This document shows, piece by piece, positions 1 to 64,000 of a stretch of DNA of 64,000 bases (its first letter is position 1; every line of letters starts with the position of its first letter). The notes beneath the pieces are model-generated. The model saw nothing but the letters and a program-made list of their open reading frames with translations. It had not been told where the DNA came from and ran no database searches. The translations under genes and the position numbers were made by a program. This DNA comes from Beijerinckiaceae bacterium (GTDB lineage Bacteria; Bacteroidota; Bacteroidia; Chitinophagales; Chitinophagaceae): NCBI GenBank assembly GCA_903970475.1, contig CAJCIQ010000211.1:1-64000 (forward strand). The letters run 5' to 3'.

Positions 1-347
1 CTGAAGCCGATAAGCCGGCAAGCCACCCGACCTAAAAATCCACTTTTAGAGGAATGAAGGTGCACCGCATCTATTCTTCCTTCCTTTTCAATCTCCTTAA
101 TAAAGCCGCAAAGTTCCTTCAGGGCCTTCATATCTTTAACAGGATGTATACTTCTTCCCGCCGAAGTCCAAGGAATAAAGCGCACATTGGCTGTTGGAAA
201 CATTTTCTTTACCTCTTCAGCCTTCATCACCCAATAACGGTCTCCATGTATGATAATATGCTCGTCATCCCGCATATTTTCCACAAGAGAGTTAATGAAT
301 ACCGCTATGCCACCGGCAAATGCTTCTGCAACGTGTACGATTTTCAT
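1..347 (-). CDS. Glycosyltransferase family 4, N-terminal part (runs off left edge)
   Basis: Reading the minus strand from an ATG at 347 gives an uninterrupted frame to the window edge, about 115 residues. It opens with MKIVHVAEAFAGGIAVF and contains DAVHLHSSKSGFLGR, the N-terminal pattern of GT4 (GT-B fold) enzymes, where a glycine-rich loop follows strand 1 and an HLHSSK-type segment sits near residue 100. Such enzymes transfer a sugar from a nucleotide donor to a lipid-linked glycan at the cytoplasmic face. It starts 15 bp after the stop of the GT2 gene upstream, so the two are probably co-transcribed. The donor-binding C-terminal half is outside the window, so the sugar cannot be inferred. 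Confidence 0.8.
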   Translation of the reverse strand, partial: MKIVHVAEAFAGGIAVFINSLVENMRDDEHIIIHGDRYWVMKAEEVKKMFPTANVRFIPWTSAGRSIHPVKDMKALKELCGFIKEIEKEGRIDAVHLHSSKSGFLGRVACRLIGF

Positions 348-362
348 GGATGATATGGATTA

Positions 363-1184
363 TTAACCTTCATAAAGTAGTCTCTTCAAACGAAGTACCA
401 ATCTGTATGGCACCAATTGCAACAACCTTAACTTTAACATACCCATAGCGGTAAGCCATTTGTTGGTACCAAATGCCTGCACCACCTTCATTCGACTTTG
501 CAATTGCGCTGACCTGTTCCCCAGGGAAAGCCCTTTAGGATTTAATTCACAGGTAACCAGTACTTCCCCCATCACAGCTCCCCTGCCCTGTTGCAGGAGC
601 AATTGAAAAAAACCATAATCTTCCGCATGTGGAAAAGTCTGCGGATAAGCACTGACTCTTTCCTGAGCACTTAACCGCCACATGACCGTAGGATGTATGA
701 ATATATTTCTGAAATACATGCCCTTACGTATATATTCATGCTCCGTTGGCGTCTTGTAGGTGTAGCCTCCAGTTTTTGACGGGTCTTTAAATACGCACCA
801 GGACCCCACCAAATCTATATCCTCATTGGCGTCCAGGTAATTGACCTGTTTGACAAACCGCATTGGGGAGCAGGTGTCTCCACAATCCAGTCTGGCTACA
901 TACTTAGCATTTCCATATCTGGCAATCTTTTCTAATCCTGCATTGAGCGCCGCTGTGATTCCCTGGTTCAGGGGCAGCCTCAGGATTTCAAGCATAGTTT
1001 CCTGATGAATCCTTCCTTCAAACCAGGAAGGGGACACAGGCTCATCGCTTCCATCATCTACGACGAGGATGGCGAATTTGTTGGGTGCATAGGTTACGCT
1101 CTCCAGTGACCGGAGTAATCCTTCCTTATTGTTATAACAAGGAATTAACAGGTAGAAGTCTAACAACACTTTTTTCGATTCCAT
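363..1184 (-). CDS. Glycosyltransferase family 2
   Basis: A 273-residue GT-A fold glycosyltransferase. The nucleotide-binding start LIPCYNNKEGLLRSLESV (from about residue 13) and VVDDGSDEP (about 41-49) are textbook GT2. The metal-site region reads RLDCGD near residue 98 where many relatives have a DADD-type sequence, so the usual aspartate pattern is altered but two aspartates remain. No membrane segment is obvious, consistent with a cytoplasmic enzyme extending a lipid-linked glycan. It lies between the methyltransferase/kinase-like gene and a GT4 gene on the same strand, which fits a surface polysaccharide operon. Donor and acceptor sugars cannot be told. Confidence 0.85.
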   Translation of the reverse strand: MESKKVLLDFYLLIPCYNNKEGLLRSLESVTYAPNKFAILVVDDGSDEPVSPSWFEGRIHQETMLEILRLPLNQGITAALNAGLEKIARYGNAKYVARLDCGDTCSPMRFVKQVNYLDANEDIDLVGSWCVFKDPSKTGGYTYKTPTEHEYIRKGMYFRNIFIHPTVMWRLSAQERVSAYPQTFPHAEDYGFFQLLLQQGRGAVMGEVLVTCELNPKGLSLGNRSAQLQSRMKVVQAFGTNKWLTAMGMLKLRLLQLVPYRLVLRLKRLLYEG

Positions 1185-1282
1185 ACACGGTTCTCAGACT
1201 ATATAACGACTTGGGCTTCTAAAATGATGGGTTTTCGATAAAAGTTGCTGCTTTAAGATATGAATAAAATTATATTATTTTT

Positions 1283-3076
1283 TTAACGATTCTTTGCAAA
1301 AATACGTGTCAATAGTATTCCTGCCAAAGATCGGGTCTCATATGTGCGCTTATACCATTCCGTTATTTCCTTAAAACGCTCATTTTCGGCCCTTAAAGAT
1401 TCTATCAAATGCTCTTTCAGTGCGAATTCCCGGCTTGGATGCTTATCTCCGACCGGAAGTGAAAAATCTTTGGGGATACTTTGGTCCAGGACCCCTATTT
1501 TATCAAAATACCGGCTTTCCCGCTCGACAAAATCATCTATGGTGTTTACCGCTTCAGGAATTAACCGTTTAACCATGGCCTCTATCAGGGCAAAAAACTG
1601 TAGGGGCGTGCCTTTCTTCGGCGGTTGCATGTACTGGGTCCGCCCCAGGCAATAGTAAAATCCCCTGGCCAGCACATACTGCAAGGGTATGGGTTCTGCC
1701 ACTTCCCACTCCAGGTCGAACAAATAAAGCTTGTGCCGATCAGTGAGCACGTTAAAAGGGGCTGCATCCAGGTATCTTCCATGGAGCATGAGCGGTCCGG
1801 CCTCATTCAAACACAAGCTTCTCAGTAAAGCTGCATATGGCTTGGCCCATTTCACCAGGTCCTCCAAAGACCAATCCGGCGTGGCCATTATCTCCAAAAA
1901 GCGGATGAAATGGATATTGCCCTGCATATAACTTTCCCCCTCTACGTATTGGGTGATCCAGGGGTGCGGGGCAGCTACAACATCCGGGTATAGCCGGGAA
2001 CGTTGAACGGAAATTTGGCCGTCATATTGCCGAACGAATCTATTTTCTTTTGCATATACCCGCTTACGCTGGGAGCTATAGGTATACCCCAATGTATTGG
2101 CAGATACCATTTCGGGCAACACATCCAAAGAGGCGGTCACCATAAAGGAATTAGCCAGGTCTCCGGCCAGCTTATTGCGGATGAGTTGCCTCAAGACCAG
2201 GGGTACCGAAAAATTACAGTGGTAAGGCTTTTCCTGGAAATAGTCTGCATTGGGCATGAGCAGGTTTTCCAGGTTGAATCCTTCTACTTGCAGGTGTTCA
2301 TCCTTTAGGACCACAGTAGGAAATTTGTAATCCGGAAAGGGATAATAAAACGCTGTATGGACAAACCCTGCCGAGCCAAGGAGGTCTTTTAATTCTTCTT
2401 TTCCGAAAGTGACGGGCGTTTCTGACGTATAACGGTCTTCTATTCCGTCATAAGCCTTTCCTGTATGATCCTCGGGGGCCCCAGCCCAGTATTTGGTCCC
2501 CAACTTATTTTCTATGGCCAGGATGAGCTGGCCTCCTTTTTTGAGGAAACGCCGGAGTCTGTTAAGCAACGCTCCAGGCGCATCGGGTCCCTCCATGTAG
2601 AGGTTACTATACTCCAATACCCCAATCAGGGTTACTACGTCAAAGGTTTCTTCCCAGCAAAAATCATTGAAATTATCCTGCACGACAGCTACGTTGGGCA
2701 GGTCCCTACAGCGCTCCGCTGTAATGGCGGCCCGTCTGGGACTACCCTCCAGCGCCATTACGGAGGCGGCATTATCTCCCAGAAAGCGGGTGATGGCCCC
2801 GCATCCGGACCCGATCTCCAGTACCCTTTTGTCTTTCAGGAACTCAGAAAAGGGTCGTAGCAGATCGACACGCTGGACCGACAAATGGTAGCGGCTTGTC
2901 CAATCCCGAATGCCTTTGGCGAGTTCTTCTGAGCCTGTGCCCAGGTCCTTACTTGTTTGAAACAAGTGCAGTAAATACTGCTCGGCATCCTCGCCGTCGT
3001 TATAAGCAAAGGGGGCGGATACACCCTCCCTGAGGTATACTTTGTCTACCAAAGTATAGGATAATGGCTTTTGCAA
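1283..3076 (-). CDS. Methyltransferase / kinase-like / coiled-coil protein (WbdD-like architecture)
   Basis: A 597-residue protein with three parts. Residues about 60-250 are a class I SAM-dependent methyltransferase: VLEIGSGCGAITRFLG at 85-100 is the SAM-binding loop and LEGSP near 109 follows strand 2. Residues about 330-480 look like a phosphotransferase: HGRYLDAAPFNVL at 432-444 matches the catalytic loop (H-x-D-x(4)-N type, with R where the first D-type position is often found) and LFDLEWE at 452-458 resembles the metal-binding D-x-[DE] loop. Residues about 555-580 are charged and heptad-like, suggesting a short coiled coil. Methyltransferase, kinase and coiled coil in this order are the architecture of WbdD, which caps O-antigen chains with phosphate and methyl and sets their length. 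Position beside glycosyltransferases agrees. The function is inference from architecture and context. Confidence 0.65.
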   Translation of the reverse strand: MQKPLSYTLVDKVYLREGVSAPFAYNDGEDAEQYLLHLFQTSKDLGTGSEELAKGIRDWTSRYHLSVQRVDLLRPFSEFLKDKRVLEIGSGCGAITRFLGDNAASVMALEGSPRRAAITAERCRDLPNVAVVQDNFNDFCWEETFDVVTLIGVLEYSNLYMEGPDAPGALLNRLRRFLKKGGQLILAIENKLGTKYWAGAPEDHTGKAYDGIEDRYTSETPVTFGKEELKDLLGSAGFVHTAFYYPFPDYKFPTVVLKDEHLQVEGFNLENLLMPNADYFQEKPYHCNFSVPLVLRQLIRNKLAGDLANSFMVTASLDVLPEMVSANTLGYTYSSQRKRVYAKENRFVRQYDGQISVQRSRLYPDVVAAPHPWITQYVEGESYMQGNIHFIRFLEIMATPDWSLEDLVKWAKPYAALLRSLCLNEAGPLMLHGRYLDAAPFNVLTDRHKLYLFDLEWEVAEPIPLQYVLARGFYYCLGRTQYMQPPKKGTPLQFFALIEAMVKRLIPEAVNTIDDFVERESRYFDKIGVLDQSIPKDFSLPVGDKHPSREFALKEHLIESLRAENERFKEITEWYKRTYETRSLAGILLTRIFAKNR

Positions 3077-3134
3077 ATTGTTAGTTACAATAAAGGGTTA
3101 AAGAATAAGGCAACCATTTGACTCGAAAAATGAG

Positions 3135-3144
3135 CAAACGTTTG
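3135..3144. promoter_or_regulatory. Perfect 10-bp palindrome between divergent glycan genes
   Basis: CAAACGTTTG is a perfect palindrome in the 160-bp spacer between the divergently transcribed methyltransferase/kinase-like gene and the sugar transferase gene. AAACGTTT cores are common in LacI-family operators, so it could be a shared operator; a 10-bp palindrome can also occur by chance. Confidence 0.3.
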
Positions 3145-3236
3145 AAGAGTGAATTAAAATAACTTAATGAAAAAAATATTGTAAAATTGTATCTGTTGTC
3201 AGGCAATCTAATCGTACACCCTCAGCTCCCTATTCT

Positions 3237-4043
3237 ATGAACCAAGTCGTCCCCTCCGGCCAGAAAGGCCTTCAGAGGGCACTCGTTAAAAATTTAAAAA
3301 AGAGATACGGCTATTTCCTCCTAAAACGCTGTATTGATTTCACCTTTTCCTTATTTGTCATCCTATTGATATATCCCTGGCTGATGCCCATTTTGATGAT
3401 CATCATAAAACTGGACTCCAAAGGCCCCATTTTCTTCCATCAAAAAAGAACCGGATACCTGGGCAAAACGTTTATCTGCACCAAACTTCGTACCATGCGG
3501 GTGAACATAGAGGCTGATACCAGGCAGGCTTATACGGGAGATCCCCGCATTACCCGGTTTGGTCAATTTTTACGCAAAACAGGTTTGGATGAATTACCAC
3601 AACTGCTTAGTGTGCTCAAAGGGGACATGAGCCTGATCGGTCCCCGCCCCCATATGCTCAACGATACGGATCGCTTTGCTGAAGTAGTGCACGACTACAA
3701 TATCCGCCACCTGATCCGCCCTGGCATTACCGGCATATCTCAGGTAAAAGGTTACAGGGGCCTGACCGAAACGGAAGAAAGCATTTACCGCCGTTATCAA
3801 TGGGACGTTTATTACCTGCGCAAAACGAATTGGCTGCTGGACACCAAGATCTTTACGGGTACTGTCCTGCTAACGGCAAAGTATATCCTTGGATCGGATC
3901 CCCAACAATCTAACAGAACTGACCGGGATACGGTAGTTAAAAAAAACACCGGCCTGAAGTTTATACTCCAGGCCGGTGAGAAAAAAGTATCTGTCGATGG
4001 TGCTGAGAAGATAGAGAAGTCTAGTTGTTCCACCACAAATTAG
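3237..4043 (+). CDS. Undecaprenyl-phosphate sugar-1-phosphate transferase (WcaJ/PglC-type)
   Basis: A 268-residue bacterial sugar transferase (Bac_transf family). A hydrophobic segment at about residues 32-56 anchors the protein, followed by GPIFFHQKRTGYLGK, FICTKLRTM, GLDELPQLLSVLKGDMSLIG and PRP, the conserved monotopic phosphoglycosyltransferase core. These enzymes move a sugar-1-phosphate from a nucleotide to undecaprenyl phosphate, starting a surface glycan on the membrane. At about 220 residues the core is complete; the last 30 or so residues are poorly conserved in type, and that stretch is read through the terminator of the opposite-strand susD gene. The reading frame ends inside the susD coding end (23 bp convergent overlap). 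It is the likely initiating enzyme for the glycan made by the divergent genes. Confidence 0.9.
   Translation: MNQVVPSGQKGLQRALVKNLKKRYGYFLLKRCIDFTFSLFVILLIYPWLMPILMIIIKLDSKGPIFFHQKRTGYLGKTFICTKLRTMRVNIEADTRQAYTGDPRITRFGQFLRKTGLDELPQLLSVLKGDMSLIGPRPHMLNDTDRFAEVVHDYNIRHLIRPGITGISQVKGYRGLTETEESIYRRYQWDVYYLRKTNWLLDTKIFTGTVLLTAKYILGSDPQQSNRTDRDTVVKKNTGLKFILQAGEKKVSVDGAEKIEKSSCSTTN
3939..3978 (-). terminator. Rho-independent terminator of the susCD operon
   Basis: A perfect 10-bp stem, CACCGGCCTG at 3947-3956 and CAGGCCGGTG at 3969-3978, encloses a 12-nt loop. On the minus strand it is followed by eight U residues (the A run at 3939-3946), about 40 nt past the susD stop. This is a strong intrinsic terminator for susCD. 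On the plus strand it lies within the 3' end of the sugar transferase frame. Confidence 0.85.
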
Positions 4044-5475
4044 TGGACTGCGCGTCGGCAGCGCTTCCATTAACCGCCTGAACGGCCTGGGCCCAGTTGA
4101 TGGGATTGGCCGATTCTTCATCTCCAGGGTAAGTGAAGCGACGAGGTAGATTACCCTGAGCGCCTATCGGAGGATTGATCACATCAATATTAGGGTATCC
4201 CAGCCTTCTGATGGAAGTCCAGGCATCCCATCCCCTATTGGCAAAGGCAATCCATTGCTGGAAACCGATCTTTTGCCTCCAGGTTCCCTGAGCCGTGGTA
4301 TAGGCGACAGCAGGTTGAGCCAGATAGTCCGCCGCAGCACTGGCTGAACCACCCCAGAAAGTGATGGCAGCCGTGATGGCATTATCATAGTAAGACTCGG
4401 CTGTACCAGATACGGGGAAGCCTCTTTCTACAGCCTCAGCCAACAGGAACTGTGTTTCTGCATAGTCCAGGATGTCTCCTGGGTAAGTGGCAGCCAACCA
4501 TTGGGCTGATAGCTGGGAAAATTTCACATACCCGTTACCTGCCCCAGGTACACCGCCCAGGTATTGCCCGTTCAATTGGGTAAAGTACAAGGGCAACCGG
4601 GGATCATTCCAGGAAAGCATGGTGTCTATGATGAGGTTAGCGGGACTGAAGTCATGGCGTCCGCTGATCACAAATGCCTGATACACGGGATTGGCATTGG
4701 TAGTGGGGCTGGCCTCATAAGCCAGCAGGGCGTTGTCATTGTTGGATGCGAACACACCAGCTGTCACTGCTTTTTGTACGTACTTGGAGGCCGTGGCCGG
4801 GTCTACATCGGCCACTACCAAAGCCAATTTCAGCTCCAGGCTGGCGCCGAACTTCTTCCACTGACCAGGATCACCCTGGTAGATCTGATCGGCTGCTCCC
4901 AGGCTTCCATTGGCAGGATTGAGCCCATTAACGGCCGTGTCCAGGCGATTTAATAAATCATAGTAAATCGTCTTTGCATCATCGTAAGGAGGGAAAGGGA
5001 TGGAATCGGTGAAGGCCTTGGAATAGGGTACATTCCCGTAGGTATTGACCAACAGGGACCAGGCATATACCTCCAGAATATCATTAATATCCTGATCGTT
5101 GCGCAGGGTTCCAGGATCGGTCACATCCGTGGGAAATACCTTGGCTGCACCGATGAGGTTATTAAGTACCGAAGAAGTACCGGTGGCGTATAAGGTATTC
5201 CACCAGTTCTGTGGGGAATTACCGGAGGTCAGGTTGTACCGGGCCTCTGTGACATAGGTATTTTCCGTCCAGCTTTGTGCCAGGATACGGAAGGGTGCTT
5301 CGTCTATGTTGGTGGAGGTCAGCGCATCGGATAGGTTCTTTTCACCATTAAGGAATAAGCTACCACTAGGGACCGATGATGGACTTTTGGGGTTCGTATT
5401 CAAAGAAGTCAGGTTCTTTGTGCAGGAACCCAGCACGAGGGTCGCCGGCAGGAATATGATGAGTAATTTTTTCAT
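4021..5475 (-). CDS. SusD/RagB-family nutrient-binding lipoprotein
   Basis: A 484-residue surface lipoprotein. It starts with a lipoprotein signal ending LVLGSC, placing the lipidated cysteine at residue 18. The body has SusD features: LTSLNTNPKSPSSVP after the anchor, helical tetratricopeptide-like segments, and a C-terminal region where NRGWDAWTSIRRLGYP and FTYPGDEESANP match the SusD-like branch seen in many Chitinophagaceae. SusD proteins cap a SusC transporter barrel and bind the substrate at the cell surface. The gene follows susC by 11 bp and ends at a strong terminator, so susC-susD form the whole operon. No glycoside hydrolase or sigma/anti-sigma pair adjoins it, so the substrate is unknown. 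Confidence 0.92.
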   Translation of the reverse strand: MKKLLIIFLPATLVLGSCTKNLTSLNTNPKSPSSVPSGSLFLNGEKNLSDALTSTNIDEAPFRILAQSWTENTYVTEARYNLTSGNSPQNWWNTLYATGTSSVLNNLIGAAKVFPTDVTDPGTLRNDQDINDILEVYAWSLLVNTYGNVPYSKAFTDSIPFPPYDDAKTIYYDLLNRLDTAVNGLNPANGSLGAADQIYQGDPGQWKKFGASLELKLALVVADVDPATASKYVQKAVTAGVFASNNDNALLAYEASPTTNANPVYQAFVISGRHDFSPANLIIDTMLSWNDPRLPLYFTQLNGQYLGGVPGAGNGYVKFSQLSAQWLAATYPGDILDYAETQFLLAEAVERGFPVSGTAESYYDNAITAAITFWGGSASAAADYLAQPAVAYTTAQGTWRQKIGFQQWIAFANRGWDAWTSIRRLGYPNIDVINPPIGAQGNLPRRFTYPGDEESANPINWAQAVQAVNGSAADAQSTNLWWNN

Positions 5476-5486
5476 GCTGCTTAGAT

Positions 5487-8400
5487 TTAGAATTTCAGTT
5501 TAACATTCAACCCCAGGGTGCGTATACTTGGATAAGCACCCACCTGGAAGCCAATGCTGCCATTTTGGGCGCCACTTCCACCTTCTGAACCTAAGGCCAC
5601 CCCTTGCTCAGGATCTGAATAAGGCAGGTTCTTGTGGATGATCCACAGGTTATGTCCGGTCAATGAAAGGTCTATGCCCCTGACAAAACCCCAGTGGTTG
5701 AGCACTTTTCTGGGAATGCTGTAGGTCAGCGCCACTTCCCGGAGTTTGATATAGGAAGCGTCGTAGACATAGGACTTATCCGCAAAGCTGTTGTAAGAGC
5801 TGAAGGGGAAGTTGCCCTGGTTGATGTCTGAAGCGTCAATGCGCACCTTATTGGGCGCACCATTAGCTGTCACACCGGGGAGGATGAGGCCACCGCTTTT
5901 GGCATCCTGGGTCAGCGGGCTGCGCACGGGGTTACCCAGGTCGTTCTTGCCTGCTGTTTCCGGATACAAACCGGAGTAATCTCCGAAGTCCATATCCAAA
6001 GAGTAAAGGTCTCCGCCTTTGGACATATCCACCAGGAAGCTCAAGGCCAGGTTTTTGTACTTGAGGGTGTTGCCTACGCCTCCGATCCAATCAGGGTTGA
6101 TGTTACCGATATCGGAAAGCACATTGGAATTAAGCACATACTGTCCGTTGCTGCCTACGACGCGCTGACCGTTATAGTAGGTATAATCAGATCCCCTGAT
6201 CACGCCATAGGGTTTGCCGGCTTCAGCTACCAATTGGGTATTGAAACCGTAATCGCCAATCACCATGGATGGAGAATTATTGAAGAGGAACAATACTTTA
6301 TTGCGGTTGGCGCTCCAGTTCAGGTTAATGGTCCAGGAGAAATCCCTGGTTTTAACGGGGGTGGCGTTGATGCTCAATTCCACGCCCTGGTTTTGTACAC
6401 TGCCTCCATTGACAATATAGGTGGAATATCCACTGGAGCTGGAAGAGGTAATGGGCAGGATCTGGTTGATCTGAACGGCATGGTAATAAGTCAGATCCAG
6501 TCCTATGCGGTTCTGTAAGAAAGCAGCTTCCAAGCCAAACTCATAAGCCCTGTTCCTTTCGGGTTCCAAAGTGGCATTGTTATGTACCACAGAGGTGGCG
6601 CTCATGGGACTACCATGGAAAGGGCTTACCGATTGATAGGTGTTGGTGACGTCATAACTGGGTGCGTCATTACCTACTTCTGCATAGTTGGCCCGGAGTT
6701 TTCCGTAACTCAACCATTTGAGGTCGGGCAGCCATTTGGAGAATACCAGGTTACCGGAAATAGAAGGATAGTAATACGTGTTGTTGGCCGATGGCAGGGT
6801 GGAAGCCTGGTCCCTTCTCAGGGTGGCGTCCAGGGTAGCCAGCTCCTTGTAGCTTAAGGTAGCACCGGCGAAAATACCATCCACTTCGCTGGTAGAACTA
6901 TATTCTGTCGGAGCCAGGGGATTATTCACCGAATTAGACAAGGCATAAATGCCTGGCTCGATGAGCCCACCATTGGTAGCGGCAGAGATGGACGTGTTGT
7001 TGTCCTGACGAACGTTGGATCCCAACAGGGCTTTGAGGTTAAAGAACCGGTTGAGGTCCTTGTTGAAGGTCAACAGCAGGTCGTAGTTGGTTTCTGAATA
7101 GGTCGCATCATAGCGGCTGTAGCTGGATGTATGAACGGAGCCAATGGCCGTATGGTACTCCAAAAACTGGGTATAGTTATCTTCAGAAACCCTGGCCTGC
7201 AAATTCAGGTAGGAGGTGATTTTATAGTTCAGGCTCACGTTCCCGAAATAGCGCTTACGCTCGTCATCTTCGGAGTTCATGTAGCGGTTCCAGTAGATGT
7301 TGTTGTGGTAAGCGGGAATGTTCTGACCAGGGGTCAGGTATCCACCCAACCAGTTCCAGGAAGCATTGGTACCCGATTTGAAAAAGTCATTCTTCTGGGA
7401 TTTCAGGTCTACGTTGGTAGGCCACCATTCCCTGAAGTCCATCAGGGGGTTCTCGCTGGAAGTATAACCATATCCAGCCCTGCCTACCCCACTGACATCG
7501 GAGTAGTTCAGGCTTCCGCCCAGGGTAACCTTATCGGTCAGGTTACGGGTTGTTCCCAGGTTGAGCAGGGTTTTGGTCACGTCATTATTGGGGAGCAGAC
7601 CATGATCCTCACTGCGGGTGAATCCCACTTTGAAGGAGCTTTTGTCATCGGCCTGGTCGGCAAATACAGACGTACTCACGGTCACAGGGGTATTGAAAAA
7701 GTCGGTGGGGTTGTGGTGGGCAGCGGGTTGCCAGGCGGTAGCCTTACCAAAATTAGGATCAGCCGGTTCGAAGGCATCCCAGTTATAGACCTTCAAAGAA
7801 GGGTCATATGCGGGTCCAGTGGCAGCATCCACGTCGGTTTGGACGATCTGTTCGTTCTGTCCGCCGCTGTTGAACGTTGGCTCATAATAGAAAAAGCCAC
7901 TCTGGGCAGGATAAGCAGCATTATAGCCTTGGGAGCCAAAACCTTCTCCGTACTGGGTTTGATAAGTGGGCAGCGTGCTTTTGTCTGGAGAACCAACGGT
8001 TACGCCCGCATCCACCATAACGCCAATACCCCTGTTCTTATTCCCCTTTTTGGTGGTGATCAGGATGACGCCATTGGCGGCCCTGGAGCCGTACAACGCA
8101 GAAGCGGCGGCTCCTTTGAGCACGCTCACCGATTCGATGTCTTCCGGATTGATATCAGAAGCGGCATTACCCAGGTCATACAGGTTCTGGCTTTGATTGG
8201 TATTATCATAAGGCACCCCATCCACCACGAACAAAGCCTGGTTGGATTGGGTCAGGGATTTCATCCCCCTGAGGATCACGTTATTGGATCCACCCGTAAT
8301 GTTGCTGGACGTCACTTGTAAGCCCGCAATCTTACCGGAAAGGTTGTTCACAAAATTAGTGTTCAGGGTCTTGTTAACATCGTCACCCGAAATCTGCTGG

Positions 8401-8771
8401 GTAGAATAGGGCAAAGAGTTTTTTGTACGCTTGATGCCCAAAGCTGTCGTCACCAATACTTCCTGTAGGTTGCCCGCATCTTTTTCCAGGGTGATGGTCG
8501 CAAAGCCATTGTCATAAGGCTTTACCTCCTTAGCGGCGAATCCGATGGCCGTAACCACCAGTACCTGTCCATGTGTTATGGTTATTTTGAACTCGCCTTT
8601 ATCATTAGCGATGGTTCCACCGGGATGCCCTTTAATCTGAATAGAGGCCCCCGCAATGGGTTGCCCTCCGGCATCCGTAATCTTGCCCTCGATCGGGCGG
8701 CTCTGGCCATAGGCCTGCGTAAGCAATATTACCAACAAGGGTAACAGCGATAGCATTTTCCTCATGCGCAT
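5487..8771 (-). CDS. SusC/RagA-family TonB-linked outer membrane transporter
   Basis: A 1094-residue TonB-dependent transporter. After a signal peptide (about 1-22) comes a carboxypeptidase-regulatory-like domain (about 26-100, with GKITDAGGQPIAGASIQIKG), then the plug with LSGKIAGLQVTSSN, VILRG and FVVDGVPYDN, the SusC signature, and SVLKGAAASALYGSRAANG. The remaining 850 or so residues form the 22-strand barrel, ending in an aromatic residue. It imports a ligand delivered by the adjacent SusD, using TonB energy. No N-terminal STN domain is seen, so this is not the FecA-like type signalling to an anti-sigma factor. Two -7-like promoter motifs lie 49-72 bp upstream. Confidence 0.94.
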   Translation of the reverse strand: MRMRKMLSLLPLLVILLTQAYGQSRPIEGKITDAGGQPIAGASIQIKGHPGGTIANDKGEFKITITHGQVLVVTAIGFAAKEVKPYDNGFATITLEKDAGNLQEVLVTTALGIKRTKNSLPYSTQQISGDDVNKTLNTNFVNNLSGKIAGLQVTSSNITGGSNNVILRGMKSLTQSNQALFVVDGVPYDNTNQSQNLYDLGNAASDINPEDIESVSVLKGAAASALYGSRAANGVILITTKKGNKNRGIGVMVDAGVTVGSPDKSTLPTYQTQYGEGFGSQGYNAAYPAQSGFFYYEPTFNSGGQNEQIVQTDVDAATGPAYDPSLKVYNWDAFEPADPNFGKATAWQPAAHHNPTDFFNTPVTVSTSVFADQADDKSSFKVGFTRSEDHGLLPNNDVTKTLLNLGTTRNLTDKVTLGGSLNYSDVSGVGRAGYGYTSSENPLMDFREWWPTNVDLKSQKNDFFKSGTNASWNWLGGYLTPGQNIPAYHNNIYWNRYMNSEDDERKRYFGNVSLNYKITSYLNLQARVSEDNYTQFLEYHTAIGSVHTSSYSRYDATYSETNYDLLLTFNKDLNRFFNLKALLGSNVRQDNNTSISAATNGGLIEPGIYALSNSVNNPLAPTEYSSTSEVDGIFAGATLSYKELATLDATLRRDQASTLPSANNTYYYPSISGNLVFSKWLPDLKWLSYGKLRANYAEVGNDAPSYDVTNTYQSVSPFHGSPMSATSVVHNNATLEPERNRAYEFGLEAAFLQNRIGLDLTYYHAVQINQILPITSSSSSGYSTYIVNGGSVQNQGVELSINATPVKTRDFSWTINLNWSANRNKVLFLFNNSPSMVIGDYGFNTQLVAEAGKPYGVIRGSDYTYYNGQRVVGSNGQYVLNSNVLSDIGNINPDWIGGVGNTLKYKNLALSFLVDMSKGGDLYSLDMDFGDYSGLYPETAGKNDLGNPVRSPLTQDAKSGGLILPGVTANGAPNKVRIDASDINQGNFPFSSYNSFADKSYVYDASYIKLREVALTYSIPRKVLNHWGFVRGIDLSLTGHNLWIIHKNLPYSDPEQGVALGSEGGSGAQNGSIGFQVGAYPSIRTLGLNVKLKF

Positions 8772-8819
8772 GTGTCGTTGGATGGTTTTAACAAATAGAA
8801 TTCAGGCGCAAATATCGCG

Positions 8820-8843
8820 CAAAGCTATTAGTCTACAAAATTA
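8820..8843 (-). promoter_or_regulatory. Candidate susC promoter (-7 elements)
   Basis: On the minus strand TAATTTTG (8836-8843) and TAGCTTTG (8820-8827) both fit the Bacteroidota -7 consensus TAnnTTTG and lie just upstream of the susC start. No convincing -33 TTG at standard spacing was found. Confidence 0.45.
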
Positions 8844-8940
8844 GTGGGGTAATATTTTTGAAACGGGGTTGCACGGTTTTTAGCCGTGTGGGCATAGCAT
8901 TGCCCTGACACACGCACTGGGTAAGGGTCAGAGACGCTCC

Positions 8941-9945
8941 TTACAAATCAAATGCCTTTGCGAGTAACTCGTAAGAGTGTAGTCGATCCGAAAACCTTTC
9001 TGTAATGGTTGATACTACAATCTCGTCTACGCCGGTCCGATCGGCGAGTTCCAGGAGGTCAGCCTTCACGCTTTCGGGCGTACCGGTTATCATGCGGCCC
9101 CGATTGAAGCGAATACGGGCCAGTTCCATATCTGAATAGGAAGTTTTGCTTATTTCCGAGTAAGGCGGCAGGGGACCACGCAAACCTTTTTCAATACCCA
9201 GTATGCGATAGTCCAGCACCGCCTGTAATTCTTCTGCCAGGGCTGCTGTTTCCGCACAAGCGACAATGATGCCTATGCTGGACCTAGGTTCAGCCAATTC
9301 AGCAGAGGGTTTGAATCTTTCCTTATATAAACGTATGGCTTCCTCAGCGCCCTGGGGATTGATGAATTGGGCAAAGGAAAGGCCCATGCCCAAGTGGGCA
9401 GCCAGGTAGGCGCTTTCTCCACTGGAAGTCAGTAGCCATAATTCAGGCATGGTGTCCGCTTGGGGAATGGCTTTCACCTTTTCATGAACGGTCCCTGGAG
9501 TATCATCATCTTTGAGAAAGGCCCTCAGGTCCACGAGTTGTTGCACAAATTCTTTTTCTTCGAATTTATTGGAAGGGTTCAGCAACATGGCGGTCAACCG
9601 GTCTCCGCCAGGAGCCCTGCCCATGCCTAAGTCAATCCTACCCGGGAAGATGGTTTCCAGCATGCGAAAGTTCTCCGCCACTTTCAATGCGCTGTGGTTA
9701 GGAAGCATGATGCCTCCGGATCCTACGCGTATCCTTTGGGATTCTCCTGCCAGATGGGCGATCAAAACTTCCGGAGTTGACCCAGCCAGTGAAGTGATGT
9801 TATGGTGCTCGGACACCCAGTAACGGGTATAACCCAATTTGTCCGTGAGCCGGATCAGGGCTGCTGATTCTTGTATAGCTTGCCTGGGGCTGCTGTTGTG
9901 CGTGATGGGCGATTGATCTAATACACTAAGCCTAAGCTTCCTCAT
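8941..9945 (-). CDS. Luciferase-like (LLM-class) flavin-dependent oxidoreductase
   Basis: About 334 residues. The ATG at 9945 is preferred over the upstream GTG at 9978 because the family starts with MRKLRLSVLDQSP. The segment TRYWVSEHHN followed by STPEVLIAHLAGES, and GSGGIMLPNHSALKVAENFR, are diagnostic of the MsnO8-type branch of bacterial luciferase-like monooxygenases, single-domain TIM barrels using reduced FMN. DLGMGRAPGGD marks the flavin region. The substrate of most such enzymes is unknown. It stands alone between susC and small relic genes. Two evenly spaced dyads lie 50-82 bp upstream of the start, suggesting specific transcriptional control. Confidence 0.9.
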   Translation of the reverse strand: MRKLRLSVLDQSPITHNSSPRQAIQESAALIRLTDKLGYTRYWVSEHHNITSLAGSTPEVLIAHLAGESQRIRVGSGGIMLPNHSALKVAENFRMLETIFPGRIDLGMGRAPGGDRLTAMLLNPSNKFEEKEFVQQLVDLRAFLKDDDTPGTVHEKVKAIPQADTMPELWLLTSSGESAYLAAHLGMGLSFAQFINPQGAEEAIRLYKERFKPSAELAEPRSSIGIIVACAETAALAEELQAVLDYRILGIEKGLRGPLPPYSEISKTSYSDMELARIRFNRGRMITGTPESVKADLLELADRTGVDEIVVSTITERFSDRLHSYELLAKAFDL

Positions 9946-9994
9946 AGGTGAAAAATTACCCGAAGGTACTCGATCCACCGCTAATCCCCGGCAC

Positions 9995-10027
9995 GTTACT
10001 AAGTAACCAATTGTTTAGTGACTAGAC
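9995..10027. promoter_or_regulatory. Two palindromes 19 bp apart upstream of the LLM gene
   Basis: GTTACTAAGTAAC (9995-10007) is a perfect dyad, and GTTTAGTGACTAGAC (10013-10027) is a dyad with one mismatch. Their centres, 10001 and 10020, are 19 bp apart, near two helical turns, so two dimers could bind the same DNA face. Paired dyads of this kind suit MarR- or HxlR-type regulators, but none is encoded next door. Confidence 0.5.
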
Positions 10028-10041
10028 GTTGTGCCGGAATT

Positions 10042-10335
10042 TTATACGCTCTTTACTAACTTCCCCACCGACGTTTCTTCCGGGTTAATAATCCTGAAAT
10101 TGAATAGACTCCATTCCTTCAATGCGCAATGCTCAAACCACCTGACGAATCACTTATCTCCGGCCGCTTCCTTTTCATCAAGGGAATCGCATACGAAATA
10201 ATAAATTGGCAGGTTGCCACCTGTAGTAAACTGGTGCTCTATGATTTCAATGATTGTTTCTTTAACACAAGCGTCATAAGCATTAATCTCCCGGGTCCAT
10301 TCCAGGAGCAAACTCGTATTTGGGCACAAGATGAA
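10042..10335 (-). pseudogene. Broken gene fragment resembling DUF6169
   Basis: The minus strand reads as protein-like sequence with one in-frame TGA at 10150-10152, ending at a TAA at 10042-10044. Before the stop it contains DACVKETIIEIIEHQF and IYYFVCDSLDEKEAAGDK; after it FVRWFEHCALKEWSLF. The pattern of YxVCDSxDxK followed by an F..WF motif recalls the small Bacteroidota family DUF6169, which is recognition from memory and unverified. No N-terminal part or plausible start is visible. I read it as a decayed gene. A sequencing error at one base is the alternative for the stop codon, but not for the missing N-terminus. Confidence 0.4.
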
Positions 10336-10403
10336 GATTAAAAGGGAGTGTGTAAAAGAAGAGAAGGTAAGGTAAGAAGGTATAAACCAGCAGCAACAGG
10401 GCT

Positions 10404-10595
10404 TTATTTCGCTCTATTTTGGCAAGTTACCTCTTGCTCATTCGTTGCGATCAAAACTTGTACAATACCTGATTCTATTGCCCTTTTAGCAATGGTGGCA
10501 TGATGATCAGCTCGTTTGGCAATATGCTCCTTTATGATAGCAATGGCAGTACCATTTTTCACAACTACATCCCTACTGATTGCCTTATTTTTCAT
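10404..10595 (-). CDS. Small hypothetical protein, 63 residues
   Basis: A short frame starting ATG at 10595 and encoding a basic, mostly helical-looking protein (IIKEHIAKRADHHATIAKRAIESG in two overlapping helical stretches). No family is recognised. A perfect inverted repeat lies 32-52 bp upstream of the start, as expected for a small autoregulated DNA-binding protein, but no clear helix-turn-helix can be assigned. It is immediately followed by the DUF6169-like relic on the same strand, so it may be the surviving partner of a decayed two-gene unit. It could also be a chance frame. Confidence 0.4.
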   Translation of the reverse strand: MKNKAISRDVVVKNGTAIAIIKEHIAKRADHHATIAKRAIESGIVQVLIATNEQEVTCQNRAK

Positions 10596-10626
10596 ATCAT
10601 AAATTTACTATTTTTTTTGTAGTCGA

Positions 10627-10647
10627 TATTAAGATAGATACTTAATA
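10627..10647. promoter_or_regulatory. Inverted repeat upstream of the 63-residue gene
   Basis: TATTAAG (10627-10633) and CTTAATA (10641-10647) form a perfect 7-bp inverted repeat with a 7-bp spacer. It lies directly upstream of the small gene starting at 10595, in the position of an operator overlapping a promoter. Confidence 0.4.
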
Positions 10648-10755
10648 AGTCTTCACGTTTTTCTTCAATCCATGAGCCCCCCAGACTGTTAATATTTCAT
10701 ACAACAACACTAAGGAGAATCAAACATCTTACAAAGAGGAGCAGATATTTGATTT

Positions 10756-11592
10756 TTAATATTCCACTACCCCTTCCCCGGTGCTCAAGGCCTGACCGGC
10801 AATCCATACCCTGTCCCCTACCAAGCGAAGGCGAAGTAATCCGCCCCGGGAAGAAACCTGAAGTGCGGTCAATTCATTTTTGCCCAGGCGTTTAGCCCAA
10901 TAGGGTGTGAGCATGCAATGGGAGGAACCGGTAACCCAATCCTCCGGATTACCAGACGTTGCATGAAAATACCTGGATACAAAGTCATAATCCGAACCAG
11001 GGTTTGCCCGGGCGGTGATGACTACCCTGTGTTGGGTCAGGGAAGCCCAATCGGGTTGGTAGTTGCGGACACTGGCTTCGTTGGGGAACTCCAGGATGTA
11101 TCGACCCTCGCTGATAAAGACGGCCAAAGGCGTATTGGCCGCCGAAGTCGCGGTCGTCGAAGTCGCGGGCCGCCCCAGCCCGAAGGCAGTGGCTAGTGAA
11201 GCGGGCAAGGTCCCCGGCGTATAACTATGTGCTGGAAAATTAATTTCCATAAAACCGTCTTGATGAGGGTTGACCGCTATCCAACCAACTGGGGTATGAA
11301 AACGAGCTGGCTCGGATGGGGCCAGGATGCCGGACTCCCATAGATAATGCGCCGCTGCCAGCGTACCATGACCACATAGGGGTAGCTCTGAAACCGGCGC
11401 GAACCAGCGCAGGTCAAAGCCACCCGCTATGGGTTTCAGGTAGGAGATCACGGGCAATTGCTCCTTCGTGGCTATACGTTGTAACATTTCCTTTTCGGGT
11501 TGGGCATGCTCGGGCAAAACGACAACACCTGCGGGGTTCCCGCCGTTTTTTTCCCGGCTAAAAGCGTTGATATGATAGATAGGTAGTTGCAT
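10756..11592 (-). CDS. PhzF-family isomerase/epimerase-like protein
   Basis: About 278 residues from the ATG at 11592; the longer frame to 11688 adds a non-conserved tail, while MQLPIYHINAFSREKNGGNP fits the PhzF family start exactly. RWFAPVSELPLCGHGTLAAA is the family's conserved active-site segment, with the SELPLCGHGT stretch lining the cavity. GSSHCMLTPYWAKRLGKNEL and GDRVWIAGQA give the second-domain copies. PhzF proteins are diaminopimelate-epimerase-fold enzymes, usually of unknown substrate in bacteria lacking phenazine genes, as here. A short STTATSAANT segment coded by GC-rich repeated DNA interrupts the middle. The gene is divergent from a MocR-type regulator, which may control it. 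Confidence 0.88.
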   Translation of the reverse strand: MQLPIYHINAFSREKNGGNPAGVVVLPEHAQPEKEMLQRIATKEQLPVISYLKPIAGGFDLRWFAPVSELPLCGHGTLAAAHYLWESGILAPSEPARFHTPVGWIAVNPHQDGFMEINFPAHSYTPGTLPASLATAFGLGRPATSTTATSAANTPLAVFISEGRYILEFPNEASVRNYQPDWASLTQHRVVITARANPGSDYDFVSRYFHATSGNPEDWVTGSSHCMLTPYWAKRLGKNELTALQVSSRGGLLRLRLVGDRVWIAGQALSTGEGVVEY

Positions 11593-11624
11593 ACCACAAA
11601 TTTGGCTTAATAAATAGGGGAAAA

Positions 11625-11664
11625 ACAGATGCAGATTTAATAATTTCGGGCATAACAGATTCAA
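11625..11664. promoter_or_regulatory. Direct repeats in the PhzF/MocR divergent spacer
   Basis: CAGATTTAA (11632-11640) and CAGATTCAA (11656-11664) are near-identical direct repeats 24 bp apart, with a further ACAGAT at 11625. MocR-type regulators are known to bind direct repeats in divergent promoters, so these are candidate sites for the adjacent regulator. Confidence 0.35.
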
Positions 11665-11699
11665 ATCTCGTCGCCACAAAGACGACAAAACCGGGCAAT

Positions 11700-13121
11700 A
11701 TGGAAGACTTTCTCTATGAACAGGTTTCCGATAAACTGGAACATCTTATCAGAAGTGGCAGCCTGAAGACAGGGGATAAATTACCCTCTATCAGGGCCCT
11801 TAGCCAGGAACAGGGTATTAGCCTGAGTACGGCCTATAAGGCCTACAGCGAACTGGAAACAAAAGGCTTGGTGGAGGCCAGGACCAAATCTGGTTACTAT
11901 ATCCGTTTTTCGCCGAGAGCCATCCCTTCGGCCCCCTCAGCGCCTCAACGCAGGGAAGACGGGAAGAACCTTAGCTACGAAGCGTTGATCCAACAATTGC
12001 AACGTACCCAGGCAGACGAAAGCTTTATACAATTTTCCAGAAGTGCGCCCAGTCCCCAATTACTTCCCCACGCGAAGCTTCGCAAAACAATGATGGACAT
12101 GATGCGGAGCCAGCCATCTGCGGGGCTCACTTATGATGTCATTCAGGGGAATGTGTTGCTCAGGGAGCAATTGGCCTTGCAGGCTTTCCATTGGGGAGGC
12201 AAGATACAGGCTTCGGAAATCGTAACTACCCATGGATGCCTGGAGGCTATTACACTTTGTCTGGAGGCAGTAACCAAACCGGGTGATTATGTCCTGCTGG
12301 AATCGCCTACTTATTTCGGATTCCTAAGAATATGTCAGCACCTGGGATTGAAAATCATCGACATTCCAGGACATCCGGATACAGGTGTGGACTTGGGGGA
12401 TCTGGAAAACAAATTGAATACCTATCCCATTTCTGCCTGTCTACTGGTCACCACCTTCACCAATCCTTTAGGGGCCCTGATGCCTGAAGCGCAAAAAAAG
12501 GAATTGGTAGACCTGTTGGAAGCCAGGAACATTCCCTTGATTGAAGATGATGTGTATGGAGACTTGTACTTTGGACCTGGCCGCCCCCGTACTTGCAAAA
12601 GTTTTGATAAGACGGGCAATGTATTGCTTTGTTCCTCCTTCTCCAAATCGCTGGCTCCGGGATACCGGGTGGGTTGGTGTATCCCCGGGAAGTATCTGCA
12701 AAAGGTCATCCACCTTAAAAGCATCCGTTCGCTTTCTTCCACCCAAATCACGCATCAGGCCATAGGATATTTTCTGGCGCATAATCGTTTCGATCTGCAC
12801 ATACGGGGCATGAGAAAAGCCCTGTATACCCAGTGCATGGCCTACACGGAAGCGATTGGCCGTTATTTTCCAGAGGACATCAAGGTTACGCAGCCAAAGG
12901 GCGGTTTTGTTTTATGGGTAGAGATGAATCCGGAGGTACACAGTAACGTGTTGTTGCAAGCGGCGGCGGAAGAGAAGATTAATTTTTCCCCAGGCCCTAT
13001 ATTTAGCCTGGATCAGCGTTATACGCACTGTATGCGCATTTCTTTCAGTAAGCCTTATTCAGCGGATGTGGATTGGGCTTTGCGTATGTTGGGCAAGCTC
13101 GTGCGCCAGGCTACGCCTTAG
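11700..13121 (+). CDS. MocR-type regulator: GntR HTH fused to PLP aminotransferase fold
   Basis: A 473-residue two-domain regulator. Residues about 1-72 are a GntR winged helix (GDKLPSIRALSQEQGISLST and SGYYIRF). After a variable linker, residues about 110-470 are a fold-type I aminotransferase: GDYVLLESPTYFG, IEDDVYGDLYFG, and SSFSKSLAPGYRVGW, whose lysine near residue 315 would hold pyridoxal phosphate. MocR proteins use the aminotransferase domain to sense PLP or an amine and regulate a divergent gene; here that gene is phzF. In other bacteria such proteins govern PLP synthesis or amino acid metabolism. It is full length for the family. Confidence 0.93.
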   Translation: MEDFLYEQVSDKLEHLIRSGSLKTGDKLPSIRALSQEQGISLSTAYKAYSELETKGLVEARTKSGYYIRFSPRAIPSAPSAPQRREDGKNLSYEALIQQLQRTQADESFIQFSRSAPSPQLLPHAKLRKTMMDMMRSQPSAGLTYDVIQGNVLLREQLALQAFHWGGKIQASEIVTTHGCLEAITLCLEAVTKPGDYVLLESPTYFGFLRICQHLGLKIIDIPGHPDTGVDLGDLENKLNTYPISACLLVTTFTNPLGALMPEAQKKELVDLLEARNIPLIEDDVYGDLYFGPGRPRTCKSFDKTGNVLLCSSFSKSLAPGYRVGWCIPGKYLQKVIHLKSIRSLSSTQITHQAIGYFLAHNRFDLHIRGMRKALYTQCMAYTEAIGRYFPEDIKVTQPKGGFVLWVEMNPEVHSNVLLQAAAEEKINFSPGPIFSLDQRYTHCMRISFSKPYSADVDWALRMLGKLVRQATP

Positions 13122-13328
13122 GCTCCAAATGGGCCCTGATCCGTAAACCTGTCAGATTTAACATAGCGGCAACTGCCGCGGAGGTAGCCGCCAAAGTTAG
13201 ATTGCTGATGGATTTTCTTTGTGCAGGTAGGTTTCTATTTGATAAAAAGTTAACCGTATTCGGCAAAGATTAGTGATTTTATTTTATTATTGTCCCAGAG
13301 GACAGGCTTCAACCTGCCGAGTCATGTA

Positions 13329-14411
13329 ATGAAGAAGGAAGTAAAAGCTGCATTTGTAGCCACTGGGAGTTATATTCCAGAAGAAAGGATCAAAAACGAT
13401 GCTTTTCTGAATCACCGGTTTTATGAAAAGGATGGCTCTGAAATCGGAAAGGACAATGTGACCATCATCAGGAAGTTCAGGGAGATAACGGGGATCGATG
13501 AACGAAGATACGCCCGCCCCGATCAAACTGCCAGTACCATCGGGTACCTGGCTGCCCTGGATGCCCTGGAGAGCTCGGGCATCGATAAGGAATCCATCGA
13601 CTACATCATCGTAGCGCATAATTTCGGCGACGTACAATACGGAAGCAACCGCGTTGACCTGGTGCCGTCCCTGGCTACCAGAATTAAATTCCTGCTGGGA
13701 ATTGCCAATCCGGATTGCGTTGCCTACGATATCGCCTTTGGCTGCCCTGGTTGGGTGGAAGGGGTTATTCAGGCGAGCTTCTATATCCGTGCAGGAGAAG
13801 CAAAGCGTTGCCTGGTCATAGGTACGGAAACCCTGTCCAGGGTAGTGGATCCCCACGACCGGGATACCATGCTCTACAGCGACGGCGCAGGCGCCGCTAT
13901 CATTGAATCAACCCAGGATCGTGAGGAAGGCGTCATCCTCTCCCATAAAACCCAGACCTATGCGATGGAATATGGGCATCTGCTCAATATGGGTCCTTCC
14001 TATGATCCCGGCTTTGGATCGGGAAGAGACATGTTCATCAAAATGAACGGTCGAAAGTTATACGAATTTGCCCTCACCCATGTGCCTTTGGTGATCAAGG
14101 CTGCCCTGGAAGCTGCCAAAGTGCCCATCACCGATATCAAAAAGGTCCTCATCCATCAGGCCAATGACAAGATGGATGCGGCTATCCTCCAACGGTTGTT
14201 CAAACTCCATAACCTGGATAACAGCCCAGAGGATCTGATGCCCATGACCATTTCCTGGCTGGGCAATAGTTCTGTAGCAACGGTACCTACCCTGCTGGAC
14301 CTGATTCAAAAGGGAAAGCTCAAGGGCCAGGAGTTGAAGAAGGGCGATAAGGTTATCCTGGCTTCTGTAGGAGCAGGGATGAACATCAATGCAGTGATTT
14401 ACCAGTTCTAG
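13329..14411 (+). CDS. 3-oxoacyl-ACP synthase III family protein (KAS III/FabH-like)
   Basis: About 360 residues from the ATG at 13329; the longer frame from a TTG at 13290 adds a tail unlike the family. AAFVATGSYIPEERIKN opens the thiolase fold. The catalytic triad is visible: cysteine in FGCPGW (about residue 139), histidine in LIHQAND (about 276) and asparagine in WLGNSS (about 313). The enzyme condenses an acyl-CoA with malonyl-ACP or a related extender. It is not beside other fatty-acid genes, and Bacteroidota often carry extra KAS III copies for branched or specialised lipids, so the exact substrate is open. Confidence 0.9.
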   Translation: MKKEVKAAFVATGSYIPEERIKNDAFLNHRFYEKDGSEIGKDNVTIIRKFREITGIDERRYARPDQTASTIGYLAALDALESSGIDKESIDYIIVAHNFGDVQYGSNRVDLVPSLATRIKFLLGIANPDCVAYDIAFGCPGWVEGVIQASFYIRAGEAKRCLVIGTETLSRVVDPHDRDTMLYSDGAGAAIIESTQDREEGVILSHKTQTYAMEYGHLLNMGPSYDPGFGSGRDMFIKMNGRKLYEFALTHVPLVIKAALEAAKVPITDIKKVLIHQANDKMDAAILQRLFKLHNLDNSPEDLMPMTISWLGNSSVATVPTLLDLIQKGKLKGQELKKGDKVILASVGAGMNINAVIYQF

Positions 14412-14460
14412 GGTGTGCAAGCGTGCGGATTGTTGGCTAGCGAACGCACCCGCCGATCAA

Positions 14461-14485
14461 GTACCGTATATTTGATTAACGGTAC
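14461..14485 (+). promoter_or_regulatory. Inverted repeat overlying a -7 promoter element of the Nramp gene
   Basis: GTACCGT (14461-14467) and ACGGTAC (14479-14485) form a perfect 7-bp inverted repeat. The -7-like element TATATTTG (14467-14474) lies within it, and the Nramp ATG is 24 bp downstream. A repressor dimer here would block the promoter; metal-responsive control is the natural guess. A hairpin in the transcript is the alternative. Confidence 0.5.
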
Positions 14486-14508
14486 ACTAATTGCCTGATC
14501 ACTTTGTT

Positions 14509-15771
14509 ATGAGATTGCTCAAACGGACCTGGATCAAGTTCGTAAGAATGGCCCGAATAGCTGGCCCGGGATTAATCACCGGGGCCAGTGATGATGATCC
14601 TTCCGGTATTGCCACCTATTCACAGGCCGGTGCCATCTCCGGTTTCTCCACACTATGGACTGCCTTACTCACCTTTCCCCTGATGGCGGCAATTCAGGAG
14701 ATGTGTGCCCGCATCGGATTGGTAACGTGTCAGGGTCTGGCAGGATGCCTCAAAGACCATTATCCCAAATGGGTGGTCTATACCATGCTTATCGTCAGCT
14801 TTCCCGCCATTACCTTAAACATTGGCGCAGACCTGGAGGGGATGGCTGCGGTTTCACACATGCTTTTTCCCGCCATTCCCATATTTGCTTTTAGTGTGGC
14901 CTATGGTCTGTTGATCATCATCATTATCATTCGCCTTTCCTGGAATAAAGTCGCGGGCATCCTCAAATGGTTATGCATTGTACTGTTCCTCTACCTGGTC
15001 GTCCCTTTTTCGGTGAAGGTAAACTGGCCGGATGTACTCAAACACACCTTCATTCCTGTCCTGCACTGGAATAAGGACTTCCTTAGCATCCTGGTGGCTA
15101 TATTGGGTACAACCATCTCTCCCTATCTTTTTTTCTGGCAGGCCACTATGGAAGCAGAAGACGTAGCCAACCAGCCTAAAAAAAGAATCATGGTCGACAA
15201 AAGGGCATTGGATAATATGAAAACAGACGTCAATATAGGGATGCTGTTTTCCAATTTGGTCATGTTTTTTATCATACTTACCGCAGGGGCTGTTTTATTT
15301 CCACATGGGATAAAAAAGATAGATACCATTGAACAAGCAGCCCAGGCCTTGGCGCCCCTCACGGGCCCGTTCACCTACCTGCTTTTCTCTATAGGGGTAA
15401 TAGGAACAGGTCTACTGGCCGTTCCGGTTTTGGCAGGGTCCCTATCCTATATAATGGCAGAGGCCTTCAAGCTGCCTGGGAGTTTCAGCATGCGTTTTTC
15501 TGAAGCAAAAGCGTTTTACCTGACCATTATTATCTCCGTTGGGTTGGGCCTTTGTATAGATTTCTTTGGCATAAGTCCTGTTCAGGCCCTGATCTATACG
15601 GCTATCTTATACGGGCTGACCGCCCCTTTCATGATTGTACTTGTCCTGCATATCTGCAATAGTCCCAAAATCATGGGTAAGCACACAAATTCCCTCCGCT
15701 CCAACATCATGGGTATCTTAACGCTGCTGATCATGACCAGCGCGGCCGTCGGTTTGATCTTGTACCTATAA
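14509..15771 (+). CDS. Nramp-family divalent metal transporter
   Basis: About 420 residues from the ATG at 14509 (a TTG at 14491 would add six residues). Around eleven membrane segments are visible. GPGLITGASDDDPSGIATYSQ is the unwound TM1 region; instead of the DPGN of classical MntH/Nramp it reads DPSG, as in a divergent bacterial branch. The usual MPH-type TM6 metal motif is not seen, the TM6 region reading SNLVMFFIILTAGAV. The protein is therefore Nramp-like by fold, but the ion carried (Mn, Fe, Mg or another) is uncertain. A palindrome sits on its presumed promoter. No partner gene adjoins it. Confidence 0.85.
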   Translation: MRLLKRTWIKFVRMARIAGPGLITGASDDDPSGIATYSQAGAISGFSTLWTALLTFPLMAAIQEMCARIGLVTCQGLAGCLKDHYPKWVVYTMLIVSFPAITLNIGADLEGMAAVSHMLFPAIPIFAFSVAYGLLIIIIIIRLSWNKVAGILKWLCIVLFLYLVVPFSVKVNWPDVLKHTFIPVLHWNKDFLSILVAILGTTISPYLFFWQATMEAEDVANQPKKRIMVDKRALDNMKTDVNIGMLFSNLVMFFIILTAGAVLFPHGIKKIDTIEQAAQALAPLTGPFTYLLFSIGVIGTGLLAVPVLAGSLSYIMAEAFKLPGSFSMRFSEAKAFYLTIIISVGLGLCIDFFGISPVQALIYTAILYGLTAPFMIVLVLHICNSPKIMGKHTNSLRSNIMGILTLLIMTSAAVGLILYL

Positions 15772-15813
15772 ACCATTTTAACAATTCATCCAGGTTACCT
15801 TTTCCCCACAGGC

Positions 15814-16156
15814 ATTGCTTTGTCCGTCCCCCTATTGCTTACTTGTGCATGCAACAGCTAGTATAATAAGGACTCCAAATTTATTAGCGCCGATTCGACC
15901 GCCCCTATGAGAGCGCCGTCTGCGGACACCTCAGAGCACTTGAAAGCGCCTCGGACCATCTGAACGATTTAAGAAGGCCGGTATCCAAAAGTGAAATGGA
16001 TATTCTTTTTCAGAAAGATTCGGCAATCAGATGCTGGAAGGCTGGCACTCATTGGAAGTTATCCTAATGATACTGGCTACGCTCCGGCCCTGGATACTGC
16101 TGGCTACAGGGGTTACGACTACTCCAGCACAGGTAAAATGTTCGGCCGTATGCTAA
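15814..16156 (+). pseudogene. Decayed lipoprotein gene resembling DUF4349
   Basis: The plus strand reads IALSVPLLLTCACNS, a lipoprotein signal, then a TAG stop, then YNKDSKFISADSTAP and a second stop. Further on, another frame gives GYSFSERFGNQMLEGWHSLE and a hydrophobic stretch ending LRPWILLATGV, followed by a TAA at 16154-16156 inside the end of the opposite-strand P460 gene. DUF4349 lipoproteins have this signal-plus-ADST start and a GW-x-hydrophobic-WPLLL C-terminal anchor, so I read this as both ends of such a gene with the centre deleted. Family recall is unverified. Confidence 0.45.
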
Positions 16157-17420
16157 GAATCTCCTTGAGCCGTTGGCTGGTATCGGCCACCGGTTTGCCC
16201 TCGTAATGTATGGCCCCCTGGCCCAGTTGAACCATCTCTACTGATTGAATGGATCCGGGTATCCGGGCCCCGAACCAGTGCGGGTCCTCCTGCCTTCCCC
16301 GGGTTACCAGGGTCAGCACAGATCCCTCGGGGTAACCCGTGGCTATGGTGGCTGTCGCTCCGGCAAAGGCTGTTTTTGCCGCACGCATGGCTACGTCATT
16401 GCCAAACAAGGTGGACATGGTGTTGGATTTGGTATCTATGAAAGTGGCCAGGATTTTGGAGCCGGGCACTGCACCAAGGCTGTCCCTCTGTGTAGGTATG
16501 GTAAAAACAAAATCCTGGTCCTTCATGGGTTTATGACAGTTCGTACATTCGGTGACAAACGTTTCGTTCTTCCCATAAGCAACCAGATTGATACCGCCCA
16601 CCCAACGGCCCCAGCCCCAGCCCTCAGTAGCCGCATACTTCTGAGCGTCTTTTACCATGAACTCTGCGTGGGTAAAAGCTCCAGCATGAATAATACCAGT
16701 GCTGTCCGCTCGTTGCACCCATCCCACTTTAGCAAAGGCCGAGCCATCGGGCCAGGGATTGGTATGCCCTTCTGCTATGGCTTTGATGGCAACGGGATTT
16801 CCAAGGATAGCCCTCATGGTGCCATTGTCCCAGCGTTCAGAAATATTGACCACTTCCCAATAGGAAAAATCCGCCGGTATGGTAAATCCATTGGATTCAG
16901 GCTGTATATCTTTGGCGATTTTCTGCGGACCTGTGGTAAAAGCCAGGTACTGGCGAAGCCATCCGCCCAACCTGGCGGTGTCGGTCGGATCTGGGTGAGG
17001 CAGGCTTGCCAGGTAATGCTTAAGGGTTTCTATATCGGCTGATGTGATCTCCGCCCCATGATGCACGGCGGTATAGGAAGCCAGGGGCATGGCGCCGAAG
17101 GCGGCCTGATTGAGGCTTTCGAACAGGTAGGCTTGTTGCTCCCCCGGTTTGAGGCTGTCCCAGTGCGAAAAATTGAGCCTGGCCCTCCCCTCCCTGACGT
17201 GGGAAGCGACGAGCCAATACGCCGGCACAATCTTGTCATACCAGGACAGATTTGTCTCGTTGGAATGACAAGCGTAACAGGATTTGCGGAAAATATGCTG
17301 GACATCCGCAGGAGCTGCAAGGTCCTGGGTGACTGGTGGATTATCCAAACGGGGCCTGAAAAATTGCAGAACCACTACAATGCAAAGAAGTACGCCAGCG
17401 ATATAAATAAGCTTCTTCAT
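16119..17420 (-). CDS. Haem-binding domain / cytochrome P460 fusion protein
   Basis: About 433 residues from the ATG at 17420, chosen because MKKLIYIAGVLLCIVVVLQF is a clear membrane anchor or signal. Residues about 25-155 are a cytochrome-c-like haem-binding domain with CYACHSNETNLSWYDK carrying the CxxCH site. The second half (about 185-335) has NISERWDNGTMRAILGN, KVGWVQ and a second CxxCH in CTNCHKPMKDQDFVF, as in cytochrome P460, whose haem is cross-linked to a lysine and oxidises hydroxylamine or relatives. The electron carrier and substrate here are unknown. The gene stands alone, with an unusual inverted repeat around its promoter. Confidence 0.82.
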   Translation of the reverse strand: MKKLIYIAGVLLCIVVVLQFFRPRLDNPPVTQDLAAPADVQHIFRKSCYACHSNETNLSWYDKIVPAYWLVASHVREGRARLNFSHWDSLKPGEQQAYLFESLNQAAFGAMPLASYTAVHHGAEITSADIETLKHYLASLPHPDPTDTARLGGWLRQYLAFTTGPQKIAKDIQPESNGFTIPADFSYWEVVNISERWDNGTMRAILGNPVAIKAIAEGHTNPWPDGSAFAKVGWVQRADSTGIIHAGAFTHAEFMVKDAQKYAATEGWGWGRWVGGINLVAYGKNETFVTECTNCHKPMKDQDFVFTIPTQRDSLGAVPGSKILATFIDTKSNTMSTLFGNDVAMRAAKTAFAGATATIATGYPEGSVLTLVTRGRQEDPHWFGARIPGSIQSVEMVQLGQGAIHYEGKPVADTSQRLKEILSIRPNILPVLE

Positions 17421-17496
17421 GGTTAAATGGGGTGTGAGGCAAATGTAAGCAGGTCCCACGAAAACAAAAGAATTTAAGGGAGATGACCATTTAACC
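17421..17496 (-). promoter_or_regulatory. Promoter of the P460 gene flanked by a 10-bp inverted repeat
   Basis: On the minus strand TACATTTG (17440-17447) is a -7 element and TTTTG (17465-17469) lies 17 bp upstream as a -33. The pair is enclosed by perfect inverted arms GGTTAAATGG (17421-17430) and CCATTTAACC (17487-17496), one directly before the ATG and one upstream of the promoter. Confidence 0.55.
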
Positions 17497-17511
17497 CCAG
17501 CAGCGGACAGC

Positions 17512-19338
17512 TTATCGTATCAGGACGACATTCCCCTTCTTGATCTCGGGAGCAGACTCCCCATCTTTGGTGTAGCGTACGGACCAGACATAATTACCCG
17601 GAGCGGCGAGTTTTTTGCCGTAGTGCCCGTCCCAACCTACGGCAGGGTCCTCAGACTGGAATACCAGCACCCCATACCGATCAAATATCTGGAGCAAATA
17701 ATCGGACATCTTACAATAATTCAGGGGCAGGAACAGGTCGTTGTGACCATCCCCGTTAGGCGTAAACGCAGTGGGCAATTCCAGGTTACAGGCGCAGGCG
17801 CCAAAGCTCACCACAGTTGTTAAGGTATCGGCCCCACAACCATTCCAGGCAATGGCCGTATAGGCGCCTCCGGGTGAAGGCACGGCATGGGTGAGACTTT
17901 TTAATCCATCCTGCCAGGTCACTGTATCGGGATTACCAACAACCGTTAAGGAAAAAACACTTCCATTACAGGCAGAGGTATCCTTTGGCAGGTAGGCCCT
18001 TAAACTGTCGTCGAAAGTAACCGTAATGGAATCCCGATAGGAACATTGGGCAATCTGGGCCACTACGGTGTAGGTTCCAGGGCTGTATACATAGTAGGTA
18101 GCCTGATTGGACCCGTTCTGGTCATTACGTTGGGGGGGATTGGCCGTCCATTGATAAGTTCCCTGACCGAAGTCTGCATTAAGGATCAAAAATCCTCCCT
18201 GGCAAATGGCCGTATCGTGAAAGTCCAGTTGCACAGTGGGCATGTAGGTGACCAATATCGAATCAGTTACCTGGCATTGGTTCTGGTAAGTAACAAAGAC
18301 ATAAAAGGTTCCCGCCTGGTTGATCAATATCGTACTATCGGTTGACCCGGTGTTCCACTTAAATGCCGTAGCACCCTGCAAATGAGCCGTCAGGGTATCC
18401 ACTTCGTTTGGACAAAGCAAGGTATCGGGGCCCAGACTGAAAGGTGGCCCCAGGGGTGGACTATAGGTAATATCTGCCGTATCATTATAGACGCCGCAAC
18501 CAGGAACAATGACGTTTACCGTATAGAGGCCGCCGGGATAATAGGTTTCCAACTGACCTAACGGGTTTGGAAGAATTGTCCCATTCAATCTCCAGGTATA
18601 GATCCCATTTTGGGTGGAGGCATTCAGGTTCAGGTTGGAGCTGTCGCACATGACATGGTTTCCGCCCAGGTTGATCTTGGGTGAGTCACTGATGAACACG
18701 CCAATGGAATCACCTACCCAACAACCGTTGATGCTTACGTCGTAAACGCCGGAGACAGTTACCCTCAGCGTATCCAGGGTGTCCGGAGGTGCCGGGGGAT
18801 TATTGTTCCAGAGGTATTTAGCCCCCGGTATGGAAGGCGCCGTCAGCAAGGTATCCTGGCCCTGGCATAGGTAAATATTAGGCCCCCAGTTGTACATCAT
18901 GGGTGCCGTCACGGTGAGGGTGTCGTAGAGCTTAATCGTATCTACCGAACCTCCGTTGATGACAAACAATGAAATATAGTAAGTTCCCGGATTGGTATAC
19001 GTAAAGGTAGGCGCCTGAACGGCTGCGGTATTGTAGAGGCCCGCCGAAGGTTCCCCAAAATTCCAGAGAATATAGGATGGATCGGGAAGGCTATCGAAAA
19101 GGGTTGAGTGAAAAGTAATGGTGCTTCCGCTACAAGAAGAGCTGACGAAGATGCTGTCGTGGTTCTCCCCGGCAGCCGCAGGAGTCGGGCATCCCGATGC
19201 AGCACGGGAGTGCGCCGAAAGAGGCGGCCATCCCATGAAGAGGGCGAGGACAAAAAATATAGATAGTGTGAACCGCACAAATAGGGCTGGATTATTGAGT
19301 GACTTTAAGCATCGTTTTGACCTGTTGAGCCGAACCAT
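17512..19338 (-). CDS. Gliding-type CHU_C surface protein with PKD-like domains
   Basis: About 608 residues from the ATG at 19338, which overlaps the end of the DUF1501 gene by 47 bp; this start places a signal peptide (LSIFFVLALFMGWPPLSAHS) near the front. A first PKD-like domain reads ILWNFGEPSAGLYN and FTYTNPGTYYISLFV, followed by several immunoglobulin-like units with paired cysteines and repeated GTY or GVYDV motifs. The C-terminus LPTAFTPNGDGHNDLF and LQIFDRYGVLVFQS to WDGHYGKKLAAPGNYVW is the CHU_C (type B) T9SS sorting domain. It should be exported by T9SS and attached to the cell surface as an adhesin-like protein. It is the last gene of a four-gene operon. Confidence 0.88.
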   Translation of the reverse strand: MVRLNRSKRCLKSLNNPALFVRFTLSIFFVLALFMGWPPLSAHSRAASGCPTPAAAGENHDSIFVSSSCSGSTITFHSTLFDSLPDPSYILWNFGEPSAGLYNTAAVQAPTFTYTNPGTYYISLFVINGGSVDTIKLYDTLTVTAPMMYNWGPNIYLCQGQDTLLTAPSIPGAKYLWNNNPPAPPDTLDTLRVTVSGVYDVSINGCWVGDSIGVFISDSPKINLGGNHVMCDSSNLNLNASTQNGIYTWRLNGTILPNPLGQLETYYPGGLYTVNVIVPGCGVYNDTADITYSPPLGPPFSLGPDTLLCPNEVDTLTAHLQGATAFKWNTGSTDSTILINQAGTFYVFVTYQNQCQVTDSILVTYMPTVQLDFHDTAICQGGFLILNADFGQGTYQWTANPPQRNDQNGSNQATYYVYSPGTYTVVAQIAQCSYRDSITVTFDDSLRAYLPKDTSACNGSVFSLTVVGNPDTVTWQDGLKSLTHAVPSPGGAYTAIAWNGCGADTLTTVVSFGACACNLELPTAFTPNGDGHNDLFLPLNYCKMSDYLLQIFDRYGVLVFQSEDPAVGWDGHYGKKLAAPGNYVWSVRYTKDGESAPEIKKGNVVLIR

Positions 19339-20884
19339 TTTGCAAACGCGCATAATAAATGCCCGAAGCCAGGTTGCCGGTATTGAAGGTGACCGTATAC
19401 GTTCCGGGACCTGCAAACACCGCATCCACCAACACATTCAACAAATGACCACCCACATCAAAGACCTGCACCAGGGTATGTCCTCCAGTAGTGGTATAAG
19501 TGATATTGGTGGAATCTGTAAATGGATTGGGATAGTTCAGGATGAGGTTGGTACCGATATTGGTCAGGTCCTGTATGGTATTGTTACAAGCCGTGCTTTT
19601 GACGATGGGTAGATACTGGTAGTTATTGAGCAACATGGTAGACACATCGGCGGCGGGCACGCAGAACCAGTCCCTTAAAATGGAAGAGTAAACCGACCGG
19701 AAATCGTATTGCATGGGCACGACGGCTTCCACATCCTGGGTGGCGGGCAAGGTGGGTGAATTACCCAGTATGCCGGTATTGGCTTCATTGCCGAATACAA
19801 AAACGGGTTGACCTGCACCATGGTCTGTACCCAGGGAGCCATTGGATACGATGCGACGGCCAAACTCAGAAAAGGTCATACCCAACACCCTGTCGTCTAC
19901 GCCCAGGTACTTGAGGTCCTTCATAAAAGCGGAGATGGCGTCGGATACCTGGCCCAACAACTGGGCCTGCACACCGGTAGTGGTGGCGCCTGACACGACC
20001 TGTCCTCCATGGGTATCAAAACCACCCATGTTGACCATGTATACCTTGGTCTTCAATCCACCGGCCACCAGCCTGGCCACCGTTTTGAGCTGGGCTGCCA
20101 GGTCATTGTCAGCGGGATAGCCTGAGTACTGGCTGGTCACCTTATTGTAAGCGGCTGTGATGCCGGCTGCGTATTTATTGGTTTGACGGGCTATGGTCCG
20201 GAGATAGGTTACCTCCGTCCCCATGGGTGTATTGGGTTCGGCCGACGTTACCCCGTTGATCAGCCCGTAGAAATCCCCATCCTCCGGCACGGCCATGGCG
20301 GTCATACCGCTGGTAGCCATGAAGGTGGGTGAAAGCACCGAGCCTATCTGTATGGCCAAAGGATCGGGCATGGAGGCGTTCGGATACCCTGAGGGATAGT
20401 TGGTATAGGTCTGGCCCAGGAAACGCCCTACCCAACCGGTATTGAGGTACTGATCGGAATCCGAACCAGTAAGCCAGATATCGGTAGCCCGGAAATGGGA
20501 CTCGTCCGGATTGGGGTAACAAACCGCCTGTATGATAGCCAGTTGCTCGTTATTATAGAGGGACTGCATGCCTGTCATGGCCGGATGTAACCCGCTTTTA
20601 TCCTTGGGTCCCAACTTCAATATGGAACCTTCCGGTATGGCAATATTGGACCGGAGGTTGACGTAGGTACTATACTCGTCGATGGGTATGACGGTGTTAA
20701 GTCCGTCATTGCCCCCAAATAGTTGTATGAGCACCAGCACGTGGTCGTTGTCTTCTGCTCCGGCACCATTCCAGCCACCCAAAAAGGGAAGGGCTTGATA
20801 GGCTTTCACATGAAATCCGCTCAGTAAGGCCGGGAAGACAGTGGCCAAAGGAGCTACGCTTTTGATAAAGGATCTTCTCTGCAT
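19292..20884 (-). CDS. DUF1501 protein with type A T9SS sorting tail
   Basis: A 530-residue secreted protein. It starts MQRRSFIKSVAPLATVFPAL, a twin-arginine-like or Sec signal, then VLVLIQLFGGNDGLNTVIP, the hallmark of DUF1501, a sulfatase/alkaline-phosphatase-like fold. MGGFDTHGGQ and TFSEFGRRIVSNGSLGTDHG are further family motifs with possible metal ligands. From about residue 445, LNYPNPFTDSTNITY to GIYYARLQNG is a type A T9SS sorting domain, so the protein is exported to the surface. It follows the DUF1800 gene by 11 bp; the DUF1800-DUF1501 pair recurs in several phyla but has no agreed function. Confidence 0.9.
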   Translation of the reverse strand: MQRRSFIKSVAPLATVFPALLSGFHVKAYQALPFLGGWNGAGAEDNDHVLVLIQLFGGNDGLNTVIPIDEYSTYVNLRSNIAIPEGSILKLGPKDKSGLHPAMTGMQSLYNNEQLAIIQAVCYPNPDESHFRATDIWLTGSDSDQYLNTGWVGRFLGQTYTNYPSGYPNASMPDPLAIQIGSVLSPTFMATSGMTAMAVPEDGDFYGLINGVTSAEPNTPMGTEVTYLRTIARQTNKYAAGITAAYNKVTSQYSGYPADNDLAAQLKTVARLVAGGLKTKVYMVNMGGFDTHGGQVVSGATTTGVQAQLLGQVSDAISAFMKDLKYLGVDDRVLGMTFSEFGRRIVSNGSLGTDHGAGQPVFVFGNEANTGILGNSPTLPATQDVEAVVPMQYDFRSVYSSILRDWFCVPAADVSTMLLNNYQYLPIVKSTACNNTIQDLTNIGTNLILNYPNPFTDSTNITYTTTGGHTLVQVFDVGGHLLNVLVDAVFAGPGTYTVTFNTGNLASGIYYARLQNGSAQQVKTMLKVTQ

Positions 20885-20895
20885 GGCTTCAAACT

Positions 20896-22563
20896 TTAAG
20901 AAAGCTGATATTCCGGAAGGTCCATCAGGTACTTGTAAAAGGCTTGTAGTCGGTTGAATACCGTGCTGTATGCATTCATATCGGACGGATTGCTGATATA
21001 TGCCTGCCAGGCCTGGGTCCAGTAGGCATTATTCATCTGATTGCTCATCAGGATGGTGCGCATGATCAACTGTTGGGTACTGCTATCCAGGGGAACCGAC
21101 AATAAAATATTGCAGGCATCGGCCACCAACTGGGTTGGGTCACTGGGATTGGGCAGCGTTTTAGTAAAGGCCATAGGATCTATAATCAGCGGTGTACCGC
21201 CCATCATATCTCCATTGGTCATCAACAGGTCTGTATAATAATTGCGCTGGGGATAAGTCACCGAATTAATCCACAATTCATGGTAGGACGGCGACTCATA
21301 ATAGGGATACCAACCTGCCACTACTGGAATGGCCAGAATTTCCTGTTGAAGGATGGTGGCCTGGTTCAGCAGCATGGACCACACATTATATTGACCCGTG
21401 GGGTTGGAGGCGTCCGGCACCGTTAGGTTAAACTCCCGGCAAAGACCAATTAAAAAATCGAGGGGACTTTTGATCAAACAAGCCCCTGCATAAGTCATGT
21501 CATAAAAATGCTGGCTCTTGAATAAGGTAGCGAGCACGGTCGTTATGTTGTAGCCGCTGCTGCGGAAAATATCGGCCAGTGGTACGATGATATTGGTTTC
21601 CACGGTATCATCATCGACGTAGTAAATAAAGAAGTTGTAGAGTTTACGGCAAATGAATTTGGCAGACTCCTGAGTGCTTAAAAGCATATTCAGTAAATCG
21701 TCCAACTCCCCTGCCCCCGCGGTCCCGGAATAGCCGGTCACTACATGGTTGCTGTAATAACTCGAAAACTGTTTATCGCTATCGTCATGATTTCCGGGGA
21801 GAAAAACATAGTTATAATTTGCATCCACCGTGTGCCCGGTCAATACCTTGGCTGCATTGTGTACGTCGTTTTGGGTATACAGCGAGTTCACCCCTTTACC
21901 CTGGGTATACAGCTCCTGCAATTCCCTGCCGTAGTTCTCGTTAGGCGCTAACTGGACGTTGGTGTTGCCATTGAGGAAGATCAACATGGCTGGATCCAGG
22001 GTGATGGCTTTGACCAGGGCCTGAAAATTACCTAAGGCATTAGCCCTGAGGGTCAGGTATTGGTTGTACCAAAGCTGGGCGGGGGTGTCACCGAAGTGTT
22101 GGGTAGCATCCATGGCGAAATGGTTATGCCAGAACAGGGTCATCTTCTCATGAATAGACCGGCCGGAAGACAGCAACTGTCCGGTCCACCAGCACTGCAT
22201 GGAAGCCACCCGGTCTGCATTAAGCCGGGAGTCCTGGTATAATTCCCCCACACCTATCCAGGTCTGGTAAGCGCCAACACCTGTTATGTCAGAACCATAA
22301 TTATTTAAGGGCTGGGTAGTAGGGGCGGCCGTAGGCGTAAGGATAGCATCCACGGCTTGGGACATGGACATGCCTGCGAAGTAGTTGACGTCTGCTATGC
22401 TGGCTCCAAATAAGGTCCGCTTCAGAAGGTGTACAACCTGGGTGGTTCCCCAGGTTCCGGCATATTCTTCCAGACCGCTGGTACACCCAGGCCAATAGCC
22501 GGGTCTATGCCGCTTAGTGTGCCTAGCATCATGCAGGGTAGCAGAATTACGGTTTTCACTCAT
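20896..22563 (-). CDS. DUF1800 domain protein
   Basis: A 555-residue protein with DUF1800 features throughout: HLLKRTLFGASIADVNYFAG near the start, MTLFWHNHFA, MLIFLNGNTN, NENYGRELQELYTQG and KVLTGHTVD, then YYDPSHHD-like residues replaced by FLPGNHDDSDKQFSS. Later segments FICRKLYNFFIYY and SPLDFLIG are also typical. The biochemical role of the family is unknown. No signal peptide is evident at the N-terminus, unlike its DUF1501 partner. It follows the small lipoprotein gene by 21 bp and precedes DUF1501 by 11 bp, so the four genes 22585 to 17512 probably form one transcript. Confidence 0.88.
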   Translation of the reverse strand: MSENRNSATLHDARHTKRHRPGYWPGCTSGLEEYAGTWGTTQVVHLLKRTLFGASIADVNYFAGMSMSQAVDAILTPTAAPTTQPLNNYGSDITGVGAYQTWIGVGELYQDSRLNADRVASMQCWWTGQLLSSGRSIHEKMTLFWHNHFAMDATQHFGDTPAQLWYNQYLTLRANALGNFQALVKAITLDPAMLIFLNGNTNVQLAPNENYGRELQELYTQGKGVNSLYTQNDVHNAAKVLTGHTVDANYNYVFLPGNHDDSDKQFSSYYSNHVVTGYSGTAGAGELDDLLNMLLSTQESAKFICRKLYNFFIYYVDDDTVETNIIVPLADIFRSSGYNITTVLATLFKSQHFYDMTYAGACLIKSPLDFLIGLCREFNLTVPDASNPTGQYNVWSMLLNQATILQQEILAIPVVAGWYPYYESPSYHELWINSVTYPQRNYYTDLLMTNGDMMGGTPLIIDPMAFTKTLPNPSDPTQLVADACNILLSVPLDSSTQQLIMRTILMSNQMNNAYWTQAWQAYISNPSDMNAYSTVFNRLQAFYKYLMDLPEYQLS

Positions 22564-22584
22564 AGTCTCGCTTCTAAAAATAAA

Positions 22585-23088
22585 TTAGTTCAGAAAGGAA
22601 GCTGTAAACTGTCCGTTGCTTAAAGTCAAGGTACCGGCTGATCCGCTTACGGTCAAGGAAAAGCTACCCGTTACCGGGCCTTCATCCAACTTTGAAAAGC
22701 GGGTTATCGTTACTTTATCTGTTGAGTCTCCGGAACTATTATAGGAATTTCCCAATGCATCCTCATAAGTGGCCAGCACTTTGGAACCCGTAAAGGTCCC
22801 CGTCGTATCCCCGATAATGTGGATGGATATATCTCCTGTTAAAGAGGACGTATCCGAATACTGACCAGCAATTACCGTCGTATGCAGGGTATCAACCTCT
22901 TGCACAGCAGCTTGTACTACAGGGAACAAGATGTTGGCAGGGGAACCTACTGACATCGATTGATTGGTTGCTTGAAAGGATAGGGTGGTAACTAAGGCAG
23001 AAGAAGAATGGCTGCTTTTTTTACAAGCAGGCAGGGCACTATATAACAATAGCAATAGCAGAGCAGTGAGAAATGGGTTTTTCTTCAT
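22585..23088 (-). CDS. Hypothetical lipoprotein
   Basis: About 167 residues from the ATG at 23088, which begins MKKNPFLTALLLLLLYSALP and ends the signal at ACKKSS, a lipobox with the anchor cysteine at about residue 22. The mature part is beta-rich and Ser/Thr-rich (SLTGDISIHIIGDTTGTFTG, VTGSFSLTVSG), suggesting a single beta-sandwich. No family is recognised. It is the first gene of the operon with DUF1800, DUF1501 and the CHU_C protein, and so may act with them on the cell surface. Confidence 0.75.
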   Translation of the reverse strand: MKKNPFLTALLLLLLYSALPACKKSSHSSSALVTTLSFQATNQSMSVGSPANILFPVVQAAVQEVDTLHTTVIAGQYSDTSSLTGDISIHIIGDTTGTFTGSKVLATYEDALGNSYNSSGDSTDKVTITRFSKLDEGPVTGSFSLTVSGSAGTLTLSNGQFTASFLN

Positions 23089-23264
23089 ACTACGGATTAT
23101 TGGAATAATCGACTTCCGGCCGATGCCTCCATGACTGCAAATATTAAGCCATAAAATCAAATAACCTAATTAACCTTAGGCTACCTAATGGACATTTATG
23201 ACCCCAGCACCGCAGAGACCGGTTCACACCCCGAAGCCGTCACACTTTAGCGCAGCCGGTCATA

Positions 23265-23281
23265 CTGAGGCGCGGCCTCAG
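23265..23281. terminator. GC-rich hairpin at the end of the AraC gene
   Basis: CTGAGGC (23265-23271) and GCCTCAG (23275-23281) form a perfect 7-bp stem with a 3-nt loop overlapping the stop of the AraC-type gene. There is no U run on the minus strand, so intrinsic termination is only possible. Confidence 0.35.
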
Positions 23282-23853
23282 GCTGCGCCGCCCACCTTAT
23301 CCAGTGGGGATCGATTCTTAGGTCCGCGTTTTTTAAACTCAGTGGGGGTCATGCCCGTGAGTTTCCTGAATTGGCCAGATAGATGGGCCACACTGCTATA
23401 ACCCATCTTATCGGCAATGGCGCTTAAGGTGAGCTCGTCATAGACCAGGTATTCTTTTACCCTTTCGGTCTTTTGGAGGAGAATGTATTGCTCGATCGTC
23501 ATGCCTTCCACCTCGGAAAAAAGGCGGCTCAGGGCAGCATAGTCCTGGCTCAATTCCTGGGCAATGCGTTCGGAGAATTTATAGGGAGAAGGTTCATCCG
23601 AATGATGTACCAGGCGTATGATGGTATTTTTTATTTTTTCAATCAGGCGGCTGCGTTTGTCATCCATCAGCTCAAAGCCCAGGTCAGCCAGTGCTTTGGC
23701 CAACTGCTGCCTTGGGGCGGCGTCCAGGTTATCCTGGGCCAGCTTCACTTCTCCCAATTGAATAGACACGGGCTCCAATCCCTGCGCTTCCATCACCTTT
23801 TGCACCGCCATCACGCAGCGGTCACAAACCATATTTTTTATAAAGAGTTGCAT
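23278..23853 (-). CDS. AraC-type regulator with HMA-like metal-binding N-terminus
   Basis: A 191-residue protein in two parts. Residues 1-70 resemble a heavy-metal-associated domain: FIKNMVCDRC near the start carries a CxxC pair in place of the usual GMTCxxC, followed by an HMA-like beta-alpha order (LGEVKLAQDNL, ALADLGFELMDD). Residues about 95-185 are an AraC HTH with SRLFSEVEGMTIEQYI, LSAIADKMGYSSVAHLSGQF and RKLTGMTPTEFKKR. The arrangement suggests direct metal sensing. It follows the outer-membrane protein gene by 11 bp in the copper block, making copper or silver the likely signal. Family-level function is inferred. Confidence 0.85.
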   Translation of the reverse strand: MQLFIKNMVCDRCVMAVQKVMEAQGLEPVSIQLGEVKLAQDNLDAAPRQQLAKALADLGFELMDDKRSRLIEKIKNTIIRLVHHSDEPSPYKFSERIAQELSQDYAALSRLFSEVEGMTIEQYILLQKTERVKEYLVYDELTLSAIADKMGYSSVAHLSGQFRKLTGMTPTEFKKRGPKNRSPLDKVGGAA

Positions 23854-23864
23854 GATTGGTAAAA

Positions 23865-25382
23865 TTACATGGAATGGCCCATATGCATGAGCTCGGGGAA
23901 TAACCTTAAGAAAACTTCACCGCCCACGGGTACAGAACCATAGATGGGGTCCAGCCTTGCGTCCGCCCTGTTAATGGTGGCCTGGGCCCCCAAAGCCAGC
24001 CGAATGGGGCCTAATGAAGCAAATTCTTTGCTTAAGCCCAGGGTTAGGGCATTGATGGAAAAAATATCGCCGGAGGAAAAAACAGCTTCCGTGAGGACAA
24101 GCTCCTCTGCTGTTTTTTCCACCCATTCATAACGCGTATACCAGGCCCAGGAGCGCACGCGATAGGCAGCTTCCAACAAAACGGAGTGGTCCGGGCTGGA
24201 ATGGCCGCTCCCGGAGCCCCCGCCCGTGGATGTGCCTCCCGCGCCGCCCGTGTTCCCGGCCGGATGATTGTCGTTGGCGTTCATTCCCCAAACCAGACTG
24301 AGGTCCAGGGAGCGGTTGTTGGGTAGTGGATAGCCAGCCAGGATAGAGGCGGTGGCTCTGTACACATTGATGTCCGGGTCCAGGGCTTCGGGGCTTTTGA
24401 TGTATCCTCCGGAAGCCTGGAGGCTATAGTGTTTGGAAGGACTATAGGAAAGTCTGAAACTATAAGAATCAAAACGGGGCTTGTCGAAGTTATAGCGGTT
24501 CTCATCCGGTTCCCTGCCGGTAAACAAGGACCCTTCCAGCTTCCACTCATCGAAGCGGTAACCAAGGGTGACTACGCCGAAGGTGATATGGGTGGCATCC
24601 TGCCAGTGATGACTGATGGGAGCGTCCGGATCATAGAAGGCCGATGGCCTGTGCATAAAGGCCACCGGACCTAAGGCCGGTTCTCCCGGATAGCCTAGGT
24701 ATACAAAAAGATCCGAACGTTTATTGAACGCATAAGCATAGCTGACCGATACCTCTGAAAACAGGTCGTGGGGGTGTTGGTGGTCTATTAATGGAACGCC
24801 TTTCCAGCTTTCACCTGTCTGGAACAATAAGGGATACCCCGCTCCGCCTACCGTCAGTACATCCAGGGACATCATGAGGTTAAAGTGGAGAAGCCCCTTT
24901 GCCCCTACCCTGCGCTGGGCCATGCCCATGACCCAGTTAGGCGCATCAAACTGAGCCCCACCCCTGGAGCCGCTCTTAAAAACATCCTGGCTTGTGAACC
25001 GGGGGAAGAGTTCCCCATGCACCATGTACATCCAATGATGCGCATGATACATCCACCCATTCATGGGCGTGGCGTCTGCATTCCAACTTGTACCCGATCC
25101 ATCCCTACCCATGGGTAGGTTCAGGGACTGGGACCAGCTCATGGGTGGCCCTTTGTGGGTTTGGGGGGCAGCGGTGTCCCGGGTAGTGGTTTTAGCGGAC
25201 GGCCCCATGTCCATACCGGACATATCCATGCCGGACATGGTATCGTGCGCAGCCGGAACCGTATCGCAGACGGAAGCAACACCAACAACGGCGGGATCCA
25301 CAAACACGACGGTAGGAGACCCTAAGGCTACGCCGTTTATAAAATATACAGATAGGATTCCTACCCTAAATAATACGACCAT
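23865..25382 (-). CDS. Met-rich N-terminus outer-membrane protein of the copper block
   Basis: A 505-residue protein with a hydrophobic start and then HDTMSGMDMSGMDMGPS, a methionine/aspartate motif of the kind that binds Cu(I) in CopB/PcoB-type and related proteins. The rest alternates amphipathic strands with aromatic ends (FDEWKLEGSLFTGREP, YSFRLSYSPSKHYSLQASGG), as in an outer-membrane beta-barrel. Histidine- and methionine-rich segments MNGWMYHAHHWMYMVHGELF may also bind metal. A Gly/Ser/Thr-rich stretch near residue 375 is coded by GC-rich DNA. The start at 25382 is an ATG. Its operon position, before the HMA-AraC regulator, supports a copper efflux or tolerance role; no exact family is recognised. 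Confidence 0.75.
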   Translation of the reverse strand: MVVLFRVGILSVYFINGVALGSPTVVFVDPAVVGVASVCDTVPAAHDTMSGMDMSGMDMGPSAKTTTRDTAAPQTHKGPPMSWSQSLNLPMGRDGSGTSWNADATPMNGWMYHAHHWMYMVHGELFPRFTSQDVFKSGSRGGAQFDAPNWVMGMAQRRVGAKGLLHFNLMMSLDVLTVGGAGYPLLFQTGESWKGVPLIDHQHPHDLFSEVSVSYAYAFNKRSDLFVYLGYPGEPALGPVAFMHRPSAFYDPDAPISHHWQDATHITFGVVTLGYRFDEWKLEGSLFTGREPDENRYNFDKPRFDSYSFRLSYSPSKHYSLQASGGYIKSPEALDPDINVYRATASILAGYPLPNNRSLDLSLVWGMNANDNHPAGNTGGAGGTSTGGGSGSGHSSPDHSVLLEAAYRVRSWAWYTRYEWVEKTAEELVLTEAVFSSGDIFSINALTLGLSKEFASLGPIRLALGAQATINRADARLDPIYGSVPVGGEVFLRLFPELMHMGHSM

Positions 25383-25486
25383 AGGTTTATATCCATGCTA
25401 ATGATCCAATAATCCGATTTATCAGCGCCGCGACAGCGCTGACCGCGACGGGTGTGACCGAAACGGGTTGGGCGGCCACGGCGCTC

Positions 25487-25834
25487 CTATTGCTTGGCTA
25501 CGGGGGCCCTATCGTACTGGCAGCACTCATCAAGGGCGTTGTAGGCTTTATCGTCCCCTCTGAATTTGGGGGTATCATAACCAACGGCGGCGATGCGCTT
25601 CTGAATGTCATCGACGTTCACCTTAGCCGGATCATAAACCAGGGTCAGGATCTTGCTGTCCTTGTTCCATTCTGCCTTGGCAACACCGGGGACATGGGCG
25701 GCGTTTTCAATATGCTTTTTGCAGGAGCTACAGTTGCCGTATACCTTGAAGGTGGTGGTCTGCGTCGTTTGGGCAAACAGCGATATAGAAATAAAACTTA
25801 AGGCGGCGATGAATAACACTTTGATTGCTTTCAT
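25487..25834 (-). CDS. Secreted heavy-metal-associated (HMA) domain protein
   Basis: About 115 residues from the ATG at 25834, 4 bp after the CopA stop. A signal peptide (MKAIKVLFIAALSFISISLF) is followed by an HMA domain, TTTFKVYGNCSSCKKHIENA, where the metal-binding loop reads GNCSSC instead of GMTCxxC. AAVGYDTPKFRGDDKAY ends the domain, and a CC pair lies in ALDECCQYD. It likely carries copper or a similar ion in the periplasm to or from other proteins of this block. Such HMA proteins accompany CopA in many Bacteroidota. Confidence 0.85.
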   Translation of the reverse strand: MKAIKVLFIAALSFISISLFAQTTQTTTFKVYGNCSSCKKHIENAAHVPGVAKAEWNKDSKILTLVYDPAKVNVDDIQKRIAAVGYDTPKFRGDDKAYNALDECCQYDRAPVAKQ

Positions 25835-25838
25835 ATGC

Positions 25839-28148
25839 TTAATGTACATTTTTTAATCTTAAACTATTCGTAACCACGGTTACGCTGCTGAGGGCCATGG
25901 CCGCCCCTGCGATCATGGGATTGAGGAGTACCCCCCAGATAGGATATAAGATCCCGGCGGCAACGGGTATGCCTATCAGATTATATACGCTGGCAAATAC
26001 CAGGTTCTGCCGTATGGCTTTGAAGGTCTTGGCCGACAGATCCATAGCCAATGGAATGCGATCCGGATGCGCATTAACCAGTGTCATTCCTGCCACATCC
26101 ATGGCAATATCTGTTCCGGAACCCATGGCTATGGATACATCTGCTACCGCCAGGGCCTCTGCGTCATTGATGCCGTCTCCCGCCATGGCCACTACCTGGC
26201 CCTGCGCTTGAAGGGCGCTGATATAAGCAGCCTTGTCCGCGGGTAGCATAGCCCCTTTATAATGCACAATACCCGCTTCGGATGCTATCTGGGCAGCAGT
26301 TGCTTCGTTGTCTCCGGTCAGCAGGTGTACGGTTACATCCCTATTTTGTATATCGGAAATGACAGCGGGTGTGCCTGCCCTTAATTGGTCCTTCAACGTT
26401 ATACCCGCCAACACTTCGGTTCCTTTAGTAAAGTATACAACGGTTTCACCTTGTTTTTCCCTTCCCTCTCCCCAGGAGCCCTGCTCGTCCGAAAAGGTAA
26501 TTCCCTGGTCCAGGAGCCAGCGGCTATTCCCTACGCGGTAAGGAGTACGTACGAAAACGCCTTCTACGCCTTTTCCGACGATAGACCGCAAATCCGTCAG
26601 GGGCATCAGGGGCAGCGAACCGCCGGACGCGGGCCCCGAAGCGACAGCGCCGGACGCGGACGCGCCAGAGCCTCCACGGGACGCGGGGCGGCCAAGCGCG
26701 GCGCAGATCGCCTGGGCCAGGGGATGGCCCGAGGTGTGTTCCAGGCTATATAAGATGGCCTCCGTCTGAAGGGTAACCACGCTAAACCAGCGCAATTCCA
26801 ACACAGAAGGTTTCCCTTCCGTTATGGTGCCCGTTTTATCCAATATCAAAGTGGTAACCTCGCGAAGCCGTTCCAGGCAGGTGGCGTCCTTAATAAATAT
26901 GCCCAGGTCCGCCCCCTTTCCTATACCCACCATCAGGGCCGTAGGCGTAGCCAGACCTAGGGCACAAGGGCAGGCAATCACCAAAACCGTAATGAAACAC
27001 AGTAAACCATGGGCCAGCGCCGCCTGTCCACCCAATACCCACCAGCCTACGAAAGTCAGTAAGGCTATGCCCAGGACGATGGGCACAAATACACCGGCTA
27101 CCTTATCGACGAGTTCCTGCACAGGAGCCTTGGAGCCTTGCGCCTGCCTGACCCTACGGATGATGCCCGATAGTATGGTATCCTTTCCAACCTTGTCCGC
27201 CCGCATGCGGAAAGGATTTTGCTCATTGAGGGTCCCCGCATAAACGGGATCCCCCTCCTTTTTGGGCACGGCTACAGACTCTCCGGATAACATAGATTCG
27301 TCCAGGTAGCTGTCTCCACTCAGGACGATTCCATCCACAGCAATACGATCTCCTGGTCTGACCAGGATTCTATCCCCTGCCCATACATCCCGGATGGCCG
27401 TTTCACGGGTCTGTCCATCAGCCAGCTCAACCAGCACCTGGTCAGGCTGCAATCCCATGAGCTTTCGGATGGCATCAGAAGCCACGCCAGTGGCTTTGGC
27501 CTCCAGCCATTTACCCAAGAGAATAAACGCTATCACTACGGACGCTGCTTCGAAATACACATCAGCGGGCAATCCGTGGCTTATAAAATAGGAAGGGAAA
27601 AGGGTGTTAAAAACACTGTATAGATAGGCAAAACCCGTACTGATGGCGACCAAGGTATCCATACCCGCATGCCCATGCAAGGCCTGCCGGTAGGCATGGA
27701 CAAAAAACCGCCGACCCAGCACGAGTACCACGGGGGTAGCCAGGATCCAGGATGCATAGTGCACCCATGCTCCTTTTAACGGGAACATGCTTAAAACCAT
27801 CAGTGGCACGGACAGGATAACGGCCCAGGTCATTTGACGCTTTAGATTACGCTTATAGGCCTGACGGGCAACTTCGGCTTCGGCCACTAATGCCTCCTGG
27901 GCATCGGAAGCAGTAGCCGCGTCGGCAGTCGGAATCAACAAATCATATCCCGCATCTTTTACCGCCTTGCGTAAATCCACAGGGCTCACCAGATCCGGGT
28001 CGTACTTGATCAGGGCACTCCCATCGGCCAGGCTAACCGCTGCGGTTTCCACTCCCTTCTGCCCCTTCAGGGTTTTTTCCACCCGGACGGCACAGGAGGC
28101 ACAGCTCATGCCGGTGACAGGAAAGGGCGTTTCAATGCTTTTATCCAT
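25839..28148 (-). CDS. copA: Copper-translocating P-type ATPase (CopA-like)
   Basis: A 769-residue P1B-type ATPase. Residues about 8-72 are an HMA domain with GMSCASC. Eight membrane segments follow, with the transport motif CPC in VIACPCALGLATP (about 395), the phosphorylation site DKTGTITEGKP (about 437), the actuator LSGESVAVPK, and GDGINDAEAL. This is the Cu(I)-exporting class. A Gly/Ala/Ser-rich insertion of some 20 residues (after LGRPASRGG) interrupts the nucleotide-binding domain and is coded by GC-rich repeated DNA. It heads the copper block on the minus strand and is divergent from the MarR-GNAT gene. Confidence 0.93.
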   Translation of the reverse strand: MDKSIETPFPVTGMSCASCAVRVEKTLKGQKGVETAAVSLADGSALIKYDPDLVSPVDLRKAVKDAGYDLLIPTADAATASDAQEALVAEAEVARQAYKRNLKRQMTWAVILSVPLMVLSMFPLKGAWVHYASWILATPVVLVLGRRFFVHAYRQALHGHAGMDTLVAISTGFAYLYSVFNTLFPSYFISHGLPADVYFEAASVVIAFILLGKWLEAKATGVASDAIRKLMGLQPDQVLVELADGQTRETAIRDVWAGDRILVRPGDRIAVDGIVLSGDSYLDESMLSGESVAVPKKEGDPVYAGTLNEQNPFRMRADKVGKDTILSGIIRRVRQAQGSKAPVQELVDKVAGVFVPIVLGIALLTFVGWWVLGGQAALAHGLLCFITVLVIACPCALGLATPTALMVGIGKGADLGIFIKDATCLERLREVTTLILDKTGTITEGKPSVLELRWFSVVTLQTEAILYSLEHTSGHPLAQAICAALGRPASRGGSGASASGAVASGPASGGSLPLMPLTDLRSIVGKGVEGVFVRTPYRVGNSRWLLDQGITFSDEQGSWGEGREKQGETVVYFTKGTEVLAGITLKDQLRAGTPAVISDIQNRDVTVHLLTGDNEATAAQIASEAGIVHYKGAMLPADKAAYISALQAQGQVVAMAGDGINDAEALAVADVSIAMGSGTDIAMDVAGMTLVNAHPDRIPLAMDLSAKTFKAIRQNLVFASVYNLIGIPVAAGILYPIWGVLLNPMIAGAAMALSSVTVVTNSLRLKNVH

Positions 28149-28227
28149 GAATACAAAGTTCGGTGATCGTCTCCAGGGAATGTTTCTAAAAAAAGGGGAA
28201 GGATTTATATAATTCCGGGAAACTTTT

Positions 28228-28253
28228 TATATTTACGTAAGCACTTACATAAC
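28228..28253 (+). promoter_or_regulatory. Operator-like dyad on the MarR-GNAT promoter
   Basis: TTTACGTAAG (28232-28241) and CTTACATAAC (28244-28253) form a dyad matching at 8 of 10 positions with a 2-bp centre. It overlaps a -7-like TATATTTA (28228-28235) and ends just before the start codon, the expected place for autorepression by the MarR domain. Confidence 0.5.
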
Positions 28254-28259
28254 TAATTG

Positions 28260-29216
28260 ATGATTATGGAAGATATTTTCGAAAAAGCGGGTAAATCGGC
28301 TTTAGGCAGCAGATTGAGAAGACTCAGTGAGCGTATGACGGATCAGGCAGGGTCCATTTATCAACTCTATGGCAATGACTTCCAACCCCGCTGGTTCCCT
28401 GTTTACTATGCCCTCATGGGTGGCCAGGAAAAAGCCATTTCCACCCTGGCTCAGGAAATCGGTCAAAGCCATGCCTCCATCTCCCAGATCGTCAAAGAAA
28501 TGGGGGCAAGGGGACAGGTGAAAGAGACCAAAGACAAAGAAGATGGGCGGCGCAACCTGATCAGCCTCAGTGAAAAAGGCGTAGGAATGGAGCCCAACAT
28601 GACCCAACAAATCAAAGACGTTGAACTGGCTGTGGAGAATATGATGAAGGAAACGTCCTACGACTTGTGGAAGGCCATTCAGGAATGGGAATTTCTCCTG
28701 GATCAAAAAGATCTGCTGCGCAGGGTACTGGAAGTGCGCAGGGACAGGGAATCGGCCCAGGTGCGCATCATCGACTATACACCGGCCTACCAGCCTGCTT
28801 TTAAAACCCTTAACGAACGTTGGATCAGCCAGTATTTTAAGATGGAAGAAACGGATTATAAAAGCCTGGATCATCCTCAGACGTATATCCTGGACAAAGG
28901 GGGGCATATTTTCATTGCGCTTCTCGATAACCAACCCGTGGGCTGCGTCGCGATGATACCCATGGACGCGCATACCCATGAACTGGCTAAAATGGCCGTC
29001 GCGCCTGAAGCCCAGGGCAAGCATATCGGCTGGCTTTTGGGTCAGGCGGCTATTGAATGGGCAAAAAACAAGGGCTTGGACAAGATATACCTGGAGAGCA
29101 ATACCCGCTTAAAACCCGCCATCAACCTATATTACAAGCTTGGCTTTGAGCGGATAACGGGTATTCCTTCCCCCTACGAACGTTGCAATATTCAAATGAT
29201 GCTCCACCTGAAGTAG
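28260..29216 (+). CDS. MarR-type HTH fused to GNAT acetyltransferase
   Basis: About 318 residues from the ATG at 28260 (a TTG at 28257 and an ATG at 28266 are alternatives). Residues about 40-125 are a MarR winged helix: PVYYALMGGQEKAISTLAQ and HASISQIVKEMGARGQVKET, with KEDGRRNLISLSEKG forming the wing. Residues about 165-315 are a GNAT domain with HELAKMAVAPEAQGKHIGW, the acetyl-CoA loop, and LESNTRLKPAINLYYKLGF. Such fusions pair DNA binding with an acetyltransferase of unknown substrate. It is divergent from CopA, but whether it controls the copper block is open. Confidence 0.9.
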   Translation: MIMEDIFEKAGKSALGSRLRRLSERMTDQAGSIYQLYGNDFQPRWFPVYYALMGGQEKAISTLAQEIGQSHASISQIVKEMGARGQVKETKDKEDGRRNLISLSEKGVGMEPNMTQQIKDVELAVENMMKETSYDLWKAIQEWEFLLDQKDLLRRVLEVRRDRESAQVRIIDYTPAYQPAFKTLNERWISQYFKMEETDYKSLDHPQTYILDKGGHIFIALLDNQPVGCVAMIPMDAHTHELAKMAVAPEAQGKHIGWLLGQAAIEWAKNKGLDKIYLESNTRLKPAINLYYKLGFERITGIPSPYERCNIQMMLHLK

Positions 29217-29246
29217 ACATTAGTGTGACGTTAACACATATTGTTG

Positions 29247-29254
29247 TATCTTTG
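29247..29254 (+). promoter_or_regulatory. Candidate helicase promoter -7 element
   Basis: TATCTTTG fits TAnnTTTG exactly. If used, it would give a leader of about 135 nt before the helicase start. No clear -33 is visible. Confidence 0.4.
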
Positions 29255-29394
29255 TGCACGTTATATTCTCGTACACGGCCGAGTGCGCCCTTCAGCGCTT
29301 TCTTTCTTACAGAGCGTATACAACAACCATCCTTCGTATTACATTCATTGTACGCTGCCGTTGGTTACCAACATGTTCATTAAAAAATACTATT

Positions 29395-30546
29395 TTGTCA
29401 TTCGAGCAATTACATCTTATTGGGCCCATTTTGGATGCCCTGAAGGAAAAGGGCTATGTGCAACCCACGCCCATTCAAGCCCAAACCATTCCTGCTATTT
29501 TGAAAGGAAAAGACCTGCTGGGTTGTGCCCAGACAGGTACCGGTAAAACCGCTGCCTTCGCTATTCCTGTGTTACAGACTCTATATCTGCGCAAAAGAGG
29601 AGGCGAAAAACTGGAAGGTATCCAGGCCCTGATCCTCACCCCAACCCGTGAGCTGGCCATTCAAATAGACGATTCCTTTGCAGACTACGGCAACCAGACC
29701 GGATTAAAGCACGACGTTGTTTTCGGAGGCGTTTCCCTCGTTCCGCAGATTCAATCCTTGCGCAATGGGGTAGATATCCTTACGGCAACGCCCGGACGCT
29801 TATTGGACCTGATCGGGCAAAAAGTCATCAGCTTAAAGAATATCAAACTTTTTGTACTGGATGAGGCGGACAGAATGTTAGACATGGGTTTTATCCACGA
29901 CGTACGCAAGGTGATTGCCTTGTTACCAGCTAAAAGACAAACCCTGTTTTTCAGTGCGACAATGCCGGCTGAAATCGCCGGACTGGCCAATTCCATCCTG
30001 AAGGACCCGGAAAAAGTCAGTGTTACACCCGTTTCTTCCACAGCAGAAAAGGTTACCCAATCCATCTACTTCGTGGAAACAGCCGAAAAGCGTGACCTGC
30101 TGGTGCACCTGCTCAAATCAAAAGTACCTGGACGCGTACTGGTATTCTCCAGGACCAAACACGGGGCCGACAAGATTGCCAAGAACCTGAGCAAGCACGG
30201 TATTAAAGCCGAAGCCATTCACGGCAACAAATCCCAGAATGCCCGCCAAAGGGCCCTGGAAAACTTCAAAACCGGCGCCATCCGCGCATTGGTGGCCACC
30301 GATATCGCAGCCAGGGGTATAGACGTACAAGAATTGGCTTATGTCATCAACTATGACCTGCCCAATGTACCGGAGACCTACGTACACCGCATTGGCCGTA
30401 CCGGCAGGGCCGGAGCCAGTGGCATGGCCATCAGCTTCTGCAATGGAGAAGAAAGGGAATACCTTAGGGATATTCAGAAACTGATTAAAATGAACATCCC
30501 CGTGGCAAAAGAAACTTCTTTCGTACCAACGGGAGTCCCAGCTTAA
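29395..30546 (+). CDS. DEAD-box RNA helicase (RhlE-like)
   Basis: About 383 residues from a TTG at 29395, which puts [20 protein letters not shown], the family's Q-motif region, at the very start; the frame open from 29254 adds an unrelated 47 residues, and no ATG is near. Motif [42 protein letters not shown], and C-terminal [10 protein letters not shown] are all in order, so both RecA-like domains are complete. It ends just after the core without the long basic tail of many relatives. These ATP-dependent helicases remodel structured RNA, often in ribosome assembly or cold growth. A terminator follows the stop. Confidence 0.92.
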
Positions 30547-30577
30547 AGAAAGCGACCTTCGCGGACAGATATTCAAC

Positions 30578-30604
30578 AACCGCCTCCTTACAGGGGCGGT
30601 TTTC
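30578..30604 (+). terminator. Rho-independent terminator of the helicase gene
   Basis: AACCGCC (30578-30584) and GGCGGTT (30595-30601) form a 7-bp stem followed by TTTCTATT, 31 bp after the helicase stop. It abuts the convergent patatin stop codon. Confidence 0.75.
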
Positions 30605-32559
30605 TATTGAGGCGTACGTAGTCTATCGAACTCCCCGGCTGGAAACGTAAACGCTTTGTTTGTAAGCACCTCAAAACCCGCTAACCCTTTCCCTAACTGA
30701 TTGTACAACCAAAAAGGGTCCGCCTTGAATTTTTCGAAATCCTCCGTAAGGTGGGTCAGTACCTGATCCATACGGCACTTGTATTCGGGAGTCAGGCCTT
30801 TATAGTCATCGCTGGCGTTAAAATGCTGCACATAGGCCAAAAGGTTGAAGCAAACGGTGAATTGCCCGCAGGCAATGACGGCTCCCAGTTTATGGGCTTG
30901 GGTATCATCTCCATCAAACCATAAGGTAGTACCCATTTCAAAAGCCACCTGGGCAACATTGGTCAGGTTTGATCCTGGTATACCCGCTAAAGGATTGTTC
31001 TGCAAAAAATAAAGTTCATCGGAATAGCTCAGGTCATAAATATGGTTGCTCCGCACCCGTTGACTCATGTCGCGGTCTTCAAAGAAGCGGGAATACAGCA
31101 ATTGCCGGATACGTTTGAGGAACATTTCCGTATTCAGGAGCAATACCGAATTTATCCGGCCTTTGAGCATGGGAAAGATCACGTCAAAGCGGGTATTGCC
31201 GAAGAACTGAAATAAGCGAGCCGTAATTTCATCGGAAAAAACTTTGTGCAAATCTAGCCCACCCTGGTGCTTAACCCTACCCTCAATCAATCTTTTAATG
31301 TGGTAAAGTAAGTATACCGTACCAACACCTATACCCAATAATGAAGTGCCCAACATAATCACCAAGGTATTGGCTAGGGCTGTATTTATCCATTGTGCAC
31401 CCACAATGGCCACTAACCCAATAAAGGCAAATACCCAACCTATGACCAGCACCTTATTTACCGTCAGGGAAGCCCACCAGGTCTTTTGGGGTAATTGACC
31501 AGGCACCATATAGGGATCTATGAAATGACTACCCACATCCGATACCAACATCAGGTCGAAGGGCTTAAAGTTAGTAGTCCCCTGGGGTTTAGGGTCTGCT
31601 GCCCCATTGAGTCTGCGTTCATTGGCCTTGAGCATGGAGTCTATGCCCTGGTTATCCATGACACCCCCATCCATGAGACCCATTTGAAAAGAAGGATCTA
31701 TGGCCAGGGACTTCAGGTTTTCTGATAATGTTTCTACATTGATGGGAGCAGGAGGCACAACGGGTGGCCAGGTATTGACGTATAACAAGGTCAGCTCTGC
31801 TATGTTCAATTCCTGGGTCAATACATGCAGCCCCGTGTGCAAATCCGGGCCCGCGGCCTGGAAGTCTTTGGGAAATACGATGGGCTCAAACCCGGCGGGA
31901 AAGCAGGAACTGGCTGCCACCAAATCTCCTATCCTTAGCTTTCCAGCCAATTGCTGATCCAAGTGAACCATAAAATTGCCATAAAGGAAATCCGTCTCGT
32001 CTGCATCTGGCTTCATTTTTATGGCTTGCCTAAATAAAAGCCCTGCATAAAAATCGGAGCTGTTGAAACAAACTTCTTCCAGATGGCCGCCTTCAGGAGC
32101 GGCCCTTAGCGTATCAACGGTAGCATCTCCATCGAAGAGGAGCTCCTGATAAGACAGGGCAAAGGAATTGATCAGGTTCCTGATTTTATGAGGATTGTCC
32201 TTCCATACCTGGTCATTATTGAGGATCTCAAATACCTTTTTGAGCAGGGTCAACCCCTGAAGGTCTCCAAAGAGTTTGGCATAAAACTGGGCAAAGGTCA
32301 GGCCCTTGGCCTGGGAATGCGCATACACGGCAGAAGCAATCGTTCCGCCAGAAGCAGAAGCGATATAGGTCACCTTGTCTAAGAGGGTCTTACCTCCTTC
32401 CAAGGGTACGGCCTGGAGATAAGAAAGAGTACCTAAGGTAAAGGAGGCGGCCCTAAAGCCCCCGCCGGAAAAGGAAAGGGCAATATGTTCCAGGGGTGTT
32501 ACCACCGGGTGGTTGGGCAAGGTCAGGTTCTTATTTTCGGTTAACGGGGAGTCGGGCAT
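30604..32559 (-). CDS. Patatin-like phospholipase with membrane segments
   Basis: A 651-residue lipid hydrolase. The oxyanion hole is SFSGGGFRAASF (about 29-40), the nucleophile serine is S70 in IASASGGTIAS, where the usual GxSxG reads SASGG, and the catalytic aspartate is in MDGGVMDNQG (about 297). Unlike simple patatins it has two or three hydrophobic segments around residues 365-425 (KVLVIGWVFAFIGLVAIVG and following), so it should be membrane-bound with the catalytic domain on one side. Bacterial patatins cleave phospholipid acyl chains in lipid turnover or as toxins. It ends convergent with the helicase; the hydrolases to its right lie on the other strand. Confidence 0.85.
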   Translation of the reverse strand: MPDSPLTENKNLTLPNHPVVTPLEHIALSFSGGGFRAASFTLGTLSYLQAVPLEGGKTLLDKVTYIASASGGTIASAVYAHSQAKGLTFAQFYAKLFGDLQGLTLLKKVFEILNNDQVWKDNPHKIRNLINSFALSYQELLFDGDATVDTLRAAPEGGHLEEVCFNSSDFYAGLLFRQAIKMKPDADETDFLYGNFMVHLDQQLAGKLRIGDLVAASSCFPAGFEPIVFPKDFQAAGPDLHTGLHVLTQELNIAELTLLYVNTWPPVVPPAPINVETLSENLKSLAIDPSFQMGLMDGGVMDNQGIDSMLKANERRLNGAADPKPQGTTNFKPFDLMLVSDVGSHFIDPYMVPGQLPQKTWWASLTVNKVLVIGWVFAFIGLVAIVGAQWINTALANTLVIMLGTSLLGIGVGTVYLLYHIKRLIEGRVKHQGGLDLHKVFSDEITARLFQFFGNTRFDVIFPMLKGRINSVLLLNTEMFLKRIRQLLYSRFFEDRDMSQRVRSNHIYDLSYSDELYFLQNNPLAGIPGSNLTNVAQVAFEMGTTLWFDGDDTQAHKLGAVIACGQFTVCFNLLAYVQHFNASDDYKGLTPEYKCRMDQVLTHLTEDFEKFKADPFWLYNQLGKGLAGFEVLTNKAFTFPAGEFDRLRTPQ

Positions 32560-32570
32560 CGCAAATCGTT

Positions 32571-32890
32571 TCAGGAAAAGTAGGGAAAAAAACGGGGCCT
32601 GCTGACCCTATTCGGTCCTTTGTTTCCTCGTTTCAGTTGTCCCCCATCCGTCCTTACCCTAACGAATTGCTCGATCCCCGGAACACGGGGGGCAAATGCG
32701 GGACCCTGCAAATACCCTGTGGCTCCGCCTGCATCCCTGGTTCCGATTCCCCGGGCAATGCGCCTGTCTACCCGGTAGATCTGCTTTACCCGATGGTGAA
32801 ACCGGTCATAACTGGCCTCATGTAAACGGATAGTTAGGGAAATGCCAATTTATAAAGCATTGTTTTTCTTCACCTTACACAAACCTTACC
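32571..32890 (-). pseudogene. Relic of an FtsX/MacB-type ABC permease N-terminus
   Basis: The minus strand reads CKVKKNNAL, a TAA, then IGISLTIRLHEASYDRFHH and RVKQIYRVDRR, then GGATGYLQGPAFAPRVPGIE and QFVRVRT, ending at a TGA at 32571-32573. A K-N-N/K-AL start, then SYDRFH..xxQIYRV and a TGYxQGPxAP segment before VRVR, is the N-terminal periplasmic pattern of Bacteroidota MacB-like permeases. The first transmembrane helix is missing, a stop interrupts the frame and nothing of the rest remains, so it is a short relic of a gene normally about 800 residues long. Nothing else is recognised in the 32560-33076 gap. Confidence 0.6.
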
Positions 32891-33076
32891 CATCCCAACC
32901 GTCCGGTATTGAGCAGGGTTTGTCTCGTTTAAATACATCCGGGCCTGACCGCCGGGGAGCCTATACGTACTTACACCTATTAAAATACCGCGAAACCACG
33001 CTACTGCAACCCTAAAGGTTAATGTACCTTACCACCCTTAACCTATGCGATTGCTCATCCACACATACAAACCACC

Positions 33077-33781
33077 ATGTCCAATCAAACGCAACAATTG
33101 ATTTTCTGGGGTATATTCCTCCTGTTTTTGGTCGTTGTTTACTTTCTCGACAGATTTTACAACTTGCTCAGGGACACTTCCACGCTGAAGACGAAAAAGC
33201 CATACAGCTTCTCCCGGGTCCAACTGACCTGGTGGTCTACGATCATATTGACATCGTTTATCACCATCCTGTTCACTAAAAACGTGGCCCCCACCTTCAG
33301 TTCTTCCACCCTTGTTCTTTTGGGAATCTCTATGGTGACGACTGCTGCATCTTCGGCTATCGATATGTCGGACATCTCCAATGGCCTGACCAGAAGCCAA
33401 AACACACCAGGAACCAACCTGTTCTACGATATCTTGTCCGATGGCAACGGTATCAACATGCACCGCTTTCAGACGGTGGTGTTCAATACTTTGTTCGGCG
33501 TATGGTTCATCTATGCGGTACTTCATAACCTGGTCATTACCGATGGGGTAAATATTCATAACCTGCAAATATGTCCGAACTGTAGCGCCGCTGCGGATAG
33601 CAGTCCCATCAATACCATCATGCCTGTGATATGCCAGAACAACCTCATCTTACTGGGACTCAGTTCAGGTACCTATGTCGCCTTAAAAACCAACGAAAAC
33701 AAAAAGCCGGTAAATACCCGCATGACCAATGATTCCAACTCAGCAAACACAGTTGACGAATCGGGAGATGCGCTGGGCTGA
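33077..33781 (+). CDS. Hypothetical membrane protein
   Basis: A 234-residue protein with about four to five membrane segments: LIFWGIFLLFLVVVYFLDRF (about 8-28), STIILTSFITILF (about 54-66), TLVLLGISMVTTAASSAIDM (about 78-97), and FNTLFGVWFIYAVLHNLVIT (about 136-155), with a further hydrophobic NNLILLGLSSGTYVALKTN near 186-204. A CPNC pair lies between the last two. No family is recognised. It is followed 33 bp later by an amidase-SH3 gene and then an M19 dipeptidase gene, probably in one operon, so a role at the cell envelope is likely. The start ATG at 33077 is well placed. Confidence 0.7.
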   Translation: MSNQTQQLIFWGIFLLFLVVVYFLDRFYNLLRDTSTLKTKKPYSFSRVQLTWWSTIILTSFITILFTKNVAPTFSSSTLVLLGISMVTTAASSAIDMSDISNGLTRSQNTPGTNLFYDILSDGNGINMHRFQTVVFNTLFGVWFIYAVLHNLVITDGVNIHNLQICPNCSAAADSSPINTIMPVICQNNLILLGLSSGTYVALKTNENKKPVNTRMTNDSNSANTVDESGDALG

Positions 33782-33814
33782 TCCATCAGATCCCAAGCCG
33801 CAAAAACACCTCTT

Positions 33815-34555
33815 ATGAACATCATCAGCAAGCCCAGTCCCAATTTCTTTAAGGGTAGGAAGAACTACCAACCCATTGCCATCGTGGTGCATATCATGGA
33901 GGGGACCCTGGACGGAACCGATAGTTGGTTCAAGGATCCGGCCTCCAAGGTATCGGCCCATTACGGCATAGGAACAACAGGGACCATCCATCAATACGTT
34001 CAGGAAACGGATTCAGCCTGGCACGCAGGCCGGGTCAATGCCCCGGTCTGGAGACTCATTAAACATACTTCATCAGGCGGCTTCATCAACCCCAACTATT
34101 ACACCATAGGCATAGAACACGAGGGGGAAGATGACAGCGATTGGACGGATGAGATGTATGCCTCCAGCAGTTCCCTGATCAAAGCCATCAGTAACCGCTG
34201 GCATATTCCCTTGGACAGGGATCATATCATTGGACACCACGAAATATATTCCCTGAAAACTTGTCCCGGAGACAAGGTAGACCTGAACAAACTCATCGCT
34301 TTGGCCTCTGGTGCAGCACCCGCTCCCGAGGCCGCACCTCCTGTGCAAATACTTCAATTGGGTTCGGCCACTGCCACTGCCCGGCTCAACATCAGAAGTA
34401 GTCCTAACCGAAATACGGCTCCCATAGCGACTGTTGCAGTGGGGACCATGTTAACCTACGATGGGTTCACCGAAACAGGGGAATCCATTTCCGGAAATGC
34501 CAAATGGTTTTATACCTCCGAAGGATCCTGGTTCTGGAGCGGAGGAGTAAATTAA
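33815..34555 (+). CDS. N-acetylmuramoyl-L-alanine amidase with C-terminal SH3 domain
   Basis: A 246-residue Amidase_2-type hydrolase: IAIVVHIMEGTLDGTDSWF carries the first zinc histidine, ASKVSAHYGIG and IHQYV follow, then IGIEHEGE, and HHEIYSLKTCPGDKVD has the last zinc-site and catalytic residues. Residues about 180-246 are a bacterial SH3-like domain (ATARLNIRSSPNRNTAPIAT, KWFYTSEGSWFWSGGV). It cuts the bond between muramic acid and the stem peptide of peptidoglycan. No signal peptide is visible, which is odd unless it works in the cytoplasm, is exported by another route or acts as an effector. It lies between a membrane protein and an M19 dipeptidase. Confidence 0.88.
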   Translation: MNIISKPSPNFFKGRKNYQPIAIVVHIMEGTLDGTDSWFKDPASKVSAHYGIGTTGTIHQYVQETDSAWHAGRVNAPVWRLIKHTSSGGFINPNYYTIGIEHEGEDDSDWTDEMYASSSSLIKAISNRWHIPLDRDHIIGHHEIYSLKTCPGDKVDLNKLIALASGAAPAPEAAPPVQILQLGSATATARLNIRSSPNRNTAPIATVAVGTMLTYDGFTETGESISGNAKWFYTSEGSWFWSGGVN

Positions 34556-34601
34556 ATCTCATCGAGGTGGCCGGCCGGCCGCCAGCTTAAACCCGACCAC
34601 C

Positions 34602-36176
34602 ATGTCCTTCTTCGACTTTCATATTCATCCAACGCTTAAAAGCTTATTCTCCGGAGGCACCGCCCAACATGGGTTTACAGCCCTTAGTCCCTGGACCACC
34701 ATCGACCAAAGTAAGATCCCTTTTCTGCTGAACTGGTGCTCGGATTTCAAATACATCCTGGCTACCCAAGGAAACCTGGAACAGTTGGTGGATACAGGCG
34801 TCAACCTGATCTGCGTGGCCCTGTACATGCCGGAGATGGACATGCTCAAGTCCTCTTTGATACAGGGCGCCACCAAAGGCTCCCTCAAAGTATACCTGGA
34901 TGCTACCCAACTTAACAAACTCATCAACGGAAACCCATTCCAAATACTGATGGACGAGCAATGGGTTGCCCTAACCAATGCCGCTGTTTTTGGCATCAAG
35001 GGCAAAAGCCTAAAACCACTGAATGCCGGCAAAGACTTTTCTTTAGCCGATAGCAGTACCATCCAGGCCGTATTTAGTGTAGAGGGCTGCCATACCCTTT
35101 CCTCCCAGTTGCAGACCTTTGACGTAAACGAAATTTTGGGGAACCTCGATAAACTGCGGGCAGTGGCAAAGGTCATCTCGCTGAACCTAACCCATATGGA
35201 GCAGTCCCCTATATGCAACCATGCTTTTGGCATGCAATTCCTATCCGATGATGGCTTCAAACCTACCGGTTTCGGCATAGGAGCAGGAGGGGTGCAAATC
35301 ATACAGCATTGCTATCAGAACCACATCATGATAGATTTGAAGCATATGAGCTTGGGGGCCAGGCAACAATTATACCTGCTCCGGCAAAATGCAGCCTATG
35401 CGCCCATAGCACAACCCTTGATCTGCACCCATGCCGGGTTCACGGGCATATCCTGGAATGATATCCATAAATATGTGTTTCAGGAAAGGCCCTTCTCCAA
35501 GGGATATACCGTGCTTTGGCAGGGCAAGCCTGTTGGATACGGTAATGAACCCAGGCCTTCTTTCAACGCCTCCAGTATCAACCTCTACGATGAAGACATC
35601 CTGGAAATCCTCCACTCAGGTGGCATGATAGGTTTGTCTATGGATCAGCGCATATTGGGATTTCAGGAATATGAGAACGAGGTTAACGGCAGAGATGATT
35701 TTCCTATGGAAACAGAATATATCTCAAATCAGGAAAGAAGTGTTTTCTACGGCGACGGTTCATCCGTGGTGTTAGGGGAAGCCTTCGAAAATGAAAAGGT
35801 ATTGGGATGGGGGGAAATTGAACAAGCAGGGATTGTAGGAAAGGACCTTAGCAATTATCACCTCCGCCATGTCATGAATCACATATTACATTTAATCACC
35901 ATTGCGGGTCGCAATGGATATGATATAACCTTGGCCCTCACTCAAATATGCATTGGATCAGACTTTGATGGGTTAATCGACCCCATTTCCCCCTGCATGA
36001 CCACCCCCAGTTTGCCCTCCTTTAAGCAGGCTTTTACAGATCATTTTCTCACCTACGCCAACCTGGCCCAAGTAGCGCTGCCCCAGGGCTTTACCATCAA
36101 TCAGTTTGCCGACAATCTCTTTTTTGAGAATGGAAAAAACTTTGTCCTGAAGCGTTTGGACGTATTGAATGGGTAA
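34602..36176 (+). CDS. M19-family dipeptidase (renal dipeptidase-like)
   Basis: A 524-residue amidohydrolase-fold peptidase. FFDFHIHPT at the start gives the first histidine pair, VEGCHTL follows, then SLNLTHMEQSPICNHAFG, MIDLKHMS, LICTHAGFTGI, and ICIGSDFDGLIDP with the catalytic aspartate region. These are the metal ligands of the M19 family, which cleaves D- and L-containing dipeptides. No signal peptide is seen. It is longer than typical 350-residue relatives because of insertions near residues 100-150 and 300-390. The operon with an amidase suggests hydrolysis of peptidoglycan-derived peptides. Confidence 0.85.
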   Translation: MSFFDFHIHPTLKSLFSGGTAQHGFTALSPWTTIDQSKIPFLLNWCSDFKYILATQGNLEQLVDTGVNLICVALYMPEMDMLKSSLIQGATKGSLKVYLDATQLNKLINGNPFQILMDEQWVALTNAAVFGIKGKSLKPLNAGKDFSLADSSTIQAVFSVEGCHTLSSQLQTFDVNEILGNLDKLRAVAKVISLNLTHMEQSPICNHAFGMQFLSDDGFKPTGFGIGAGGVQIIQHCYQNHIMIDLKHMSLGARQQLYLLRQNAAYAPIAQPLICTHAGFTGISWNDIHKYVFQERPFSKGYTVLWQGKPVGYGNEPRPSFNASSINLYDEDILEILHSGGMIGLSMDQRILGFQEYENEVNGRDDFPMETEYISNQERSVFYGDGSSVVLGEAFENEKVLGWGEIEQAGIVGKDLSNYHLRHVMNHILHLITIAGRNGYDITLALTQICIGSDFDGLIDPISPCMTTPSLPSFKQAFTDHFLTYANLAQVALPQGFTINQFADNLFFENGKNFVLKRLDVLNG

Positions 36177-36378
36177 TCAACGACTTGTCCTTTTTTTGGG
36201 CAAATTCAATACAGACAAGGCTTGCGGGGCATCATATTTGGACTATTTTTATAGTCCTGCAAATGTTAATGTACGATACTAACCCCATTTCCTACCTGCC
36301 CTACGCTAACCAACCAGGAACCTCCAATGGGTTCATAGTCCGCATACCTATGTGTTGAATTTGATTGTGAACACCTAA

Positions 36379-37200
36379 ATGACTCGGGTTATGGTTCGGC
36401 AGTATCAACTATTCGCGCTTTCCTACCTCACCGTATTATTGCCTATGACTTTTGATTCTGGATCCAGGGAAGAAAGAATACCAGAAGGCCATGCTGCATC
36501 CTTTAAAACAGCATCAGCCGCCCCTGTTACCAAAAAGAAAAGCGAAGCACCTTACACGATATACCTCACTTTCGATGATGGACCTTGTGCGGGCAGTGAT
36601 AAAGTCAACGCCTTATGCGCCCAGGATTCCATTCCTATCAACGTATTTTTGATAGGACAAAACGTATACGCCTCGCGCGGTTCCCAGAATTTGTTGCACG
36701 CCTATCAATCCAACCCTTGGATAGAAATTGGCAACCATAGTTATACCCATGCCAACCTTCACTATAAAAAGTATTTTCAAAATCCAACAGGTGTAGTCTC
36801 AGACTTTGACCGTAACAAGGATAGTCTTCACTTTGACAATGGCTTCGTGCGGTTGCCAGGCCGTAACTTCTTCCGTTGGGACAGCCTCAAACGAAACGAC
36901 TTTAATAATGGCAAAGAAGCCGCTGACCTGTTGGCCACCAAGGGCTATACCATATGGGGATGGGACATTGAGTGGATACGCAAGCCCATACATGGGCTTC
37001 AGCTACATACAGGAGAAGAAATGCTGGGTATCGTGGACAAAATGATTGCAGATAAAAAAACCTTTCAGCCGGACAGGATCATCATCTTACTCCATGATCC
37101 CGAGCTCAGGGACGATAAATTCCTGGCTTCTCTTCAGGATTTTATTCAACGGGCCAAGGCCGATGGGCGGTTTCAATTTGCGCATTTGAGTGCGTATTGA
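36379..37200 (+). CDS. NodB-type polysaccharide deacetylase
   Basis: A 273-residue protein with a hydrophobic N-terminus (LFALSYLTVLLPMTF) that acts as signal or anchor. All NodB motifs are present: YLTFDDGPCAGSDKVN (metal and base aspartates), GNHSYTHANL (metal histidines), VRLPGRNFF, GWDIEW and IILLHDPELRD. These enzymes remove acetyl groups from N-acetylglucosamine residues of chitin-like or peptidoglycan chains, or from surface glycans. It follows the M19 gene after a 202-bp spacer with a small GGACTAT..ATAGTCC hairpin (36240-36257), so it may be separately transcribed. Confidence 0.9.
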   Translation: MTRVMVRQYQLFALSYLTVLLPMTFDSGSREERIPEGHAASFKTASAAPVTKKKSEAPYTIYLTFDDGPCAGSDKVNALCAQDSIPINVFLIGQNVYASRGSQNLLHAYQSNPWIEIGNHSYTHANLHYKKYFQNPTGVVSDFDRNKDSLHFDNGFVRLPGRNFFRWDSLKRNDFNNGKEAADLLATKGYTIWGWDIEWIRKPIHGLQLHTGEEMLGIVDKMIADKKTFQPDRIIILLHDPELRDDKFLASLQDFIQRAKADGRFQFAHLSAY

Positions 37201-37201
37201 A

Positions 37202-37429
37202 TCAGGTCTTATTTTTTCGGGAATAGTCCTGTACCAGGAAGATCATCACCGCACCTACCGGCAGCACCGCACAAATCCGGATCAACTTTTGTAAGGTTGA
37301 AATACAGGGCGGACAGGGATCAGGACCACTGCAAGGTTCGCAAAGTGGTTGATAATGGTGATACAAGAATACGATTAATGCTTCAGCCATGATCAGGCCC
37401 ACGAGCATTTTTAAATATCGGTTGTTCAC
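37202..37429 (-). CDS. Small membrane protein
   Basis: A 75-residue frame with two hydrophobic segments, LVGLIMAEALIVFLYHHY (about 10-27) and ICAVLPVGAVMIFLVQDY (about 51-68), flanking a Cys/Pro-rich loop (CEPCSGPDPCPPC). The four closely spaced cysteines might bind metal or form disulfides in the periplasm. No family is recognised. It converges with the deacetylase, ending 2 bp from its stop. Confidence 0.6.
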   Translation of the reverse strand: MNNRYLKMLVGLIMAEALIVFLYHHYQPLCEPCSGPDPCPPCISTLQKLIRICAVLPVGAVMIFLVQDYSRKNKT

Positions 37430-37497
37430 TTGATCCTCATATGTTTAGAGGATCAATATAGGGATTTACCTGGAAATTCTCTTTCACCTTCCCCAAG

Positions 37498-38082
37498 TTA
37501 CCCTTCTATATTTCTCCACACATCGTAATACTCCATCAGGAGCATAGAGCTGGGATCATTGGGAAACCCTCCCGTGACGTCGAGTAAAAGGTCAAAGTAT
37601 TCACTCAGGCCCTGACGGGCAGCCTCAAACCAATCTTCCCTCCTGAAGGTGATGCCCTCAAAGAATCGGTCCATGCGGGTAGGCTGATGGTTTTTATCCA
37701 AAGGCAGGAAAGATAAGACGACGGTCTCATTTTCTCCTTTGCACAAGCGAAGCAGGTTGCCATCCGTCATCCTGCAAACCACATCCTGGGGGTACTCCTC
37801 GTCCAGGGTAAACCAATCATTCTGCTGACCCCTTAACCAGTATAAGGAATGGATCAAAAAGTCGGTGGCTTTGGCCAGGATATAGAAGTGAAAATCATGG
37901 AAAATGGTATAATACTCATCCACCACCATTTCCAGGCCCCCCTGCATTTGCCGGAAAGCTTTGGGCTCGTAGTGCTCCGAATCTAGCGCGCTGCTGTTAT
38001 GCACCAGGTTGTAGAAGTTGCTCTCTCTTCCCTGGTCAGAATAATACAAAAGAAAGATTCTTAAACGTGTGGGAGGCTTCAT
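37498..38082 (-). CDS. Hypothetical protein
   Basis: A 194-residue cytoplasmic-looking protein rich in aromatic and acidic residues (YYTIFHDFHFYILAKATDF, RREDWFEAARQGLSEYFD, MLLMEYYDVWRN). It has no signal peptide or membrane segment and I recognise no family. The continuous frame, normal codon use and end-to-end amphipathic pattern support a real gene. It sits between the small membrane protein and the GH47 gene on the same strand. Confidence 0.65.
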   Translation of the reverse strand: MKPPTRLRIFLLYYSDQGRESNFYNLVHNSSALDSEHYEPKAFRQMQGGLEMVVDEYYTIFHDFHFYILAKATDFLIHSLYWLRGQQNDWFTLDEEYPQDVVCRMTDGNLLRLCKGENETVVLSFLPLDKNHQPTRMDRFFEGITFRREDWFEAARQGLSEYFDLLLDVTGGFPNDPSSMLLMEYYDVWRNIEG

Positions 38083-38257
38083 GGCGGAATGAAAATACCC
38101 ATTGGGCTACAATACCCCAAACAAAATACAACGCAAAGGGTTCTTTTAACATAAAATTTTTAAATACCTTCATAAGCCTGGAAAGGGGCCACCCATTCAT
38201 TCCCCAAAACCTAAGTCTTCGTTTGATCCGAAAATAGCGCATTTTAGGAATCCTTCA

Positions 38258-39637
38258 TTATTGAATGGCTAACCGTTTTTTCACCTCACTGGGTACAAAG
38301 TCAGCCTTTTTGAATGGATTTGCTTCCGTATTAAATACGTAGGTATTAATACTTACAGAGGGGTTGCCCCCGAAGAGGAGATAGAAATATTTCATGGTTT
38401 CTGCAAAGAAGAAAGTAGGCAACTCGTCATTTTGTTGCATGGTCCTTACATCCGATATGGAAGAGAAAGCAATCGGCGTTTTACAATACTTCAATATATC
38501 GTTGTAAAAGGTTGTACCCATGTCCAGGTATTCCTGTTTGCCCGTAAGGGTATGCAGGTAATACGCAGATTCTACAATCTCCGGATTCAGGTCATACCCA
38601 GGATCTGTGACCTGCTGGGTATGGTAGTTATAGCCCCCTGGTTCCAGCCCGTAGCGGTTCCATAACCAATACCAGGTATGTTCAAACTTTTCGGCCAGGC
38701 GCATATCCCCGTTCATACCTAATAAGGTAGGGAAAAACGCATCATATAAGGTCACTTCAGGCAATACTTTGGCACCCGTGTTCATGTCCACATAGCCATA
38801 CCAAAGAGCGGTATCGCTTTCTTCCGGCACATATTTATTAATGGCGGCAATGGAGACGTCCCACATCTTTTTGAGGTCAGGGTCATTAAACAATAACCAG
38901 CTCTTGTAGAGGTATTCATAATAAGAGTCGGCGCAGGCCCCGATGAATGAGCGGGGATCTGTCCACTGCCCGGTTTCAATGTTTAAGGAAAGGCCATCCA
39001 GGTTGAGCGCAGACCGGTGATCATAGATATAGGTCGATGCCTTTTTAGCGGCCTGGTAGTATTTGGGGTCTTTGGTATAATAACTGAGGATACCCATTTC
39101 AAATAAATAGGTGCCCCCTTCGGCTATATTCACAACTGCCCCTTTTCCCTGACCCGTTTTAAGGTTGACCAAATAATAAGGAAGGCCGGTGGGTGAATTA
39201 AAGGCGTTGAGTTCCCTGTCTCCAAAGTCTTTGGCTTTGGCCAGCAATTGGGGATTTTGGGTCCACTGATACATGCTCAACAGGCCACCCAGTATGCGGA
39301 TATTGACTTCAAAGGTCTTCACGAAAAGATCCTTATCAAAGCTGACGCTATCCAGTATATAAGCCTCCACTTCCTTAGCTTCCTTATCCAGCCCCATAAC
39401 CCGCATCGTGCTGTAGGCATCGATGGGGGAAATATGCAGGGACGCTTTATACCAGTCTGCGTATCCTTTGGTCACGGGTTTGAGGACGTCATGGCCCCAG
39501 GCATAAGTCCGGTAGGCATCCCAGGAACGGATAAATTCAGCTTTCACGTCGGCGGCTGTAGGGGCCGGTTGTCCAAATCCGCTGGTCAAAGATCCACAGA
39601 GGGCTACAACCCCCAAAAGCCTGTATAATTTCATCAT
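38258..39637 (-). CDS. GH47-family class I alpha-mannosidase-like protein
   Basis: A 459-residue protein with a signal peptide (about 1-22, ending SGFGQ). The GH47 pattern is clear: FIRSWDAYRTYAWGHDVLKP at the start, LHISPIDAYSTMRVMGL, FIGACADSYYEYLYKSWLL, LNPEIVESAYYLHTLTGKQ, and DELPTFFFAETMKYFYLLF with a following FNTEANPF. GH47 enzymes fold as an alpha/alpha barrel, bind calcium at a C-terminal threonine-type loop, and trim alpha-1,2-linked mannose from glycans. The family is mainly eukaryotic, with a minority of bacterial members. Secretion implies an extracellular or periplasmic substrate. It follows the PsbP-like gene by 26 bp, probably one operon. Confidence 0.85.
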   Translation of the reverse strand: MMKLYRLLGVVALCGSLTSGFGQPAPTAADVKAEFIRSWDAYRTYAWGHDVLKPVTKGYADWYKASLHISPIDAYSTMRVMGLDKEAKEVEAYILDSVSFDKDLFVKTFEVNIRILGGLLSMYQWTQNPQLLAKAKDFGDRELNAFNSPTGLPYYLVNLKTGQGKGAVVNIAEGGTYLFEMGILSYYTKDPKYYQAAKKASTYIYDHRSALNLDGLSLNIETGQWTDPRSFIGACADSYYEYLYKSWLLFNDPDLKKMWDVSIAAINKYVPEESDTALWYGYVDMNTGAKVLPEVTLYDAFFPTLLGMNGDMRLAEKFEHTWYWLWNRYGLEPGGYNYHTQQVTDPGYDLNPEIVESAYYLHTLTGKQEYLDMGTTFYNDILKYCKTPIAFSSISDVRTMQQNDELPTFFFAETMKYFYLLFGGNPSVSINTYVFNTEANPFKKADFVPSEVKKRLAIQ

Positions 39638-39663
39638 GAATGGTTTATTAGTCGAACCCCAAA

Positions 39664-40194
39664 TTAGTCGAATTTGAATGTGGCCATGATCTTTTCAGCC
39701 ACGGTCCGGTAGTTCAAATAATCCTTGTCATCACACACAAAACTGAGGATGTACATATGGTTCCCATTGACCCTATAGAGCTGAATGAATTTAAGGGTGA
39801 TATGCTTTTGGCCAATTGTATATATGACCCTATAATAAGGTCCGACCTCATCGGAGCGCTTTTGGGTAGATAGGAGGTTGACATCAGGATAGGTTTTTTG
39901 CAAGGTCTCTACGCTGACCTGGGTCCAGTCTTCCAGGGTGATCTGGGCGCCCTGCATATCCCTTTTAACCAGGCTGATGGTGGGTCGGTAGGCCTGGGAG
40001 TCCCGCGCAGACACGGCAGGAGCCAACAGGAAGAAGCTGGTTTCCATTTCCCCGGAGGTATTGGTCTTCCAGTCTGTCGGAAAATGGATGGTGCAGCCAT
40101 CCCTGGTCAGGGTACCCCAGATGTTCTGGGCGCCAGCGCCTGGAGCAAAGCCCAAAACGCCGGTAAAAGCAATGAAAGCGAAAATCTTGTTCAC
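39664..40194 (-). CDS. Secreted protein with PsbP/DcrB-like pattern
   Basis: A 176-residue protein with a signal peptide (MNKIFAFIAFTGVLGFAPGA). The mature part begins DGCTIHFPTDWK, has LEDWTQVSVETLQKTYPDV in the middle and ends FVCDDKDYLNYRTVAEKIMATF, the layout of small PsbP/DcrB-fold proteins (wedge-shaped beta sheet with a last helix ending in xxIxxSF). Their role is usually unknown. It precedes the GH47 gene on the same strand. A -7 motif lies 18 bp upstream of the start. Confidence 0.65.
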   Translation of the reverse strand: MNKIFAFIAFTGVLGFAPGAGAQNIWGTLTRDGCTIHFPTDWKTNTSGEMETSFFLLAPAVSARDSQAYRPTISLVKRDMQGAQITLEDWTQVSVETLQKTYPDVNLLSTQKRSDEVGPYYRVIYTIGQKHITLKFIQLYRVNGNHMYILSFVCDDKDYLNYRTVAEKIMATFKFD

Positions 40195-40211
40195 TATAAT
40201 CCGGTTTGGAG

Positions 40212-40219
40212 CAAATATA
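40212..40219 (-). promoter_or_regulatory. Candidate -7 element of the PsbP-like gene
   Basis: On the minus strand TATATTTG fits TAnnTTTG and lies just upstream of the start at 40194. A TTG at 40244-40246 is rather far for a -33. Confidence 0.4.
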
Positions 40220-40291
40220 AGGGGAATCGACCGGAGGGCCCGCCAATCAATGAACCTGGGATGGTAAGGGCCAACTTACCGGGTGGAGGCC

Positions 40292-40984
40292 CTACCCCTC
40301 TGTTTCCCCGAGTGGCCCGGTACTCTGCTGGAAGGAAGGCTTACCCTGCCCCATTCCGTTATATAAGTTAAATCGCTCGACCAGTTCCACGATATTGCGC
40401 ACGTTGAGTTTCTGGAAAATGCGCACCTTGTAGGTAGAGACCGTGGAGATCTGCAAATGCAGGAGGCGGGCAATTTCCGCTATACCATGGCCCTGTATGA
40501 GCAACCTGACCACCTCGGTTTCCCGGTTGGATAAGGTCAGTAAGGGATTACTTACCTCCTGTTTTTTCTGATGAATCTTGTCGAGCAAGTAAGCTTTAAC
40601 GGAGGGGCCGAAATATTTTTCGTTGTTCAGGACGCTACGGATGGCATACTTAATTTCCTGCTCACTGGAATTTTTCATGAGGAAACCATCAGCGCCGGCC
40701 TGGAGGTACCGGAAGCCGTACAAATGTTCATCGTATGCCGTAAAGATCAGGATTTTCAAGCCTGACTGACGAAGACGGAGTACGTCAATCATTTGGAAGC
40801 TGTTGCCTCCGGGGATATTAATATCCAATACCACCAGATCAAAGGTTCTTTCTCCAACAAGGCGTAATGCCTCATCGAAGTTGGCAGCCTGAGCAACCGT
40901 TACCTCATCCAGCAGTTCTTTGATCAACGCTATTGTTCCAAATCGGACAATCGCATGGTCATCCGCCATTAAAATGTTCACCAT
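40292..40984 (-). CDS. NarL/LuxR-type response regulator
   Basis: A 230-residue two-domain regulator. Residues 1-120 are a receiver with the phosphoacceptor at D54 (VVLDINIPGGNSF), acidic pocket D8-D9 and a lysine after LMKN. Residues about 145-205 are a LuxR-type HTH: LSNRETEVVRLLIQGHGIAE and QISTVSTYKVRIFQKLNVR. It follows by 19 bp a histidine kinase gene on the same strand, its likely partner. Its targets are unknown. Confidence 0.92.
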   Translation of the reverse strand: MVNILMADDHAIVRFGTIALIKELLDEVTVAQAANFDEALRLVGERTFDLVVLDINIPGGNSFQMIDVLRLRQSGLKILIFTAYDEHLYGFRYLQAGADGFLMKNSSEQEIKYAIRSVLNNEKYFGPSVKAYLLDKIHQKKQEVSNPLLTLSNRETEVVRLLIQGHGIAEIARLLHLQISTVSTYKVRIFQKLNVRNIVELVERFNLYNGMGQGKPSFQQSTGPLGETEG

Positions 40985-41003
40985 GGTACGTTAGAATAAG
41001 GGT

Positions 41004-41762
41004 TTAACACGTAATCGGGAACTCCAATACCACAGTAGTTCCGGTATGTTGTCCCCGACTTACCTGTAGTTTTCCCTTGACCTTGACCAGCAAATCCCGC
41101 ACCAGTAAAAGACCCAAACCCGGAGGTCTGAAATCATCTTCGGTCAGGATACCAGATGTATTAATAATTTCCTTATTACACCAATCTATATACTCCCTGC
41201 TCATCCCCCCACCTGAATCGGCAATCTCCAATTGCAGGTAAGCGCCGGCTATTTTCGCCTTGATACGCACATAGCCAACCAAGGTAAACTTGACTGCATT
41301 ATCCAGCACATTATGCAGGATGACCGAAGCGCATTCTGCATCGGTGCAGATCATGGTCCCTTTTTCCACCTGATTGTCTATTGTCACCTGTTTTGCCAAA
41401 GCAATAGGTCCAAACAAGGCTGTTTTAGCTGTTACCAGTTTATAGAGGTCTACCGGCTTCATCCTGCGACCTGCGGACAGTTGCATCCTGTAGTACTGTA
41501 GCAATTCCTCCACCATGCCGTGCATCCGTTCTGCGGATCCATACATGAGGGTAGCCATATCGTGAACGGATGCGGGGAACTCTCCCTTGGAGAGATCCTG
41601 CTGCAAGGCTTTCACTGTCCACATGAAGTACCTCAGCGGCGTCTTTATGTCGTGCACAATAGCAGAGATCAGCAGTTGCTGCATGTGCACCTCACGCGCC
41701 CAATCATCCGGAGGTTGATTGGAGGGAGTCTCCGTCATTAATTTAACACCTGAATTTGTCAT
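41004..41762 (-). CDS. Soluble histidine kinase lacking a sensor domain
   Basis: A 252-residue HisKA/HATPase_c kinase. The phosphorylated histidine is H37 in SAIVHDIKTPLRYF; the ATP-binding part has HNVLDNAVKFTL (N box), IADSGGGMS (G1) and PPGLGLLLVRDLL (G2). Only about 30 residues precede the H box, with no membrane segment or PAS/GAF domain. The protein is therefore cytosolic and either senses through an unseen partner or acts as a relay. The paired NarL-type regulator is 19 bp downstream. Confidence 0.9.
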   Translation of the reverse strand: MTNSGVKLMTETPSNQPPDDWAREVHMQQLLISAIVHDIKTPLRYFMWTVKALQQDLSKGEFPASVHDMATLMYGSAERMHGMVEELLQYYRMQLSAGRRMKPVDLYKLVTAKTALFGPIALAKQVTIDNQVEKGTMICTDAECASVILHNVLDNAVKFTLVGYVRIKAKIAGAYLQLEIADSGGGMSREYIDWCNKEIINTSGILTEDDFRPPGLGLLLVRDLLVKVKGKLQVSRGQHTGTTVVLEFPITC

Positions 41763-41835
41763 GGGTTAGGGTAGGTGGATAAGGGTATTTCCCCCTTCCT
41801 TTTGATTAGGGTTTTAGCAAACGAATCCCCAGAGC

Positions 41836-42145
41836 CTACCTGAACTTAAATACCAAACCGGCATGGAATCATTTTTCCAGTCCCGGACATCCTCTTTGGC
41901 GTACGGTTACTAAAAAATTGGAGCGAAGGTATACCTCGTAGAAAAGATAGCAGATAGTAAACATAGCATCGCCTTGTAGTCCGTGGCCTACATAGCCATG
42001 CTTCCGGTTATCTGTTCCTACATGAGGGGAAGTAATTTTTGGTGGGGGCTGAATACCCACTTTTGGTAGAGGAGTAAATTGATTTTCATGAATAAAGGAT
42101 TTTAGTATCGCTAATATACAGTCTTTATCCCCAAAAAATAAATCA
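41836..42145 (-). pseudogene. C-terminal relic of an outer-membrane protein
   Basis: The minus strand reads a protein-like frame ending at 41836-41838 with one in-frame TGA at 41869-41871. Recognisable parts are HENQFTPLPKVGIQPPPK, VGTDNRKHGYVGHGLQGDAM, VYLRSNFLVTVRQRG and, after the TGA, FHAGLVFKFR with a stop. A terminal amphipathic strand ending in FKFR is typical of outer-membrane beta-barrels in this phylum. The frame has no credible start or signal, so only the last part of the gene remains. Family cannot be assigned. Confidence 0.4.
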
Positions 42146-42528
42146 ATTTATGTGATACCGTAAATTTCACACCCAGTTTAGGTTAATTTACTATATTTGG
42201 TTAGTGAGTCCTACCGGGTCCTATATCCTCCTATTTTAGTGTTTTGCATGCCATTAACATACATACCACTATGGAGTATTGCCGGTATGATGAATATAAG
42301 GTACCTTGGTCCCATAATGTTATGAGAACGCTAGAACAGGTATATCTACGGTTACCCATTCAGGAGAGTTCAATTAGCTTTATTTAAAATAACAGAGAAG
42401 AAGCCATCTATTTTCCATATCCTTCCGAGAAGACTCCGTATTCCAAGATCCTTTCTTTCGTCCAGCCTCGCGGTTGGCGTATGAAAACGCGAAAAGCCAA
42501 TGCGTTTTAATGTAGGTAGCAAGTTACT
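42146..42528. other. Non-coding stretch before the LytS-type gene
   Basis: No convincing protein frame on either strand. TATATTTG (42192-42199) is a good -7 element and would give a leader of about 330 nt for the kinase gene. TGTGA and TCACA arms (42151-42155 and 42167-42171) lie just upstream with an 11-bp spacer. CATACC and GGTATG (near 42265-42290) can pair. None is strong enough to name a regulator or RNA. Confidence 0.35.
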
Positions 42529-43569
42529 ATGATTGATAAAAGTCGCTTGCTCAAGCTTAACCTCTGTAGTTCCATAAACCTCCTTAAGTGGTCCATGGAT
42601 TCATCCTTACAGGGAGCAATGTTTGAGCAAACAAATAGAAAGGGAACGGAGACTGCGGGCAGGAGTAGCACGCGCAAAAGCTGCGCAAATACCGTGCCGA
42701 TTACGCTTGTCTTATTGTGTTTTTTCAATATACCCTGTTTGGGGGCCGGATCTCATCATCCAGGCATTGCGACCCCATCCTTTGGTATAGTGATCTTGCT
42801 GGGTGCTCAATTTTGGGTCATAGTGAACGCGGTATTGTTATTGGTGGCGTTGCTGGCCGTTGCTGCGGTCTTATTCATGAGGAAGGAATTTGACCGGAAG
42901 AAAGAAAAGGCGGCCTATAACAACCGGCTGCTGGAATTGGAGGCAAAAGCGCTGACCTCCCAGATGAACCCACACTTCATCTACAACTCCCTCAGTACGG
43001 TCCAACATTTGATTGTACTTAATGAACAACAAAAGGCCTTTGACTATATATCGGATTTTTCCTTGCTGATGCGCCAAATGCTCAACAACAGCAGGAAATC
43101 TTATGTAGCCCTGGAAGATGAGATAGATTTTTTGACCCGGTATATGGAGTTGGAGCGGTTTAGGTTCAGTAATTCTTTTGAGTACGAGTTTCAGGTGGAA
43201 GATGCCATTAAAGTTCATTCTCATTGTATCGCCCCCATGTTGATTCAGCCGATTCTGGAAAATGCGATAAAACATGGGATGGGTCCAAAAAAAGAAAAAG
43301 GCATCCTAAGGATTTCATTCTCATTTCATAAAGACATTTTAGAGTGTGTGGTTGATGATAATGGAGCAGGATGGAAGAAAACCAGAAGCGCAGTTAGTTC
43401 GTTAAAGCATGAGTCAACTGCGCTCAACATCATCCGGGAAAGATTGAATGTGATCAAATCATACGATGACAATCCCGGTAAACTGGAAATCATAGACAAA
43501 TTGTCGGCAGGATATCCGGAAAGTGGAACAGTAGTAAAGATTTTTATACCAATTATTAATTCGTTATAA
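42529..43569 (+). CDS. LytS/His_kinase-type sensor kinase
   Basis: A 346-residue membrane kinase. Two hydrophobic parts (VPITLVLLCFFNIPCL near 57-72 and QFWVIVNAVLLLVALLAVAAVLF near 94-116) precede a short coiled linker and the His_kinase domain, with the phosphorylated H149 in SQMNPHFIYNSLSTVQ. The ATPase has QPILENAIKHG and VDDNGAGW. The extracytoplasmic part is very short, so sensing may be within the membrane. The first residues before M23 (MDSSLQG) may not be translated. The LytTR regulator lies 100 bp downstream. Confidence 0.88.
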   Translation: MIDKSRLLKLNLCSSINLLKWSMDSSLQGAMFEQTNRKGTETAGRSSTRKSCANTVPITLVLLCFFNIPCLGAGSHHPGIATPSFGIVILLGAQFWVIVNAVLLLVALLAVAAVLFMRKEFDRKKEKAAYNNRLLELEAKALTSQMNPHFIYNSLSTVQHLIVLNEQQKAFDYISDFSLLMRQMLNNSRKSYVALEDEIDFLTRYMELERFRFSNSFEYEFQVEDAIKVHSHCIAPMLIQPILENAIKHGMGPKKEKGILRISFSFHKDILECVVDDNGAGWKKTRSAVSSLKHESTALNIIRERLNVIKSYDDNPGKLEIIDKLSAGYPESGTVVKIFIPIINSL

Positions 43570-43668
43570 GTTATAAAGCATCATAGCACCGATACCAACT
43601 GCAAAAGAACAGTTGTAAGCCTTGGAAATTACCTAAACCTCCTTATTTAAACCTTAAATGTCCAGTTT

Positions 43669-44430
43669 ATGAAGAAAATCAGAGCCGCTTTGGTAGATGA
43701 CGAGCAGGCCAATCTGCACATCCTTAAGAACATCTTATTGACGCAGTGTGAGGGTGTGGAAGTTGTATGGCAGGCAGATAATCTGGAAGATGCCAAGAAC
43801 AACATTAAGGAAAATGAAATCGATGTCCTGTTCATGGACATTGAAATGCCCCCCAACAATTCCTTCCAACTGCTGGAAGCCATTGCTCAACCCAATTTCG
43901 AGGTCATTTTCGTGACCGCCTACCAGGAATACGCGCTGCGCGCCCTGAAAATGGCTGCATTGGATTACATTCTCAAACCCATCAAGGGTTCTGACATCAT
44001 CCAGGTCATTGAGAAAATCCGCTTGAACAAAAAGAACAAACTGGGCGAACTGACGGGTATCATTAAACACTATGTCAACGGTATCCCTGAAAACTTTTCC
44101 AAGATCGTGGTACACGTTCAGGATGGATATGAGGTGATTGACATCAACAACATCATCTACATTGAAGCCCTGGATAGTTATACCAAATTGAGGCTGGTAG
44201 GCAATATTTCCTATGTTGCTTCCAGGTCCTTAAAAGAGTATGAAGAGATCCTGAGCGAAAAAGGGTTCTACCGGGTGCACAAATCCTACCTGGTTAACCT
44301 CCGCCACATGATGAAAATCATCAAAGGCGTAGCCCCTTCCGTGGTGATGACCAACGGAGCCTGCATCCCCGTATCTACCCGCAAAAAAGATGTATTCTTT
44401 ACGGAACTGAAAGAAGTCATTTATTTCTAA
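43669..44430 (+). CDS. LytTR-family response regulator
   Basis: A 253-residue regulator. The receiver (1-120) has D57 in VLFMDIEMPPNNSFQLL as phosphoacceptor, VTAYQEYALRALKMAALDYI and the lysine in LKPIKGSD. Residues about 150-250 are a LytTR DNA-binding domain with IIYIEALDSYTKLRL, ASRSLKEYEEIL and FYRVHKSYLVNLRHM. It should respond to the adjacent LytS-type kinase. LytTR proteins bind paired direct repeats; a 17-bp tandem repeat 1.8 kb away (46259-46294) is a speculative candidate site. Confidence 0.93.
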   Translation: MKKIRAALVDDEQANLHILKNILLTQCEGVEVVWQADNLEDAKNNIKENEIDVLFMDIEMPPNNSFQLLEAIAQPNFEVIFVTAYQEYALRALKMAALDYILKPIKGSDIIQVIEKIRLNKKNKLGELTGIIKHYVNGIPENFSKIVVHVQDGYEVIDINNIIYIEALDSYTKLRLVGNISYVASRSLKEYEEILSEKGFYRVHKSYLVNLRHMMKIIKGVAPSVVMTNGACIPVSTRKKDVFFTELKEVIYF

Positions 44431-44519
44431 TCAAAGGAACTGCCTATAGCTTTTTTTACACTGAACGCATTTCCACGCTTACCTCAGAAGTTTCACACCA
44501 GACCAGACCAGACGGTCCT

Positions 44520-46244
44520 CTAACGATTGCTTGCTTTTTTTACGAAGACCTCGATCCACCCATTGGTGGGTCGCCTGGGAGCCAGAAAGGAATCTATCTG
44601 TACATAAGCTGCGCTTCTTAAGCTATCCCTCACCCTGAAGGGATAAAAGTTGTTTAATACCGGCACGTATTCATAGAGTACCATATCGTACACGCTGTTC
44701 CGGATACGGGCACATACCGTGTCTGCCTCCCGGTTAAACATGCATACCCCCAAATGATACCACAAGGGCTCCATGGGGCCTTTATCTTCCGTAAAATTTA
44801 ATTCCCTGACCAAAGGAGTAAGTTCACTCATGTTCAGCACGTGGGGACGAGGGCCGGCTTCCGAGAACATAGGCATGGCCTTGAGCCGCTCTATCCCCGC
44901 TACCGTCGAAGGAGGCAACAACATGTTATGGAAGGAAGGCATGCCCGGCACCGAAGTCCAGGTCCCCTCATCCTCCCGGTAGGTCGTATCCAGGTTGCGC
45001 ATGAAGGTATGGCGGTTGATCACGTTTTCCCCGGTTGCAGAAACCGTTTCTCCGGTAGGCGCTACGGGAGCCGTAGCCGCCGGATGCAACCACTTCCCGC
45101 CTATCCTGTCGAGGTACTTCCAGTAAGATCCCGACCACCACAGCAGGATGACGCCCAGCAGCAGGACAACGGAGCGCGCGCCAACGTCAGCCGAACCAGA
45201 ACGCGCGCCGGCGGTCAAGCCCACGCCAGCTATCCCCGGCAACCACTGCGCCAGCGCCGTCAATATATAAGCCACCGCAAATGCGTGGAAAAAAATATTA
45301 TTATCCGGAGGTGTATAACTTGTCACCTGAAACACAGCCGCCGCGCCCAGGATCCCTATGGTCAGGATCAAGAACAATCCATGCGTCCGGTCCATCCAGA
45401 TTGACCTCCATCCCTGCTGATGTACCTGAGCCGAGGTCAACAAGATGATGAGCAGCAAATAGAATTTAATCCATTCAGAACCATTTAAAAAAGATTCCAG
45501 GATATCCGGCACCGAAAGCCTGGCCGTATGGGGCGCTTGTCCATGGTTAAACCAATAGCCAAAGGAATAACGGGTAAAGGGGAAAATGAGTAAAAAGGCG
45601 ATGATCACAAAGGCCCCTGCTATGACAAAGGCCAGGTTCCAGCGCTTACCCATCCAGGCAGCATATAAGGCCAGAGCTGCCCCTACGCCTATCATCAGCA
45701 TTCCTCCATCCTGTTTGGTGAAAAACGATAGGAATAACAAACATCCTGCCCCCACCGCGCAAGCCAGCCGGGTCCAACCCGTTTTGGCCCCAAAGGCTTC
45801 CAGCAAAGCGTAAATCCCCATGATCCCATAGAGGATATCCGTATTGTTATACCAGGGCCAGAAATTCGGCTGTATATAGGACAAACACCATATCAGCACC
45901 GCCCCTAACCGAATGGCCCAGGGCGCCTCCAGCCGCCTTAAAATCCCCCGGAAGGCCAGGCCGCCCAGGATATTGAGCAATACCTGGGCTTTGATCAGGC
46001 TCATCATGGATGGACCGAACACCTTGAAAAACAAAGCCGGTATCAGCCAGTACCCAAAACCCATGGGCAATCCAAAGTCCCGGTAAGGGATTTGTCCGGC
46101 ATAGAGGCGCCAGGCGCCTTCATAAGAAAGGAAAATATTAACCCTGTATGGAAAATGCAGTACCAGTGGGATCATGGAGATCCCGATGATCAAAAGGGTA
46201 TCAGCCTGACGGCATATAAACGAATGAGGGGAGGTAAGACGCAT
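44520..46244 (-). CDS. Polytopic membrane glycosyltransferase-like protein
   Basis: A 574-residue protein with about ten to twelve membrane segments in its first 400 residues, followed by a soluble C-terminal part. NIFLSYEGAWRLYAGQIPYR in the first periplasmic loop resembles the D/E-containing loop of GT39/ArnT-type (GT-C) enzymes that use lipid-linked sugars as donors; GLPMGFGYWLIPALFFKVFG follows as in these families. A Gly/Ala/Arg-rich bit (GARSGSADVGARS) is coded by GC-rich DNA. It is divergent from the polysaccharide operon starting at 46442 and has a tandem 17-bp repeat upstream. Confidence 0.6.
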   Translation of the reverse strand: MRLTSPHSFICRQADTLLIIGISMIPLVLHFPYRVNIFLSYEGAWRLYAGQIPYRDFGLPMGFGYWLIPALFFKVFGPSMMSLIKAQVLLNILGGLAFRGILRRLEAPWAIRLGAVLIWCLSYIQPNFWPWYNNTDILYGIMGIYALLEAFGAKTGWTRLACAVGAGCLLFLSFFTKQDGGMLMIGVGAALALYAAWMGKRWNLAFVIAGAFVIIAFLLIFPFTRYSFGYWFNHGQAPHTARLSVPDILESFLNGSEWIKFYLLLIILLTSAQVHQQGWRSIWMDRTHGLFLILTIGILGAAAVFQVTSYTPPDNNIFFHAFAVAYILTALAQWLPGIAGVGLTAGARSGSADVGARSVVLLLGVILLWWSGSYWKYLDRIGGKWLHPAATAPVAPTGETVSATGENVINRHTFMRNLDTTYREDEGTWTSVPGMPSFHNMLLPPSTVAGIERLKAMPMFSEAGPRPHVLNMSELTPLVRELNFTEDKGPMEPLWYHLGVCMFNREADTVCARIRNSVYDMVLYEYVPVLNNFYPFRVRDSLRSAAYVQIDSFLAPRRPTNGWIEVFVKKASNR

Positions 46245-46258
46245 AGGTATGATAAAGT

Positions 46259-46294
46259 TCGTCGTTTAACCCGAAGATCGTCGTTTAACCCGAA
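46259..46294. repeat. Tandem 17-bp direct repeat upstream of the GT-C-like gene
   Basis: TCGTCGTTTAACCCGAA occurs at 46259-46275 and again at 46278-46294, identical copies with a 19-bp period. It begins 15 bp upstream of the membrane protein start on the minus strand, in promoter or operator position. Confidence 0.6.
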
Positions 46295-46441
46295 AAATTC
46301 AGCGCACGTTAAATAAAACAAGGGGTTCACCCGATTTCCCCCCAGGGCCCAATCATTGTACTTAATTTGCAGTCTAACAGGGATCCTGCATTAGGTCTCT
46401 TTTATTTTGTTTACCTGGCAAAACCCAATTTGAGCGTCTTG

Positions 46442-47650
46442 ATGGGATTGGATATCATCATAGTAGGGCTACAGGCCTGGCACACGGATATTGGTAGTAA
46501 TTGTAAAAGCATCGCTACTGAGCTGTCTAAAAGACATAGGGTACTCTATGTAAATGCCCCATTGGACCGTAATACCCTGATTAAGGATAAAAACAACGCC
46601 CACGTGCGCATGCACCTGGACATCCGAAGCGGTAAGGCGCCCAACCTCCTGGAGGTCCAGCCTGGTCTCTGGAGTTATTACCCGGAACATATTCTGGAAT
46701 CCATCAACTGGATTCCCTCAACGGCCCTGTTTTCCCTGGTCAACCGGATCAACAACCGGCGCTTTGCCGCCGACATCAAGAAGGCAGCCAAAGCCCTGGG
46801 GTTTGGACGTTTTGTCCTGTTCAATGACAACGATATCTTCCGCACTTTTTATCTGAAGGAACTACTCAGACCGGAAGTGTATGTGTATTACAGCAGAGAC
46901 AACCTGGTGGGCGTGGATTACTGGAGGAGGCATGGATTAAGGTTGGAACCCAAACATATTGCCAAGGCAGATCTGGGAACGGCCAACTCAACTTTCCTCG
47001 CCTCTTACCTGAGCAAATACAATCAAAATAGTTTATACATAGGACAAGGTTGCAACCTGGCCTTATTTGATGCGGGTAAATCCTACGAAAGGCCGGAAGA
47101 CCTCAAAGACATTCCCCACCCCATAGTTGGATATGTCGGAGCCGTCAATAGCCTGCGGTTGGATCCAGCCGCCCTGAAGGAAATTGCGGAGTCCAGGCCC
47201 GATTATAGCCTGGTATTGGTAGGTCCCGAAGACGAAACCTTCAAAAACAGCGATTTACATGGGCTAAAAAACGTATATTTCTTAGGCAAACGTCCCATTG
47301 AATCCCTACCACAATATGTTGCTTCTTTTGACGTCTGCATTAATCCCCAACTGGTCAATCCGGTGACCATAGGAAACTACCCCTTGAAAATAGATGAATA
47401 CCTGGCCATGGGTAAACCCACCGTGGCTACCCAAACCCAGGCCATGGAGGTATTCCGGGATCATGTATATATGGCTGAAAATGCCAGGGATTATCCCTCG
47501 CTCATCGATAAAGCCCTCAGCGAAGATGATCCTCAAAAACAAGGGCAAAGAAGAAGGCTGGCCTCCACCCATACCTGGGAAAGCTCAGTAGCCATCCTGG
47601 AACAAGCCATAGAAAAGACACAATCAATAATAAAGACCATTAACTACTAA
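46442..47650 (+). CDS. Glycosyltransferase family 4-like (TuaH-type)
   Basis: About 402 residues from the ATG at 46442; the longer frame uses a TTG and gives no extra family similarity. MGLDIIIVGLQAWHTDIGSN opens the first Rossmann half, with VNAPLDRNTLIK and YYSRDNLVGVDYWRRHGLRL following. IVGYVGAVNSLRLDPAALKE, LVGPEDETF and DVCINPQLVNPVTIGNYPLK to EYLAMGKPTVATQ form the donor-binding half, with the E-x7-E-like region of GT4/TuaH enzymes. It is the first gene of a packed run with an acyltransferase, UbiA, SDR and HAD genes, so it should add a sugar to the same product. Confidence 0.85.
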   Translation: MGLDIIIVGLQAWHTDIGSNCKSIATELSKRHRVLYVNAPLDRNTLIKDKNNAHVRMHLDIRSGKAPNLLEVQPGLWSYYPEHILESINWIPSTALFSLVNRINNRRFAADIKKAAKALGFGRFVLFNDNDIFRTFYLKELLRPEVYVYYSRDNLVGVDYWRRHGLRLEPKHIAKADLGTANSTFLASYLSKYNQNSLYIGQGCNLALFDAGKSYERPEDLKDIPHPIVGYVGAVNSLRLDPAALKEIAESRPDYSLVLVGPEDETFKNSDLHGLKNVYFLGKRPIESLPQYVASFDVCINPQLVNPVTIGNYPLKIDEYLAMGKPTVATQTQAMEVFRDHVYMAENARDYPSLIDKALSEDDPQKQGQRRRLASTHTWESSVAILEQAIEKTQSIIKTINY

Positions 47651-47661
47651 ACCTTATCCAT

Positions 47662-48288
47662 TTGTCTTTTGCCGCTTACATAAAGCAACATCCATCTCTG
47701 AAACGCCTGGCCTTGCGTACGCTCATGCCGGCAGGTGAGGCCAGGCCCCGGTGGTGGGTAAGGAACCTGCTCAACCCCTTTTTGATGAAAAAAGGGAAAG
47801 GGGCAAAGATCCGGCGCAGGACACGCATGGACATCATGCCCTTCAATAACTTCCGGTTGGGCGCCCATAGTATGGTAGAAGATTTTGCCTGCGTAAACAA
47901 CGGCATGGGAGACGTCCTTATCGGAGATCATTCCTTAATCGGCATTGGCTGCGTCATCATCGGACCCGTAGAAATCGGCAACAATGTCATCCTGGCCCAG
48001 CACATCGGCGTTTCTGGCCTTAACCACGGCTACAAGGACATTAGTATTCCTATCAAAAATCAGCCTTGCGAAACAGGGTTGATCCGGATTGGAGACGATT
48101 CCTGGATAGGCGCCAATGCTGTCATCGTAGCCGGGGTCACGATTGGCAAACACTGCATTGTAGCCGGGGGTAGCGTAGTGACCAAAAATGTAGCAGACCA
48201 TACCATGGTCGGTGGTAATCCGGCCCGAATACTCAAACAATATAATGTACAGACAGGTGATTGGGAAAAGCCCTTGATCACCCGGTAA
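47662..48288 (+). CDS. Hexapeptide-repeat O-acyltransferase
   Basis: A 208-residue left-handed beta-helix acyltransferase starting at a TTG at 47662, 11 bp after the GT4 stop. Repeats of the [LIV]-G-x4 type run from about residue 85 on: VLIGDHSLIGIGCVIIGPVE, IGNNVILAQHIGVSG, IRIGDDSWIGANAVIVAGVT and IGKHCIVAGGSVVTKNVAD. HIGVSGLNHGY holds a likely catalytic histidine. Such enzymes acetylate sugars using acetyl-CoA. In this operon the acceptor is probably the glycan or its lipid-linked sugar. Confidence 0.85.
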   Translation: MSFAAYIKQHPSLKRLALRTLMPAGEARPRWWVRNLLNPFLMKKGKGAKIRRRTRMDIMPFNNFRLGAHSMVEDFACVNNGMGDVLIGDHSLIGIGCVIIGPVEIGNNVILAQHIGVSGLNHGYKDISIPIKNQPCETGLIRIGDDSWIGANAVIVAGVTIGKHCIVAGGSVVTKNVADHTMVGGNPARILKQYNVQTGDWEKPLITR

Positions 48289-48292
48289 AATA

Positions 48293-49285
48293 ATGTTCAC
48301 CCTCAGAGACATCATGCATAACGTTACCAATACGCCGCTTACTTCTGGAACCACCCAGGTCACACATCCTTCCATGAAAAGAGGTTTGTTGGGAACGGTG
48401 ATTCCCTATCTGCAACTGATGCGCGTGCAACAGTGGGTTAAAAATTCCTACTTGTTTTTGCCCATGTTTTTTTCCGGGGAAATGTTCAGACTACCCTTGC
48501 TGGTGCAGGCAGGATGGGGCTTTTTATCCTTTTGTTTTGTCGCTTCCAGCATATACATCATCAACGATTATATGGACAGGGAAGCCGATCGCCTGCATCC
48601 GGTAAAACAATTCAGACCCATGGCCTACGGATTGGTATCCGGCACTTCCGGACTGATCCTGTCGGGCGTTTGCCTCGCCCTCGGCGTAGGACTCGGAGCC
48701 ATGGTCAAAGATAAATTCCTGTTTGTCCTGCTGCTGTACTTCTTCATGAACCTGGCCTATTCCCTGGGCTTAAAGAATATCAGCATCCTGGACGTACTGA
48801 TCTTGTCCATGGGTTTTGTATTTCGGGTGAAAGCAGGCGGGGTAGCTACCCACATCGCCATCTCTGAATGGTTGATGATCATGGTGTTCCTGCTTTCCAT
48901 TTTCATGGCCGTAGCTAAAAGAAGGGATGACCTGGTTATCAAACAAAAATCCGGGCTGGATCTAAGGGCTTCCCTGAAAGGCTACAATATAGACTACCTT
49001 AACCTGATCATGGCACTTCTGGCCGCCGTTATTGTGGTGGCCTACCTGATGTATACCATTTCTCCGGAAACGGTTGCCCGTTTAAAAACCTATAGACTTT
49101 ACTATACCACCGTCTTTGTATTGGCCGGTTTGCTCCGATACCTGCAAATCACCATCGTTGAAAACAATACCGGCTCCCCAACCCGCCTCCTGCTCAAGGA
49201 TAGGTTCCTTCAGTTAACGCTGTTGGCATGGATAGCCAGTTTTTACTTCATTCTTTACATGCCCGATATATCCCTGTTCAAATGA
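48293..49285 (+). CDS. UbiA-type prenyltransferase, DPPR synthase-like
   Basis: A 330-residue membrane protein with about eight or nine helices. MRVQQWVKNSYLFLPMFFSG and IYIINDYMDREADRLHPVKQ (the N/D-x3-D metal motif) match the branch of UbiA that joins 5-phosphoribosyl diphosphate to a polyprenyl phosphate, as in mycobacterial Rv3806c. AKRRDDLVIKQ is a second family segment. This reaction starts the route to polyprenyl-phosphoryl ribose and arabinose. The following gene, a DprE2-like reductase, starts within its last codons. True start could be a later ATG (residue 8 or 28). Confidence 0.8.
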   Translation: MFTLRDIMHNVTNTPLTSGTTQVTHPSMKRGLLGTVIPYLQLMRVQQWVKNSYLFLPMFFSGEMFRLPLLVQAGWGFLSFCFVASSIYIINDYMDREADRLHPVKQFRPMAYGLVSGTSGLILSGVCLALGVGLGAMVKDKFLFVLLLYFFMNLAYSLGLKNISILDVLILSMGFVFRVKAGGVATHIAISEWLMIMVFLLSIFMAVAKRRDDLVIKQKSGLDLRASLKGYNIDYLNLIMALLAAVIVVAYLMYTISPETVARLKTYRLYYTTVFVLAGLLRYLQITIVENNTGSPTRLLLKDRFLQLTLLAWIASFYFILYMPDISLFK

Positions 49286-50025
49286 CACAAAGTACCAAAA
49301 GCGCTCTCCTCTTAGGGGCAGGATCCGATATGGCCGTCGCCATCGCTCACCAACTGGCTTCCAGGGGCTATGATTTGGTCTTGGCCGGAAGAGATAAAGA
49401 TTACCTCTCAGGGTTGGCCACCGACCTGAGCATCAGAGGGACCATCCAGGTATCCGTACAGTATTTCGATGCATTGGATTATGGTAGCCATGAAGCATTC
49501 TATGCCTCCCTAGCGCATGTTCCAGAAGTGACCGTTTGCGCCTTCGGATACCTGGGTGACCAGGAAAAGGGCCTGACCGACTTCAAGGAAGCCCAGCGCA
49601 TCCTGGGCACCAACTATATTGGAGCCGTCTCTATTCTCAATCTCATTGCCACCGACTACGCCCGTTTAAAAAGGGGCACCATCGTAGGCATCAGTTCTGT
49701 AGCCGGAGACAGGGGAAGGGGGAGCAATTTTCTGTATGGAAGCGCCAAAGCAGGGTTCAGTGCTTACTTATCCGGCCTGAGAAACCGGTTTTATAAGGAA
49801 GGGGTGAGCGTTATTACAGTAAAGCCGGGATTTGCCGCTACCCGCATGACGGCCCACCTGCACTTACCTCCGGCCCTGACAGCCAGTCCTGAACAAGTAG
49901 GTCAGTCCGTGATCAGGGCCATATCCCATAAAAAAGATACCATTTACGTGAAATCCGTTTGGAAATGGCTGATGTTGGCCATCCGGATGATTCCAGAACC
50001 CTTTTTCAAAAAAATGAGCTTATAG
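49282..50025 (+). CDS. DprE2-like short-chain dehydrogenase
   Basis: About 247 residues from the ATG at 49282, overlapping the UbiA stop by 4 bp (ATGA). ALLLGAGSDMAVAIAHQLAS is the NAD(P) loop; VTVCAFGYLGDQEKG, GISSVAGDRGRGSNFLYGSA and KAGFSAYLSGLRNRFY carry the YxxxK site; KPGFAATRMTAHL and IRMIPEPFFKKMSL end it. These segments line up closely, from memory, with mycobacterial DprE2 (Rv3791), which reduces decaprenyl-phosphoryl-2-keto-ribose to arabinose. That reaction requires an oxidase, DprE1, which is not encoded here. Position next to the DPPR-like UbiA supports the assignment. Confidence 0.8.
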   Translation: MTQSTKSALLLGAGSDMAVAIAHQLASRGYDLVLAGRDKDYLSGLATDLSIRGTIQVSVQYFDALDYGSHEAFYASLAHVPEVTVCAFGYLGDQEKGLTDFKEAQRILGTNYIGAVSILNLIATDYARLKRGTIVGISSVAGDRGRGSNFLYGSAKAGFSAYLSGLRNRFYKEGVSVITVKPGFAATRMTAHLHLPPALTASPEQVGQSVIRAISHKKDTIYVKSVWKWLMLAIRMIPEPFFKKMSL

Positions 50026-50027
50026 TC

Positions 50028-50648
50028 ATGAGCACCGCCTACTCGCATTCGTCCATTGCTTTTTTCGACTTTGACGGGACCATTACGTCAAAGGATACCT
50101 TGGCGGAGCTGTTGAAATTCCAGAAGGGAAAATTTAAGTATTATACCGGATTGGTCTTCCTATCCCCTGCGTTGATCCTGTTTAAACTGGGGTTGATTTC
50201 TAACCATAGGGCAAAAGAGATTCTGTTGGAGTTTTTCTTTAAGGGCATGCCCGTATCGGACTTCAATGCCCGGTGCAGGGAGTTTGCCGAAACCCGGCTA
50301 CCCTTGCTTTTCCGAAAAGGCGCTTTGTCTGAGATACGGAGGCATTTACAAAACAATACCCCCGTTGTCATCGTAACCGCCTCTCCGGAAAACTGGGTCC
50401 TTCCCTGGTGCCAGCAGTACAACCTGGAATGTATCGCTACCCGCCTGAAAGTCCGCAACGGCAAACTGACGGGTAAGATATCCGGGCAGAATTGCTCCGG
50501 GGAAGAAAAAGTAAGGCATATCCTGAAACGATACAACCTATCTTATTATACAAAGATCTACGCCTATGGGGACACACCGGGTGACCTCCCCATGTTGTCA
50601 TTGGCTACGGATAGCTATTATAAACCATTTAAGGAAAGAACCTATTAA
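50028..50648 (+). CDS. HAD-IB family phosphatase
   Basis: About 206 residues from the ATG at 50028, 2 bp after the SDR stop. FFDFDGTITSKDTLAELLKF has the DxD nucleophile pair (D14, D16), VIVTASPENW is motif II, and IYAYGDTPGDLPMLSLA is the metal-binding motif IV. HAD-IB members include phosphoserine phosphatase-like enzymes. In this operon it is a good candidate to remove the 5-phosphate from polyprenyl-phosphoryl-5-phosphoribose, the step between the UbiA and DprE2-like reactions; that substrate is inferred. Confidence 0.85.
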   Translation: MSTAYSHSSIAFFDFDGTITSKDTLAELLKFQKGKFKYYTGLVFLSPALILFKLGLISNHRAKEILLEFFFKGMPVSDFNARCREFAETRLPLLFRKGALSEIRRHLQNNTPVVIVTASPENWVLPWCQQYNLECIATRLKVRNGKLTGKISGQNCSGEEKVRHILKRYNLSYYTKIYAYGDTPGDLPMLSLATDSYYKPFKERTY

Positions 50649-50714
50649 ATAAACGAACGCTTACCATAAGGACTACTATCCAGCATTGCTTTGCTCCCCC
50701 ATTCCACCTCGAAC

Positions 50715-53700
50715 CTAATTGGCTTTGAGGAAGGTGAGGGCTTTTTTGCTCCCATTCCCTTCGACCTGTAAAAAATACATACCGGTCGGCAGTTTAGATA
50801 TGTTCATGGGGGTAATCCGGGTCTTTTCGTCTGCGCCCATTTCAATACTCGTAGCCTGGACCAGGGTCCCTCCTGCATTGTATATCCTGAAAGCGATGTT
50901 ACCGGAGTACCCGTTCAGATTCACGTTGAGGGTGGAGCTGACCGGATTGGGGAATACCCGTGCCGACATAGCTGCTTCTTGCATGGCAGGAGGTGTAGGG
51001 AGTGCTTTTTCCACGTCCAATCCCATCACCGCCGTAGAAGTCCTTCCCAAGTTGTCTGTTACGGTCAATTGGAAAAGATAGTTACCCAAAGCCAGGCCAT
51101 TGATGTTGGTGTTGGCACTATCTGCTGCACTCAAGGTGACTTCAGAAGGGCCGGCCAATTCCAACCATACGTAGGAAGTCAGGGAGCCGCCCGTAGGGGC
51201 CAGGGATTCGGAGCCAACCAGGGCATAGCCATTTGCCGTTAAGCTGTCTGTCAGGGAAACCACCGTATCGGTATTGGCGATAACAGCTTTGGGGCTCTGG
51301 ATAGAAGCATCTACGGTAACCACCACGGTATCCGAGGCATTCCGCCCACTGTTGTCTGTCACGGTCAATGCGAACGTGTAGGTTCCCACCGTCAAATTGT
51401 AAGCCTCTGCCCTGGAAGCATCCGGGTTCCTCATTGCATATTGGGTGGGTCCGCTAATATAGGACCATTGATAAGAAATAATAGAATCGCCTGCGTCAGC
51501 AGAGGTATTGGCTATCATAGACGTGCTGTCTACAGGGAGTATAATGGTTTGATTTCCCCCAGCCGATACCGTCAGCGGCGTGATATTAGAACTGGACCCG
51601 GTGGTGCTGGTACCCGTGCTGGTAGATGAAGCCGCGTCTACAGTGATGACTACCGAATCACTGGCACTGAGTCCGAAGTTATCTTTGACAGTCAGCAACG
51701 CGGTATATACCCCGGCGGCCAGGGTTTTAAGTTCCGTCGAAGCCACTGTACGCGTTGAAAAGGAATACTTATCGCTGCCAGGGGCTCCGATCATCACCCA
51801 GGAGTAAGAAGTAATCTCGCCCCCGCTATTGGGATCTGAAGCACTGCCTTTCAAAGCAACCGAATCCAGGGGCAACTGAATCGTTTCGTTGGAACCAGCA
51901 CTTACTTTAAGGGCAGTGAACACTTGAGGTTTTACGGTGATCACTACCGTATCACTGGCGTTGTAACCCATGTTGTCTATTGCCGTCAGTACAGCGGTAT
52001 AAGTACCCGCCATCGCGACCTTCAATTCCGTCTTAGCAGATGTACGGCTGGAAAAAGAATATTTATCTGATCCCGGAGCTCCGACCATCACCCAGGAATA
52101 GCTACTGATCTGGCCACCCAGGTTGTAATCTGTAGCGCTACCACTTAAGGTCACACTGTCCAAGGGTAATTGTATAGTTTGGTCAGGTCCTGCGTTTACT
52201 ATGGGTTTGCCCTGCTTTACGATTACCGTCATCGTATCAGAAGTACTGAGACCGTAGTTATCTGTGGCTTTCAGGACGACGGTATAGGTTCCGTTAGTAA
52301 GGCCCCTCAGTTCTGTTTTTGCGGTAGTACGGGAAGAGAAAGAATAGCTATCAGCTGGGGCTCCTATCATTGTCCAGGAATAGGAGGATATGCTGCCTCC
52401 GCTGTTCAAATCGGAAGCGGACCCACTCAGGGCCACGGAGTCCGTCGGTAATGTGATGGTCTGATTAGCGCCTGCATAAACGGTGGGAGCGCTATATCCT
52501 GCTGCAGTCACATTGATAGTCAGAGTATCGGCTTTGCTCAGCTTCAGTGAATCTGAAATGTTAAGGGTCACTTTGTAGGTCCCTGCTGCCAGATCCGATA
52601 AGGTGGCCAGGGATGTGGCGGCACCCGAAAGGCTATAGCCAGAAGGACCACTGAGGACACTCCATTGGTAAGCCAGTTTTGCACCATTGGGATCTGAAGA
52701 TCCAGCCGCACTTAAGGAAACGCTGCTCGTAGGCAGATGCACCGTTGTATCTACCGGATCGGCAGCAATCACCAGGGGTTTGGTGACTGGGGGTACAGCG
52801 GCAGTGCTGGCGGCATTCACTATAACCAATACAGTGTCGGTACCGGTGAGGCCGAAATTATCGGTCACCTTCAGTACCACCTTATAGGTACCCTGCACCA
52901 GATTCCTGAACTCTGTTGCAGCATTAGTCGTGGTGGAAAAGCCATAGGTGGAGGGTCCACTCGCCACAGACCATTGGTAGGCGGTGATGGTTCCCCCGCT
53001 GTTGGGATCGGAGCCAGACCCACTTAAGGCAACGGAGTCCAGGGGAAGCGTAATGGCCGGATCAGTGCCGGCCGTGGCTTTTGGGCTGGACTTCGCACCC
53101 AGGTTTACGTTCACGGTGATTTTGGCAGAATCCTTCCGCCAGTTATTATCTATGGCACGCAATTGGAATACATAAGTTCCGGTGGTCAGGTTGGATATAG
53201 TTGCCGTCAGACCGGAAGGGATCGTGATCAGCGCCGTGGTAGGGCCGCTGACCTGGGTCCATAAGGTATAGTTGATTAAGGAACCTCCGTTTCCGGTAGC
53301 CGTTCCCGTTAGTGTCGTGGTCGAAGTGGTTATATTCTGTGTAGGCCCTGGATTAACCGTCGGCGGAGCCGTAATGGGAATAGGCAGGTTCAGGCAGTAG
53401 CTGGAGCTTCCGTTAGACACACAGAAGGGAGAAGAGGTGGAGTGAAGTTTCTGGTTCAACGGATCAACAGCCGTAATCCAGGGTACGTCGTAAGAGTTTG
53501 GATAATTTGACTCTATCAAGCCGGATATGTCACCTTCAAATATGCCATTTCCGCAAACATCCCCCTTATTCCTACCCCAGGAATAGAGTTGACCATGGGA
53601 ATCTTCCGCATAGGCATAGAACACATCGCCTGTGCCGCCAAATATATTGGTAAAACTGTGCAGGCCATTGGCAATGTGCACAGGTTTCTGTTGCAGGTTC

Positions 53701-54758
53701 TCTCCAACCCCCCAATCCCAGGCATAAGGGGTAGGGGTACCGCCTGTAGGAGCAGGATTTACGGTGTAGGTAGCAAAATTCAGTTCCTGCCCATTTCCGA
53801 TAGCTCCAACGGCATTATCCCCCCAGGCCCAGAGCGTGGAGTCTGTGAGAATAGCGTAGGACGCTTCACAGTTGACCGCGATTTTAGCCACTTTAGCGGG
53901 GAAACCCAATTGTCCATCCAATAAGGTGGGTGTATAAGACGCAGGCGCTTGTGACATGTAACCACTATTGCCAATGCCCAAGTAAGAAGTATAACAACCC
54001 CAACCATAGAGGGAGCCGTTACTTAACAGGGCATAGCTCCAGAGATTTCCACCCGCAATATCGGCAGCTTTTGAAGGCAGGTTGATCTTGGCAGGCAGAT
54101 AAGCAGAGGGATTGGAGCCTCTGGCCAGCAGCCAGGGAGAAGGATAGTAACCCCAGCCCCCCCAGGTCCATACATTACCTTGATTATCCAGGGCTATGCC
54201 TATCATACCGGCAGCAATTTTGGTGATCACCGTTCCGGAAGGAAAGGTCACCTGTACCGGCCTTGAGTTGGTCCCCCCCGCAGATCCGTTTCCCCGGATA
54301 CCCCCCTGGGTATTACCCCAAATCCAAACAGTCCCATCAGCTTTCAACGCCATCGTTTCATAACCATTGTTGTTGGTGGTAGCAACAACCTGAACGACGT
54401 TGGTAAAAGCATTACCCGAACTGTCCGTCATGATCTGGGTGGGGTTGGCCACGGAAGTCGTCTGGGTACCAATACCTACGTTGGCATATTGGTTTTCCCC
54501 CCAACTCCACACGTTACCGTTACCATCAACCAGTGCATAGTGGTGAAGGGCAGCACTGATCTGAACAATCGAAGACGGGCCTGTTACCTGTTGCACGTTA
54601 GCGTATTTCACATCATACGCCTGGTGCGTGGAGGTATTCAGGATAAAGCAATCATATTCACCGGCGCCCACCAAATACTTGGGGGTTTGCGAATAGGTTG
54701 CAGATAAGCCAAAAAAGTAGAATAATCCGGTGAAGAATAGCGTAAGTTTCAAATTCAT
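50715..54758 (-). CDS. Giant RCC1-repeat / PKD-repeat protein with T9SS tail
   Basis: A 1347-residue secreted protein. After a signal peptide (about 1-23), residues about 25-450 hold RCC1/ATS1-type beta-propeller repeats with ALVDGNGNVWSWGENQYANV and repeated G-x-x-WxWG motifs (GYETMALKADGTVWIWGNT, YALLSNGSLYGWG). From about 460 to 1250 come eight PKD/K319L-like repeats of about 100 residues, the middle ones nearly identical, each with a Y-x-W motif, LxxGTYT and DNxGxxxSDTVxV. Residues about 1265-1347 are a type A T9SS sorting domain (RVFPNPVSSTLNV to PTGMYFLQVEG). It should be a long surface or secreted adhesin-like protein. No partner gene is evident. Confidence 0.9.
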   Translation of the reverse strand: MNLKLTLFFTGLFYFFGLSATYSQTPKYLVGAGEYDCFILNTSTHQAYDVKYANVQQVTGPSSIVQISAALHHYALVDGNGNVWSWGENQYANVGIGTQTTSVANPTQIMTDSSGNAFTNVVQVVATTNNNGYETMALKADGTVWIWGNTQGGIRGNGSAGGTNSRPVQVTFPSGTVITKIAAGMIGIALDNQGNVWTWGGWGYYPSPWLLARGSNPSAYLPAKINLPSKAADIAGGNLWSYALLSNGSLYGWGCYTSYLGIGNSGYMSQAPASYTPTLLDGQLGFPAKVAKIAVNCEASYAILTDSTLWAWGDNAVGAIGNGQELNFATYTVNPAPTGGTPTPYAWDWGVGENLQQKPVHIANGLHSFTNIFGGTGDVFYAYAEDSHGQLYSWGRNKGDVCGNGIFEGDISGLIESNYPNSYDVPWITAVDPLNQKLHSTSSPFCVSNGSSSYCLNLPIPITAPPTVNPGPTQNITTSTTTLTGTATGNGGSLINYTLWTQVSGPTTALITIPSGLTATISNLTTGTYVFQLRAIDNNWRKDSAKITVNVNLGAKSSPKATAGTDPAITLPLDSVALSGSGSDPNSGGTITAYQWSVASGPSTYGFSTTTNAATEFRNLVQGTYKVVLKVTDNFGLTGTDTVLVIVNAASTAAVPPVTKPLVIAADPVDTTVHLPTSSVSLSAAGSSDPNGAKLAYQWSVLSGPSGYSLSGAATSLATLSDLAAGTYKVTLNISDSLKLSKADTLTINVTAAGYSAPTVYAGANQTITLPTDSVALSGSASDLNSGGSISSYSWTMIGAPADSYSFSSRTTAKTELRGLTNGTYTVVLKATDNYGLSTSDTMTVIVKQGKPIVNAGPDQTIQLPLDSVTLSGSATDYNLGGQISSYSWVMVGAPGSDKYSFSSRTSAKTELKVAMAGTYTAVLTAIDNMGYNASDTVVITVKPQVFTALKVSAGSNETIQLPLDSVALKGSASDPNSGGEITSYSWVMIGAPGSDKYSFSTRTVASTELKTLAAGVYTALLTVKDNFGLSASDSVVITVDAASSTSTGTSTTGSSSNITPLTVSAGGNQTIILPVDSTSMIANTSADAGDSIISYQWSYISGPTQYAMRNPDASRAEAYNLTVGTYTFALTVTDNSGRNASDTVVVTVDASIQSPKAVIANTDTVVSLTDSLTANGYALVGSESLAPTGGSLTSYVWLELAGPSEVTLSAADSANTNINGLALGNYLFQLTVTDNLGRTSTAVMGLDVEKALPTPPAMQEAAMSARVFPNPVSSTLNVNLNGYSGNIAFRIYNAGGTLVQATSIEMGADEKTRITPMNISKLPTGMYFLQVEGNGSKKALTFLKAN
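51009..53378 (-). repeat. Eight tandem PKD-like repeat units within the giant protein
   Basis: About 300-bp units. Units 4-6 share SYSWVMIGAPGSDKYSF-like cores (SYSWTMIGAPADSYSF, SYSWVMVGAPGSDKYSF, SYSWVMIGAPGSDKYSF) and a following SSRTxAKTEL, so they look recently duplicated, whereas units 1-3, 7 and 8 are diverged. High DNA similarity would make the repeat number prone to change and hard to assemble. Confidence 0.7.
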
Positions 54759-54932
54759 ATTCTAGGATATTTGGATGGACTTTCGATTTGGATCTCTTGT
54801 AGAATTATAATCATTCTTATCTTCAGTTAATTCATAAGCGTAACGGAACATCGGATTGGTCTGAAAATCTTTTTTCCTGAATCGGCAATATTCATACCAA
54901 TCGTTAATAAGTTGTAAAAAAACTTTTCCACT

Positions 54933-55508
54933 ATGAACAGAAGAAGAGCCATCGGAAGCATAGTAGTGACGGGCATCGCAGGGGTAAGCGTGTTGACCGG
55001 CATGGAATGGTTTAAAGGCAGGAAGAAGCCTGACCTTCAATACCTTGATCATAGCAAAAGTACCATGGATGCCCTTGCGGAATCCATCATCCCCGCTAGT
55101 AATACACCGGGAGCAGGGGCATGTGGATTGGGTGATTTTATTATAAAAATGGTCAAAGAATGCTCCAGCGAAGCCGACCGAAATCTTTTCATAGATGGTC
55201 TTAAACAACTTCAAAACCGGACCCAGGATATTTACGGCAAAAAATTTGAGCTATGTTCTATGCCTCAGCAGAGGGATATACTACAACATTTTGCCAAGGC
55301 GGCCCAACCCATGAAGGGGATTTTGGGCAAGATCGAGGTAAAGTATTTACCAAAACCATTTTTCACTACCTTAAAAGAATATACGGTCATGGGTTACTGT
55401 ACTTCCGAAACGGGAGCCACCCAAGGCTTGGCCTATGTGCTCGTTCCCGGGGCTTATCGTGGCTGTATACCACTACAGACCGGTCAGAAAGCCTGGGCAA
55501 CCAGATAA
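54933..55508 (+). CDS. Gluconate 2-dehydrogenase subunit 3-like protein
   Basis: A 191-residue protein with an N-terminal RR-containing signal (MNRRRAIGSIVVTGIAGVSV), fitting twin-arginine or Sec export. STMDALAESIIPASNTPGAG is the typical G2DH subunit 3 segment (xxxLxEtIIPatdtPGA), followed by helical sequence and MGYCTSETGATQGLAYVLVP. In characterised dehydrogenases this small subunit accompanies a GMC-type flavoprotein. The GMC gene follows by 25 bp, so they form a pair. Confidence 0.88.
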   Translation: MNRRRAIGSIVVTGIAGVSVLTGMEWFKGRKKPDLQYLDHSKSTMDALAESIIPASNTPGAGACGLGDFIIKMVKECSSEADRNLFIDGLKQLQNRTQDIYGKKFELCSMPQQRDILQHFAKAAQPMKGILGKIEVKYLPKPFFTTLKEYTVMGYCTSETGATQGLAYVLVPGAYRGCIPLQTGQKAWATR

Positions 55509-55533
55509 ATCTTTGTAACCACAAACCATAACT

Positions 55534-57285
55534 ATGGGGGCACCTTCACAGCGTCCACCCAACGGAGATTCCGTCCAACAGGCCGCACTGATTAATACAA
55601 AAGGAGTAGATACCCATACCTTCGATGCCATTGTCATCGGATCCGGCATATCCGGAGGCTGGGCAGCCAAAGAGCTTTGCGGGAAGGGCCTCAAAACCCT
55701 GGTTCTGGAAAGGGGCAGGAACATCGTTCATGTCAAAGACTACGATACCGCCTTTAAAAGCCCCTGGTACTTTCCTCACCGACTGCGCAATTCGGACCAG
55801 GACAAAGCAGACAATCCCATTCAGTCCACCGTATATGATGAAGCCACCAAACAATTCTTCGTTTCTGACAAAGAGCATCCTTATATACAGGAGAAGCCCT
55901 TTCATTGGGTTAGGGGATATCAGTTAGGCGGCAGGTCCCTGACCTGGGGTCGTCAGTGCTACAGGCTTAGTGACCTGGACTTCGGAGCCAATCAAGCAGA
56001 TGGCCACGGGGTTGACTGGCCCATCCGGTATAAGGACATAGCCCCCTGGTATGACTATGTAGAACAGTTTGTGGGCATTAGCGGCCAGGCGGAAGGATTA
56101 GCTCAACTACCCGATGGACAGTTCCTTCCGCCCATGGAGATGAATTGCGCCGAAACCCAGTTTGCCCAACGCATAAAAGCGCATTACCCGGAGCGCGTCA
56201 TCACGATTGCCCGGGTCGCCAACCTCACCCAAGGCTGGAACGGCAGGGGACCTTGCCAATTCAGGAACCTTTGCATGAGGGGCTGTCCCTTTAGCGGATA
56301 TTTCAGTTCCAACGCCGCCACCCTACCCGCTGCCCAGTCCACGGGCAACCTAACGTTACTGACAGACGCCATCGTCATAGAAGTACTCTACGACGAAACG
56401 ACCCGCAAGGCCAAAGGCGTAAGGGTCATGGACCAGCATACCCACCAGGTAACCGAGTACTTCGCCCGCATCCTCTTCATTAACGCCTCTACCATCGCCA
56501 CAGCCGCCCTGCTCCTGGGTTCGGTAAGCCGTAGTTTCCCCCAGGGATTGGGCAATTCCAGCGGGCAGGTAGGCCATAACCTGATGGACCACCATACCGG
56601 TACCGGAGGCTTTGGCATCCTGGAAGGATTCGAGGATCAATATTATGCTGGCCGGCGGCCGGCTGGGTTCTATGTTCCCCGCTTTGTGAATCTGGGAACC
56701 GATAAAAACAACCGCAAGGAATATGTGAGGGGATTCGGATACCAGGGCATAGGTATACGCATGGAATGGCCGGAGCTTACCACCCTGGAAGGATTTGGTC
56801 CGGACTTTAAAGAAAAGCTCCTCAAACCAGGGCCCTGGCAGCTATGGATGGGCGCCTACGGAGAGACCCTACCCTATTATGAAAACCATATTCAATTATC
56901 AAAAGATCAGAAGGACCAGTGGGGCCTGCCGCTGGTGAAGATACACTTTGAATACCAGGCCAATGAAGAGGCCATGCGCGAAGACGAAGAAGCATACACC
57001 ATGGAAATGATGAAAGCCGCAGGATTGACCGGGATCTCCACTTACAGGCATTTTGATGCTCCAGGTTCGGCAGTCCACGAGATGGGCACCGTCCGCATGG
57101 GCAATGATCCCCGTACCTCGGTATTGAATGGGTATAACCAAATGCATGATGTTCCCAATGTATTCATTACGGATGGAAGCTGTATGACTTCTTCGGCCTG
57201 GCAGAATCCATCCTTGACCTACATGGCACTGACGGCAAGGGCTTGTGACTATGCCTTATCCGAACTCAAGGCGGGAAGGCTATGA
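55534..57285 (+). CDS. GMC-family flavin-dependent oxidoreductase (gluconate dehydrogenase-like)
   Basis: A 583-residue flavoenzyme. FDAIVIGSGISGGWAAKELC (about 29-48) is the FAD-binding Rossmann motif; FHWVRGYQLGGRSLTWGRQC matches the GMC signature 1 region; NLCMRGCPFSGYFSSNAATL has paired cysteines as in gluconate and related dehydrogenases; the C-terminus has SAVHEMGTVRMGNDPRTSVL and NVFITDGSCMTSSAWQNPSL with the catalytic histidine/asparagine region. It oxidises an alcohol or sugar, in the periplasm if exported with subunit 3. No cytochrome c subunit is adjacent. The final 37 bp overlap the convergent GT14 gene. Confidence 0.9.
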   Translation: MGAPSQRPPNGDSVQQAALINTKGVDTHTFDAIVIGSGISGGWAAKELCGKGLKTLVLERGRNIVHVKDYDTAFKSPWYFPHRLRNSDQDKADNPIQSTVYDEATKQFFVSDKEHPYIQEKPFHWVRGYQLGGRSLTWGRQCYRLSDLDFGANQADGHGVDWPIRYKDIAPWYDYVEQFVGISGQAEGLAQLPDGQFLPPMEMNCAETQFAQRIKAHYPERVITIARVANLTQGWNGRGPCQFRNLCMRGCPFSGYFSSNAATLPAAQSTGNLTLLTDAIVIEVLYDETTRKAKGVRVMDQHTHQVTEYFARILFINASTIATAALLLGSVSRSFPQGLGNSSGQVGHNLMDHHTGTGGFGILEGFEDQYYAGRRPAGFYVPRFVNLGTDKNNRKEYVRGFGYQGIGIRMEWPELTTLEGFGPDFKEKLLKPGPWQLWMGAYGETLPYYENHIQLSKDQKDQWGLPLVKIHFEYQANEEAMREDEEAYTMEMMKAAGLTGISTYRHFDAPGSAVHEMGTVRMGNDPRTSVLNGYNQMHDVPNVFITDGSCMTSSAWQNPSLTYMALTARACDYALSELKAGRL

Positions 57286-58151
57286 GCACGCAAGGTATCC
57301 ATGACGGCCGTATCCACTTCGGGATCGAATTTGCGGGCAAAAAACTTTCCCGACCCCATCAATGTGTTGAGGTCTTCCATGCGCAATACCTTTGGATTGG
57401 GCTTGCCTTCTGACCAATCCGTGTAGAGGAGGTTATCAGCAATGCATTTGCGATAAGGAGAGTTATAGAGGATGGTGGAAAAAACGAGTTCATCCGAGCC
57501 CCAGGCATATTTGAAGAATTTGCCCAGCTCCGGATGCGCATCCAGGAAATCAATGGCATAACGGAGAGCCCCACCCGAAAGGGTGAACCAACCGCTGCGT
57601 CCAGCCAGCGCATACCCACGCAATGGAAACTTCCTTTGCGGCAACAGCAGGTTAGCCATTTTCTGGATGAAGTACTTGCCAGGGACCCTCCAGTGATCGA
57701 GGTTATACTTCCAGGCATGGGCATGGGCGTCTTTCCACCAACTGAGTGCTTCCGGTCTTTGGGACAGTGGATCTCCCGAAAGGGGATCCACATAGCAGGT
57801 GATGAATTCCTTACCCTGGTTGGTTTGCAGGAATTCAAGGAACTGAGCAGCAGGTTGTAAAGGAAGATCCTGTCCTGAAATAAGGTTTATGTAATCATAA
57901 GAACCCCTGGAAATGGCTTCAGCCAAAGCATTACGCATGCCCAATACCAAACTGTATTCCGCCCAGCGAATGTCTGTCCTGGCGGCACAGAGGTACACAC
58001 CAGGCGTTTGGTTCAAGAAGAGGTAAGGTCCGATGTCCACTTTAGCATCTACATGTACAAAGCAATCGATGTCAGGATGAGCGAGTATACTAACCAGTTG
58101 TGCCACCTGTGCTGGGTTCTTGTGGACCAGGATAACGTGAGCTGCGCGCAT
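57249..58151 (-). CDS. GT14-family beta-1,6-N-acetylglucosaminyltransferase-like (core-2/I-branching type)
   Basis: A 300-residue protein. AAHVILVHKNPAQVAQLVSI, CFVHVDAKVDIGPY and INLISGQDLPLQP match the core-2/I-branching (GT14) family, in which a DLP-type loop follows an NLISGQD segment. LKYxWGSDE-like AWGSDELVFSTIL gives the catalytic glutamate region. It would add a branching N-acetylglucosamine or similar residue to a glycan. The family is best known from eukaryotes but occurs in Bacteroidota surface-glycan loci. It ends convergent with the GMC gene. Confidence 0.85.
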   Translation of the reverse strand: MRAAHVILVHKNPAQVAQLVSILAHPDIDCFVHVDAKVDIGPYLFLNQTPGVYLCAARTDIRWAEYSLVLGMRNALAEAISRGSYDYINLISGQDLPLQPAAQFLEFLQTNQGKEFITCYVDPLSGDPLSQRPEALSWWKDAHAHAWKYNLDHWRVPGKYFIQKMANLLLPQRKFPLRGYALAGRSGWFTLSGGALRYAIDFLDAHPELGKFFKYAWGSDELVFSTILYNSPYRKCIADNLLYTDWSEGKPNPKVLRMEDLNTLMGSGKFFARKFDPEVDTAVMDTLRAHSLPALSSDKA

Positions 58152-58218
58152 AGTTAATGAATCAAATATAAAATTGTATGTTTGCCTGGCCTACCTGGCC
58201 TATTAAACCCTGGAACTT

Positions 58219-59574
58219 TTGAAAAAATATTTCTCTTCATATTGGATCAGATCTGCATTTTACACTGTTTCACAAAGGCTCTCCATCACCCTATTCGGAT
58301 TTTTCAGCCTGATGATCCTCGCCCGGCATATTCTTCCGGAGAGTATGGGTATCTGGGCCCTGTTCACGGTAGTGACCACTGTGTTCGAAACAACAAAAGT
58401 AGGACTCCTTAAAAATGCTCATATCCTATACGTAACCGGCACCCAAGATACCCACCAAAAAACAGTGATTGCTTCATCTTCCTTGCTCATTAACGCTACG
58501 ATAACATTAATCTTTATCCTGCTCATCCTCCTTTGTGGCTCCTGGCTGAGTAAATTGTTAGGTTCCGGGGAGGGGCTAAACACCCTCCTTCACCTGTTCA
58601 TTCCCGGTTTGATTGCCATGGTCATCTTCTCCCATATGGAGGCCATCTCCCAATCCCACCTGGACTTCAAAGGCGTTTTCGCAGGCTACTTTGTACGCCA
58701 GGTTGTTTTTTTCGCCATCGTTGCTTACCACGCCATTTTCAAAGTCCCCATCGCCCTGGAAAGACTCTCGATATATTGGTCCATTTCCATATTGGCCGGC
58801 ACCGTCTTCATCTATTGGTACAGCCGTCCCCACCTCCATAACAAATTCAACCCATCCCTGGGCTGGATTAAGAAAATCACGGGCTATGGCAAGTATATTT
58901 TTGCTTCAGGGCTGATATCTAACCTCTACACCAACATGGACCAGCTCATGACAGCGGGCGTGATGAAATTACCCGCTGTGGTGGCCTCCTACAACATATC
59001 CAACCGGATCAATGCCGTCATCGACGTACCTTCCTTTGCGGCCGCTGACGTGATCTTTCCCAAGGTATCCATGGCCTCTGCCCTGGAAGGTGAAGGAAAG
59101 GTTAAGTACCTTTACGAACGCATGGTGGCCCTGCTGTCCTGCTTTGTCGTACCCCTTACCCTGGTCATCATCATCTTTGCCAAATGGGTGGTCCTCGTGG
59201 TAGGCGGAAAGCAGTACGTCAGCCAAGCCACCCCTATCCTCCAGCTCTACATGATCACCGGGCTACTGAGGCCCATGCAAAACCAGGCAGCCAACCTGCT
59301 CAACTCCATAGGTAAACCCGCCCTTTGCTTTATCCTCAACGCAGTCACCCTTGGAGCCAACCTTTTTATCAGTTACCTCTGCATAAAGCACTTCGGCTAC
59401 ATAGGCGCCGCCATTGCTTCGGTGTTCACCTATGGCATAAGCCTTCCCGTCTGGTACTACGTCGTCAAACGGCTGGTAGGTGCAGAAGCCAGGAATATCA
59501 TTGCCTACATGAGGGAATACTATTCCCTGTTCTTCAAAAAAGGGTTAGGGTTGATCCTGGGGTTAAAATCATAA
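58219..59574 (+). CDS. Wzx-like polysaccharide flippase
   Basis: A 451-residue membrane protein starting at a TTG at 58219. Around twelve membrane helices are visible: TLFGFFSLMILARHILPES near the start, TITLIFILLILLCGSWL, LFIPGLIAMVIFSHMEAI, and later FVVPLTLVIIIFAKWVVLV. QSHLDFKGVFAGYFVRQVVF is the conserved loop of the MATE-related polysaccharide transporter families. It would move the lipid-linked repeat unit across the inner membrane. It lies between GT14 and GT4 genes; the next gene on the other strand starts 11 bp after its stop. Confidence 0.88.
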   Translation: MKKYFSSYWIRSAFYTVSQRLSITLFGFFSLMILARHILPESMGIWALFTVVTTVFETTKVGLLKNAHILYVTGTQDTHQKTVIASSSLLINATITLIFILLILLCGSWLSKLLGSGEGLNTLLHLFIPGLIAMVIFSHMEAISQSHLDFKGVFAGYFVRQVVFFAIVAYHAIFKVPIALERLSIYWSISILAGTVFIYWYSRPHLHNKFNPSLGWIKKITGYGKYIFASGLISNLYTNMDQLMTAGVMKLPAVVASYNISNRINAVIDVPSFAAADVIFPKVSMASALEGEGKVKYLYERMVALLSCFVVPLTLVIIIFAKWVVLVVGGKQYVSQATPILQLYMITGLLRPMQNQAANLLNSIGKPALCFILNAVTLGANLFISYLCIKHFGYIGAAIASVFTYGISLPVWYYVVKRLVGAEARNIIAYMREYYSLFFKKGLGLILGLKS

Positions 59575-59584
59575 GGAATACAGA

Positions 59585-60763
59585 CTAAACTTGGTTGGCC
59601 AGTTCAGGAAAAGCCACTCCGGCCGCTTCCTGGAAACTCTCTGCCCAACTATCCCAATTAAGCCTTTCTTCATAACGCATCCTTGAGGAATGAACCAGTT
59701 GCTCGAAACGTTCCTGGTCCTTAAATAGCTCTGATATGAGGAGTGCATACAGGCGACCGTCGGCATGGTAAGGTAAGCAGTATCCATTGACTCCGTCCTG
59801 TACGACTTCCGGAACACCCCCTGTTTCCGTGGTGATGGCTGGTACCCCAAAGGCATTTGCCTCACAGGCTACAGACAGGGACGCGTCCGCACGCGTAGGT
59901 AATAGCAGAAAATGTACGGTAGAAAGTACCTCTGAGAAACGAACCTGGTCAGCCTGGTCGTTTCGGTTGAGAAAAGGGATGACTTCCATGTCCGGGTGCT
60001 CCACCCCTGGCGGAGGCTGGCATCCGCAGACAATCAGACGGGCGTCTTCCCCGTGGACCTCCCTTATTTGCTGTAGGGCCTGAAAAGCGATATTTCCGCC
60101 CTTCCTTTCCCAATCCCTGGCTAAAAACAGCATCGTCAGGCGGGGATTGCCAAACTTGCGGTAGATGATGTCCAGTTCGGGCTTTGAGTCCATGTTGGCG
60201 CCGGGAGGGATCACGGTTACCCTTCTGGCATTGATCTTATAATCCTGGATAGCGGAGGCTGCCGCCCATTCGGAGGAAAAAACAGACAGGTTACTTCTTC
60301 TTAAGGAACGGCGCTCCAGGAAGTTCCCTTCCCAGCGGGATAGCCAGGAGATCTTTTTGTAGCCAGGGTCATTATAGTGGGCTACCAGTTGAAAAGTAGT
60401 ATCGCTAATGAGCACGACGGGTAGGTCGGTTTTGAAATAAGCCAGTTCAACACTGGAGGAAGAAGGGGCGCAAACCAGGTCATAGGACTGCCCTTTCATT
60501 TTACGCCTCAGTACCTTGGCATAATATAAGCTCAAAGGAATACTGAACTGGGCGAAGTATTCGGTACCAAAGACGATCCTGATGGACTTCGCTATGGCCC
60601 TGAATAATTTATCCAGCCAATGTGGAATATGCACGGGGCCTAACAGGTCCACTTCTCCTATATGCTGCTGAAGGGCTTTTGCAATGTAATAGGTAGTGCC
60701 GGACCAGGTACGCTTGTCCCTGGGATCATTTCCAGTCAAGTATGCAATCTTAAGTTTACGCAA
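59585..60763 (-). CDS. Glycosyltransferase family 4
   Basis: A 392-residue GT-B enzyme. LKIAYLTGNDPRDKRTWSGT and TYYIAKALQQ form the first half; RVTVIPPGANMDSKPELDII, LFLARDWERKGGNIAFQALQ, and EVLSTVHFLLLPTRADASLS to EANAFGVPAITTETGGVPEV (the E-x7-E donor motif) form the second. It transfers a sugar from a nucleotide donor to a lipid-linked glycan. It follows another GT4 gene by 46 bp on the same strand. Confidence 0.9.
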   Translation of the reverse strand: MRKLKIAYLTGNDPRDKRTWSGTTYYIAKALQQHIGEVDLLGPVHIPHWLDKLFRAIAKSIRIVFGTEYFAQFSIPLSLYYAKVLRRKMKGQSYDLVCAPSSSSVELAYFKTDLPVVLISDTTFQLVAHYNDPGYKKISWLSRWEGNFLERRSLRRSNLSVFSSEWAAASAIQDYKINARRVTVIPPGANMDSKPELDIIYRKFGNPRLTMLFLARDWERKGGNIAFQALQQIREVHGEDARLIVCGCQPPPGVEHPDMEVIPFLNRNDQADQVRFSEVLSTVHFLLLPTRADASLSVACEANAFGVPAITTETGGVPEVVQDGVNGYCLPYHADGRLYALLISELFKDQERFEQLVHSSRMRYEERLNWDSWAESFQEAAGVAFPELANQV

Positions 60764-60809
60764 GTTGGGTAGGTTAACGAAACGATAAAGAATCCCGATC
60801 AGGCCTTAA

Positions 60810-61940
60810 CTACTGAGCATGCAAGGTTTCCAGGTACAACGATTCGATTTTTCTGGTCATACTACCCACGTCAAATCCGTTTTCTATGGTCATACGGGCA
60901 GCGCATCCCAACCTGCGCCGGAGCGCAGCATCAGTTGCCAGCTGGACCAACCCGTCTTCCAAAGCACTGAGGTCTCCCTGGTGAACCGTCAGGCCATTTA
61001 CGCCATCCTCCACGAGTTCGCTGGATCCATCCACATGCGTTGCCAATACGGCCTTCTGCATGGCCATGGCCTCAATCAATCCGATGGGCAACCCTTCCCA
61101 CAAGGAAGGAAGGCAAAAAATGTCCATGGCATGGAGTACATCGGGGATATCACTGCGAAAATTCTCAAACACCACTTTATTTTCCAATTCCAATTGGCGA
61201 ACAAGCTCCTTGGCGCTGTCCCTGAGCTCTCCTTCACCCACCATCACCAGCACAGCCTTAGGATTGGCTTTGAGCACTGCGGGGAAAGCTTTGATCAGGG
61301 ATAAAGGGTCCTTCTGGGCCGTCATCCTGGCCACAAAACCAATCACACAGGCATCAGGCAAAATGCCCCATTGCCTCCTGAGGTCCCTGAAATTCCTATC
61401 CGGGTTGAAAAACGACAGGTCAATTCCGTTAGGAATCACTACCGAATCAAAGTTAGGGATGTACTTATTTCCCGTAGCCTGGTTAGAGTTGGATACGGAA
61501 ATCGTACAGTTCACCCCACGCGTAATCCATTTTTCAACGAGTATCCTGGCTTTTTTAATCCACCAGGGTTGGTCGTCGTGGAATGACCATCCGTGCACCG
61601 TATAAATGATCGGCAACCGCAGGACCCTGGCCGCCCAGAATATATTGGTATTGACCCTGGTTCCATGTACGTGCACAATATCAATTTTTTCACGTATCAT
61701 CAGGCGGCGCACCGCATTCCAGGTAGAGATGTCGAAAGCTTTATTGGATGGAATGACGTGATGATTCACCCCCATTTTATCGAGCGTATCCATCATCTTC
61801 CCATGCGTAAAGGCGAGCACTACCGGTTCAAACCTCGTCGTATCCATATGCTCAACCAGGTTGAGGATATGGGTTTCCCCACCGCCAACCTGCCCTTGCC
61901 TTATGGCTTCCAAGACCTTTATTTTACCTGTTTGATTCAT
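60810..61940 (-). CDS. Glycosyltransferase family 4
   Basis: About 376 residues from the ATG at 61940, since MNQTGKIKVLEAIRQGQVGG fits the family start and the upstream 22 residues are unlike it. IDIVHVHGTRVNTNIFWAAR is in the first half; VIPNGIDLSFFNPDRNFRDL, IGFVARMTAQKDPLSLIKAF, MDIFCLPSLWEGLPIGLIEA and MAMQKAVLATHVDGSSELVE carry the donor site, with E in the SLWEGLP region. It acts in assembly of the same glycan as its neighbours. Not distinguishable by sugar. Confidence 0.9.
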   Translation of the reverse strand: MNQTGKIKVLEAIRQGQVGGGETHILNLVEHMDTTRFEPVVLAFTHGKMMDTLDKMGVNHHVIPSNKAFDISTWNAVRRLMIREKIDIVHVHGTRVNTNIFWAARVLRLPIIYTVHGWSFHDDQPWWIKKARILVEKWITRGVNCTISVSNSNQATGNKYIPNFDSVVIPNGIDLSFFNPDRNFRDLRRQWGILPDACVIGFVARMTAQKDPLSLIKAFPAVLKANPKAVLVMVGEGELRDSAKELVRQLELENKVVFENFRSDIPDVLHAMDIFCLPSLWEGLPIGLIEAMAMQKAVLATHVDGSSELVEDGVNGLTVHQGDLSALEDGLVQLATDAALRRRLGCAARMTIENGFDVGSMTRKIESLYLETLHAQ

Positions 61941-62029
61941 AAACATCATAAGCGTCATTGTCATCAGCGTTATGGAGCACCCCCGCCCCAGCGGCAGGGG
62001 TTCCATAACATCGTAGTAATCCGTACCCG

Positions 62030-62932
62030 TTAAGTCGTTTTATCTAAACTGTGCTGTACATTCCACATCGTACCCTGCCAAAATGCCCTGAGATGATCCT
62101 TCTCCTTTCTCAGAAGGTATTTGAGGGTATTGACGGGAAGCGTGCAGCACAGGTAGTACATAGTGAACACCATCAGTGGCCAGGCTTTTGCGTTCCTGCG
62201 CATGAACAGGATGCGGTTCCTGTTCTGGTAGAACGTCTTTAACGTAGAGCGTTTCCCTACCGTCATGGATTCCTTATGATATATCAGGCTTTTAGGCTGA
62301 TAATACACGGTGTATCCTTTATTTTTTATCTGTTGGCACCAGTCCAACTCTTCATAATACAGGAAGTACACTTCCGGCATCAGACCAACTTCCCTGACCA
62401 CCGAGGCTGGAAGCATCATGGCACAACCATGGGCATAATGCGTTGGCGTTTCCTGGTCATACTGGCCCAGGTCCTTCTTCATGGACCCCACCATGGCGTT
62501 ACGCCCACTGAACATATTGACCGCCTCATATCCTGCGAACTCAATGGTACCTGGCGCGTCATAGAAGTGCACCTTGGGGGAGACCACACCCGCATCGGGA
62601 TGGGCTTCAAAGGTACCCAACAACCCTTCCAGCATATCAGGCGTCAGTACGGTATCGTTATTGACAAAGAAAAGATAATCTCCTTTGGCGGCTTTGATCC
62701 CTAAGTTGTTGCCACCGGCAAATCCCAGATTCTGGGGACTCATGATCAACCGTACATCCGGATATGCCTTATGCAAGGCCTCCACCGGTGATTCTTTGGA
62801 AGCATTGTCGACGACGATCACTTCCACGTTGGGATAGGTAAGGTAGCCTATGGATTGAAGCAGATCTACCGTCAGCGCCGTATTGTTGTAGTTAATGGTG
62901 ATGATGCTCACCAAAGGTTGATCAGCTGCCAT
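62030..62932 (-). CDS. Glycosyltransferase family 2 (rhamnosyltransferase-like)
   Basis: About 300 residues from the ATG at 62932, which overlaps the previous gene's end by 11 bp; the longer frame adds 24 residues without family similarity. LVSIITINYNNTALTVDLLQ and VIVVDNASKESPVEAL open the GT-A fold; NLGFAGGNNLGIKAAKGDYL and FVNNDTVLTPDML hold the metal site, and YEELDWCQQIKNKGYTVYYQ is the conserved acceptor-side motif of WbbL-type rhamnosyltransferases. A C-terminal hydrophobic patch may contact the membrane. Confidence 0.9.
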   Translation of the reverse strand: MAADQPLVSIITINYNNTALTVDLLQSIGYLTYPNVEVIVVDNASKESPVEALHKAYPDVRLIMSPQNLGFAGGNNLGIKAAKGDYLFFVNNDTVLTPDMLEGLLGTFEAHPDAGVVSPKVHFYDAPGTIEFAGYEAVNMFSGRNAMVGSMKKDLGQYDQETPTHYAHGCAMMLPASVVREVGLMPEVYFLYYEELDWCQQIKNKGYTVYYQPKSLIYHKESMTVGKRSTLKTFYQNRNRILFMRRNAKAWPLMVFTMYYLCCTLPVNTLKYLLRKEKDHLRAFWQGTMWNVQHSLDKTT

Positions 62933-64000
62933 GCTTACGGTAAGGAACTTGGTTATGAATGCCCGTCCTGGTATGGAGGGTGTGAATAAAGTTCTTCTGG
63001 CCACTGCGGATATGCAGCAGGTTGAGGGCCATGATTCCTATAGCGCCCGGCAATTGCAACAATGCTTTTCCCAACCCTCTGCGGTAATACGTCCTGGGCA
63101 AAGCCACGGCCAGGGTGATCAGGTACAAACCCCATAATCCCAACCCTGCATAACCTAGCCTGGGATCCACCCACCATGCGCCAATGGCGATCAGCGGCAA
63201 AAATCCCAGCAATAAGGAACGGGGAGGCACCATATTGGTGCAAACACCCAGGTTGAAGTAAGACACATTGCCTTTGGCCAGTTGTACCCAACCAGGGAAA
63301 AAATACATAGCCAGGCAAACAAACTGACCGGAAATCCAGCGCCTGCGCTGCTTGCCAAAGGCCTGAGCCGAGTCAATTTTTTCGTCATAAATGACAGCAT
63401 CCTCCAGGTATTCAATGCTTAAGCCTTCGGAAAGGATCTTCATCTGCAAAGGTTTGTCCTCCGTCACCGAATCAATGGTGGTGAGTACCTCCCTGATCAT
63501 ATTGTATTCGAATACCATTCCGGAACCCACCAGGCTACAGGAAAGTCCTAAAGCGTTGGATCCTCTGCGGAATATATGGTTGTTGATGGCTTCGGAGCAG
63601 GCGTCCAATATGGAATACGAGGTATCCATATTTTTAGCCACGCGTTTGCCCTGCACGCAACGGGCACCCAGGTCAAAGGCCCGGTTAACCCTTTGCAGGA
63701 ATTGGGGATCCAGCATATTGTCCGCGTCACAAATCAGGGCCAGGTCATATGCTTGCGTATTCCTTCCGAAGAAAGCATTCAGGGATCTTGCCTTGGTAGA
63801 CTGCCTGAAGGAAACTTCCCATACTTGAAGGGGTAAGGTCCTCAGATCCTGAATGGTTTTTTCCTGTAGGGAATCTGCGATGATGTGTACATCATAACAG
63901 ATGGCCGGATAATCTTGTTCCAGCAGGTTTTCAGCCGTGGCCTTAATGATGCCGTCTTCTTTGTAGGCAGGTACCAGAATGGCAATGCGTCTGTAGCTCT
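62922..64000 (-). CDS. Membrane-bound glycosyltransferase family 2 (processive type, runs off right edge)
   Basis: The frame is open to the window edge (SYRRIAILVPAYKEDGII at the first visible residues), so the N-terminus is missing. It has LICDADNML (the D-x-D-like site), SVTEDKPLQ (the TED acid/base motif), and KQRRRWISGQF, the QxxRW-type acceptor motif of BcsA-like processive synthases. Several hydrophobic segments at the C-terminus (LLLGFLPLIAIGAWWV, LWGLYLITLAVALP, AIGIMALNLLHI) anchor it. It could polymerise or extend a glycan at the inner membrane. It overlaps the GT2 gene below by 11 bp, so they are translationally coupled. Confidence 0.88.
   Translation of the reverse strand, partial: SYRRIAILVPAYKEDGIIKATAENLLEQDYPAICYDVHIIADSLQEKTIQDLRTLPLQVWEVSFRQSTKARSLNAFFGRNTQAYDLALICDADNMLDPQFLQRVNRAFDLGARCVQGKRVAKNMDTSYSILDACSEAINNHIFRRGSNALGLSCSLVGSGMVFEYNMIREVLTTIDSVTEDKPLQMKILSEGLSIEYLEDAVIYDEKIDSAQAFGKQRRRWISGQFVCLAMYFFPGWVQLAKGNVSYFNLGVCTNMVPPRSLLLGFLPLIAIGAWWVDPRLGYAGLGLWGLYLITLAVALPRTYYRRGLGKALLQLPGAIGIMALNLLHIRSGQKNFIHTLHTRTGIHNQVPYRKHGS

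Follow-up and report, generated by a model that had tools for sequence, protein, structure and literature searches.

The mycobacterial decaprenylphosphoryl-arabinose (DPA) pathway consists of Rv3806c, Rv3807c, DprE1 and DprE2, together with the Emb/Aft GT-C enzymes. Three-component pentofuranose systems, with GT136, have been described for Citrobacter youngae O1 and O2 (Kelly et al., 2024, PMC11127046). DprE1/E2 homologues have already been reported in loci of Araf-containing glycans, and the word stem "Bacteroid" is absent from the main text of that report (PMC11127046).

Here we analyzed a 64,000-nucleotide stretch of DNA from a Chitinophagaceae genome (the window). An earlier note had read its gene block 48293-50648 as a partial DPA-like route without DprE1, and as a candidate undescribed pathway. 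Our analysis indicates that the block very probably belongs to a complete polyprenyl-phosphoryl-arabinofuranose pathway whose oxidase is unlinked, the genes being split over two loci.

Results

The window encodes relatives of DPPR synthase and DprE2

The block and the two genes upstream of it are as follows, with gene order, overlap, gap and families just as the earlier note had given them.

46367-47650, + strand: GT4 glycosyltransferase, 5' of UbiA (Pfam Glyco_trans_1_4; likelier start, ATG 46442)
47662-48288, + strand: hexapeptide acyltransferase between GT4 and UbiA (Pfam Hexapep)
48293-49285, + strand: UbiA-family polyprenyl-phosphate phosphoribosyltransferase, DPPR synthase-like (330 aa)
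49282-50025, + strand: SDR reductase, DprE2-like, putative 2-keto-pentofuranose reductase (247 aa; 4-bp overlap with UbiA)
50028-50648, + strand: HAD-IB phosphatase, predicted 5-phosphatase of lipid-linked phosphoribose (206 aa; 2-bp gap after SDR)

The UbiA protein matched Pfam UbiA and scored 224.9 bits against the NCBIfam DPPR synthase model PRK12324, just under the cut-off of 234. Its top solved relative was decaprenyl-phosphate phosphoribosyltransferase (PDB 8j8j, E=1e-40), and it keeps the NDxxDxEADRxHPxKxFRP motif of the PRPP site. For the SDR, which keeps the YGSxK motif, the top PDB match was DprE2 (21gq, E=1e-32), far ahead of other SDRs, as its proposed likeness to DprE2 would have it. 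The SDR gene, near 50 kb, was also assigned to the short-chain dehydrogenases by a Pfam/NCBIfam family scan, with 319 bits against PRK07102 (above cut-off) and 198 bits against the DprE2 model (below its cut-off of 250). The HAD protein matched Pfam HAD and TIGR01490 (120.9 bits, above cut-off). Neither UbiA nor the SDR fell into an unrelated family, their relatives being the phosphoribosyltransferase and DprE2. Inside block 48293-50648 there was no DprE1 gene.

The GT4 gene adjoins UbiA in several relative loci (L005, L006, L026, L028, L029 and others), and the genus-mate G001 is the sole relative in which the acyltransferase gene was found next to the operon (67% identity). The gene immediately following HAD encodes a 1347-aa protein (50715-54758, - strand) that combines PKD domains with RCC1-like repeats and has a Por secretion tail; PKD proteins like it sit near the operon in many relatives. 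At 38258-39637 (- strand) the window also encodes a protein of GH47 (354 bits), an alpha-mannosidase family studied mainly in eukaryotes.

Most relatives keep DprE1 between UbiA and DprE2

About 30 of the 43 loci found by UbiA similarity, nearly all of them from Chitinophagaceae, share the order UbiA-DprE1-DprE2-HAD preceded by a GT-C gene on the minus strand. Synteny across about 30 Chitinophagaceae loci shows that the block is not a chance assembly, and since DprE1 normally lies between UbiA and DprE2 in relatives, the UbiA/SDR junction of the window is the usual DprE1 site. The HAD-IB gene is usually beside UbiA, and it stays close even in operons devoid of DprE1 and DprE2. In Thermoflavifilum the GT-C gene is itself part of the operon, flanked by UbiA and DprE1; no HAD gene was seen there. 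The genus-mate G001 has the order HAD-SDR-DprE1-UbiA-acyltransferase, with DprE1 kept in the slot.

A DprE1 is encoded on another contig of the same genome

The earlier note had suggested searching the genome for a DprE1-like FAD oxidase. In the assembly to which the window belongs, a search for FAD_binding_4 returned four proteins, one of which, on contig C76, was a clear DprE1:

G000:C76:8283-9629, - strand: DprE1, class B (448 aa; NCBIfam DprE1, 437 bits, curated cut-off 500)

Like UbiA and the SDR against the DPPR synthase and DprE2 models, the C76 protein thus scored under the NCBIfam cut-off. It is 38% identical to M. tuberculosis DprE1 (E=4e-91) and, in the alignment, retains Y60, H132, K134, Q334, Q336, K367 and K418 (M. 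tuberculosis numbering). A search with the C76 protein as query found no second DprE1 in this genome. None of the other three FAD_binding_4 proteins was accepted as the oxidase: NCBIfam makes L001 GlcD-like, L003 is MurB judging from its sequence, and L002, a 995-aa frame, was unmatched by the DprE1 query. Because DprE1 is encoded on C76, the central claim of a DprE1-free route is wrong at the genome level; the absence holds for the block only. Together, the UbiA, DprE1 and DprE2-like families support the proposed synthesis of a polyprenyl-phosphoryl-pentose donor.

Cys387 of M. tuberculosis DprE1 is the site attacked by benzothiazinones. This position is Ala in 19/19 class B rows of the alignment and in 76 of 78 other DprE1s, with Ser in the remaining two, so the aligned DprE1s from outside M. 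tuberculosis are predicted to be insensitive to these covalent drugs. At the position of F369, every class B DprE1 has Met and nearly all others have Phe.

DprE1 falls into two classes

Class A DprE1s are in nearly all cases 39-45% identical to the C76 protein and, wherever this was checked, adjoin UbiA. Class B DprE1s are 63-73% identical to it and unlinked to UbiA. In a tree of 97 DprE1 proteins, class B formed a single clade (SH-aLRT 100) apart from class A. Its nearest clade, G585/G618, comes from another Bacteroidota family, where DprE1 and DprE2 are adjacent, and no class B protein was found outside the family at ≥50% identity in 395 genomes of the phylum. Class B genes have no common context: they are solitary in unrelated neighbourhoods, with flanks common only to very close relatives.

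Among 294 surveyed genomes, 18 have class B; five of them also keep class A beside UbiA, and 13, the window's included, have class B only. All nine read operons of the other class-B-only genomes have UbiA-SDR-HAD with an empty DprE1 slot, and a Chitinophaga MAG and Chitinophaga sedimenti are two further named genomes with this arrangement. In C. sedimenti (G060) the class B DprE1 is in two pieces (L069, L071) and the UbiA match is split too (L038, 10001-10884); each is a pseudogene or a sequencing error.

The UbiA and SDR of the window are sisters of those of G001 (support 100/99 and 100/98), which has class A in the slot. Mapping the class-B-only label required five changes on the UbiA and SDR trees; counting well-supported branches only, the minimum is four and three, respectively. 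The simplest reading of these trees would be that class-B-carrying lineages lost their operonic class A copy on several occasions.

DprE1, DprE2 and a GT-C protein co-occur

In the 294 family genomes, UbiA was found in 82, DprE1 in 70, DprE2 in 67 and the GT-C protein in 64. The 82 UbiA-positive genomes comprise 67 with DprE1 and DprE2, 12 with neither, three with DprE1 only (G240, at a contig end; G187, divergent; and G031) and none with DprE2 only. All 12 genomes with UbiA and neither class of DprE1 also lack DprE2 and the GT-C protein (12/12), and in the nine of these loci that were read HAD is the sole companion of UbiA. DprE2 is present in 13/13 class-B-only genomes, and class B was never found without UbiA and DprE2. 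As class B is unlinked, its partnership with the window SDR rests on this co-occurrence, which ties class B strongly to the pathway, with Fisher values that overstate the support because related genomes are not independent.

Loci L128-L136 (G092, G067, G228, G165, G314, G149, G016, G097 and G172) have UbiA-HAD but none of DprE1, DprE2 and the window-type GT-C, and are predicted to be polyprenyl-phosphoryl-ribose systems. Membrane proteins lie beside UbiA-HAD at L128:5674-6825 (no Pfam match), L134:10356-12080 and L136:10821-12413, and may be the glycosyltransferases of these systems.

The 44520 protein adopts the GT-C fold

Two further window genes are candidates for the use and export of the lipid donor:

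44520-46244, - strand: GT-C fold glycosyltransferase, candidate arabinofuranosyltransferase from fold and co-occurrence (574 aa)
58219-59574, + strand: Polysacc_synt/MATE-like flippase (Pfam Polysacc_synt_3, 68.3 bits; MatE under its cut-off)

The 44520 protein had no match in Pfam or NCBIfam. Its AlphaFold model, built from 47 homologues (pTM 0.86, mean pLDDT 81), matched ArnT, AftA, oligosaccharyltransferase and Pmt4 in Foldseek, and PMT, ArnT, EmbB, AftA and AftB at Z 9-18 in VIA-align, with PMT, ArnT, EmbB and AftA at Z 12-18. Across the 47 sequences, D56 is invariant and E42 nearly so, both acidic residues of the first outer loop. The protein thus has the fold, the multi-TM core and the conserved acidic loop residues of the GT-C superfamily. 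DprE1 was present in all of the surveyed genomes that have the GT-C protein (64/64). Given its GT-C fold and its tracking of DprE1/E2, the 44520 protein is the best arabinosyltransferase candidate, and the model and co-occurrence make plausible its use of the lipid-linked pentose donor, as the earlier note had surmised; both donor and acceptor are predictions. In G001, the GT-C match (G001:C1:3394266-3396185; L156, 12267-14183) is broken into three pieces, the last with a reported in-frame TAG, and the gene is possibly lengthened or damaged.

A flippase-like gene occurs near the operon in L006, L028, L029 and G001, and the 58219-59574 protein might possibly export the lipid donor.

Discussion

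In its chemistry this locus follows mycobacterial DPA synthesis and in its architecture the three-component pentofuranose systems, so that the earlier suggestion of an undescribed pathway no longer applies. As in mycobacteria, a DPPR synthase, DprE1, DprE2 and a GT-C enzyme are present, with catalytic residues conserved. In contrast to the mycobacterial system, the window has a HAD-IB protein instead of the unrelated phosphatase Rv3807c, DprE1 is unlinked and has Ala at the Cys387 position, the GT-C protein is from a different sequence family, and the polyprenol is probably not decaprenol.

The enzyme set also matches that of the three-component systems (PMC11127046): a PPPRS with a HAD phosphatase, a flippase (here a candidate) and a GT-C enzyme. 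The HAD of the window is, however, a separate protein, whereas theirs is an N-terminal domain, and DprE1/E2 would epimerise here, the role of ORF13 in Citrobacter. The class A operons, seen at about 30 loci in Chitinophaga and elsewhere in the Chitinophagaceae, have homologous UbiA, DprE2, HAD and GT-C in the same order, but hold a class A DprE1 in the slot that is empty in the window, where class B is encoded elsewhere. As far as the literature searched shows, what is new is the Bacteroidota survey, the finding that an unlinked clade has repeatedly displaced the operonic DprE1, and the GT-C sequence family that tracks it.

In the proposed pathway, with all activities assigned from family membership, UbiA would join PRPP and polyprenyl phosphate to give polyprenyl-P-ribose-5-P, and HAD would remove the 5-phosphate to leave polyprenyl-P-ribose. 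The C76 DprE1 would then oxidise C2 with FAD, and the SDR (DprE2) would reduce the resulting 2-keto lipid to polyprenyl-P-arabinose, the predicted pentose. The donor would be flipped, possibly by the Polysacc_synt/MATE-like protein, and the 44520 GT-C would place arabinose on a putative surface glycan acceptor, outside the inner membrane. We found no report of surface arabinose in Chitinophaga in the literature searched.

An operon running without DprE1 would need the SDR alone, or another enzyme, to oxidise C2, with the C76 DprE1 serving something else. The C76 gene is indeed unlinked to the operon, and 5 kb downstream of the operon lies a GMC oxidoreductase gene (55534-57285, + strand), weakly similar to pyranose oxidase and cholesterol oxidase models. 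That route is nevertheless very unlikely: no copy of the GMC gene was beside the operon in the relative loci read, for which we rejected it as a substitute oxidase; class B never occurred without UbiA and DprE2 in the 294 genomes; and wherever both DprE1 classes were absent DprE2 was absent as well. That the end product is not arabinose but ribose or xylose, the SDR working as an epimerase by itself as ORF13 does in C. youngae O2, appears highly improbable to us. One SDR is enough for Xylf in C. youngae O2 (PMC11127046), and the UbiA-HAD operons without an epimerase would yield ribose; yet DprE2, a 2-keto reductase, is the closest relative of the window SDR, which tracks DprE1 almost perfectly, whereas ORF13 was aligned with GalE (PMC11127046).

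The window's genome is a draft (92% complete, 263 contigs, 2.4% contamination), in which C76 might be a contaminating contig and the organism truly without DprE1. We find this barely credible, since the tetranucleotide signatures of C76 and the window correlate at r = 0.969, while relatives reach 0.80 at most, and since the split arrangement is also present in 12 other surveyed genomes, among them the single-contig genome G137. Where the earlier note had left three options, a DprE1 lying elsewhere is thus borne out, and a substitute oxidase and a different lipid-linked pentose are set aside.

The best explanation, which we hold with high confidence, is that class A was lost from the slot in the window lineage, its work now being done by a divergent class B enzyme encoded far from the operon. 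It is improbable, though worth stating, that class B is in addition an isoform of its own, under separate regulation, which has repeatedly taken the place of the operon-encoded enzyme and lets the bacteria switch donor; if so, one distant gene would control the ribose/arabinose switch of the lipid donor, and hence of the surface glycan.

These data suggest that (i) the apparent pathway gap is closed, the organism having the full lipid-linked arabinose gene set, so that the route is not partial and an annotation of the cluster only would miscall it as such; (ii) an in-operon enzyme has repeatedly been swapped for an unlinked homologue; (iii) in Chitinophagaceae, a GT-C family that no Pfam or NCBIfam model covers goes together with arabinose-donor synthesis; and (iv) the presence of DprE1/E2 separates arabinose-making from predicted ribose-only systems.
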